DNA of 39,320 bases from assembly GCA_023954745.1 (NCBI GenBank), contig JAGSHC010000028.1, positions 1-39,320 on the forward strand. Reading direction: 5' to 3'. The DNA is from Deltaproteobacteria bacterium (lineage in GTDB: Bacteria > Myxococcota_A > UBA796 > UBA9615). Made by a program: the position numbers and the translations under genes. The notes below the pieces were generated by a model. The model saw nothing but the letters and a program-made list of their open reading frames with translations, was not told the DNA's origin and did not search any database. Shown piece by piece: positions 1 to 39,320 of this stretch. How positions within the stretch are numbered: position 1 is the stretch's first letter; every line of letters begins with the position of its first letter.

Positions 1-233
1 GTGGTGGGCTGCGCCGGGGGCTGCGGGGTACTGGGAGCTTCGCGGGGGGCCGGCGGCTCCATGGGCGGGGGAGGCGCGTCGGCGGGAGGCGCGGGAGCTG
101 CGCTCGTGGGCGGCGCTGTCTCGGACGGCACGATCAACGGGACCTGCTGCTCCACCGGCTCTGGTGGGGCTGGGTCGCGACCGCCGCATCCGAGGGCGGA
201 GACGAGGGCAAGAATGGGAAGCAGCATCTTCAT
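1..233 (-). CDS. Proline-rich lipoprotein, N-terminal part (cut by window start)
   Basis: An open minus-strand frame starts with ATG at 233 and runs off the window edge, giving 77 codons without a stop. The protein begins MKMLLPILALVSALGC, a signal peptide with a lipobox (A-L-G-C), so it is probably lipid-anchored after Lgt and LspA processing. Everything after residue 20 is very rich in Pro and Ala (PAPPEP, APPTSAAPAPP, PPPPMEPP), a typical extended spacer that lets a lipoprotein reach across the periplasm. The C-terminal functional domain lies outside the window, so no function can be assigned. There is no strong Shine-Dalgarno (only AAGTGAG upstream). It is divergent from the lipoprotein gene at 367. 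The plus-strand reading frame over the same bases is judged to be its antisense shadow. Confidence 0.72.
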   Translation of the reverse strand, partial: MKMLLPILALVSALGCGGRDPAPPEPVEQQVPLIVPSETAPPTSAAPAPPADAPPPPMEPPAPREAPSTPQPPAQPT

Positions 234-366
234 GGGCTCACTTGACCACAAGACACGCTCCCCAGGGATTGGTTCCCGACGCCAGACCCGGATCAACCGC
301 CCAGGAGTGCGCCGCAGCCCCGTGCCGTTGATGCCGAACCCGCGGCGCCCGTGCGAACATCGCGTC

Positions 367-1731
367 ATGCGACTCCTGCTTCTCTTGCTGTCCCTCGCCC
401 TCGTGGCCTGCCCTCAGACCTCTGTCGACGACGACGACGACGCCACGACGCCCGCGGTCGACGATGACGACGACGACGCGACCACCCCCGCACCCGACGA
501 CGACGACAGCGGGGGCGACGATGACGACTCCACAAAGCCCGACCCGTGCGCCGAGAAGCCGCCGGTCTGCGAGGGCATCTGCGCTTTGCACGATCCGGTC
601 TGCGACCCCGTCGACGGCTGGGAGTGCACTGCGCCGGGCGTCGAGGCGGTCGAGATCTCCTGTGACGGCTTCGACAACGACTGCGACGGCGCCGTGGACG
701 AAGACGGCGTGTGCCCCGAGTGCACCTACGACACGACAGCTCTGAACGCCGCGCTCTACGCGGCCTGGGACATCGACTTCGACTTTGAGTGCAACACCTA
801 CTTCACGTCGCTCGTCTCGGGTCCCGACTGGGCAAAGGTGGTCCCCGAAGACCCGCTGGAGGCAACCGAGACCTACTACGGCAACGCCAACCAGAACATG
901 GGCTGGGGCCTCGTCGATCCCGACCCGAACAACACCCGCATGGTCGTGACCTACAGCTGCTGCTCCAACTGCGGATGCCAGGCCCAGAACGGCCTCACGC
1001 TGCTGTACACCTGCGAGCCCACGGACCCGGGATGCGGGTGCGCCGGCGAGACCAACTGCCCCGGCTTCCTCGACGCGCCCTTCATCCCCAGCACCGTCGA
1101 AGACATCACGTCCACCGTGAACGGCCGCACCCTCAGCTCCCCCAACGGACTCGCCGTGGGCCCGCGCAACACCTACTACGTGGGCAACTTCAAGGCGGCG
1201 CAGTGCACCGACGCCGCCTCGTGCATCCCCTGCGGGCCCGACCAGCCGGGCGTGTACTGCAGCACCGATGGCGACAACTGCTGTGAGGAGAGCGCCGTGG
1301 GTCGGCTCGTGAACTTCACCCTGCCCGACGCCAGCGGCATCGCCACCTGGCGCACCGACGCCATCTACGCCGGGGAGGAGATCCTCGGCCTCGCCACCGG
1401 GCGCGACGGCAGCGTGCTGGTGGGCACGAGCGCCGGGAACGTCTACAAGTGGGACCCCGTCGCCCTGACGAGCACCCTGCTACAGACCTTCACCGGCGCC
1501 GTCTTCACCATCACCCAGGAGCGGCCGACCGGCGATTGGTACATCGGCGTGCAAGCGGATCCCCAGATCGTTCGCCTCAGCGAGGCCGGCGCGATCCTGG
1601 CCCTCCCCGCCACCGTGCCCGCGACGCCAGACTCGGAAGAAGGCGTGCTCCAGTGGGGGCCCGACGGCCAGCTCTACCGACTGCGCGGGCAGGTCAGCAG
1701 CAACGCCGGGCTGGACGTGTACCCGCTATGA
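367..1731 (+). CDS. Cys-rich poly-Asp lipoprotein with one MopE-type motif and a propeller-like C-terminus
   Basis: This 454-aa protein starts at ATG 367 (MRLLLLLLSLALVAC), where a clear signal peptide and lipobox LVAC begin. The open frame continues upstream to base 1, but that part has no secretion signal and overlaps the divergent gene. Directly after the lipid cysteine come four Asp runs (about residues 22-60: DDDDDATTP, DDDDDDATTP, DDDDSGG, DDDDST). A MopE-type metal-binding motif (CDGFDNDCDGAVDEDG) follows near residue 100. The middle is rich in cysteine (YSCCSNCGC, CGCAGETNC, DGDNCCEE), probably as disulfides. From about residue 255 there are beta-strand patterns such as SSPNGLAVGPRNTYYVGNF and GLATGRDGSVLVGT that resemble NHL/SMP-30 propeller blades. 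It is probably an outer-membrane surface lipoprotein. The fold and role are inferred, and no ligand is known. Confidence 0.8.
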   Translation: MRLLLLLLSLALVACPQTSVDDDDDATTPAVDDDDDDATTPAPDDDDSGGDDDDSTKPDPCAEKPPVCEGICALHDPVCDPVDGWECTAPGVEAVEISCDGFDNDCDGAVDEDGVCPECTYDTTALNAALYAAWDIDFDFECNTYFTSLVSGPDWAKVVPEDPLEATETYYGNANQNMGWGLVDPDPNNTRMVVTYSCCSNCGCQAQNGLTLLYTCEPTDPGCGCAGETNCPGFLDAPFIPSTVEDITSTVNGRTLSSPNGLAVGPRNTYYVGNFKAAQCTDAASCIPCGPDQPGVYCSTDGDNCCEESAVGRLVNFTLPDASGIATWRTDAIYAGEEILGLATGRDGSVLVGTSAGNVYKWDPVALTSTLLQTFTGAVFTITQERPTGDWYIGVQADPQIVRLSEAGAILALPATVPATPDSEEGVLQWGPDGQLYRLRGQVSSNAGLDVYPL

Positions 1732-1774
1732 GCTCCGCGGGTGGCACCACGCAGGCAACGCCTGGTCCGCCGGC

Positions 1775-2590
1775 ATGACGCTCCCCGAGGACGCCGTGTT
1801 TCGCGGCCCTGCGCCTCATCCCGTGCTCGGAACCGACCCGTCCTCGATCTTGTTGGGACTCGCTCAAGACGGCGGTCGTCCGCAGCTGGGGTGCGAGCGC
1901 GCGTGCTGTACGAACGTCGCAGAGCCTGGTCTGCCCGTCGCGTTGGGGCTGCTCGACGGCGACCGGCGGTTCCTGATCGATGCGACCCCAGCGCTGCCCG
2001 CACAGCTACCCATGCTGGGCGGGCTCGACGGGGTGCTCCTGACCCACGCGCACATCGGCCACTACACGGGGCTGATGTACCTGGGCCGCGAAGCGCTGAA
2101 CGTCCAGCGGGTGCCGGTGTGGGCGATGCCCCGGATGCGCGCGTTCCTCGAAGGGAACGGGCCTTGGGCCCAGCTCGGCTCCATCGGCAACGTGGAGTTC
2201 CGGGATCTCGAGGACGGGGTCGAGGTGGAGCTGAGCCCTCGCCTGCACGTCACGCCGCGCCTGGTGTCCCACCGCGACGAGTACAGCGAGACGGTGGGCT
2301 TCTTCGTGCGCTCACCGACCTGGCGGCTGTTCTACCTGCCGGACATCGACCGCTGGGATGGCTTCCCGTTGGCGGAGACCCTCGCACAGGTAGACATCGC
2401 CTTGCTCGACGGCACGTTCTACGACGACGCGGAGGTAGCAGGGCTGGGGCGAGACCCGCGCGCGATCCCACATCCGCGGGTCGTGGACACCCTGCAACGC
2501 CTGGCGGCGCTGCCCGCGGAGCAGCAAGCCAAGGTCCGGTTCATCCACCTCAATCACAGCAACCGGCTGTGGGGCGATGCCTCCGAGTGA
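1775..2590 (+). CDS. PqqB-like metallo-beta-lactamase-fold protein
   Basis: This 271-aa protein opens with LLGLAQDGGRPQLGC, close to the PqqB signature (LGTAQDGGxPQxGC), followed by Cys residues (CERACCTN) where PqqB has a Cys-rich stretch. The metallo-hydrolase motif LLTHAHIGHYTGL lies at residues 88-100 (H91, H93, H96), but the usual Asp of HxHxDH is Gly at 95. The C-terminus has FIHLNHSNRLW, matching the PqqB HxNHTNP-like segment. PqqB is a hydroxylase in pyrroloquinoline quinone synthesis. No pqqA, C, D or E is nearby, so this could be an orphan paralogue working on another peptide or small molecule. It has no signal peptide and is probably cytoplasmic. ATG 1775 lies 43 nt after the preceding gene with no evident ribosome site, so it may be co-transcribed. 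Family assignment is good; the substrate is unknown. Confidence 0.82.
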   Translation: MTLPEDAVFRGPAPHPVLGTDPSSILLGLAQDGGRPQLGCERACCTNVAEPGLPVALGLLDGDRRFLIDATPALPAQLPMLGGLDGVLLTHAHIGHYTGLMYLGREALNVQRVPVWAMPRMRAFLEGNGPWAQLGSIGNVEFRDLEDGVEVELSPRLHVTPRLVSHRDEYSETVGFFVRSPTWRLFYLPDIDRWDGFPLAETLAQVDIALLDGTFYDDAEVAGLGRDPRAIPHPRVVDTLQRLAALPAEQQAKVRFIHLNHSNRLWGDASE

Positions 2591-2605
2591 CGAGGCGCCC
2601 GGTCG

Positions 2606-3496
2606 CTACTTGCAGTCCGACGCGATGAAGTTGGCGTCCCAGATGCGCTTGCCGTCGTTGGACGACATGACGTACTCGACGCTTCCGCCGTGGTGCATGA
2701 TCGACTTCGAGGTGGCCAGGCTGCAGGTCATCTTCTGGACGGCGACCGCGAGCTCGGGCACGTAGTCGTTGAGCCCCTCCGCGCCAGACGGAATGTTCAC
2801 CAGGGTCTGGTTGTAGGTGAGCTTCAGTTCCTGGGAGGTCAGGGAGTCCAGGCGGGTCTCGTCGTTGAGCGTCATGGGCATCTTGCCGGCGTAGTCCGCC
2901 TTCACCGCCTCGATGATCCGCTTCGCGACGTCCGGGTCGGCCTTGCACTGAATCGCGGCCCAGCTCTTCTGGCCTTCCTCGGTGATCTGCCAGATGCCGT
3001 CTTCGTTCTTGTTCAAGACTGCGTAGTAGTCCGGGTCCGTCGTGCAGTTCACGGTGGAGTAGAGGGAGCCCGTCACCTTCCAGCCGTCGCCGTACGGATT
3101 GATCTCGACGTTCTTGTACTCGGCGAGGTCGTTCGTCAGACGGCCGTTGGCCATGATGCTGTCGGCCAGGGGCAAGAAGATGGCCACCGCGAAGTTCTGG
3201 GTGCGCTCTCCGCCGCCAACCCCGATACGAGTCACCTTCATGATCGCCGTGTCTGCGTAGAGGCCGAACACGGCCGGGTCGTGCGCGTTCCCGAGCTCGA
3301 CCATCTTGTCCCAGACGGCGCGGGCCCCCTTCTTTGCCTCCGCATCCTCGGCGGCGGTGGGGGTTCGGGCTGCGGCCTCGTCGGCAGACTCAGCGGCCTT
3401 GGCAGGCGCTTGGTTCTTCTTACGCTTCTTCTTCGGTCCCGCGAGGGCGAGGCCGGGGAGAAGAAGGAGAACGAGAAGCCAGATACGTGCGTTCAT
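2606..3496 (-). CDS. Secreted hypothetical protein with Lys-rich mature N-terminus
   Basis: This 296-aa protein has a signal peptide (MNARIWLLVLLLLPGLALA) with an ALA-G cleavage site and no lipobox cysteine, so it is probably periplasmic or exported. The mature part opens with a basic stretch (GPKKKRKKNQ) and an Ala/Glu-rich linker to about residue 55. The next segment (WDKMVELGNAHDPAVFGLYADTA, described here as residues 61-83) resembles the first helices of SnoaL/NTF2-like domains, which suggests a small alpha+beta cone fold. The C-terminal half has conserved-looking Trp, Cys and Tyr residues but no motif I recognise. It converges with the PqqB-like gene (15 nt between stops) and diverges from the gene at 3521 with only 24 nt between starts. 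There is no Shine-Dalgarno; a TAGCCT element lies 6 nt before the ATG, suggesting a leaderless transcript. Confidence 0.78.
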   Translation of the reverse strand: MNARIWLLVLLLLPGLALAGPKKKRKKNQAPAKAAESADEAAARTPTAAEDAEAKKGARAVWDKMVELGNAHDPAVFGLYADTAIMKVTRIGVGGGERTQNFAVAIFLPLADSIMANGRLTNDLAEYKNVEINPYGDGWKVTGSLYSTVNCTTDPDYYAVLNKNEDGIWQITEEGQKSWAAIQCKADPDVAKRIIEAVKADYAGKMPMTLNDETRLDSLTSQELKLTYNQTLVNIPSGAEGLNDYVPELAVAVQKMTCSLATSKSIMHHGGSVEYVMSSNDGKRIWDANFIASDCK

Positions 3497-3502
3497 CGAT
3501 CC

Positions 3503-3512
3503 AGGCTACGCT
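3503..3512. promoter_or_regulatory. Overlapping divergent -10 elements in a 24-bp gap
   Basis: The genes at 3496 (minus) and 3521 (plus) are separated by only 24 bp. Inside this gap the sequence AGGCTACGCT reads TAGCCT on the minus strand (6 nt before the minus ATG) and TACGCT on the plus strand (8 nt before the plus ATG). Both fit a loose TAnnnT -10 element and share the central TA. If used, both transcripts would start at or near the start codons and be leaderless. No good -35 is visible on either side. Alternatively, each promoter lies inside the opposite gene. Confidence 0.4.
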
Positions 3513-3520
3513 TTGCCGCG

Positions 3521-4138
3521 ATGATTCGCTCGCTCCCGTTGTTGCTCGTCGCTCCGGTGTTGCTCATCCCACTCACTGGTTGCTCCTCCTCTCCGCTGCA
3601 GTGCAGCTTCGACCCGATTTCGATTTCGGGAAACGTCGCCGACGAAAGCGCGGAGATTCTTGCCCCGCAGGCGGTCTCGGTGGACATGCGGCATTCCCCG
3701 GACGGATGCGTGGTGTTCGCGGACGTCACGGTGGTAGGACCGGGGGGAAGCGATTGCGAGCTCAGGGCGATCGCAGATCAGCCCCGAGCGGGGGGCGGGC
3801 TGACCGTCACGTCCCTCCGCGTGAACTCCACCGGAGACTGTGGCTGGCCCGCGACCGTCAACGGCAGCTCCACCGGGACCGGCGGAAGCGTCATCACTCT
3901 TGATGGTCAGATCGAGCTGACCCCAAGCGATGGAGACCGCGCCTGCGTCTCGGGCGAGCTCCGACTCGAGATCGACACCGTCCTCGACGGCAACTCCACC
4001 CAGGCCCTCAACGGCCGGTACCTGCTCAACGGAGGCCTCACCTCCGTCGAGGACCTCGCCGCGTCGTGCCCCGCCGGGGATGACGACGACTCCGGAGACG
4101 ACGACGACTCGGGCGACGACGACGACTCCAGCCAGTGA
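3521..4138 (+). CDS. Lipoprotein with a C-terminal poly-Asp tail
   Basis: This 205-aa protein starts at ATG 3521 (MIRSLPLLLVAPVLLIPLTGC): signal peptide and lipobox LTGC. An upstream in-frame extension exists but is antisense to the divergent gene. The mature domain is about 150 residues with alternating hydrophobic strands (VFADVTVVG, LRLEID, GRYLLNGG) and three or four cysteines, suggesting a small beta-sandwich. Unlike its neighbours, the Asp repeat is at the C-terminus: three 6-residue units of the type GDDDDS end the protein. The stop codon overlaps the GTG start of the next gene in a GTGA (4135-4138), so the two lipoproteins are probably translationally coupled. I do not recognise the fold. 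Confidence 0.78.
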   Translation: MIRSLPLLLVAPVLLIPLTGCSSSPLQCSFDPISISGNVADESAEILAPQAVSVDMRHSPDGCVVFADVTVVGPGGSDCELRAIADQPRAGGGLTVTSLRVNSTGDCGWPATVNGSSTGTGGSVITLDGQIELTPSDGDRACVSGELRLEIDTVLDGNSTQALNGRYLLNGGLTSVEDLAASCPAGDDDDSGDDDDSGDDDDSSQ

Positions 4139-4938
4139 GCCGCCTCTTCCTCTCCCTCCTGGCCTCGCTCCTGCTGGCCGGGTGCTTCCCCAATGGCGAG
4201 TGGATCCCCACGATTTGGGGTGGTGAGTCCATCGACGATGCCCGCGCTCCCGAAGAGGCCGGCGTCTTCACCACGGACGACGGTTGTGAGGTCGCGCTCA
4301 CGTCCTACGTGGTCACGATGCGAGGCGGAGCCCTGCTGACTCCCATCGGAACTGCGTCCGCGGTGCTCCCGGGGGACCAACTCTTCGATCTGGCTCAGCC
4401 CGGGCCACACTCCATGGCCTCCGTGTTCCTCGAGAGGGGCGGCTACCCCGAGGTCGTCGCCATCACCGGTCCAGCATCGGCCGACGCATCCGACAACGAC
4501 TTCGTGGGCCGTGGACAGCTCATCGGCGTGGACAACGCCGAGTCGGACACCAACCCCATCCGCGGAAACGCAGACGCCACGACCCGAGCGGAGATGGAAG
4601 AGGCGGGCGCCGCGGCGCTGCTTCGCGGCCAGCTCACCTGCGGGACGGACACCGTGGCCCTGAACGTGCTGCTGGACGACGAAGTGGGGCTCGTTCGATG
4701 CCCCCTCGGAGAGTTCGATCTTCCAGGCGGATCCTTCGCGGTCAGCGAACTCGTCTCGCGCGCCGAGGTCGTTCTGTCGGAGATTGCGGCGCTCCCGGCC
4801 GCCGACGACGGAGACGGGGAACTCACGATGGCCGAGCTGGATGACGCCGGACTCGGCGACGCTCTGCGGGAGGCGTTCCGCGCGTCCTGGGAAGCCGACG
4901 GTGGCTCCTGCACCTGGGAGTCCGGGCAGGTCGAATAG
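4135..4938 (+). CDS. Lipoprotein with a C-terminal EF-hand-like loop
   Basis: This 267-aa protein starts at GTG 4135, overlapping the preceding stop by 4 nt. It begins MSRLFLSLLASLLLAGC, a signal peptide with lipobox LAGC, so it is probably a periplasm- or surface-facing lipoprotein. Near residues 223-236 the stretch DDGDGELTMAEL fits an EF-hand calcium loop (D-x-D-G-D-G-x-L-T-x-x-E), followed by a short helix, so a single calcium site is likely. The central part has no motif I recognise, but two cysteine pairs (DDGCEV, LTCG and VRCPLG, GSCTWE) could form disulfides. It is probably co-expressed and may work with the lipoprotein encoded just upstream. It ends 10 nt before the stop of the convergent amidohydrolase gene. 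Confidence 0.78.
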   Translation: MSRLFLSLLASLLLAGCFPNGEWIPTIWGGESIDDARAPEEAGVFTTDDGCEVALTSYVVTMRGGALLTPIGTASAVLPGDQLFDLAQPGPHSMASVFLERGGYPEVVAITGPASADASDNDFVGRGQLIGVDNAESDTNPIRGNADATTRAEMEEAGAAALLRGQLTCGTDTVALNVLLDDEVGLVRCPLGEFDLPGGSFAVSELVSRAEVVLSEIAALPAADDGDGELTMAELDDAGLGDALREAFRASWEADGGSCTWESGQVE

Positions 4939-4948
4939 GGGCGCTTGG

Positions 4949-5899
4949 CTACGGCGCGAGCCCCGGCGCCCCGTACAGCTCCCGCGCGTTGCCGCCGAGC
5001 AAGGCGGCCATTGCCTCCTCGGACAAGCCCACCGACGCGATCTGCTTCAGCTCGCGGTCCCAGGCGTAGGGGATGTTCGGAAAGTCGGTGCCGTAGAGGA
5101 TCCGGTCCGGACGCACCGAGAGCATCCAGGCCGGGTCGTCGGTGGGGAAGTAGTCGGCCATCGACATGGTCGTGTCCAGCCACAGCCCGTCGTACCGCTC
5201 GAGCAGCTTGCCGTACTCCCGGAACTCGTCCGCGCCGAGGTGGGGCACACAGAGCTTCAGGTCTGGAAACCCGCGCAGCACACGCTCCACCCGGTCCGCA
5301 TCACAGACCTCGTACGGATCGACGGGGTACGCGGGGCTCTTCGGCTCGCGTCCGGCGTGGATGATCATGGGCCGGTCGTGCTCGATGCAGACGGCGTAAA
5401 GCTCGGACATGGCGTCGTCGTCGACCGAGAACGCCTGCACGTGGCAGTGCAGCTTGACCCCCCGCAGGCCAGCGGCGAACGCGCGCCGCAGCACATCGGC
5501 AGCCCCTGGCTCGCCCGGGAGCACCGTCGCGAGTGGGACCAGCCGCGACTCCGTGGCCGCGAACTCCGTCATCCACTGGTTCAGGGAGGCAGCCATGCCG
5601 GGCGTGTGGGCGAAGTGCAGGCCCACGACGTGCTCGACCCCGCGGGAGCACAGAAACTCCACCACGTCCTTCGCGTGCAGCTTGTAGCGCACGGGCCACC
5701 CGTACTCGGCGAACCAACGCCACAGCGCCTCGAAGACACGGTCGGGGAAGAGGTGCACGTGGGCGTCGATGACCGGCGGCAGCTGCGAAGGCAGTCGCGC
5801 CCCTTCTTCATCATCGAGGCCCGCCATCGGGGTGGCGAGCATTCCGCAGCAGGGAGCCGCGGGAGGAGTCTCGGAGACGTCCGGGACGTCCGGGATCAC
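4949..5899 (-). CDS. Amidohydrolase family 2 (ACMSD-like) metal-dependent hydrolase
   Basis: This 316-aa protein has the amidohydrolase-2 TIM-barrel pattern in order: IDAHVHLFPD (HxH metal ligands, about residue 45), GVKLHCHV (strand with His), MIIHAGRE, LKLCVPHLG, YGTDFPNIPY (metal-binding Asp) and the C-terminal GNARELYG helix. This family hydrolyses or decarboxylates small carboxylates and lactones; the substrate here is unknown. There is no signal peptide, so it is cytoplasmic. The GTG start at 5899 overlaps the lspA stop in a GTGA. An internal ATG would remove only part of the Cys- and Pro-rich first 40 residues, which are not part of the barrel. Co-transcription with lspA is likely, although no functional link is known. 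Confidence 0.87.
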   Translation of the reverse strand: MIPDVPDVSETPPAAPCCGMLATPMAGLDDEEGARLPSQLPPVIDAHVHLFPDRVFEALWRWFAEYGWPVRYKLHAKDVVEFLCSRGVEHVVGLHFAHTPGMAASLNQWMTEFAATESRLVPLATVLPGEPGAADVLRRAFAAGLRGVKLHCHVQAFSVDDDAMSELYAVCIEHDRPMIIHAGREPKSPAYPVDPYEVCDADRVERVLRGFPDLKLCVPHLGADEFREYGKLLERYDGLWLDTTMSMADYFPTDDPAWMLSVRPDRILYGTDFPNIPYAWDRELKQIASVGLSEEAMAALLGGNARELYGAPGLAP

Positions 5900-6453
5900 G
5901 CGGCGGCGGCCTCGTCCTTGGACTCGCCGTCCTTCTCTTCTTCCTTTGGCTCACCCTTGAGGACGAGCAGCGCGAGGAGGATGGCCCCCGCCACGATGGC
6001 CATGTCGGCCACGTTGAAGGTCGGGTAGTGCTTGCCACCGGCGATCTTCGTGAAGAACGTCGCGATGGGGCCGGAGTCGGCGTACACGTCGAGGAAGTCG
6101 GTGACCTCGCGGAACCGAATGCGGTCGAGCAGGTTGCCCACCGCTCCGCCGGCGAGGGAACCCAGCGCGAAGGCGGAGATCCCGTCATCTTCGGGCAGCT
6201 TGATGACCATCCAGATCATCACCCCGACGGCCACGAAGCCCATGAGGATGAGGAAGGCCATGCCCCACGCCTGGTCGCCGAAGAGGGACCAGGCGGCGCC
6301 CTTGTTCGTCCGGTGCCAGATGCGGAACGCACCTTCGATCACCATGATGTGGTCGTTGACGGCGAGGTTGCCGCGGATCCACGCCTTCGTGATCCAGTCG
6401 AGCAGGAGCAAGGGAATGCTGATGCTCAGGAAGATCTTGAGAGGTCGCGACAT
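5896..6453 (-). CDS. lspA: Lipoprotein signal peptidase (signal peptidase II)
   Basis: LspA cleaves the signal peptide of diacylglyceryl-modified prolipoproteins in the inner membrane. The protein is 185 aa with four hydrophobic segments. It has the conserved GNLLDR motif (residues 106-111), the catalytic Asp region VTDFLD (D119) and the second catalytic Asp in FNVAD (D150). The start at 6453 is chosen because GAGGAG lies 6-8 nt upstream and it gives the first membrane helix (KIFLSISIPLLLLDWI); a longer frame has a non-conserved extension. The C-terminus carries an unusual charged tail (KGEPKEEEKDGESKDEAAAA). It overlaps the amidohydrolase gene by 4 nt. It serves the many lipoproteins encoded in this window. 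Confidence 0.95.
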   Translation of the reverse strand: MSRPLKIFLSISIPLLLLDWITKAWIRGNLAVNDHIMVIEGAFRIWHRTNKGAAWSLFGDQAWGMAFLILMGFVAVGVMIWMVIKLPEDDGISAFALGSLAGGAVGNLLDRIRFREVTDFLDVYADSGPIATFFTKIAGGKHYPTFNVADMAIVAGAILLALLVLKGEPKEEEKDGESKDEAAAA

Positions 6454-6564
6454 GGTCTCCTCGGACTTGGAACGGGGCGGTCTCGTCCAGCGCGATGCCA
6501 CCCATGGGCTCGCGACGCGGGAGCCTACACGACCAAACCCCCAGTCGCGGGACGGAGAGCAGCA

Positions 6565-7416
6565 GTGAAGCGGTTCGTAGGTGTCGCCATCCTCCTCATC
6601 CTCCTGGGTGGCCTCGCGATGCTGCCCGTGAGCAGCGAGGAGGGCGGCGACGTGGTGCAGGTCCGGTCGGGAGACACCCTGGGCAAGCTCGCCAAGAAAC
6701 ACGGAATCACCGTCGCAGACCTCCGGCAGTGGAACGGACTCCAGGGCGATCTCATCCAAGTGGGCCAAGAGCTTCAGATCGACCAGGGGGGAACCACCCG
6801 CCCCTTATGGGAAGTGGTCCTGGAGAGAGCTCAAGGGACGGGCGCCGAGTCCATCGCCGAGGCCCCCCTCGGAGACGCCCCCCGCAAGGCTGCACGGCGA
6901 CCGGGCTCCCGAGCATCGAAGAGCGCCTTGCCCGAAGGCGTGTACCCCACGGACGACGGCCGCTTCGTGAACGACGACGGCATGTACGTGAACCGGCAGG
7001 GCCAGCCCATCGACGAGGACGGGAACGTACTCGGCGGCGGCGTCGCGAGGCAGTGGCCTTCCCTGCACCGGCCCAGCCCCAAGACCTGTCTCGACGCCAC
7101 GACAGGCATCAGCGAGGGTGGCGACAACGCATTCGGTCGAAGCGAGGGGCTGACTCCGCAACAGGTGAGCGCCGCGGTGCGCGGGTTTCAGGAGCAGACG
7201 CTGCGGTGCGCCGAAGGCAAGGACCAGGTGACCGGCGAGATCGACCTCGAGATCGTCGTCGGATGCGATGGGCGGGTGAAGTCCGTGACCGTGAACGACG
7301 ACGGAGTCATGGAGGGCGACTTCGCCGCCTGCGTCGCCGACGTCATGCGCTACGCCCCCTTCCCCGCCCACGCGCGGGACGAAGTGACGGTGCAGATCCC
7401 CCTTCGCTACGACTGA
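6565..7416 (+). CDS. LysM protein with AgmX/PglI-type C-terminal domain
   Basis: This 283-aa protein starts at GTG 6565 with GGAGAG about 7 nt upstream. An N-terminal hydrophobic segment (VGVAILLILLGGLAML, residues 4-19) is a signal or membrane anchor. A LysM domain follows (VQVRSGDTLGKLAKKHG at about 32, then WNGLQGDLIQVGQELQI), which binds peptidoglycan GlcNAc chains. A basic linker leads to repeats of the type DDGRFVNDDGMYVN. From about residue 175 the C-terminus matches AgmX/PglI/TonB-like domains: the first Cys (LRCAEGK), GCDGRVKSVTVNDDG, the second Cys (AACVADVMRYAPFPA) and a final strand. In myxobacteria such domains occur in gliding-motility and envelope proteins. It is probably a periplasmic wall-linked protein. 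It is divergent from lspA. Confidence 0.82.
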   Translation: MKRFVGVAILLILLGGLAMLPVSSEEGGDVVQVRSGDTLGKLAKKHGITVADLRQWNGLQGDLIQVGQELQIDQGGTTRPLWEVVLERAQGTGAESIAEAPLGDAPRKAARRPGSRASKSALPEGVYPTDDGRFVNDDGMYVNRQGQPIDEDGNVLGGGVARQWPSLHRPSPKTCLDATTGISEGGDNAFGRSEGLTPQQVSAAVRGFQEQTLRCAEGKDQVTGEIDLEIVVGCDGRVKSVTVNDDGVMEGDFAACVADVMRYAPFPAHARDEVTVQIPLRYD

Positions 7417-7498
7417 CGCTGACTGGGGGAACGGGCCGGGGTTGCAGGTGCCCGAAGGACGGCCGATAGGATCCGGCACAATGCACGTGGAGGTGTTC

Positions 7499-7990
7499 AT
7501 GCGCTGGTCCAGTCTTCTCGCCCTCTCGCTGCTCCTGGCCGGTTGCCCGTCCGACCCCGACCCCGTCGACGACGACGACACCATCGATGAGCACGAGGCC
7601 CAGACCACCGCCTGTGACCTCGCCGAAGGGGAAGCGACGCCGGTCGTGGCAAGCACGGGCCTGGATCCCGACGCCGAGTCCGCGATGGCCATCGATGGTG
7701 GCCCGTACTTGCTGGACCTCGTCGACGGTGACCACAGCTGGGTGTCCTTCGACGTGGGAGCCGACGACAACGAGGTCATCGTGTTCCTGGGCGCCCCCGG
7801 GGTGGTCGAGAACTTCTGGGAGACCGACCACGTGCACACGGGGGGCAACCCCGTGCCCAATCCCGACTGCCCGGACCTCATCCCCGAGCAGCATCGCCTG
7901 GAGACCCACGCCGGCAAGTGGTGGGTGGAGATCGGGGTGCTGGTCGTCGACGAGCTTTGGATCCACGTGGGAACGGGAGCGGCCGAGTAG
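7499..7990 (+). CDS. Small poly-Asp lipoprotein
   Basis: This 163-aa protein starts at ATG 7499, preceded by GTGGAGGTG at good spacing. An in-frame ATG at 7481 would lengthen it by six residues and is less likely. It begins MRWSSLLALSLLLAGC (lipobox LAGC), followed by an acidic linker (PSDPDPVDDDDTIDEHE). The mature domain (residues 35-160) has strands such as GDHSWVSFDVGADDNEVIVFLG and KWWVEIGVLVVDELWIHVG and two cysteines. This looks like a small beta-sandwich, possibly carbohydrate-binding in style, but I do not recognise a family. A TAGGAT element at 7467-7472 could be the -10 of its promoter. Confidence 0.8.
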   Translation: MRWSSLLALSLLLAGCPSDPDPVDDDDTIDEHEAQTTACDLAEGEATPVVASTGLDPDAESAMAIDGGPYLLDLVDGDHSWVSFDVGADDNEVIVFLGAPGVVENFWETDHVHTGGNPVPNPDCPDLIPEQHRLETHAGKWWVEIGVLVVDELWIHVGTGAAE

Positions 7991-8043
7991 GGGTGCCGCT
8001 GGCAGCCTGAACGACGGACTGCTCGCCGGATCGCCAGAGGGGG

Positions 8044-8071
8044 GTGACTCCCGCGATCTCAGCCATATACT
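8044..8071 (+). promoter_or_regulatory. Promoter of the adenosine deaminase gene, probably leaderless
   Basis: GTGACT (8044-8049, 4 of 6 to TTGACA), a 16-bp spacer and TATACT (8066-8071, 5 of 6 to TATAAT) lie just before the gene. Five nt separate the -10 from ATG 8077, so the transcript would begin at or beside the A of the start codon. No Shine-Dalgarno precedes this ATG, in agreement. Confidence 0.55.
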
Positions 8072-8076
8072 CGTGC

Positions 8077-9219
8077 ATGGCTGAACATAGAACTCCTGAT
8101 ATCCAGATCGACGAAGCCTTCGTGCGCGCAATGCCCAAGGCCGATCTCCACTGCCACCTCGACGGATCCCTTCGCATCCAGACCATCCTGGAGCTCGCGA
8201 AGGAGAACAACGTCACCCTCCCGACGACCGACCCCGACGAACTGAGGGACGCCCTGCACGCTGGAAAGCTGTGCGACGACCTCGTCGACTACCTCAAGGC
8301 CTTCGACATCACCTGCAAGGTGCTGCAGACCGAAGCGTCCCTCGAGCGCGCCGCCTTCGAGCTCGCTGAGGACGCCGCCGCCGAGAACGTCAAGTACATC
8401 GAGGTGCGCTACGCCCCGGTGCTGCACACCAACGATGGCTTGCGTCTCGACCAGGTCGTGCAGGCAGTGCTCGACGGCCTCAAGAGGGCCGAGCGCACCT
8501 ACGACATCACGACGGGGCTGATCATCTGCGGGATCCGCAACATGGACCCCGAGATCTCGCTGCGCATGGCCGAGGTCGCCATCGCCTTCAAGAACCGCGG
8601 CGTCGTCGGCTTCGACCTCGCTGGCGCCGAGGTGGACAACCCCGCGAAGCACCACCGCGAGGCGTTCTATCTGATTCGGAACAACAACATCAACGTGACC
8701 ATTCACGCGGGTGAGGCCTACGGCCCCGAGTCCATCTCCCAGGCCATCCACTACTGCGGCTCCCACCGCATCGGGCATGGCACCCGCCTTCGCGAGAGCG
8801 GCGACCTCCTCAACTACGTCAACGACCACCGCATTCCCCTCGAGGTCTGCCTCAAGTCGAACATCCAGACGCGGTCGGCGAAGTCCATGGCCAGCCATCC
8901 GTTCAAGTTCTACCTGGACCTGGGGCTGCGGGTGACGCTGAACACCGACAATCGCCTCATCACCGACACCACCGTCAGCGACGAGTACCTGCTCGCCCAG
9001 CGCCAGTGGAACCTGTCGGCCGAGGAGCTCGGCTGGATCATGGAGAACGGCTTCCAGTCAGCCTTCCTTCCCTTCCGGGACAAGCACGCGCTCATGAGCC
9101 GGGTGCGGAAGGAGTACGAAGCGCTCTGCGAGCAGTACCGGCAGAACCAGGGCAAGAAGCCCACGCGTCGCGCCGCGGACCCGAAGAAGACCAGCGAGCC
9201 GGCGGCGCCTCCGGCGTAG
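8077..9219 (+). CDS. add: Adenosine deaminase
   Basis: This 380-aa enzyme hydrolyses adenosine (and deoxyadenosine) to inosine and ammonia in purine salvage. It has the zinc-binding HxH in KADLHCHLDGS (H25, H27), the catalytic His-Glu in IHAGEAYG, the catalytic His in HRIGHGTRL, and the zinc/catalytic Asp in TLNTDNRL. The LNTDNRL..DTTVSDE variant is also seen in ADA-family proteins of other bacteria. There is no signal peptide, so it is cytoplasmic. A GTG at 8044 would add 11 residues but lies inside the predicted -35 element, so ATG 8077 is preferred. The C-terminus ends in a basic, Pro/Ala-rich tail. The stop converges with the PHP lipoprotein gene with 24 nt between. Adenine deaminase or adenosylhomocysteine-type activity within the same superfamily cannot be fully excluded. 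Confidence 0.9.
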   Translation: MAEHRTPDIQIDEAFVRAMPKADLHCHLDGSLRIQTILELAKENNVTLPTTDPDELRDALHAGKLCDDLVDYLKAFDITCKVLQTEASLERAAFELAEDAAAENVKYIEVRYAPVLHTNDGLRLDQVVQAVLDGLKRAERTYDITTGLIICGIRNMDPEISLRMAEVAIAFKNRGVVGFDLAGAEVDNPAKHHREAFYLIRNNNINVTIHAGEAYGPESISQAIHYCGSHRIGHGTRLRESGDLLNYVNDHRIPLEVCLKSNIQTRSAKSMASHPFKFYLDLGLRVTLNTDNRLITDTTVSDEYLLAQRQWNLSAEELGWIMENGFQSAFLPFRDKHALMSRVRKEYEALCEQYRQNQGKKPTRRAADPKKTSEPAAPPA

Positions 9220-9223
9220 CGGT

Positions 9224-9247
9224 GGGAGGCCTGAGCGCTCCCCTCAG
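9224..9247. terminator. Weak hairpins between convergent genes
   Basis: In the 24-bp gap between the two stops, GGGAG (9224-9228) can pair with CTCCC (9239-9243), or CTGAG (9231-9235) with CTCAG (9243-9247). There is no T-run on either strand. It is a possible bidirectional terminator, but the evidence is weak. Confidence 0.22.
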
Positions 9248-11976
9248 CGGGTGGCGCCCTCGAACGCAGCCGTCCAGTTGCACTCCTTGCCGCCGGGCGC
9301 GTCGAAGACGCCGTTGCCGTCGACGTCCACGAAGATGGGGCTCGTGACGAGCCGCGGCGCGTCGGTGCTGTAGTTCCTGAGCCCCCGGGGCATCGAGTTG
9401 GCGCCGAAGGCCAGCACCACGATGTGGGCATCTGCCTCGAGCTCCAGCGTCACCCCGTCATCGAACTTGAGGGCTGCGTCCGGGCCATCCGCCGCGAACT
9501 CGGCGACCTCATCGCAGTTGGCGAGCACGGTGATGTGGGAGACGTCCACCGCGGGGATCCCCTCGATGCGCAGCGCGAGCTGCGCGGTCGTCGAGCCCAG
9601 GAGCGCGAGCTCTCCAGGGCCCGCTCCCGCGATCTCGACTTCGGTGGCGAACACCCCCGCGCTCATCTGCGCAGACCCCACCTGCACTCCGGCGACGAGC
9701 TGCTCCTCGGGCACGGCACCCGGGGTGTCGTCGTCCACCGCGACATAGGTGCGGGGCTGCCCGGGGGGGCCGTCGCCGTGGCTGTCGGTCACCGCCATCG
9801 CGGTCACCTGGTGGCCGAGGTTGTGCATGGCCATGTTGTCCTCGAACGACCCGGTCCGGCGCGGGTTGCCCGGGTCCATGAATGGCGAGCGCAGGCCGTT
9901 CATCACCTCCATGGAGTCGAGGTCCCAGGACCACAAGGCCTCGTCGGCCCGCAGGCCGAGCAGCGTGGGGTCCGTCTCGGCGGGCTCACCGGTCAGGCGG
10001 TTCCAGTCGACGATGCACATGAAGTTGCAGTTGCCGTTCACGCGGGAGTGGTTGAGCTGCACGATCTGTGCGCCTCGCTCGCGCTCCACCTCCCAGATCC
10101 CCTCCAGGGTGTGCTCGTACCACTTCACATGGTCGCCGCGCGGCACCTCGGGCCGGGGGGGAAAGGGCCAGGCGTTGGTGTGCTCGGGCAGAGGTGCGGT
10201 GACCTCGCTGCCGAGGGAGGTCTGGATGTAGTCGCCGAGGCCCGCAGACTCCACGAACGGTGAGAGGTCGATGATCGCCTCGTGGTCCGTCGTGATGATG
10301 ACGTCGAGCCCGCTGGCCGCTCCCGTGAGCATCCGGTTCTCGGGCAGCACGCGGCTGTCCGGGGAGGGCTCGCTGTGCACGTGGGAGTCGATGGAGGCCC
10401 ACCCGGGGGTCTCGAAGGCTCGCTCCAGGGTGACCTCGAGGAGTGCGTCGCCGTCGTTTGGGATGGTGATGGTCCGCTCCTCGATTCCCCACTCGTACCC
10501 TCGGCTCACCCACACGGTGTAGACGCCGGGGGGCACGGCCAAGGCGGTGCCGTCGGGGTGGGCCCACCGCACGAAGGTGGCGCCGTCGGCGCGCTCAAGC
10601 TCCACCCGGGCGGGGAGCGCGGTGCCACCAGGGTCTGCGATGGCGGGGGTGAGGCTCCCCAGGCGGCCCAGCACGAGCTCGATGTCCCCCATGGGCGCGG
10701 CGTCGATCTCGACCACCTCACTGTCGTCACGGCCTCCGCCGCTCGCGTAGACGCGCCATCGGTTCGCGCCGACGGGTGCGAGGACCCCGGAGAACACGCC
10801 CTCGGTGTCCACCGCGAAGGTGTCAAGCAGCTCGAAGCCGCCGCCGTCGGTCTCTGCCTCGACCCACACGTATCCGTCCCCCACAGCCACCCCGTCCGGG
10901 TCCCTCACGGTGCCGCTGACTACGACGCCACCTGCTTGTCCATCCGGGAAGGGCGTCGGCATGTGGTCCATGAGGGGAGCGGTGGCGCTCCCGGTTCCGC
11001 CAGCTCCCACGGACAGCGCCATGCGCGCGACCTGGGTGGAGCCAGGACTCACCGGGAGGGGCTCGAGGAGCAGCTCAAGATCCAGGAAGCCCGTGACGCC
11101 GGAGAACGTCGTGCGCGAACCCGTGCCCTCGGGGACGCCAATGGCGAACGAGCCCTCGGAGCTCCCGGCGGCGAACCAGGGGACCTGGGTGTCGAGGTTC
11201 ACGCCGCCGGCGCCGATGCTGCCGTTGCTGAAGGCGTGCTCGAGGGTGCGGTCCGCGGGAAAGAGCAGGCTGCCAGCGATGAAGTTGTCGTCGACGGTGA
11301 CGCCGGTCATGCGGATCTGCACGTCGAGGACCGGCTGATCGGGCTCCAGGATGTAGCGCACCGTGACGTCCATCCCGTAGGGCTCGGTCATGGGCTTGGG
11401 GTTGCCGTCTTCGTAGGCGCCGCGGATCAGCTCGTACTCCACGAGCCAGAAGCGGTCGTCCACCCCGTGCACGTCGACGATGGCCGGGCCCCCATCGGAG
11501 CCATCGCTCACGATCTCGATCTCCTCGCCTCGAAACATCCGCAAGGAGGACTGGGGGAAGTCGAGCAGGTTCAGCTGACCGAGAATCCAGCCGACCACCC
11601 CGAAGCGCTCGGGCCCCGCCTGCTCGCAGCCATCCACCGGGACCGCGTCGATGGGGACGCCTCCGTAGTGGTACCAGGTGCGCGGATTGTCTCCCGGTGC
11701 GGCGATGACCCAGGCGGCAGAACTGTTTCCAAGCACCACATCGCCCGCGGCGGAGATGGCCGTCTCGCCCCAGGGGGCCTCGTCATCACTGGCGAGAAGG
11801 CGAGCGAAGGAGGAGCCCTCCTCGGGGCAGCCCTGGGTGAAGAGCCCGTCGCCGGTCTCCACGGAGTCGTCGTCATCCGTGGGGGTCGTGGCGTCGTCGT
11901 CATCGTTGGCGGGCTCGGCGGGCTCGCAGGCAGCCGCAAACAGCAACGTGACGAGGAGAAGGCGTAGGGGTGACAT
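9244..11976 (-). CDS. Large PHP-domain (CehA/McbA-like) lipoprotein
   Basis: This 910-aa protein begins MSPLRLLLVTLLFAAAC (lipobox AAAC), followed by acidic linkers (NDDDDATTPTDDDDS). Residues 50-340 form a large beta-rich region. Residues about 350-500 contain carboxypeptidase-regulatory/Ig-like repeats (VSGTVRDPDGVAVGDGYVWV). A PHP metallo-hydrolase domain follows: DSHVHSEPSPDS near 530, IITTDHE near 565, QLNHSR near 645 and DSHGDG near 740. PHP domains bind two or three metals and hydrolyse phosphoesters or related bonds; the CehA/McbA branch includes carbaryl hydrolase. The C-terminus has an EF-hand-like DVDGNGVFD. It is probably surface- or periplasm-exposed. There is no Shine-Dalgarno; TACGGT lies 6 nt before the ATG, and a perfect DnaA box lies further upstream. 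The substrate is unknown. Confidence 0.85.
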   Translation of the reverse strand: MSPLRLLLVTLLFAAACEPAEPANDDDDATTPTDDDDSVETGDGLFTQGCPEEGSSFARLLASDDEAPWGETAISAAGDVVLGNSSAAWVIAAPGDNPRTWYHYGGVPIDAVPVDGCEQAGPERFGVVGWILGQLNLLDFPQSSLRMFRGEEIEIVSDGSDGGPAIVDVHGVDDRFWLVEYELIRGAYEDGNPKPMTEPYGMDVTVRYILEPDQPVLDVQIRMTGVTVDDNFIAGSLLFPADRTLEHAFSNGSIGAGGVNLDTQVPWFAAGSSEGSFAIGVPEGTGSRTTFSGVTGFLDLELLLEPLPVSPGSTQVARMALSVGAGGTGSATAPLMDHMPTPFPDGQAGGVVVSGTVRDPDGVAVGDGYVWVEAETDGGGFELLDTFAVDTEGVFSGVLAPVGANRWRVYASGGGRDDSEVVEIDAAPMGDIELVLGRLGSLTPAIADPGGTALPARVELERADGATFVRWAHPDGTALAVPPGVYTVWVSRGYEWGIEERTITIPNDGDALLEVTLERAFETPGWASIDSHVHSEPSPDSRVLPENRMLTGAASGLDVIITTDHEAIIDLSPFVESAGLGDYIQTSLGSEVTAPLPEHTNAWPFPPRPEVPRGDHVKWYEHTLEGIWEVERERGAQIVQLNHSRVNGNCNFMCIVDWNRLTGEPAETDPTLLGLRADEALWSWDLDSMEVMNGLRSPFMDPGNPRRTGSFEDNMAMHNLGHQVTAMAVTDSHGDGPPGQPRTYVAVDDDTPGAVPEEQLVAGVQVGSAQMSAGVFATEVEIAGAGPGELALLGSTTAQLALRIEGIPAVDVSHITVLANCDEVAEFAADGPDAALKFDDGVTLELEADAHIVVLAFGANSMPRGLRNYSTDAPRLVTSPIFVDVDGNGVFDAPGGKECNWTAAFEGATR

Positions 11977-12009
11977 GGCGGCACCGTACCAATCGAGAGT
12001 GGGTGAAAG

Positions 12010-12121
12010 TTATCCACAGGCTGTGTGGACATCCGGAAACCCCCTTGTCGGGACAGCTACTTGCCCGAGATCTGACGCGCTCCGGGACCCACCCGGCCTT
12101 TCCACAACCCCTTGTGGATAA
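12010..12121. promoter_or_regulatory. Cluster of DnaA boxes, two perfect, in inverted pairs
   Basis: TTATCCACA occurs at 12010-12018 on the plus strand and at 12113-12121 on the minus strand, both exact matches to the bacterial DnaA box. Each is paired with a 7-of-9 match in inverted orientation: ATGTCCACA on the minus strand (12024-12032) and CTTTCCACA on the plus strand (12098-12106). All four lie in the 320-bp gap between the divergent PHP lipoprotein and iscS genes. This suggests DnaA-dependent regulation of one or both genes, or a titration site. It lacks an evident AT-rich unwinding region and a dnaA or dnaN neighbour, so I do not call it oriC. Confidence 0.6.
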
Positions 12122-12204
12122 CTCTGATCATGCTGCTGGCAGCGGGGAGATCGGCCCTTGGGGCGAAATGGGCGGAGGTCCGACCCACTCAGCGGCGGAT
12201 CCGT

Positions 12205-12237
12205 TTGACACTCCCGAATCATCGACTAATTTGGTCG
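12205..12237 (+). promoter_or_regulatory. isc operon promoter with an overlapping IscR/Rrf2-like palindrome
   Basis: A perfect -35 (TTGACA, 12205-12210) is followed after 16 bp by TAATTT (12227-12232) as the probable -10. An imperfect palindrome, CGACTAATTTGGTCG (12223-12237), covers the -10, a classic repressor position. Its layout (GAC, 7 nt, GTC with an A/T-rich centre) resembles sites of IscR and other Rrf2-family iron-sulfur sensors. A matching site precedes iscU. No iscR is encoded in the window, so the regulator must be elsewhere. Confidence 0.55.
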
Positions 12238-12296
12238 GCGATTCCGCCGGCAACATGCCGCATCCCCAAAGCCTTCGGATTTCTTGAGGAAACCCC

Positions 12297-13535
12297 GTGA
12301 GCATCGCCAACGAACTTCCCTTTCAGACCCCGGTCTACCTCGACAACTCCTCCACCACGCGCTGCGATCCGCGGGTCGTCGAGGAGATGCTTCCCTACTT
12401 CAGCGACACCTACGGGAACGCGCACAGCCGCTCCCACGCCTACGGGTGGGGTGCCGAGAAGGCGGTGGATCTCGCCCGCGAGCGCGTCGCGTCGCTGGTG
12501 AACTGCAAGCCCTCGGAGATCATCTTCACGAGCGGCGGCACCGAGTCCTGCAACCTCGCCATCTTCGGTGCGGCGCGCATGTACGCGGAGAAGGGCAAGC
12601 ACATCGTCACGACGGCGGTGGAGCACCGGTCCTGCATGGACCCGTGCCGCGCCCTCGAGCGCGAGGGCTTCGAGGTCACCTACCTGCCCGTCGACACCAA
12701 CGGGCTCGTGACCGCCGAGCAGGTGGCGGGCGCCATCCGCGAGGACACCATCCTCGTCTCGGTGATCTTCGGGAACAACGAAGTGGGCACGATCATGCCG
12801 GCGAAGGAGATCGGCGCTGTCTGCAAGGACAAGGGCGTCATCTTCCACCTCGACGCGTGCCTCGGGCTCGACACGGAGACCCTGGACGTGGACGCCGACG
12901 GCATCGACCTCCTCTCCATGTCCGGCCACAAGATGTACGGGCCTCAGGGCATCGGCGCCCTCTACGTGCGCCGGCGCCGCCCGCGGGTGCGCCTGCGCGC
13001 CCTCAACCTCGGTGGCGGCCAGGAGCGTGGCTTCCGGCACGGCACGCTGAACGTCCCCGGCATCGTGGGCATGGGCAAGGCGGCGGAGATCTGCAAGGAG
13101 ACGCGCGACGCCGAGAAGGTCCGTCAGACGGCCCTCTCCAAGCGGCTCAAGGATGCGTTCTTCGCCCAGATGGACCACCTGTACCTCAACGGCCACCCCA
13201 CCCAGCGCCTCCCGGGTCTGCTCAACATCTCCTTCAACTACATCGAGGGCGAGAGCCTGATGATGGGGATGAGCACGCTGGCCGTGAGCTCGGGCTCGGC
13301 GTGTACGTCGGCGACGCTCGAGCCGTCGCACGTGATGCGCGCCCTCGGCGTCGGTGAGGACCTCGTGCACACGAGCATCCGCTTCTCCCTTGGGCGTTTC
13401 ACCACCGAGGCTGAGGTCGACTTCGCAGCGAAGGAATGCCTCGCGGCGGCGCACAAGCTGCGCGAGATGAGCCCGCTCTACGAGATGGTCAAGGAAGGCA
13501 TCGACCTCAACACCATCGAGTGGAAGCACGACTAA
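12297..13535 (+). CDS. iscS: Cysteine desulfurase IscS
   Basis: IscS is a PLP enzyme that takes sulfur from cysteine and passes it to IscU for iron-sulfur cluster assembly. The protein is 412 aa, slightly longer than the E. coli enzyme. It has YLDNSSTTRCDPRV at the N-terminus, the PLP-binding Lys in SGHKMYGPQG (K212), the His of VEHRS, and the mobile-loop catalytic Cys in SSGSACTSATLEPS (C336), which defines the group I NifS/IscS type. The start is GTG 12297 with TGAGGAAA about 5-8 nt upstream. It is the first gene of a complete isc operon (iscS-iscU-iscA-hscB-hscA-fdx-iscX). The promoter has a palindrome that suggests control by an Rrf2-type regulator. Confidence 0.97.
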   Translation: MSIANELPFQTPVYLDNSSTTRCDPRVVEEMLPYFSDTYGNAHSRSHAYGWGAEKAVDLARERVASLVNCKPSEIIFTSGGTESCNLAIFGAARMYAEKGKHIVTTAVEHRSCMDPCRALEREGFEVTYLPVDTNGLVTAEQVAGAIREDTILVSVIFGNNEVGTIMPAKEIGAVCKDKGVIFHLDACLGLDTETLDVDADGIDLLSMSGHKMYGPQGIGALYVRRRRPRVRLRALNLGGGQERGFRHGTLNVPGIVGMGKAAEICKETRDAEKVRQTALSKRLKDAFFAQMDHLYLNGHPTQRLPGLLNISFNYIEGESLMMGMSTLAVSSGSACTSATLEPSHVMRALGVGEDLVHTSIRFSLGRFTTEAEVDFAAKECLAAAHKLREMSPLYEMVKEGIDLNTIEWKHD

Positions 13536-13557
13536 CAGTTGCGATCCGACGATTCGT

Positions 13558-13572
13558 AGACAAAATTGGTCC
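13558..13572 (+). promoter_or_regulatory. IscR/Rrf2-like palindrome before iscU
   Basis: AGACAAAATTGGTCC has the same GAC-N7-GTC layout and the same AATTGGTC-type right half as the site at the iscS promoter (12223-12237). It lies 13 bp after a possible -35 (TTGCGA, 13539-13544), nearly the spacing seen at iscS (12 bp). This suggests a second, co-regulated promoter inside the operon, in the 81-bp iscS-iscU gap. Confidence 0.5.
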
Positions 13573-13616
13573 ATAGAGCCGCGTCCCCGACGCGGCCTTC
13601 CAAGGAGAGTTCCCCA

Positions 13617-14012
13617 ATGGCCTACAGCGACAAGCTGATCGACCACTTCAACAACCCCCGCAACCTCGGCTCCATGGACAAGGGAGACGAGACAGTGGGT
13701 ACCGGCATCGTCGGCGCTCCCGAGTGCGGCGACGTCATGAAGCTCCAGATCAAGGTCGAAGGCGACAAGATCGTGGACGCGAAGTTCAAGACCTTCGGTT
13801 GCGGCTCGGCGATTGCCTCGAGCTCGCTGGCCACCGAGTGGGTCAAGGGCCGCACTCTCGACGAGGCCTACTCCATCAAGAACACGGAGATCGTGGAGGA
13901 GCTCGCGCTTCCTCCGGTCAAGATTCACTGCTCGGTCCTGGCCGAGGAGGCGATCAAGTCGGCGATCGAAGACTTCCAGAGCAAGAAGAATGCTGCTGCA
14001 GCAGAGGGCTGA
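13617..14012 (+). CDS. iscU: Iron-sulfur cluster scaffold IscU
   Basis: IscU is the scaffold on which a [2Fe-2S] cluster is built from IscS sulfur and iron and then released by HscA/HscB. The protein is 131 aa, the usual length. The three ligand cysteines are C37 (APECGDV), C62 (FGCGSA) and C105 (KIHCSV), with the conserved Asp at 39. The HscA recognition motif LPPVK is at residues 98-102. The start is ATG 13617 after AAGGAGAG; an in-frame upstream extension lies in the promoter region and is rejected. It has an unusually long gap to iscS for this operon, with its own candidate operator. Confidence 0.97.
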   Translation: MAYSDKLIDHFNNPRNLGSMDKGDETVGTGIVGAPECGDVMKLQIKVEGDKIVDAKFKTFGCGSAIASSSLATEWVKGRTLDEAYSIKNTEIVEELALPPVKIHCSVLAEEAIKSAIEDFQSKKNAAAAEG

Positions 14013-14091
14013 GCCCGCACGACCGCTCGTGCAGATCGGCGCGACGCGCCGTTCCGCGACCCCCGTTTCCCCCGCTCCGAGGAGCAAGAAG

Positions 14092-14433
14092 ATGGCCGCT
14101 GCAGCAGTGAGCGTCACCGAGAACGCGGCAGGGAAGATCCTCAACCTGTTCGAGCAGAAGAGCTTGAGCTGGGAGGAGGCCGGCCTGCGCATCGCGGTCA
14201 AGGGCGGCGGTTGCTCTGGGTTGTCCTACAACCTGTCCATCGACGACGAGCCCACGAAGCACGACCGGGTCTTCGACTCCAACGGCATCAAGCTCATCGT
14301 CGACAAGAAGAGCTTCCTCTACACGATGGGCCTCGAGCTCGACTTCGACACCGACGACTTCAACGGCGGTTTCGTGTTCCACAACCCCAAGGCGAAAGCC
14401 ACATGCGGTTGCGGAACGTCTTTCTCCGTCTAG
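14092..14433 (+). CDS. iscA: A-type iron-sulfur carrier IscA
   Basis: A-type carriers accept clusters or iron and deliver them to apoproteins. The 113-aa protein has the three conserved cysteines: C41 in GGGCSGLSY, and C105 and C107 in ATCGCGTSF. The start is ATG 14092, preceded by CGAGGAGCAAGA; the open frame extends further upstream through a non-conserved Arg/Pro-rich region that overlaps iscU and is rejected. It lies in the isc order between iscU and hscB, which supports iscA over erpA, although sequence alone cannot separate the two with certainty. Confidence 0.93.
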   Translation: MAAAAVSVTENAAGKILNLFEQKSLSWEEAGLRIAVKGGGCSGLSYNLSIDDEPTKHDRVFDSNGIKLIVDKKSFLYTMGLELDFDTDDFNGGFVFHNPKAKATCGCGTSFSV

Positions 14434-14451
14434 AACCGCCACACTCCCCTC

Positions 14452-15120
14452 ATGTCCGACTACTCCCGCTCTGCGGAGGGCTTCCGCTGTGACGAGTGCA
14501 GCGAAGAGATGGCGATGCCTCTCTTCTGCGACCACTGCGGCGCGAACTATCCGGAGAGACGCGCCATGGGCCCCTTTGCGGTGCTGGGCGTGAACGCCGA
14601 GTTCGGCCTCGACCCGGACCTGCTCGAGCGCCGTGAGCTGGCTCTCGCCAAGCGCCTCCACCCCGACAGCTGGCAGAGCCGCGGCGAGCGCAAGCACAAG
14701 CAGGCGCAGCTGGCCTGGTCCGCGGTGAACGAGGCCCTCGCGAAGACCCAGGACCCCTTCGTGCGCGCCGAGACGCTGCTTCAGGGCACCGACGAGGCCA
14801 CCTCTGGCGCGCTGAGCGACACCCCGTCCGTCCCCCAGACCTTTCTCCTGGAGCAGCTCGAGCTTCAGGAGGAGATCGAGGACGGCGTGGACGACGGGCG
14901 CCGCAAGGTCCTGAACAAAGAGGTACGCCGGGCCCTCAAGGAGCTGCAGCGGCAGCTCGCCGGACACTTCGAAATCATCGAGGCCACGCAAGACGCCGGC
15001 TCTGCAGCCGGGGATGCGCGCATCGCCGCGCTCCGAGCCAGTTGGACCGTCGTGCACATGAGCCGGTACTGGAAGAACGCCCAGCGCGCGCTGCGATCCG
15101 GCGCGGCGCAGGCGAGGTAG
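14452..15120 (+). CDS. hscB: Co-chaperone HscB with an N-terminal zinc finger
   Basis: HscB is a J-domain protein that brings IscU to HscA and stimulates its ATPase. The 222-aa protein is longer than E. coli HscB (about 171 aa). The extra N-terminus carries two CxxC pairs (C13/C16 and C26/C29), a probable zinc finger like that of eukaryotic HSCB. The J-domain follows ([15 protein letters not shown], then RLHPDSW with HPD at 70-72). The C-terminal helical bundle ([13 protein letters not shown], then [13 protein letters not shown]) binds IscU. It starts 18 nt after iscA and ends 4 nt before hscA. Confidence 0.93.
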
Positions 15121-15124
15121 CAGC

Positions 15125-17041
15125 ATGCAGATCCAGCTCAAGGTCAAGGGACAGTCCGAGGACGTCGTCGTCGGCATCGACCTCGGCACCACCAACTCCC
15201 TCGTCGCTCGCGTCGTCGACGGCGAGCCCAAGGTGGTCGCCGACCGCCACGGCCGCGCCATCACGCCATCGGTCATCTCCATCGACGAAGAGGGCCACGC
15301 CGTCGTCGGTGACGAGGCGAAGACGCGGGCGCTGCTCAACCCCGCCGGCACCCTGACCAGCATCAAGCGCTTCATGGGGCGCGGTGTGGACGACGTCACC
15401 GACGTCGCGCATCTGCCCTACAAGATCGTGCGGGCAGACCTCGGCGAGCAGGCCGCCATCCTCGTGCACGGGAAGAAGTACCTGCCGCAGGAGCTGTCGG
15501 CGATGGTGCTCACCGAGGCGAAGAAGCGCGCTGAGCGAGCCCAGAACCTGCGCATCCGACGGGCCGTCATCACCGTGCCCGCCTACTTCGACGACGCCCA
15601 GCGTCAGGCCACGCGCGACGCCGGGCGCATCGCGGGCATCGACGTGCTGCGCATCATCAACGAGCCCACGGCGGCAGCGCTCGCCTACGGGCTCGACAAG
15701 GGCAAGCGCGGCACCGTGCTCGTGTACGACCTGGGCGGCGGCACGTTCGACGTCTCGCTGCTCAAGCTCACCGACGGCGTCTTCAAGGTCATCGCCACCA
15801 CCGGCAACACCCGCCTGGGCGGCGACGACTTCGACAACGCCGTGACCGACGTGCTCGTCTCGAACCTGAGCGAGGAGCAGCTCGACGCAGTGCGGGGGAA
15901 CCCTCGCGCGCTGAGCGCCCTCAAGACGGCGTCGGAGCAGGCCAAGATCGCCCTGTCGAGCGAGGACGAGACCACCGTGGCTATCGACTTCGCGGACCTG
16001 GGTGTGGCCATCGAGCGCACCGTGACCCGCGCCGACTACGAGGTGGCCATCGCGCCGCTGCTCGACAAGACCATGGCGGCCGTGGACTTCGTGCTCGAAG
16101 AGGCCGACCTCGACCCCGAGGACGTGGACGAGGTCGTGTGTGTCGGGGGCTCCACCCGCACGCCGGCGGTGCGCGCCCGGCTCGAGAAGGAGTTCGAGAA
16201 GCCGCCACACACGGAGCTGGATCCGGACCAGGTCGTCGCCCTCGGCGCGGCGCTCCAGGCAGAGATGCTTTCCGGCGATGGTGACAACGACCAGGTGCTG
16301 CTGGACGTCACCCCCCTGTCCCTCGGCATCGAGACCTACGGCGGTGGCGTCACCAAGCTCATCTGGCGCAACTCGCCAGTGCCCATTCGCGCCACGGAGG
16401 GCTTCACCACGCAGGTCGACGACCAGACGGCGGTGATGATCCACGTGCTCCAGGGCGAGCGCGAGATGGCGAAGGACCTTCGCTCGCTGGGTCGGTTCAC
16501 GCTGCGGGGCATCCCCGCCATGTCCGCCGGAATGCCGCGGGTGTTGGTGGAGTACTTCATCGACGCCAACGGCATCCTCAAGGTCACGGCCAAGGAGATG
16601 ACGTCGGGGACCAAGGCGTCCATCGAGGTGAAGCCCACCTACGGCCTGACCGACGAGCAGGTCGAGGACATGATCCTCGACTCCATCGAGCACGCCGAAG
16701 AGGACATCGAGGCGCACATCCTCGCGGACAAGAAGGCCGAAGCCGAGTCCATGCTGCGCTACTCGCGCAAGGCCCTGGGCGACCACGGTGAGCTGGTGCC
16801 CGACGCGATTCGCACGGGCGTCGAGATCGCCATCGCCGCCCTCGAAGAGGTACTGCAGGGGGACGACAAGGAGGCCATCGAGGCCGCCTCGGACGTGCTC
16901 AACGAGAACACTGCGCCCATCGCGAGCGCGATGATGGACGAGGTCTTGCGGGTGACCGTGCACGGCCGCACCATCGGCGACGTGCTCGGCAGCCAGGGTG
17001 CTCGCCGCAAGGCCTCCGACATCGATTTGAGCAAGGAGTAG
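15125..17041 (+). CDS. hscA: Hsp70-type chaperone HscA
   Basis: HscA is a specialised Hsp70 that, with HscB, binds the LPPVK motif of IscU and drives cluster transfer with ATP. The 638-aa protein shows the Hsp70 signatures in order: [15 protein letters not shown] (ATP binding, about residue 16), [14 protein letters not shown] near 200, [14 protein letters not shown] near 340, then the substrate-binding beta domain ([17 protein letters not shown]) and an alpha-helical lid. It contains [15 protein letters not shown]. Its place between hscB and fdx supports HscA rather than DnaK. GAGGTAGCAG upstream of ATG 15125 serves as the ribosome site. Confidence 0.96.
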
Positions 17042-17067
17042 GCGCCAGGCGCCTGCCAGGAGAAGCA

Positions 17068-17367
17068 ATGCCCAAGGTCCGGTTCATGCCCATGGACATC
17101 ACCGTCGAGACGGAGACGGGTGCGTCCATCCTCCAGACGGCGCTGGCCAACGACATCGAGCTCGAGCACGCCTGCGGCGGCTTCTGCGCGTGCACCACCT
17201 GCCACGTCATCGTGGAGGAGGGCGAGCCCACGCTGAGCGAGATGGACTTCGACGAGGAGGACAAGCTCGACGAGGTGGAGCTGGTGACCTTGCGGAGTCG
17301 CTTGGGATGCCAGGCGAAGATGGGCACGAGCGACATCGTCGTGACGGTTCCGCCGAAGCCGTACTAG
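17068..17367 (+). CDS. fdx: ISC-type [2Fe-2S] ferredoxin
   Basis: This 99-aa adrenodoxin-type ferredoxin supplies electrons for cluster assembly. The ligands are C36, C42 and C45 (ACGGFCACTTC) and C81 (RLGCQA), the C-x5-C-x2-C plus distant Cys pattern of Isc ferredoxins; C40 is an extra conserved-type cysteine in the loop. It is acidic (LSEMDFDEEDKLDEVE), as expected for the IscS/HscA-binding face. The ATG at 17068 has CAGGAGAAG just before it. It lies 26 nt after hscA and is part of the operon. Confidence 0.96.
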   Translation: MPKVRFMPMDITVETETGASILQTALANDIELEHACGGFCACTTCHVIVEEGEPTLSEMDFDEEDKLDEVELVTLRSRLGCQAKMGTSDIVVTVPPKPY

Positions 17368-17421
17368 GCGGCGGGGTACCGTCGAGTGTGTTCGCCGAGA
17401 ACTGAGCGCAAGGAGACCGAG

Positions 17422-17637
17422 ATGGAGAAGCTCACCTGGGGCGACGCCGGCGAGATCGGCTACCAGTTGTACGAGGCCCACGAGGACACCCACCCCCTGA
17501 GCGTCACCTTCGTGCAGATGCACAAGTGGGTGCTGGAGCTTCCGGGCTTCGAGGGCGACCCGAAGGCCAGCGCCGAGAAGACCCTCGAGGCCATTCAGAT
17601 GGCCTGGTACGACGAGTGGAAGCTCGACAACGAGTAA
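17422..17637 (+). CDS. iscX: IscX, Fe-S assembly modulator
   Basis: IscX is a small acidic protein that binds IscS and iron and tunes cluster synthesis. The 71-aa protein follows the family pattern: LTWGDAGEIGYQLYEAHED at the N-terminus, VTFVQMHKWVLELPGF in the middle and LEAIQMAWYDEWKLD at the end. The ATG at 17422 follows AAGGAGACCGAG; a longer frame from 17386 has no ribosome site. It closes the isc operon, the standard position. A 20-bp palindrome lies about 60 bp downstream. Confidence 0.95.
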   Translation: MEKLTWGDAGEIGYQLYEAHEDTHPLSVTFVQMHKWVLELPGFEGDPKASAEKTLEAIQMAWYDEWKLDNE

Positions 17638-17695
17638 GGGCGAAGGGGTGATCATGTCGCCGCGAACTTCGCGCTCGTCTGGGCTCGGAGCCTCT

Positions 17696-17715
17696 GAAGC
17701 CGTCTAGACGGCTTC
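17696..17715. terminator. Perfect 20-bp palindrome after iscX
   Basis: GAAGCCGT and ACGGCTTC flank a central CTAG, giving an 8-bp GC-rich stem with a 4-nt loop. It lies 59 bp past the iscX stop and before the stop of the convergent DoxX gene, so a bidirectional terminator is the natural reading. There is no T-run. A protein-binding site is the alternative. The rest of 17638-17849 shows no gene. Confidence 0.4.
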
Positions 17716-17849
17716 TCATGGAGATGAGGCGCAGCTCCGCCTCGGAGTCCGGCCCCTGACCGACCTCGACCCACGCCACCCCGACAGGACCGCGAAGCCC
17801 GGAAACAGGATCCGGATCGCAGAGATCGGTTGGAGATTCTTGGTGAGCA

Positions 17850-18239
17850 TCAGTTCGCCTCGCCGCGAACCTCTCCGAACCGCTTCACAGCCACCGTTGT
17901 GCCCATTACGAACAGCAGGCTCGTGATGATGATGCTCAGGGCGGGGTCTGCCCGCATGACGTGCGTGGCGACAGCCCCGACCATCGTCACGGCGAGGCCT
18001 CCGGCCGCCAAAGGCACCAGAATCTTGGGGAGGGGCTTGAGCAGATTCGGTAGGAACAGCCCGAGCGCACCAAGCACCTCGAGGGCTCCGATGACACGCA
18101 CCTGCCAGGCGGGGAAGTCCTCGATCCAGATCATGCCGAAGCTGATGAGGTCGTCGATCGGCATCAGCACCTTCTGGGCGCCGAACAGGCCGAAGGCGAG
18201 GATGAGCAGGATTTGAAAGAGCCAGAGCAGCTTGTTCAT
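17850..18239 (-). CDS. DoxX-like integral membrane protein
   Basis: This 129-aa protein has four hydrophobic helices (about residues 4-22, 45-65, 70-92 and 98-116) and the DoxX-type features AFGLFGAQKVLMP in the first helix and GALEVLGALGLFLP in the second. DoxX-like proteins are inner-membrane proteins with links to quinone or thiosulfate redox chemistry in some bacteria, but the role of this subfamily is not known. The ATG at 18239 follows GGAGG at about 5 nt. A TAGGGT element further upstream could be its -10. It converges with the isc operon. Confidence 0.83.
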   Translation of the reverse strand: MNKLLWLFQILLILAFGLFGAQKVLMPIDDLISFGMIWIEDFPAWQVRVIGALEVLGALGLFLPNLLKPLPKILVPLAAGGLAVTMVGAVATHVMRADPALSIIITSLLFVMGTTVAVKRFGEVRGEAN

Positions 18240-18353
18240 TGGGGCCTCCGTGGATTGGGGGCCACCCTAGATTCGACAGCATCGGGACTCAATAGCTCGC
18301 GGCGACCCTCAGATGTGCATGATCGTTACGAATAGGACAGCCGTCTCGGACTC

Positions 18354-18968
18354 TCACCGGCGCTGCATCGAAGTGATCACCACGTCGGTGACCGGTCGGT
18401 CGCTGCCGTCCACGCTGACCTCACCCATGGTGTCGATCACGTCCATCCCCTCGACCACCTCGCCGAAGACGGAGTAGCCGGCCTCGGTGCTCCCTCCAGC
18501 ATCCAGGAAGAGGTTGTCCACCAGGTTGACGAAGAACTGGCTCGTCGCGGAGTCGGCGGCGTCGGTTCGAGCCATGGAGAGGGTGCCGCGGGTGTTGGAC
18601 AGTCCACTGGCGATGGCCTCATTGACGATGGGGTCGCGAGTCTCCTTCAGACCGCCTTCGGCCGTGAAGCCGCCGCCCTGCACCACGAAGTCCTCGACCA
18701 CACGGTGAAAGGTCGTGGCGCCGAGGTCGTCCCCGCCGTCGTAGAAGCCGTCGTCGACATAGAGGAGGAAGTTGAGCGCCGTCGCGGGCGCGTCGTCTTC
18801 GAACACCTCGATCTCGACGGTGCCGAGCGACGTCTCCATGACCACGACCGTGTCCCCCGCCTCAGTGGAGTCGTCATCGTCGTCGCCGCCACTGCCGCCC
18901 CCTCCGGCACGCGCACAGCCGGTCGAAAGGACGAGGAGCATGGCGAGAGTGAGAGTCAGTTTGCGCAT
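18354..18968 (-). CDS. Cyclophilin-type peptidyl-prolyl isomerase lipoprotein
   Basis: This 204-aa protein begins MRKLTLTLAMLLVLSTGC (lipobox STGC), followed by a Gly/Asp linker (GGGGSGGDDDDDS). Residues 40-200 form a bacterial cyclophilin domain: METSLGTVEIEVFEDDAPAT, NFLLYVDDGFYDG, TFHRVVEDFVVQGG, a SMARTD segment, SQFFVNLVDN (catalytic core Gln-Phe-Phe) and YSVFGEVVEGMDV. The active-site Arg is present in FHRV. It catalyses proline cis-trans isomerisation during folding of exported proteins, probably at the outer membrane. A TACGAT element lies 6 nt before the ATG without a Shine-Dalgarno, suggesting a leaderless transcript. It is divergent from the blaI-like gene. Confidence 0.92.
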   Translation of the reverse strand: MRKLTLTLAMLLVLSTGCARAGGGGSGGDDDDDSTEAGDTVVVMETSLGTVEIEVFEDDAPATALNFLLYVDDGFYDGGDDLGATTFHRVVEDFVVQGGGFTAEGGLKETRDPIVNEAIASGLSNTRGTLSMARTDAADSATSQFFVNLVDNLFLDAGGSTEAGYSVFGEVVEGMDVIDTMGEVSVDGSDRPVTDVVITSMQRR

Positions 18969-19085
18969 GCGCAGATCGTAGGGGAGACGGCGAAGCTCGT
19001 GGGACGTCTCCCTTCATCGATGCCGACGTTCTTCGTCGAGACAAGCCCATTGCTGCGCCCCGGTCTTACGCCTGACCTCGCCCCT

Positions 19086-19104
19086 CTACGACACAATGTC
19101 GTAG
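19086..19104. promoter_or_regulatory. BlaI-type operator 1
   Basis: CTACGACA and TGTCGTAG flank a 3-bp centre (CAA), a perfect 8-bp-arm dyad of 19 bp just upstream of the blaI-like promoter. BlaI/MecI/CopY repressors bind dyads with ACA/TGT cores, which fits. Confidence 0.72.
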
Positions 19105-19111
19105 GTTGATC

Positions 19112-19140
19112 TTGATCCCTACGACAATGCGTCGTAGCTT
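19112..19140 (+). promoter_or_regulatory. blaI-like gene promoter with BlaI-type operator 2
   Basis: TTGATC (19112-19117) and TAGCTT (19135-19140) with a 17-bp spacer form a likely promoter, 7 nt before ATG 19148. The second dyad, CTACGAC-N5-GTCGTAG (19119-19137), fills the spacer and touches the -10, so repressor binding should block RNA polymerase: negative autoregulation. Confidence 0.6.
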
Positions 19141-19147
19141 CTCGCTC

Positions 19148-19513
19148 ATGGCCCGAACCCCTTCGCTCGAACGACGCGTGCTCGATGTTCTCTGGCGCGG
19201 CGACTGTCTCTCCGTCCGCGATGTTCACGCCATCGTCGGTGCTGACCTCGCGTACACCACCATCGCCACCGTGCTCGACCGCCTGCACGCCAAGGGGCAG
19301 GTCACTCGCCACAAGCACGGGGTCGCGTGGGTCTACAAGGCCGCGCGCACTCGTGATGAGGAGATCGCGAGCGAAGTGGCGAAGATGATGCAGCGAGCCG
19401 ACGGCGCCGCCGAGCCGCTCCTCGTCGCCTTCCTCGACCAGGTCGAGGCCGCCGACCCCTCCGCCCTCGACCGCCTCGAGGCCCTCCTCAACGAGCGAAA
19501 GGCTCGACGTTGA
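19148..19513 (+). CDS. BlaI/MecI/CopY-family transcriptional repressor
   Basis: This 121-aa protein is a winged-helix repressor: LERRVLDVLWRGDCLSVRDVH (helices 1-2), YTTIATVLDRLHAKGQVTR (recognition helix and wing start) and HGVAWVYKA (wing). The C-terminal helices (KMMQRADGAAEPLLVAFLDQ) serve for dimerisation. In this family, a membrane M56 protease of the BlaR1/MecR1 type leads to cleavage of the repressor. The partner gene overlaps by TTGA (19510-19513). An in-frame ATG at 19127 lies inside operator 2 and a TTG at 19106 is further up; neither has a ribosome site, so ATG 19148 at the predicted transcription start is preferred. It probably controls its own operon and the metal efflux genes downstream. 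Confidence 0.9.
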   Translation: MARTPSLERRVLDVLWRGDCLSVRDVHAIVGADLAYTTIATVLDRLHAKGQVTRHKHGVAWVYKAARTRDEEIASEVAKMMQRADGAAEPLLVAFLDQVEAADPSALDRLEALLNERKARR

Positions 19514-20442
19514 GCGCCCTCGGCTTCCTCACCATCCTCGCCGCCCTCTCCCTGGGGGCGGCCTTCCTCTGCTCGGCGTTGCTGTACCCCATCTGGGCGG
19601 CGGCCACCCTCCGACGGCCGGCCCTCGCGCGCGGATCCGTCGTCGTCGCCGCCATCCCCTGGATCGTGGGCGTCGGCGTCCTCCTCGCCGCGCTCCTTCC
19701 CGGGGATCCCCACCTCGGGCAGCTTCTCAGCTGCCACTGCCACGGCTCGATGCCCGGCTGGATCCACCTCTGCCCGGTCCACCCCGGGAACGCGCTGGCC
19801 CTCCTGCCTTTTGCAGCCGCGACCCTCGCCGTCCTCCTCCCCGGCCGCTTCGGCGCCGCCCGCGCCGCCCTCGCCCAGCCCCTGGGCCGCGGCGGAGAAC
19901 CTGTCGTCACCAGGCTGCCCTCGCCCACCGCCGTGCTCGTGGGCTGGCTCCGCCCCACCCTCGCCATCGACTCGCGGCTATGGGACGTGCTGAGCGCCAG
20001 CGAGCGTCGCGCGCTACTGGCCCACGAGGATGCCCACCTCCGTCGCCACGACCCCTTCGTTCTTCACCTCCTGCGCGTCCTCGGGATCCTCGGGCCGCAG
20101 CGCGCCACCTCCCGCCTGATCCGCAGCTGGCTCTGCCGCGCCGAGACGTCGGCCGACGCCGTGGCTGCCCGGCAACTGGGAGACCCCCTGCTCCTCGCCA
20201 CGGCTCTGCTCCGCTGCGCACGCCTCCGAGTCGACACCCCGCCGCGCGCCCTCGCCTGGACCGGGGGCGACCTCGCAGACCGCGTGCAGCGACTCATGGA
20301 TGCCCCTCCAGCCGACATCGCCGCGACCCCCGACGCGACCTTCGCAGACGGAGCGGCGCTCCTCCTCCTCGGCTTGCTCGTCGCTGCGTCCTCGCCGTGG
20401 GTCCACCACGAGCTCGAGCACCTGCTCAACCTCTCCTTTTGA
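19510..20442 (+). CDS. Minimal BlaR1-like M56 membrane metalloprotease with a Cys/His sensor loop
   Basis: This 310-aa protein has a BlaR1-like layout: membrane helices at about 5-27, 43-63 and 93-112, a cytoplasmic zinc-protease part with HEDAH (H172, E173, H176) and a final helix at about 280-294. It lacks the roughly 250-aa penicillin-binding sensor domain of BlaR1. Instead, the loop between helices 2 and 3, extracellular in BlaR1, carries a metal-binding-like cluster (C75, H76, C77, H78, H86, C88, H91), and the short tail after the last helix reads WVHHELEH. I infer that it senses a periplasmic metal such as copper, silver, zinc or cadmium and then inactivates the adjacent repressor. It starts with TTG 19510, coupled to the repressor stop, and is followed 8 nt later by the efflux genes. 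Confidence 0.85.
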   Translation: MSALGFLTILAALSLGAAFLCSALLYPIWAAATLRRPALARGSVVVAAIPWIVGVGVLLAALLPGDPHLGQLLSCHCHGSMPGWIHLCPVHPGNALALLPFAAATLAVLLPGRFGAARAALAQPLGRGGEPVVTRLPSPTAVLVGWLRPTLAIDSRLWDVLSASERRALLAHEDAHLRRHDPFVLHLLRVLGILGPQRATSRLIRSWLCRAETSADAVAARQLGDPLLLATALLRCARLRVDTPPRALAWTGGDLADRVQRLMDAPPADIAATPDATFADGAALLLLGLLVAASSPWVHHELEHLLNLSF

Positions 20443-20450
20443 TCACGTCG

Positions 20451-21749
20451 ATGTCTGCTCGCCCAAGCCTTCGTGCGCCCAGACCTACGACATTGCGTAG
20501 TACTGCTCTGGCCCTCGCGCTCGCCTCGACGGTCCTCGCGGCCCCCGCCCCTGCAGAAGAGCCACCCCACCAGCCCCCCACTGCGGAGGCCGATCTCGTC
20601 GCTCGCTATCTCGCCTCGCCCGTCATGCGGGCCCGCATTGCGGCCGCCAACGCTCGCACCACTGCCGCCGGCATCGCCGACGTCGACGTCACCAACCCCG
20701 AGATCGCCTACCGCCACGAGGACGCCCGAGGAACCGCGGGAGCACGCACCGACGCAGTCGTGGGGACCGTGACCGTGGACCTGGGCTTCGTCGCCGCTGG
20801 AGAGCGCCGCGCAGCCAACCAACGCGGAGAGGCAGGCCCGCTCTGGGCGCGCGCCGCGGTCGTCGACGCCGTCTGCGGTCTCCGGCGCGAGGCCGGGGAC
20901 TCCGTCGCCGCGGACTCTGAGCTGGCCGTGCGCCGTCGAGCCCAGGGCCGCCTCGAGACCCTCGGCGACACCCTCGTTCAGCTCGCCGCCGCGGGGGAGG
21001 CATCGGGCTACGACCGCGACCGCACCTTGCTCGCCGTCGCCGCCCACCGCGTCGACCTCGCCGTCGCCGAAGGAGAGGCCCAGGCGCTTCGCTCCACCCT
21101 CGCCGCCCGGGTCAGCCAGGACGTCGAGTCCCTCGAGCTCTCGTCTCCCTCGGAGCTCCCCGCCCCCGACCAGCTCGTCGAGACTGCCATCGAATCACAT
21201 CCTGAGCTCCGGGCTCTCCTCCTCGAACAGAAGGCCGCGCGGACCGCCGAAGCCGCCGCCCGACGAAAGGTCGCCCCGGACCTCACGCTGAGTGGCGGTG
21301 CGCGCTTCGATGCCCCCCCCGACCGCGGTCCCGCCACCCCCGGCTTCGAGGTGGGGGCGGCCGTCGAGCTCCCCATCTTCGACACCCACAAGGCCGAGGC
21401 GTTTCGAGCCGAAGCGTCGCTCCAGGAGATCGGGGCCACCCTGGCGAGACGACAAGCCGAGGTCGGCGCCGAGGTCCGCAGCGCCTGGACCCGCCTCGCA
21501 TCTGCGCGACGCCTCGGAGGACTCGAGGCAGACCCCGCTGCCGTGTGGGACGCCGCCCAGGACCGGTTTGTGGGTGGCGAGGCATCCATCGAGGAGCTCC
21601 TGCAGACAGCGCGCGACGTGGAAGCCGCCCAGCTCAGCGAGCTTCGGGCGCAGACACTCCGTCGCACTGCATACATCGACCTCTGGTGCGCCGCCGGGAC
21701 CCACCCCGAAGCCCCCATCTCCGCTGCCATCGAGGAGGCTCTGCGATGA
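20451..21749 (+). CDS. TolC-like outer membrane factor of a metal RND efflux system (CusC/CzcC type)
   Basis: This 432-aa protein should form the trimeric outer-membrane channel of the efflux complex. It has a signal peptide (RSTALALALASTVLAAPAPA) and long helical stretches with coiled-coil Ala/Arg/Glu content typical of the family, in two repeats (about 45-235 and 240-420). Motifs include DVDVTNPEIAYRHED near the N-terminus and DLTLSGGARFDAPP with FEVGAAVELPIFD in the second half, matching OMF beta-strand and turn segments. ATG 20451 gives a 14-residue extra basic N-terminus; a TTG at 20493, inside operator 3, would give a cleaner signal peptide (RSTALALAL). The stop overlaps the adaptor start (ATGA, 21746-21749). 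Confidence 0.85.
   Translation: MSARPSLRAPRPTTLRSTALALALASTVLAAPAPAEEPPHQPPTAEADLVARYLASPVMRARIAAANARTTAAGIADVDVTNPEIAYRHEDARGTAGARTDAVVGTVTVDLGFVAAGERRAANQRGEAGPLWARAAVVDAVCGLRREAGDSVAADSELAVRRRAQGRLETLGDTLVQLAAAGEASGYDRDRTLLAVAAHRVDLAVAEGEAQALRSTLAARVSQDVESLELSSPSELPAPDQLVETAIESHPELRALLLEQKAARTAEAAARRKVAPDLTLSGGARFDAPPDRGPATPGFEVGAAVELPIFDTHKAEAFRAEASLQEIGATLARRQAEVGAEVRSAWTRLASARRLGGLEADPAAVWDAAQDRFVGGEASIEELLQTARDVEAAQLSELRAQTLRRTAYIDLWCAAGTHPEAPISAAIEEALR
20485..20503. promoter_or_regulatory. Degenerate BlaI-type operator 3 at the efflux genes
   Basis: CTACGAC-N5-GTAGTAC repeats the operator layout with a perfect left arm and 5 of 7 matches in the right arm. It lies 43 bp after the M56 stop, at the beginning of the outer-membrane-factor gene, over codons 12-18 if ATG 20451 is the start. 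It suggests that the same repressor controls an internal efflux promoter. Confidence 0.5.
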
Positions 21750-23287
21750 GTCGCTGCTTTGCGATCACCTTGTTTCTCCTCGCCGGCTGCGCGCCCGGCC
21801 CCGCCCCTCACGGCCACAGCCACGGCGGCGCCGACCACCACGGCGGAGGCGCCGACCACCACGCCGAAGACGAAGGCGAGAGCATCGCCATCACCCGATG
21901 GACTGACAGCCACGAGCTGTTCGTCGAGTTGGACGCCCCCGTCGTGGGAACCGCGTTCGCGTACCACGCCCACGTCACTCGCCTCGCTGACAACCACGCA
22001 GCCACCGAGGGCAGCCTCACCCTCCGCTTCGAGCAAGACGGCTTCGCGGTGGAGTCTCACACGGACGAGGCCGTCGCCCGACCGGGAATCTTCGCGCAAG
22101 AAGCGGCGGCCCCCAGCAAGGCGGGCACTTACGACCTCGTGGTCACCTACTCGAACGGCCCTGAGCGGGCCGAATGGGCCGGCGGAACGGTGGTCGTCGG
22201 GGCGACGGGTCCCGAGCCCCACGAGGCAGATGACGAGGGCGAGATCGGGTTCCTCAAGGAGGGCCAGTGGCAGGTGCCCTTTCGTGTGATGCTCGCGGCC
22301 GAGGTCGAGCTCGCCCCCACGGCGAAGATCCCCGCCATGGCCCGCCCGGCTCCCTCGACCACCGCGGTCGTTGCCGCGCCGACGGATGGCTTGCTCGCGT
22401 GGTCGAGCTCGCTGCCCGTCGTGGGCCGCAGGGTCACCGCCGGGGAGCGACTGGCGACGCTGATCCCGGCCGGCGCCTCAGAACACTGGACACGCCTCCA
22501 GGCAGACGTCGCCACCGCCCGAATTGACCTCGACCTGGCCCACAAAGAGCTGACACGGGTCCGCGACCTCACCACCCGCGAGCTCCTCCCGGCCCGTCGC
22601 CTCGCCGAGGCCGAAGCCGCGGTGGAGCGGGCCACCGCGCAAGTCGATGCCAGCGAGCGTCGCGCCTCGGCGCTGAGCAGCGGCAGCACCGGCGCGGTGA
22701 GCGTGAAGGCACCCGCCAGCGGCATCATCGTGTCGGTGGGGGCCGGCCACGGCGAAGACGTCCACGCCGGCGCCCCTCTCATCGGGGTGTCGTCGTCCTC
22801 GGCCCTCCTCCTGGAAGGACACGTTCACGAGCGATTGGAGGACGAGTTGGCTCCGGGGACGGGCCTCTACGCCCTCCGCGGAGGTTGGGACGAGCCCCGC
22901 GATCTCGCCGAGGCAGGCGGGAGGCTGCTCACTGAGCGACTCATCTACGACAAGGACGGCCTCTCCGCCCCCATCTCCGTCCTCGTGGAGTCGGACGTCG
23001 GGCTCGCGCCGGGGGACCTCGTCGAGCTCCAGATCGGGGTCGGGGCTCCCTCCTCCGCCCTGGCGGTCCCTCGCAGCGCCATCGTCGAGGTCTCCGGTCA
23101 GACCGTGGTCTTCGTCCAGAAGACCGGCGAGTCGTTCACGCGCCGCCGCGTCGTCCTCGGCCGCAGCGATGCCCGGTTCGTCGAGGTCCTCTCCGGCGTC
23201 TCCGCCGGCGACATGGTGGTGGTCGAAGGCGGCTTCGACGTGCATGTCGCCTCTCTGAGCGACGGCCTCGAATCACACAGGCACTGA
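21746..23287 (+). CDS. His-rich periplasmic adaptor (membrane fusion protein) of a metal RND pump
   Basis: This 513-aa lipoprotein (MSRCFAITLFLLAGC; lipobox LAGC) starts ATGA-coupled to the channel gene. Its N-terminus is rich in His (HGHSHGG, DHHGGGADHH), a likely metal-capture segment. Residues about 48-165 form an extra beta domain (ITRWTDSHELFVELDAP through GTYDLVVTY) seen in some Czc/Cus adaptors. Then come the barrel-sandwich half (VAAPTDGLLAWSSSLPVVGRRV), a helical hairpin (residues 245-310, rich in Ala/Glu/Arg), the second half (VKAPASGIIVSVGAGHGEDV), the beta-barrel (VLVESDVGLAPGDLVELQIG) and a membrane-proximal domain (VVFVQKTGESFTRRRVVLG). It links pump and channel and may deliver metal to the pump. 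Confidence 0.88.
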   Translation: MSRCFAITLFLLAGCAPGPAPHGHSHGGADHHGGGADHHAEDEGESIAITRWTDSHELFVELDAPVVGTAFAYHAHVTRLADNHAATEGSLTLRFEQDGFAVESHTDEAVARPGIFAQEAAAPSKAGTYDLVVTYSNGPERAEWAGGTVVVGATGPEPHEADDEGEIGFLKEGQWQVPFRVMLAAEVELAPTAKIPAMARPAPSTTAVVAAPTDGLLAWSSSLPVVGRRVTAGERLATLIPAGASEHWTRLQADVATARIDLDLAHKELTRVRDLTTRELLPARRLAEAEAAVERATAQVDASERRASALSSGSTGAVSVKAPASGIIVSVGAGHGEDVHAGAPLIGVSSSSALLLEGHVHERLEDELAPGTGLYALRGGWDEPRDLAEAGGRLLTERLIYDKDGLSAPISVLVESDVGLAPGDLVELQIGVGAPSSALAVPRSAIVEVSGQTVVFVQKTGESFTRRRVVLGRSDARFVEVLSGVSAGDMVVVEGGFDVHVASLSDGLESHRH

Positions 23288-23288
23288 C

Positions 23289-26200
23289 ATGTGGAACGCC
23301 GTCATTCGCTGGTCCCTCGACAATCGGGTGGCCGTTCTGGGTCTCGCCACATTGCTGCTCGTCATGGGCACATGGACGGCGATGGACCTGCCGGTGGACG
23401 TCCTCCCAGACGTGAACGCCCCCACCGTCACCGTGCTCACCGAGACCCACGGGATGGCGCCCGAGGAGGGGGAGCTGCTCGTCACCGTGCCCATCGAGAC
23501 GGCGCTCAATGGAGTCCCGGGGCTGCGGCGGCTGCGCTCGTCGTCGGGCATCGGCATCTCCATCGTCTGGGCCGAGTTCGAGTGGGACACCGACCCCTAC
23601 CTGGCGCGCCAGTTGGTGGCCGAGCGACTCCAGATCGCTCAAGGCTCGCTTCCCGCCCATGTGCCACGACCCTCTCTGGCTCCCATGTCCTCGATCATGG
23701 GGGAGATCCTCTTCCTCGGAGTCTCCGGGGACGCACACCCAATGGACATCCGGGACTTCGCCGACTGGGAGCTCCGGCGCCGGCTGCTCGGTATCTCGGG
23801 CGTCGCTCAGGTCACGCCCATCGGCGGCGAGCTCCGCCAGGTCCAGATCGTCCTCGACCCGTCCGCCATGGAGCGGGCGTCCATCGGACACCACCAGATC
23901 CTGGCGGCCCTCCAGGGCGCAGCCGAGAATGCCCCTGGCGGGTTCATCACCTCGGGCTACAGCGAGTACCTGGTTCGCGGCCTGGGCCGGGCACAGACGC
24001 TGGACGAGCTGGGGTTGATCGCCGTGGGACGCGCAGGCGACGCGCCCGTCTTCCTCCATCAGCTCGCTGAGATCCGCATGGGAGCAGCCCTCTCCCGCGG
24101 GGTGGGTTCCGTCAACGCAGAGCCCGCGGTCGTCCTCGCGGTCACCAAGCAGCCCGAAGCCAACACCCTCGACCTCACCTCCCGCATCGACACTGCGCTC
24201 GATGAGGTGGAGCGGTCCATGCCTGCCGGGATGACCCTGCATCGCGACGGTTTCCGGCAATCCCGCTTCATCGAGACCGCTGTGACCAACGTCTCGCGCC
24301 ACCTGGGCGAGTCGGCGGTGCTCATCATCGTCTTGCTCACGCTGTTCCTCGCGAACTGGCGCACGACGGTCATCTCCCTGGTCGCGCTGCCTCTCTCTCT
24401 CCTCGCCGGCGCCCTCACCCTCGCCGCGCTGGGGACCGGATTCAACACCATGACCCTCGGGGGTCTGGCCATCGCCATCGGCGCGTTGGTGGACGACGCG
24501 ATCATCGACGTGGAGAACGTGTACCGGCGCCTCCGACTACGAGCTGGGCTGCCGGAGGAGGAGAGGCCACCCCTGCTCGACACGGTGTACGAGGCCTCGG
24601 TCGAGATCCGCGGCTCCATCGTCTACGCCACCGCCATCATCGTCGTGGTCTTCGCGCCGCTCTTCTTCTTCAGCGGCCTCGAAGGTCGACTGCTCCAGCC
24701 CCTGGGCACCGCCTACGTCGCGAGCCTCGTCGCCTCCCTCGTCGTCGCCGTGACGGTGACTCCAGCCCTGTGCAGCGTGCTCCTCCGCTCGGTCCCACCG
24801 GCCTCCGAAGAGTCGGATTCACCCCTGGTTCGCCTCCTCAAGAAGGTCTACAGCCCGACCCTTCGCTTCGCCCTCGGCTCTCCCCGCGCGGTCCTGGCCG
24901 TGTCCCTCATCGGTGCCGTCGCGGCGGGAGTCACCCTCGGCAACTTCGGCCGAAGCTTCCTGCCCACCTTCAACGAGGGTGCCTTCACGGTCGCCGCGGC
25001 CACGGCGCCCGGCACGCCCCTCGCGCAATCGGATGCCATGGTGGCCCGCCTCGAACGTGCGGTGGTGGCCCTCCCCATCGTGCAGTCCGTCACGAGACGC
25101 ACAGGCCGAGCCGAGAAGGACGAGCACGCCCAGGACGTCCAGTTCAGTGAGCTGGAGGTGACCATCCGCCCCGGGGTCGACCGAGCCGACGCCGCGGAGG
25201 CCCTACGAAAGGCTTCGGCCGTGCCCGGCGTGGTGGTCGCGGTGGGGCAACCCATCGGGCACCGCATCGAGCACATGCTGTCGGGGGTGAAGACATCGCT
25301 GGCCTTGAAGGTCTTCGGTGAAGACCTGGGAGACCTTCGCCGCGCGGCTGCCGAGGTGGAGGCCGCCATCTCTGGCATCGATGGACTCGTGGACCTGTCG
25401 GTGGAGCAGCAACAGGAGGTCCCCCAGGTGGTGGTGCGGCCTCGCTACTCGCCGTTGGCGTTGCTCGGGCTCACCCCCGGCGAGGTAGCCGAGTGGGTGG
25501 AGACGGCGCTGGTGGGCCAGGTGGTCGGCTCCTGGTGGCGCGACGGTCGAGCCCACGACATGGTCGTGCGCTACCCCGACGAGGTCCGCGGCAGCATCGA
25601 GGCCCTCGCATCGGCCCCCATCGACGCAGACGGCGAGCGCTTCGTCTCCCTGTCCCAGGTGGCGACCGTGCAGCGCACCCTTGGGCCGAACCTCATCCAG
25701 CGCGAGAATGCCAAGCGCCGCATCGTGGTGATGGCCAACGTGGAAGGCCGCGACATCCGCGGAGTCGTCGACGAGATTCGAGCCGCGCTGCCCACCGATC
25801 TGCCCGAAGGTACCTACGTCGTCGTCGGTGGCCAGGCGGAGAGCGAGGCGAAGGCCACCCGCACCATCGTGACGCTCTCGGCGGTGGCCATCGTGGCCAT
25901 GCTGGGACTGCTCTGGGTCGCCCTCGGCTCCGGGCGCGACGCCATCCTCGTGATGAGCAACCTCCCGCTGGCGCTCATCGGTGGAGTCCTCGTGGTGACC
26001 GCCGGCGGTGGCGTGCTGTCCGTAGCATCGCTCGTGGGCTTCATCACGCTGTTCGGCATCGCCACGCGAAACGGGATCCTGTTGGTCACCCACTACCACC
26101 ACCTCATCCAGAAGGAGGGGGCCTCCCTCGCCGAGGCCGTGGAGCGAGGCAGCGAGGAGCGACTCGTGCCGGTGCTGATGACCGCCCTGGGGACGGCCCT

Positions 26201-26372
26201 TGCCCTCACCCCCATCGCCCTCGCCGCGGGGGAGCCCGGGAACGAGATCCAGGCACCCATGGCCGCCGTCATTCTGGGCGGCCTTGCCTCGTCGACCCTG
26301 CTCGTCCTGCTCGTCCTGCCTGTCCTCTACATCCGCTACGGTCGGCCCAACTCCTCGGAGACGCCCTCATGA
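23289..26372 (+). CDS. Heavy-metal RND efflux pump (CusA/CzcA family)
   Basis: This 1027-aa inner-membrane proton antiporter has 12 expected helices: an N-terminal helix (RVAVLGLATLLLVMGTW), a periplasmic pore domain with DLPVDVLPDVNAP, helices 2-6 from about 340, a second periplasmic domain, and helices 8-12 at the end (AILVMSNLPLALIGGVLVV and LFGIATRNGILLVTHY). The helix-4 motif AIGALVDDAIIDVEN near residue 395-409 is the proton-relay signature of the heavy-metal class, closest in style to CusA (AxGxxVDxAI). Metal specificity (Cu/Ag or Zn/Cd/Co) cannot be read with certainty. It starts 1 nt after the adaptor stop and overlaps the next gene by ATGA. Confidence 0.92.
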   Translation: MWNAVIRWSLDNRVAVLGLATLLLVMGTWTAMDLPVDVLPDVNAPTVTVLTETHGMAPEEGELLVTVPIETALNGVPGLRRLRSSSGIGISIVWAEFEWDTDPYLARQLVAERLQIAQGSLPAHVPRPSLAPMSSIMGEILFLGVSGDAHPMDIRDFADWELRRRLLGISGVAQVTPIGGELRQVQIVLDPSAMERASIGHHQILAALQGAAENAPGGFITSGYSEYLVRGLGRAQTLDELGLIAVGRAGDAPVFLHQLAEIRMGAALSRGVGSVNAEPAVVLAVTKQPEANTLDLTSRIDTALDEVERSMPAGMTLHRDGFRQSRFIETAVTNVSRHLGESAVLIIVLLTLFLANWRTTVISLVALPLSLLAGALTLAALGTGFNTMTLGGLAIAIGALVDDAIIDVENVYRRLRLRAGLPEEERPPLLDTVYEASVEIRGSIVYATAIIVVVFAPLFFFSGLEGRLLQPLGTAYVASLVASLVVAVTVTPALCSVLLRSVPPASEESDSPLVRLLKKVYSPTLRFALGSPRAVLAVSLIGAVAAGVTLGNFGRSFLPTFNEGAFTVAAATAPGTPLAQSDAMVARLERAVVALPIVQSVTRRTGRAEKDEHAQDVQFSELEVTIRPGVDRADAAEALRKASAVPGVVVAVGQPIGHRIEHMLSGVKTSLALKVFGEDLGDLRRAAAEVEAAISGIDGLVDLSVEQQQEVPQVVVRPRYSPLALLGLTPGEVAEWVETALVGQVVGSWWRDGRAHDMVVRYPDEVRGSIEALASAPIDADGERFVSLSQVATVQRTLGPNLIQRENAKRRIVVMANVEGRDIRGVVDEIRAALPTDLPEGTYVVVGGQAESEAKATRTIVTLSAVAIVAMLGLLWVALGSGRDAILVMSNLPLALIGGVLVVTAGGGVLSVASLVGFITLFGIATRNGILLVTHYHHLIQKEGASLAEAVERGSEERLVPVLMTALGTALALTPIALAAGEPGNEIQAPMAAVILGGLASSTLLVLLVLPVLYIRYGRPNSSETPS

Positions 26373-26962
26373 GACTCAGCTTCGCCCTCACCGCCCTTCT
26401 GCTCACCGCCGGCTGTGGAGCCGACTCCGGACATGGCCACGAGCACGGAGACCACGGGCACGGAGACCATCACGGGTCGGAGGCCGCCGAGGCGCCAGCC
26501 ACTCCCGCCGAGAAGGCAGCAGAGGCGAAGAGCGCTCCCGCCGAAAAGGCAGCAGAGGCGAAGAGCGCTCCCCTCGCTGGGACCCAGACGGCGGTCGATG
26601 TTCCTCTGGGCGCCTGGACTGGGCGCCTGGTCGCCTCGACGACCGGCCTCGACCTCTCCATCTCGAACAGCGACGGCACCCCGATGATCCCTACCGGAGA
26701 GGTGCGAGTCGTGCTGACTGGCGTCGGAGAGGAAGCCCAGCGGATCGTCCTCCTCCCGGACGGAGCGAGTTGGAAGGCCCCTGCGAGCGTCACCGGGGCG
26801 GCCGGCTACACCGCCGTTGTCAGCATGGAGGTGGGCGGTCACACGGAGTCGGGCCGCGCAACCTGGGGGGACGTGCCACCTCCCAAGACCGCTCCTGCGA
26901 AGGATGACCATGCGCATGCAAAGGATGACCATGCGCATGGGGACGCAGGCCACAACCACTAG
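26369..26962 (+). CDS. His-rich lipoprotein of the efflux operon
   Basis: This 197-aa protein starts at ATG 26369, overlapping the pump stop. It begins MRLSFALTALLLTAGC (lipobox TAGC). His clusters lie at both ends: GHGHEHGDHGHGDHHG after the lipid cysteine and DDHAHAKDDHAHGDAGHNH at the C-terminus. In between are a tandem repeat (EKAAEAKSAP twice, residues about 50-70) and a small beta domain (80-175; TGRLVASTTGLDLSISN, GYTAVVSMEVGG) resembling YtkA/FixH-like domains and the N-terminal domain of the adaptor. It is probably a periplasmic metal-binding chaperone or buffer that loads the adaptor. Confidence 0.8.
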   Translation: MRLSFALTALLLTAGCGADSGHGHEHGDHGHGDHHGSEAAEAPATPAEKAAEAKSAPAEKAAEAKSAPLAGTQTAVDVPLGAWTGRLVASTTGLDLSISNSDGTPMIPTGEVRVVLTGVGEEAQRIVLLPDGASWKAPASVTGAAGYTAVVSMEVGGHTESGRATWGDVPPPKTAPAKDDHAHAKDDHAHGDAGHNH

Positions 26963-27084
26963 AACGCTGCTGCCGCGAGGGCGTCGAGCACCTGTGGAGG
27001 GCCAGAGCCCGCGGTTCAGCCAGCTCCGCCGTCGTCGCCAGGGCCGCCGCAAGGGCCGCGGATTCCTGACGCCGACGATCTTCG

Positions 27085-27306
27085 GCCACCCAGGCGGCAT
27101 ATAGCGGGGGACTTGAGCCTCAAGTACCCCCTCATGGTCCGGAGCCCGCCGATCTTCAGCCACCCAGGCGGCATATAGCGGGGGACTTGAGCCTCAAGTA
27201 CCCCCTCATGGTCCGGACGGCGACGATGCGCAGCCACCCAGGCGGCATATAGCGGGGGACTTGAGCCTCAAGTCCCCACCCATGTTCCGGAGCCCGGCGA
27301 TCCGCG
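27085..27306. repeat. Three 74-bp tandem repeats with a conserved hairpin
   Basis: Three units with period 74 begin GCCACCCAGGCGGCATATAG at 27085, 27159 and 27233; a partial copy precedes the first. Each holds an inverted repeat around ACTTGA-GCC-TCAAGT flanked by G and C runs (27106-27131, 27180-27205, 27255-27277). Copies 1 and 2 have one bulged A, while copy 3 forms a perfect 10-bp stem. They fill most of the 372-bp gap (26963-27334) between two convergent genes and may act as terminators, mRNA 3'-end stabilisers or REP-like elements. No convincing gene was seen in the gap. Confidence 0.85.
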
Positions 27307-27334
27307 CCCGCGCCCCGCTCAGCCCAGCAGAGGT

Positions 27335-27925
27335 TCAGCTAGCTCCGCCGCCAGCAGCACCACCGCCGGCGTCACCGAACCCGCCGCGGACCTCGTCGCA
27401 GTTGTCCACGTCGGAGACACGCTCGGCCGAGACCTTGGCGTCGACCTCGAATCCGCCGCCTCCGCCACCGAACTGCATCTCCCAGAAGATGTAGAGCGTG
27501 TTGTCTTCCTCAGGGTCGACCGCCCCTGACGTCTCGTAGCTCTGTCCGCCGCCGAATCCCTCGGTCCCGGCCTCGCCGCCGTTCAGCTCTCCCGCGGCGT
27601 CGAGGGTCCCGGTCAGGTCGTATTCCGCCTGGTTCCCGCCGCCGCATGCCGCAACTCCGTTCATCTCCCCCTCCGCGTCGACTTCGAGGCAAGCCTCGCC
27701 GGCGCAGAGTTCCTCCCCGTTACCGCGCAGGATGATCATTTCCCCGACCCAGACGCCGGCCCACGACACGGCGGTGGCGTCGTCGTCGTCGCCCACCGCG
27801 TCGTCGTCGTCGCCCATCGCGTCGTCGTCGTCACCGATGACGAGGTTTCCGGTGGGGCCAGAGGTGCATGCCATGCCCAAGACGGCGGCGAGCAGCCAGG
27901 GAGTTGCTTTGGCGAGGGAGTTCAT
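27335..27925 (-). CDS. Gly-rich lipoprotein with a triple GDDDDA repeat linker
   Basis: This 196-aa protein starts at ATG 27925 (MNSLAKATPWLLAAVLGMAC), signal peptide and lipobox GMAC; an upstream extension has no secretion signal. Residues 30-52 carry three 7-residue units (GDDDDAM, GDDDDAV, GDDDDAT), from a 21-bp tandem repeat at about 27777-27838. The mature domain (55-175) has features of a small beta-barrel (WAGVWVGEMIILRGNG, YDLTGTLDAAGELNGGEAGT, YIFWEMQFGG) and two Cys pairs (ELCAGEAC, VAACGGG). The C-terminus is Gly/Ala-rich (GGGAAGGGAS). No family is recognised. The start lacks a strong ribosome site. Confidence 0.75.
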   Translation of the reverse strand: MNSLAKATPWLLAAVLGMACTSGPTGNLVIGDDDDAMGDDDDAVGDDDDATAVSWAGVWVGEMIILRGNGEELCAGEACLEVDAEGEMNGVAACGGGNQAEYDLTGTLDAAGELNGGEAGTEGFGGGQSYETSGAVDPEEDNTLYIFWEMQFGGGGGGFEVDAKVSAERVSDVDNCDEVRGGFGDAGGGAAGGGAS

Positions 27926-28034
27926 GTGCGGTCCGCGAGTCAGCGTCGAACCGGTTCGATCTGACGATGCGACGAGCAAGGTACCGCAGCCCGCAGAGGG
28001 AGCGGATCTGCAGTCGGTGCTCTACGTTCCCGCC

Positions 28035-28463
28035 ATGACCGACACCGCCCCCCGCAAGAAGCTCTTCATCCTCGCCAAAGGCGACGCCTTCGAGCAACTC
28101 CACACCATGGTGGGCCTCGTGGCGACCGCCGCATCCATGGGATGGGAAGCGCACGTCTTCCTCACGTACGGAGCGCTGTACCGGTTCGCCCACGGAGACA
28201 TGGCCGAGGCGGAGGTCACCTTCCGCACCCCCGAGGTGAAGAAGGCCTACGAGAAGGGCGTCGACAACGGGAAGATCCCCGACCTCGACGAACTGATGGA
28301 GGAGGCCCGGGAGCTCGGCGGCGACCGCATTCGCCTCTACGGCTGCACGACATCGGTGAAGCTGCTCCACCTCGAGCCGAAGCTGCTCGAGGGAGTCGAC
28401 ACCCTGCTCGCCCACGCCAGCTTCCTGCACATGGTCGGCGAGGGGCACCTGGTGGTGACCTGA
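28035..28463 (+). CDS. DsrE/DsrF-like sulfur-relay family protein
   Basis: This 142-aa protein has the DsrE/F-like fold pattern: KKLFILAKGDAFEQLHTMVGL (first strand and helix), AASMGWEAHVFLTYGAL (second strand), and IRLYGCTTSVKLLHL with a conserved-position Cys near residue 103. DsrE-like proteins bind or pass sulfur as persulfide or regulate redox processes. The nearby isc genes are too far away to imply a link. ATG 28035 has no Shine-Dalgarno, but TACGTT lies exactly 6 nt upstream, suggesting a leaderless transcript. It is cytoplasmic and divergent from the Gly-rich lipoprotein. Frames reaching further upstream are not conserved in style and are rejected. Confidence 0.8.
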   Translation: MTDTAPRKKLFILAKGDAFEQLHTMVGLVATAASMGWEAHVFLTYGALYRFAHGDMAEAEVTFRTPEVKKAYEKGVDNGKIPDLDELMEEARELGGDRIRLYGCTTSVKLLHLEPKLLEGVDTLLAHASFLHMVGEGHLVVT

Positions 28464-28533
28464 ACGACTGACGGGGAGACCGTCTCCAATCTCCCCACCA
28501 GGGTTGAGGTGAACTGCAGAGCGCCCCGGCTGC

Positions 28534-29040
28534 TCAACGAATGTGCGCCTCGATCACGGCCGCGAGCTCCGCAGCCCTCTGCGAGCCGATGAGTACGCGC
28601 TTGTCGTTGGTCAGCGTCAGCTGCACGCCTTCTGTGCCGTACACGTTGTAGGCCTTGCCGCTCGGGCCCCAGCGAAGGCCCCAACCCCCGTACTCCATGA
28701 TGGGGCGGTAGGTGCGGACCTCGGCGCGGGCGATCTCCGACCACGCGTAGGTGCGACCCGGGAACGGGCGCAGGTTCACGCGGACTCCATCGGAGGCGAC
28801 CTCGGTGACGATGCCCATGCCCCCGACCAGGAACGAGACGAGCACGATGCCGGCCGCGGTCCAGAAGAGGACGAGCATGCTCGCGTCTTCGGCCACCGTC
28901 GCGTAGGAGACGACTCCCAAGCTGAAGAGCGCGCTGAGGCCGAGCACGAGTCGCACGATGCCGTTCTGCAGGAAGACCTGGGTCTCCTGGAAGAGGCTCG
29001 TGGTGCCGAGTGAAGAAGGGGTCATGGTGCGGGCGATCAT
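28534..29040 (-). CDS. Two-helix membrane protein with a bacterial PH-like domain
   Basis: This 168-aa protein starts at ATG 29040, placed about 5 nt after AGGAGG (29046-29051 on the minus strand); an adjacent ATG at 29043 is also possible. Two membrane helices (about residues 29-49 and 57-78) precede a PH-like beta domain: GIVTEVASDGVRVNLRPFPG, TYAWSEIARAEVRTY, and a C-terminal GVQLTLTNDKRVLIGSQRAAEL. The GSQR ending is typical of small bacterial PH proteins (DUF6141-like). These are inner-membrane proteins of unknown role. It is divergent from the MopE/vWA gene. Confidence 0.75.
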   Translation of the reverse strand: MIARTMTPSSLGTTSLFQETQVFLQNGIVRLVLGLSALFSLGVVSYATVAEDASMLVLFWTAAGIVLVSFLVGGMGIVTEVASDGVRVNLRPFPGRTYAWSEIARAEVRTYRPIMEYGGWGLRWGPSGKAYNVYGTEGVQLTLTNDKRVLIGSQRAAELAAVIEAHIR

Positions 29041-29204
29041 CATCGCCTCCTCTCTGCCTATCAGTACGGGCATCGACGGCGCGCATTCCCGAAATACGTC
29101 ACAACACCCCCCGCATTGTCTATGGGGCCCTGGTTGTGACGCTCCGCCAAAGGCCCTTGGCGCCGGGGCCGCCCTGATGGATTCTCCCCCAGAGGAGTCC
29201 TGCC

Positions 29205-31583
<2,379 letters not shown>

Positions 31584-31616
31584 GCCCGCCCGCCGAGTCC
31601 GCGCAGGAACCCGGCT

Positions 31617-33848
31617 CTACTCGCTCGTACTGACGAGCACCGCCAGGGTCGCGGCGAGGGCTTCTCCTTCGCCCTCTTCGTAGCCGACGTGGTGGCCGAT
31701 GACCTCGCCGTCCTTGCCGATGATGAACATGGCGGGGATGCCGCGCACGCTGAAAGCGTCGGCGCCCTTGCCCTGAACGAGCCCGACCTCCACCGGCATC
31801 GTCAGGTCCGCCCAGAAGTCCTCGATCTCTCCCATGGAGTCATCGACGGACGCCATCACGAACGTCACAGGCTCGTCCTCGAAGGCGAGGCTCAGGGCCT
31901 CGAACATCGGCAGGGCCTTGCGGCAAGGGCCACACCAGGTCGCCCAGAAGTCCAACACCACGATCTCGCCGCGGAGGGACTCGAGGTCGAGCTCCCCGCC
32001 GTCGCCGATGCGCTTGATGGTGAGGTTGGGCGCAATCTCGCCCATGAGCTCGTGGTCGGACTCGGAGCCGAACCCGTGCACGTCGCGAGACCCTGGGCGG
32101 GGAGAGGCATCCACGTCTACCTCGGGGTTGGGGACGCTGCCCCCCGAGCGCCCGCCCTTGTTGCCGAGCTCATCGAGGATCTGCCGGTGCGTCTCCCGCA
32201 CCAGTGCCTCGAGGCCGCCATCCACGATGCGAGACTTCCCGTATAGGTGCGAGGCGAGCTTGCGGACCTCTTCCTCGTCCTCGGTACCCATCGCCAGTGC
32301 CCGCAGGAGGTGCTGGAAAGCGCCCTCGTCCTGCCCCATGGCGTAGCGGGCGCGACCCAGGTGGCCCTGAACGGTCCCATCGATAGTGAGGCTCGCGGCG
32401 AGCTGAAGGTCCGCGACGGCTTCCTGGTAGCGACCGAGTTGGTAGAGCAGCCATCCGCGCGTGTCGGTGTATGCACCGACGGACTGCCCGACCGCGTCCG
32501 ACCACTCCCCGTAGTGCGAGCCCGGCTCGATCTGAATGGGGTCGAACTCCCGCCCGAGCAGCAGCTCCAGGGACCGATTCGACACCTCGAGGGCCTCGGC
32601 GAGGTCGACCTTGTCGATGGCCGACATGTAGGCCCACTCGTTCATGAGGCCCGGCTCCTCGGGCATGAGGTCCATCGCCTTGCGCAGGGCAGCGCGGCTC
32701 TCGTCGCTCTTCTCGGGCCCGGCATCCCGCAGGGCGCCGGCCATCAACCGCCAGTACTGGGCCCGAACCCGCGCCGACTCCGGGAGCTCCGCCTCATGGG
32801 CGCCGAGCGCCAGCAGCTGCACCTTGAGGTCCTCGTTCGCCTCGACGATGGTGAGCAATCGCTCGACGGCCTTGAGCTCCTCGGCAGTCCACTCCCCGCC
32901 ATCGAGAGGAGGCAGGTACGGATTGCGTCGTAGGGGCGGCGCCCAGGTCGGGTCGGCGGCGAGCAGCTTCTCGATGCGCACCATCTCTTCGTCGTTGACG
33001 TTCGCGTGGAACTCGCGCAGGGCCTCGAGCACGACGGGGTCGCCCTTCGCCGCCTTCTCGATCTGCTCCGCCCGCTCCAGCACAGTGGCGCGCTCCTCGG
33101 GGGTGGCTACGCGCTCGTCGTCGGGGCCGCCCGGGAAGAGCGCCTTGCAGTGCCCGATGCGCCAGGGAGCCAGGTCGATGAGCTCGAGACACTGCTGGGT
33201 CGCCAGCGTCGTCTCCTTCTGGGAGACCAGCAGCACGATCAGGTCACCCCGTGCGGAGAGGTTGAGGTCATCCGCCTCGACGGCCTTCTTCAGGCGCTCG
33301 TGGACCTGCGGGAACCGCTGCCGGACCTGCTCCACCTCCGAGTACACGAGATGCGCGTAGCTCGAGGCTTCCTCGCTCACTTCGGCGGCGGCCAGCGAGC
33401 GCTCGATGTCCTTGATGCGCCTCGCTCCACGTGCCACGCCGGAGCCATCCATGGACTCCTCAGCGAGATACCGAGGAGTGGTCAGCGCCGCCGTCAGGGT
33501 CGCGGCGGCGTGCAGCACCATGCGCTTCGGGTCCTCAGGCTCCATGTTGAGGTAGTAGCGATACTCCGCTTCGACGAGCCCTCCGTTGCGACGGACCACC
33601 GCCGCCATCTCCTGATAGAGCAGGTGGGCGGGCACGAGGTCGGGCTGGCGCTCGAGGAGCTCCTGAACCTCGGCGAAGGCATCGGCGAGCTGACCCCGGT
33701 CACGTAGGTGCATCGCGTGCATCAACTCGCGGTCGGCGCTCAGGACAGCCTTGTCATCCCTGGAGAGGCGTCGCTTCCCCGCCTCGGCGGGAGTGCTCAA
33801 GAGCAGGGCGGCGGCGCAGGCCCCCAGGAGGACGATCGAACGGTTCAT
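31617..33848 (-). CDS. Secreted TPR protein with a C-terminal TlpA-like thioredoxin domain
   Basis: This 743-aa protein has a signal peptide (MNRSIVLLGACAAALLLSTPAEAG) without a lipobox, so it is probably periplasmic. Residues 25-600 are helical with TPR-like repeats (RDRGQLADAFAEVQELLERQ, LADAFA- and GRYQEAVADLQLAASL-type units). The last 135 residues form a TlpA/ResA-like domain: LRGEIVVLDFWATWCGPC with the CGPC redox pair near 638, FVMASVDDSMGEI, and VRGIPAMFIIGKDGE with the cis-Pro. It probably reduces disulfides in envelope proteins or cytochromes, with TPRs for partner binding. AGGAAG precedes the ATG. It converges with the MopE/vWA gene. Confidence 0.88.
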   Translation of the reverse strand: MNRSIVLLGACAAALLLSTPAEAGKRRLSRDDKAVLSADRELMHAMHLRDRGQLADAFAEVQELLERQPDLVPAHLLYQEMAAVVRRNGGLVEAEYRYYLNMEPEDPKRMVLHAAATLTAALTTPRYLAEESMDGSGVARGARRIKDIERSLAAAEVSEEASSYAHLVYSEVEQVRQRFPQVHERLKKAVEADDLNLSARGDLIVLLVSQKETTLATQQCLELIDLAPWRIGHCKALFPGGPDDERVATPEERATVLERAEQIEKAAKGDPVVLEALREFHANVNDEEMVRIEKLLAADPTWAPPLRRNPYLPPLDGGEWTAEELKAVERLLTIVEANEDLKVQLLALGAHEAELPESARVRAQYWRLMAGALRDAGPEKSDESRAALRKAMDLMPEEPGLMNEWAYMSAIDKVDLAEALEVSNRSLELLLGREFDPIQIEPGSHYGEWSDAVGQSVGAYTDTRGWLLYQLGRYQEAVADLQLAASLTIDGTVQGHLGRARYAMGQDEGAFQHLLRALAMGTEDEEEVRKLASHLYGKSRIVDGGLEALVRETHRQILDELGNKGGRSGGSVPNPEVDVDASPRPGSRDVHGFGSESDHELMGEIAPNLTIKRIGDGGELDLESLRGEIVVLDFWATWCGPCRKALPMFEALSLAFEDEPVTFVMASVDDSMGEIEDFWADLTMPVEVGLVQGKGADAFSVRGIPAMFIIGKDGEVIGHHVGYEEGEGEALAATLAVLVSTSE

Positions 33849-33947
33849 GAACTTCCTGTCTCGTCAGAGCAGCCAATGCTTCGCGCCGGCCACAGCAACG
33901 TCGCGTGATCCTAAGACCCCAAACCCGGACCTGCGAGTCCAGGTCGT

Positions 33948-34889
33948 TCAGGACGTCAGCCCAGCGACAAAGTTCCCGACGGCCTCTTCGACCTGCCCGG
34001 GAGCGACCTGCAGGGTACGCACGTGCTCTGCGCCCGCCACCTCCAGGGAACACCATCGTCCGAAGCTGAGCGGCCGCAGCGACCGGAACCAGGTGCGGCT
34101 CCAGTCCAGCGTGATGACGTCGTCCTTGTCGCCGTGGATCCAGAGCAGCGGGACCCGCGTCAACTTCAGGAGGGCCCACCACAGGTTGGGTGGGTACTTG
34201 TGGGGCTCGGTGCCCGGCAGGATGCGCGCCGCCAGGAGAAGCCGCGCGAGGGTGTCGCCCTTGTTCCGGCCGAGGAGGTTCCCCGAGAGTCCCCACGCCG
34301 CCGTGCTCATGTCTGGCGCGGGACCCGAGTCCAGGACCACACCCACGAGCTCGTCGGGCCAGTCATGCCCCAGCGCCATCGCCAACACCGCCGCTCCTTG
34401 GGACTGGCCGAAGCCCAGCAACCGCCTTGCTCCGCGGCGTCTCGCCTCGGCGATGGCGGCTCGTGCGTCCTGGCGTCGCTTCATGAAGGAGCCGCGGCCG
34501 GGGGGGGACGAGTCCGAGGCTGCGTGGCCGCGCGCATCGAAGCTGATGGAAGGGATGCCAAGGCGGTGGAAGAAGTGGATCCAGGACAGCAGCGTCGCCT
34601 TTTGCCCGCCGTAGTGGTGATGCATCACGACGACGAGTCCATCATCGGGACGGTCTGCCTCGGCGACGGGGTCGGGATGCACCCACCAGGCGTCGAGCCG
34701 CACCCCATCCTCGGCGAAGAGATCGAAGGCCTCGTAGTCCATCTTGAGACGGCGACTCGGGTCGATCCTGCGCGCTGTCTTGCCTCGGCGCACGTGCTTC
34801 GCGATGCCGTCCGAGCCCAGATCCCAGGCCTCCCGCGGGCGCTGGGGCACCCACTTCGGGGCGCGCGAGGGGGTGCCTCTATCGGGCAC
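33948..34889 (-). CDS. Alpha/beta hydrolase (serine hydrolase)
   Basis: This 313-aa protein has an alpha/beta-hydrolase core from residue 50: VVVMHHHYGGQK (oxyanion strand), SISFDARGHAASD, nucleophile elbow GFGQSQGAA (Ser about 163), the acid in IHGDKDDVI and the His in VAGAEHVRTL. It is probably a cytoplasmic esterase or peptidase; the substrate is unknown. GTG 34889 gives an N-terminal basic extension and overlaps the end of the isoaspartyl peptidase gene by 11 nt, so the genes are probably co-transcribed. A start further in (MDYEAF) would drop the extension but not the fold. The 99-bp gap to the TPR gene holds nothing clear. Confidence 0.86.
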   Translation of the reverse strand: MPDRGTPSRAPKWVPQRPREAWDLGSDGIAKHVRRGKTARRIDPSRRLKMDYEAFDLFAEDGVRLDAWWVHPDPVAEADRPDDGLVVVMHHHYGGQKATLLSWIHFFHRLGIPSISFDARGHAASDSSPPGRGSFMKRRQDARAAIAEARRRGARRLLGFGQSQGAAVLAMALGHDWPDELVGVVLDSGPAPDMSTAAWGLSGNLLGRNKGDTLARLLLAARILPGTEPHKYPPNLWWALLKLTRVPLLWIHGDKDDVITLDWSRTWFRSLRPLSFGRWCSLEVAGAEHVRTLQVAPGQVEEAVGNFVAGLTS

Positions 34890-35889
34890 GGTCCCAGTCC
34901 TCGTCTGGCCAGACGGCGACGGCGGCGTCCTTCATGCCACCCCGCCACATGCTGCGGCCCATCCCGTTGGTGTTGATGGCCCATCCGAGTCCGCCTCGGG
35001 GGCCCACGGCGATGACGCCACCCTGGTTCGGGCCGAAGTGTTTCTCCAGTAGCTCGACCGCCTCTTGGCAGGCCCGCTCGGGATCCCCGTGGGACTCGAT
35101 GCGGTCGATGACGTGCTTGCAGATCATCACGCGCATCAGGGACTCGCCGGTGCCCGTGGCCACCGAGGCGCCCGCCGCGTCGACAGCCCAGAACCCGGCT
35201 CCCGGCAGGGGGGAGTCTCCCACTCGACCAGGCATCTTCAGCCAAATTCCGCCGGTGGACACGGCGGCGGCCACGCCACCGGCGCTGTCGAAGGCGACGG
35301 CACCGACGGTGTCGTGGTCGTCTCCCACTGGGTCGTGACGGACCTCGTCCTCCTGGTCCCCGAGGACCCCGCCGAGCTCCGCGAGACCCTGCTCGAGGGT
35401 CTTCCCCGCCGCACGGGCCTTCAGTCGCGCACGCTTGCCCTCCCACTCCGCGAGGCGAGACGGGGGAGGGAAGTTCTCGCGGAGCGCAAAGCCCTGCTCG
35501 CGAGCAAAGGCCAGAGCGCCGTCAGCGGCGAGCATGCAGTGGGGGGTGCGATCCATGACCGCCCTGGAGAGTTCGACGGGGTTGGCCACTGACGTGATGC
35601 TCGCCACGGCGCCGATGCCTCGGTCCGAGCCCCGCATCACTGCTGCGTCCATCTCCACGGTCCCTGCGCTGGTCAGGCAGGAGCCGAGCCCGGCGTTGAA
35701 GGTGCCGCCGTTCTCCATGTCGACCACCGCGGCGATGGCGGCGTCCATTGCGCTGCCGCCTGCCTCGAGGATGGCGCGGCCAGCGGAGGCCGCAGACCGG
35801 AGGCCATCCCGATAGCGGGTTTCACGCTCGGGGGTCATCCCGCGCATCGCGCCGGCGCCGCCATGGACGAGGACAGAGGGAGTCTTCAC
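34879..35889 (-). CDS. Isoaspartyl peptidase/L-asparaginase (Ntn-hydrolase)
   Basis: This 336-aa protein is made as an inactive precursor that cleaves itself to expose a catalytic Thr. That Thr is T194 in DHDTVGAVAFD, with the usual preceding Gly replaced by Asp. Other family motifs are VLVHGGAGAM at the N-terminus, GTFNAGLGSCLT, GRVGDSPLPGAGFWA and ATGTGESLMR. It removes beta-aspartyl links from damaged proteins and can hydrolyse asparagine. The protein is cytoplasmic. GTG 35889 has TACAGT 7 nt upstream and no Shine-Dalgarno. It overlaps the alpha/beta-hydrolase gene by 11 nt. Confidence 0.9.
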   Translation of the reverse strand: MKTPSVLVHGGAGAMRGMTPERETRYRDGLRSAASAGRAILEAGGSAMDAAIAAVVDMENGGTFNAGLGSCLTSAGTVEMDAAVMRGSDRGIGAVASITSVANPVELSRAVMDRTPHCMLAADGALAFAREQGFALRENFPPPSRLAEWEGKRARLKARAAGKTLEQGLAELGGVLGDQEDEVRHDPVGDDHDTVGAVAFDSAGGVAAAVSTGGIWLKMPGRVGDSPLPGAGFWAVDAAGASVATGTGESLMRVMICKHVIDRIESHGDPERACQEAVELLEKHFGPNQGGVIAVGPRGGLGWAINTNGMGRSMWRGGMKDAAVAVWPDEDWDRAR

Positions 35890-35957
35890 GGCGCGGACTG
35901 TAGCCCGCCGGTCCGCTCAGCTTCTGGGAAGGGCGCCGCGGCGGCTCTCTTCGCCGC

Positions 35958-36875
35958 TCAGTCGCACCACGCGGGCAGCTCGGTGGGGAGCCCGTTGGCC
36001 CAGGGACTGAGGTCGCCTCGGTCGTGGTCGGCAAAGAAGCGGCTGATCATGTCGACGGCTTCGGCGGGGGGCAGATGACCCCCTCCGTGGTCGCACGCAA
36101 CGGTGAAGTGTCCATCCTCGTCGAGCATGTCGAGGAACTCCAGGCTGGCGCCGTGGAAGTCGTAGCCTCCGTATGTGTCCGAGGGTCCACCCCAGCTCAC
36201 GAGCACGGGGAGGTTGGTGTCGGGAGCGCGGTAGCTCGCCGCGAAGGCTCCGCCGGAGAAGGGGGCCGTGGCAGCCAGGTCGGCTGCGCGGTGCATGGTG
36301 AGGAAGGTGGTCATCAGTCCCCCCGCGCTCATGCCAGTGGAGTAGATCCGGTCTGCGTCGACCCCGTACTCCTCCCACAAGCAGGGAAGCACTGCGTCGA
36401 AGAGGGCGAGGTCGACATTGCCAGCCCCAGCGCTGTTGAAGTCCCACTCGAACTGGAGCCCCGAGCTCTCGGGCGCGACGATGATGTAGCCCTCGTCGGC
36501 GAGGGAGCGCACCCCCATCCAATCCAGGGTCTGCGAGGCAGTGCCCCCGAGCCAGTGCCACGCGAAGACCACCGGAGCACCCTCGGGATCGTCCGGCAGC
36601 TCAATCTCCAGGGTGCGCGAGGTCGACCCCACGCTCATCGTCATGGTGCCCGTCTGGAACGAGGTGCAGTCCACTGCCTCCCCAAAGGGGTTTCCCTCGT
36701 CCGTAGCGTCGTCGTCGTCCGTAGCGTCGTCGTCGTCCGTAGCGTCGTCGTCGTTAGCCGCGTCGTCGTCGTTCGCCGCGTCGTCGTCGTCGGAGCCCCC
36801 GCGGGTTCCTGACAAGGGCTGGCAGCCGACAGCGAGGGTGAGCAGGGTCAAGAGCGGCAAGGTCCAAAGGCGCAT
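35958..36875 (-). CDS. Poly-Asp lipoprotein with a PHB-depolymerase/LpqC-like esterase domain
   Basis: This 305-aa protein starts at ATG 36875 after GGAGA; a TTG two codons upstream is less likely. It begins MRLWTLPLLTLLTLAVGC (lipobox AVGC), followed by a long acidic linker (about residues 27-60) made of 6-residue units (DDDDAT, NDDDAA). The esterase domain (70-300) has APVVFAWHWLGG (oxyanion), the nucleophile elbow STGMSAGGLM (Ser about 183), an Asp/Glu-rich segment, and a His near HGGGHLPPAE. It is probably a surface or periplasmic polyester/carboxyl-esterase. It is divergent from the LysR gene, which may control it. Confidence 0.85.
   Translation of the reverse strand: MRLWTLPLLTLLTLAVGCQPLSGTRGGSDDDDAANDDDAANDDDATDDDDATDDDDATDEGNPFGEAVDCTSFQTGTMTMSVGSTSRTLEIELPDDPEGAPVVFAWHWLGGTASQTLDWMGVRSLADEGYIIVAPESSGLQFEWDFNSAGAGNVDLALFDAVLPCLWEEYGVDADRIYSTGMSAGGLMTTFLTMHRAADLAATAPFSGGAFAASYRAPDTNLPVLVSWGGPSDTYGGYDFHGASLEFLDMLDEDGHFTVACDHGGGHLPPAEAVDMISRFFADHDRGDLSPWANGLPTELPAWCD
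36697..36760. repeat. 18-bp in-frame tandem repeat encoding DDDDAT
   Basis: Three nearly identical 18-bp units (GTAGCGTCGTCGTCGTCC on the plus strand), followed by two diverged units, encode the Asp linker of the esterase lipoprotein. The limits are approximate. Such GC-rich triplet arrays are prone to length change. Confidence 0.7.
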
Positions 36876-36973
36876 GAGCAAGTCTCCATTTGCTCTGCAA
36901 GGTGCCCGGTCAAATCTGCACGGTCAACGCACGGATATGCGCCCTACCCGTACGAAATCGATACACTCAGGTC

Positions 36974-37852
36974 ATGTCCCTCGATGTCTACGAAGCGTTC
37001 GTTCAGGTGGTCGAGCAGGGCTCCGTGTCTGCGGCCGCCCGGGTCCTCGGCGTGCCACGCCCCACGGTCAGCCGGCGAGTCGCGCGACTCGAGGAACGTC
37101 TCGGGGAGCGTCTCGTGCGCCGGGGAGCTCGGGAGGTCACGGTGACCCGTGTGGGGAGAACGCTGTACCAGCGCATCCGTGGGCCCATGGACAAGCTGGC
37201 GGCGGCAGAGCGCGAGGTGTTGGACCGATCGGACGCCCCCCGCGGGCTCTTGCGGGTCGCCGTGCCTCCTGCTCTTACCCACTCCCTCACGCCGCTGTGG
37301 GCTCGACTCATGGACAGCTACCCGGAGGTCGAGCTCGAGGTGCTGTCCGAGACTCGCTTCGTCGAGCTGACGGACGAGGGCTTCGATGTGGCCCTTCGTG
37401 GCGGGAGGTCGTCCAATCCCGACCTCGTGCAGCGCAAGCTCATGACGACCCGGGCGGGGCTCTGGGCGGCGCCGAGCTACCTGGCGCGGTTCGGCACTCC
37501 GAGACACGTCCAAGACCTGGCGAGTCACCGGCTTCTGCGCGGATACACGAGTCGCAACGAGCCTCAGAAGCGCTGGCCCCTGGTGGACGGCGGCTCATTC
37601 GCCGTCAGCGGCCCGTTCTCGAGCAACGACACGACCCAGCTTCGCGGCGCCTGCGCTGATGGTCTGGGCATCGCGCTGCTTTCGGAGATCCCGCCGCTGC
37701 ATCCGTCGCTGGTGTCGCTGCTCCCGGAGGTCGGGCTGACGCTGCACCTGCACGTCATCTACCCCGAACGTGCGCTGTTGCCACCACGGGTGAGGGCCTT
37801 CATCGACCTCGCCGTGCCCTTCTTCCAGGGATGGCAGACCCCACGAACTTGA
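36974..37852 (+). CDS. LysR-family transcriptional regulator
   Basis: This 292-aa protein has the LysR winged-helix at residues 2-60 (YEAFVQVVEQGSVSAAARVL, then GVPRPTVSRRVARLEERLG) and an effector domain of two Rossmann-like halves (GLLRVAVPPALTHSLTPLWA; GFDVALRGGR, typical of the CrgA/DsdC-like branch). ATG 36974 is preferred over an upstream start, since the extension is not conserved in style. TACACT lies 6 nt before it. It is divergent from the esterase lipoprotein (98-bp gap), the usual arrangement for a LysR regulator and its target. The effector is unknown. Confidence 0.9.
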   Translation: MSLDVYEAFVQVVEQGSVSAAARVLGVPRPTVSRRVARLEERLGERLVRRGAREVTVTRVGRTLYQRIRGPMDKLAAAEREVLDRSDAPRGLLRVAVPPALTHSLTPLWARLMDSYPEVELEVLSETRFVELTDEGFDVALRGGRSSNPDLVQRKLMTTRAGLWAAPSYLARFGTPRHVQDLASHRLLRGYTSRNEPQKRWPLVDGGSFAVSGPFSSNDTTQLRGACADGLGIALLSEIPPLHPSLVSLLPEVGLTLHLHVIYPERALLPPRVRAFIDLAVPFFQGWQTPRT

Positions 37853-37915
37853 GCGGGTCCCCCGAGGGCCTGCGCTGACGCTCCAACGTGCGCGGCATCC
37901 ACGCCGTGCTGAGGG

Positions 37916-39172
37916 TCACGACTTCTTGAGCAGGTCGCTGAGGATCGCGGCCGCATCGGCCTCGACGTCGTCGAGCACAAAGACCGGGGAGCCGGTGCCG
38001 GCGCTCGGTGGCGGCACGGTGTGGGCTGGAGCGTCGGACCGGGAGAGGGCGCGGTCCAGCGCGGAGCGAGCGGGGGAGCCCTTGCGGCGCAGGGGGCTCA
38101 GCTCAGGGAGGGGGATCCCGTCGGAGGCGGGTGCTTCTTCCGCAGGCTGGGCGCTCTTGCCGGGGGCCTTGCGGCTGGGGATGTGGAAGCTCGATCGGCC
38201 ATGCAGCCACCGTGAGTAGCGCTCGCGGGTGTAGCTCCCCGCCTCGGAGCCAGTCTCCATGACGGACTCGATCCTCTGGAGCTTGCCGCTGCGGATCACG
38301 TTCCGGGCTGCGTCGCTCGCCCGGAGGATGGAGCATTCCGGAACACGAATCCCCAGGTCAGAGCGGAGGGTGAGGTGCTGGCAGACCACCGCCTGGAGCG
38401 AGCCCGCGAGTTGGGCGCGCACGCCGTCCTGGGCATCGGCCGGGAAGGCGCTGATGATGCGGTGCAGGGCCTCGCTGACGGTGGCGCTGTGCACAGTGGT
38501 GAACACGAGGTGGCCCGTCTCGGCCGCGTCCAGGGTGAGGCGCATCGTCTCGGGCCGGCGCATCTCCCCCACCACGATGACGTCGGGGTCTTCACGCAGC
38601 GCATCGAGGAGACCCTGCTCGTAGCTCGGAGTGTCGGCGCCCACCTCCCGCTGGCGAATGAACGCGCGACTGGGGCGATACCAATGCTCGACGGGCTCCT
38701 CGAGGGTGAGGACATGGGCCGAACGGCTGGTGTTCAACTCTTGGACGAGGGCCGCGATGGTGGAGGACTTGCCCGAGCCCGTGGGACCGCTGACGAGGAC
38801 CAGCCCGTGGGGCAGAGACGCGAGCTCGGCGAGGGATGGGTGGAGGTTCAACTGCTCCAGCGTTGCGACGCCGGGGCGCAGAAGGCGCACCGCGAGACCC
38901 ACTCCGCGGCGGGACTGAAGGACGTTGATGCGGCAGCGCACGCCGGCGAGGGCTCGGGAGAGATCGAGAGATCGGTCCGCGAGGAAGCGCTCCCACAACG
39001 CGTCGCCGGCAACCTGGCGTGCCATGGCGCGGGTGTCCTTCGGGGCCAGGGGTCCGGGCTGCACGGTCAGGCGTCCGTCGATGCGGAACGCGGGGGGGAG
39101 ACCGGGCTCGATGTGCAGGTCACTCGCGCCGGCGGCATAGGCCGCCTCGACGAGAGAGGTGAGCGCGCTCAT
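37916..39172 (-). CDS. PilT-like type IV pilus retraction ATPase
   Basis: This 418-aa protein shows the PilT/PilU pattern: GASDLHIEPGLPPAFRIDG (N-terminal PAS-like domain), Walker A GPTGSGKSST at about 128-137, an Asp box (LEEPVEHW), Walker B (DPDVIVVGEMR) and a His box (ETGHLVFTTVHS). It should power pilus retraction and twitching in the cytoplasm. After the ATPase core (about residue 335) there is an extra 80-residue tail rich in Ser, Pro and basic residues, ending VLDDVEADAAAILSDLLKKS, which is unusual for PilT and may bind a regulator. No pilB or pilC is nearby. ATG 39172 has GAGGAG about 7 nt upstream. Confidence 0.9.
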   Translation of the reverse strand: MSALTSLVEAAYAAGASDLHIEPGLPPAFRIDGRLTVQPGPLAPKDTRAMARQVAGDALWERFLADRSLDLSRALAGVRCRINVLQSRRGVGLAVRLLRPGVATLEQLNLHPSLAELASLPHGLVLVSGPTGSGKSSTIAALVQELNTSRSAHVLTLEEPVEHWYRPSRAFIRQREVGADTPSYEQGLLDALREDPDVIVVGEMRRPETMRLTLDAAETGHLVFTTVHSATVSEALHRIISAFPADAQDGVRAQLAGSLQAVVCQHLTLRSDLGIRVPECSILRASDAARNVIRSGKLQRIESVMETGSEAGSYTRERYSRWLHGRSSFHIPSRKAPGKSAQPAEEAPASDGIPLPELSPLRRKGSPARSALDRALSRSDAPAHTVPPPSAGTGSPVFVLDDVEADAAAILSDLLKKS

Positions 39173-39223
39173 GGGATGCTCCTCGGCCTGGATCCGTGGG
39201 AGATGCCGTCTCCCAGTGTCAGG

Positions 39224-39320
39224 CTAGCGGCCTGATGACCCCCGGCCACCGCCACCTGTTCCGCGCCCCCCACCGCCACGTCCGCGACCGCCGCCGCCGC
39301 CTGGACCGCGACCTCCGCCA
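39224..39320 (-). CDS. C-terminus of a Gly/Arg-rich protein (cut by window end)
   Basis: An open minus-strand frame ends with TAG at 39226-39224 and continues beyond the window. The 32 visible codons give a tail rich in Gly and Arg (GGRGPGGGGG, RGRGGGGRGTGGGG, ending GSSGR). Such RGG-like tails end many bacterial RRM-type RNA-binding proteins and DEAD-box helicases, so an RNA-binding protein is plausible, but the identifying domain is outside. The opposite strand reads His/Arg-rich and is less likely. Confidence 0.5.
   Translation of the reverse strand, partial: GGGRGPGGGGGRGRGGGGRGTGGGGRGSSGR

Follow-up and report, generated by a model that had tools for sequence, protein, structure and literature searches.

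A putative metal-triggered BlaI/M56 proteolytic switch encoded with an HME-RND efflux system, and its candidate sensor site

The window (the whole 39,320-nt stretch of DNA analysed here) encodes a six-gene cluster, all on the + strand, in the order blaI, M56 protease, cusC (TolC-type), cusB (adaptor), cusA (HME-RND), and His-rich lipoprotein, with 4-nt overlaps or gaps of no more than 8 nt between neighboring genes. The first gene, blaI (19148..19513, ATG start), encodes a 121-aa repressor of the BlaI/MecI/CopY family (Penicillinase_R, 5.3e-21; 75.6 bits against a curated cut-off of 22.6, by which family membership is met). Its end is overlapped by 4 nt by the gene for a 310-aa M56 membrane metalloprotease that lacks a C-terminal sensor domain (19510..20442). 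After a gap of 8 nt follows cusC (20451..21749), for a TolC/CusC-type outer membrane channel (OEP family, 1.4e-15, 58 bits), and then, with a 4-nt overlap, cusB (21746..23287), for a periplasmic adaptor with a lipobox and a His-rich N-terminus that matches TIGR01730 (105 bits) and also scores 92.7 bits with TIGR00999, under that model's cut-off. One nucleotide separates cusB from the pump gene cusA (23289..26372), the end of which is overlapped by 4 nt by the lipoprotein gene (26369..26962). The lipoprotein (lipobox LTAGC) found no match in Pfam/NCBIfam-type family scans; homologs lie 3' of cusA in three other loci (L056, L057, and L061), and the protein is probably a periplasmic metal-binding accessory. 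Gene calls and family scans agree with the first-pass annotation on the gene cluster, its strand, and its overlaps and gaps; the annotation's wording, a switch "fused in one cluster" with the efflux system, holds for the genes and not for the proteins, none of which is fused.

Three 17-bp palindromes of the pattern TACGACANNNNGTMGTA, without assigned strand, lie in the cluster: operator 1 (TACGACACAATGTCGTA, 19087..19103), an extra upstream copy not seen in close orthologs; operator 2 (TACGACAATGCGTCGTA, 19120..19136), 11 nt 5' of the blaI ATG, a copy that is kept in orthologs; and operator 3 (TACGACATTGCGTAGTA, 20486..20502), 44 nt past the M56 stop codon and over the start region of cusC. 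The earlier claim of three like operators holds. These are the only exact matches to the pattern in the 7.1-Mb genome; one-mismatch sites elsewhere in the genome number two, not above the level of control patterns. Two alternative blaI starts (ATG 19127 and TTG 19106) both overlap operators, and the start is placed at ATG 19148 because orthologs begin with M-A-R-x-P, some 10 nt past the operator. As an alternative start for cusC, its signal peptide could begin at TTG 20493, within operator 3. A consensus sigma-70 promoter was looked for and not found. The criterion of a palindromic operator at BlaI's own promoter is met at the sequence level, without binding data, and operator 3 is likely to be an internal promoter/operator, again without binding data.

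The pairing of palindromes recurs in relatives. With at most three mismatches allowed, close orthologs have a TACGAC/TACTAC palindrome about 10 nt 5' of blaI and its counterpart after the M56 gene. For each of 85 loci, the regions upstream of blaI and after the M56 gene were compared for a shared palindrome without fixing its sequence; pairs matching at 13 or more of 14 arm positions were found in 18 of the 85 loci vs. 0 of 798 control pairs. In this comparison the second copy in locus L058 is weaker, some lineages have another word (ACCGAT-N5-ATCGGT-like) at both sites, and in most of the distant loci no clear pair emerges within the scanned windows. The simplest reading is that the repressor binds both at the promoter of its own gene and at an internal one for the pump genes, binding itself being inferred.

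The gene order is widely conserved. With the M56 protein as the query, 71 genomes from its class yielded 11 further close homologs (46–53% identity), every one of them with blaI immediately 5' and cusC next. In the phylum, a profile search for M56 gave matches in 119 of 379 genomes; 100 loci were fetched, 99 loci besides the window hold an M56 match, and blaI lies upstream of 99 of 101 M56 genes. The closest relatives are labelled Deltaproteobacteria, Proteobacteria, and Myxococcota in the public collection and are mostly MAGs. Outside the phylum, the identical five-gene order occurs on conjugative plasmids of Shewanella baltica and Pseudomonas aeruginosa and on a Salmonella plasmid of the IncC type; M56 genes related to these occur on plasmids of further Shewanella, Pseudoalteromonas, and Glaciecola. 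A plasmid search with the window's M56 protein as the query returned no match; the plasmid copies were recovered with a BlaI query and then a Shewanella M56 query. Nothing close to the Shewanella operon was found in E. coli genomes. The first-pass annotation had proposed conservation of gene order as a check on its reading, and the arrangement passes, with RND-system genes directly after the blaI–M56 pair at 85 loci, spread over 74 of the 379 genomes, and on plasmids of another phylum.

The M56 protein, of M56/M48-like type in the family scans, scores 24.2 bits with the Pfam M56 model, under the cut-off of 31, and its assignment rests on structure and catalytic motifs: it fulfils the family's criterion, with HExxH (HEDAH), a Glu further along the chain (ExxAD), and a modelled membrane-protease fold like that of BlaR1 (Z of 12.3). 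The AlphaFold2 model (mean pLDDT 87.9) opens with long helices, resembles a protease in its central part, and closes with two helices. Its four top structural matches are all BlaR1 entries, over the transmembrane and protease half (for 8exs, Z 12.3, 5.2 angstrom over 216 residues, 8% sequence identity), with the caveat that helical models may reach good scores by chance. The chain stops about 17 aa beyond the model's TM4 helix, and the criterion for BlaR1/MecR1 membership, a C-terminal class-D β-lactamase-like sensor domain, is not met. Two groups of conserved residues stand out: a Cys/His cluster in the TM2–TM3 loop (residues 75–91, CHCHGSMPGWIHLCPVH; 19732..19782, +) and a C-tail HHELEH after TM4 (residues 299–304; 20404..20421, +). 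Across 20 proteins, with homologs 27–52% identical to that of the window, the few invariant residues include the protease site together with H76, H86, C88, H91, H299, H300, and E303. That the loop and the tail face the periplasm is an inference from the analogy with BlaR1 and the arginine-rich TM1–TM2 loop; the TM2–TM3 loop is among the least confident regions of the model (pLDDT 66–71).

This signature tracks the pump. Cys/His density was scored without a fixed motif in 93 pump-linked M56 proteins and in the 40 top Pfam-M56 matches of the same phylum, and both clusters (loop Cys/His and HHxxE tail) are present in 91 of 93 pump-linked proteins vs. 0 of 40 controls. The counts of loop Cys/His do not overlap (4–11 vs. 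0–3), which is the robust point of comparison, and the median distance from HExxH to the end of the protein is 139 aa in the pump-linked set vs. 308 aa in the controls. Among the 40 control genes, one lies about 6 kb or less from an RND gene. The profile used to collect the pump-linked set itself includes the signature, and this biases the set toward having it; because the sets were sampled differently and the features were picked after inspection, the p-value of 5e-32 is not to be taken at face value. The set also takes in seven genes for which no RND gene was confirmed immediately 3'; of these, one is at a contig end, one has an RND gene upstream, and one has RND genes on the opposite strand. 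The remaining four, which bear the signature, have no RND neighbor and lie beside a gene for a TonB-dependent receptor (reading frames guided by GC3); there, the protease would control uptake, an output that is harder to reconcile with simple derepression by metal. In gammaproteobacterial plasmid copies the tail is kept as HHxxE or HSxxE, and the Shewanella copy has loop histidines only, so that the ligand set is not universal.

Cys and His clusters frequently hold structural zinc, and the loop and tail residues might accordingly have a structural role, holding zinc or a disulfide, with the M56 protease activated by other means (membrane stress, a pump-derived ligand, or metal at the catalytic site). 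The Shewanella copy, with its loop histidines and no loop cysteines, is compatible with such a role, and the mode by which PetP, an M56/BlaR-type protease, senses copper has been described as future work (PMC7896320). We nevertheless consider a purely structural site unlikely: the 40 same-family control proteins of the same phylum, taken as those without pump neighbors, lack the loop and tail residues, and the fold therefore does not need them.

A second alternative is that BlaI binds the metal itself, in the manner of CopY, and that the M56 protein serves turnover or another signal. CopY, a regulator of copper export, belongs to the superfamily of BlaI, and the best NCBIfam match of BlaI is indeed TIGR02698 (CopY); the score, however, is 39.8 bits, far under the equivalog cut-off of 121.95, so that CopY membership is not met. 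A CopY-type CxC metal motif was looked for in BlaI (close orthologs are 59–71% identical) and not found, the single Cys being non-conserved. Metal sensing by the repressor itself is therefore unlikely, and since it would also leave the invariant Cys/His/Glu residues of the M56 protein unexplained, we give this alternative only a slim chance. An LLVAFLD stretch in the C-terminal part of BlaI is nearly invariant across close orthologs; staphylococcal BlaI is cut at an Asn-Phe bond, which we take to be comparable to this stretch. As a putative site of cleavage, by this analogy, LLVAFLD is a lead and nothing more.

The pump meets the criterion for HME-RND membership (TIGR00914, CusA/CzcA family, 710.6 bits against a cut-off of 701.45). 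That the M56 protein is instead a BlaR1-like β-lactam or cell-wall sensor that drives an RND pump by chance, as its best structural match and the use of the BlaI and M56 families in β-lactam circuits might suggest, is very improbable, because the protein has no PBP-like sensor domain and carries a Cys/His signature in place of the BlaR1 extracellular loop and sensor, and the pump is of the CusA/CzcA family and not of a multidrug subfamily. The transported metal remains unresolved. In CusA of E. coli, the residues M573, M623, and M672 bind Cu(I)/Ag(I) (PMC8092243); the window pump has A/F/M at these positions and does not meet this criterion, and the full MMM triad is not among the combinations listed, which account for 65 of 66 aligned pumps. 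As the Met triad is not kept, the "Cus" label is unsupported, and on these aligned residues a pump that exports Cu(I)/Ag(I) by means of the CusA triad is unlikely. HME1 and HME2 pumps have a DFG-DGA-VEN motif in TM4 (PMC3637150); the CzcA/CnrA-type form, DFGx3DGAx3VEN, is not met by the window pump, which has AIGALVDDAIIDVEN. The adaptor and the lipoprotein are both His-rich.

A sister operon lineage pairs a different M56 loop (C..DH...C) with DFG-DGA pumps, and both loop/pump types occur in some single genomes (e.g., G141, G090, and G077). Loop type A is found with AxG pumps in 44 of 44 cases, and loop types B and C with DFG pumps in 12 of 13 (Fisher 1.8e-11). The pump tree has essentially one deep split (of the two pumps of L182, the wrong one was placed in this tree). 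As a single deep split amounts to about one event, this co-variation was set aside as proof that loops and pumps are matched in metal.

We infer a metal-triggered BlaI/M56 proteolytic switch by which the HME-RND efflux operon regulates itself, a reading that we hold to be probable in the absence of expression, binding, or cleavage data. In the absence of excess metal, BlaI dimers would occupy the operators at the blaI promoter and at the M56/cusC junction, thereby keeping both the regulator and the pump genes low. Surplus periplasmic metal, the identity of which is likewise a matter of inference, would bind the loop (C75, H76, C77, H86, C88, and H91) and tail (H299, H300, E303, and H304) of the M56 protein, a putative site that would replace the β-lactam-acylated sensor of BlaR1. 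The signal would travel along the transmembrane helices and reach the zinc-protease domain in the cytosol; the activated protease would cleave BlaI, its presumed substrate, and the operon, including pump and protease, would be derepressed until the metal is cleared. A metal-responsive proteolysis circuit had been suggested in the first-pass annotation, and it is supported by the conserved gene order, the unique paired operators, the BlaR1-like modelled fold without a β-lactam sensor domain, the pump-linked Cys/His and HHxxE signature, and the lack of CxC in BlaI.

A broader reading, to which we assign even chances, is that of a family of one-piece metal receptors in which a periplasmic loop/C-tail site gates a cytosolic M56 protease, with at least two loop types for different metals and with spread by conjugative plasmids; it would add another way of controlling HME-RND pumps to the two-component systems and the cytosolic sensors. 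The loop types under this reading are CHC/DHC...HLCxxH, seen with AxG-VDDA pumps, and C..DH...C, seen with DFG-DGA pumps. HME-RND systems are among the main means of metal resistance in Gram-negative bacteria, and textbooks describe them as controlled by two-component systems. If true, the proposed switch would be an overlooked mode of HME-RND control, present in about one in five genomes sampled from one phylum, and on plasmids of Shewanella, Pseudomonas, and Salmonella. It would also give a handle on the open question of how metals activate M56 proteases such as PetP, as the protein has only 310 aa and no further sensor domain, and its few conserved residues can be mutated individually. Full-text literature searches found no paper on a BlaI–M56 pair with an HME-RND operon, which is weak evidence, as some relevant work lies outside their coverage; according to a review, heterotrophic marine bacteria have homologs of the BlaR family whose role is unknown (PMC10141476).

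Among known systems, BlaR1-BlaI/MecR1-MecI of Staphylococcus share with the window a BlaI repressor, an M56 protein with a transmembrane and protease fold, and palindromic operators; unlike these, the window protein has no class-D-like C-terminal sensor, has a Cys/His loop and HHxxE tail, and is linked to a metal pump as output. CopY of Firmicutes (copYZBA) is of the same repressor superfamily and also controls metal export, but CopY senses copper itself, whereas BlaI of the window lacks CxC, has a partner protease, and is encoded with an RND pump instead of a P-type ATPase. CusCBA-CusRS and CzcCBA-CzcRS likewise combine tripartite HME-RND export with periplasmic sensing, there by a two-component kinase and here by the proposed proteolytic switch, and the window pump has neither the CusA Met triad nor the CzcA DFG motif. 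The nearest precedent is PetRP of Synechocystis, in which, according to papers that describe it, PetR is a BlaI-family regulator and PetP an M56/BlaR-type protease (PMC13421787; PMC7896320; PMC10141476), and copper activates PetP, which degrades PetR (PMC13421787; PMC7896320); the original study (PNAS 2021, 10.1073/pnas.2017898118) is represented here through those citing papers. Both are two-gene BlaI and M56 pairs, with a metal-activated membrane protease known in PetRP and proposed here. PetRP differs in controlling petE and petJ (electron carriers) and no pump, and in that PetR both represses and activates. A BlaI/M56 metal switch is thus already known from PetRP; the pump-linked form agrees with that precedent, with metal export as its proposed output and with a candidate sensor site in view.

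Just past the end of the efflux operon, a 74-bp unit occurs in three tandem copies (27072-27302), each containing the near-perfect palindrome GGGGACTTGAGCCTCAAGTMCCCC. Similar copies of the unit, often paired, are found on several other contigs of the same genome; the element is palindromic, dispersed through the genome and without an assigned role. A protein of 792 aa (29205-31583), in which the Cu-binding_MopE-type repeat (PF11617) occurs seven times or more, is encoded 2.2 kb past the operon. The window also carries a portion of an Fe-S assembly cluster (14452-17637), which encodes a HscB C-terminal-domain protein, an Hsp70 (HscA-like), a 2Fe-2S ferredoxin and an IscX-like protein.

The window's genome encodes two further BlaI-M56 pairs, C331 and C373. 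The C331 protease has a longer C-terminal part and lacks the Cys/His loop/tail signature (a Cys/His cluster in the TM2-TM3 loop plus a C-terminal HHxxE motif). This signature is also absent from the M48/M56-type proteases encoded with BlaI on Meiothermus and Rhodococcus plasmids (L193, L194), near genes for a heavy-metal P-type ATPase and ArsR, with an additional DUF305 gene near the pair on the Rhodococcus plasmid.

Four loci (L127, L149, L132, and L134) encode blaI-M56 with the same Cys/His signature and without RND genes. At all four, a TonB-dependent receptor adjoins M56, and perhaps the same sensor serves metal uptake there.
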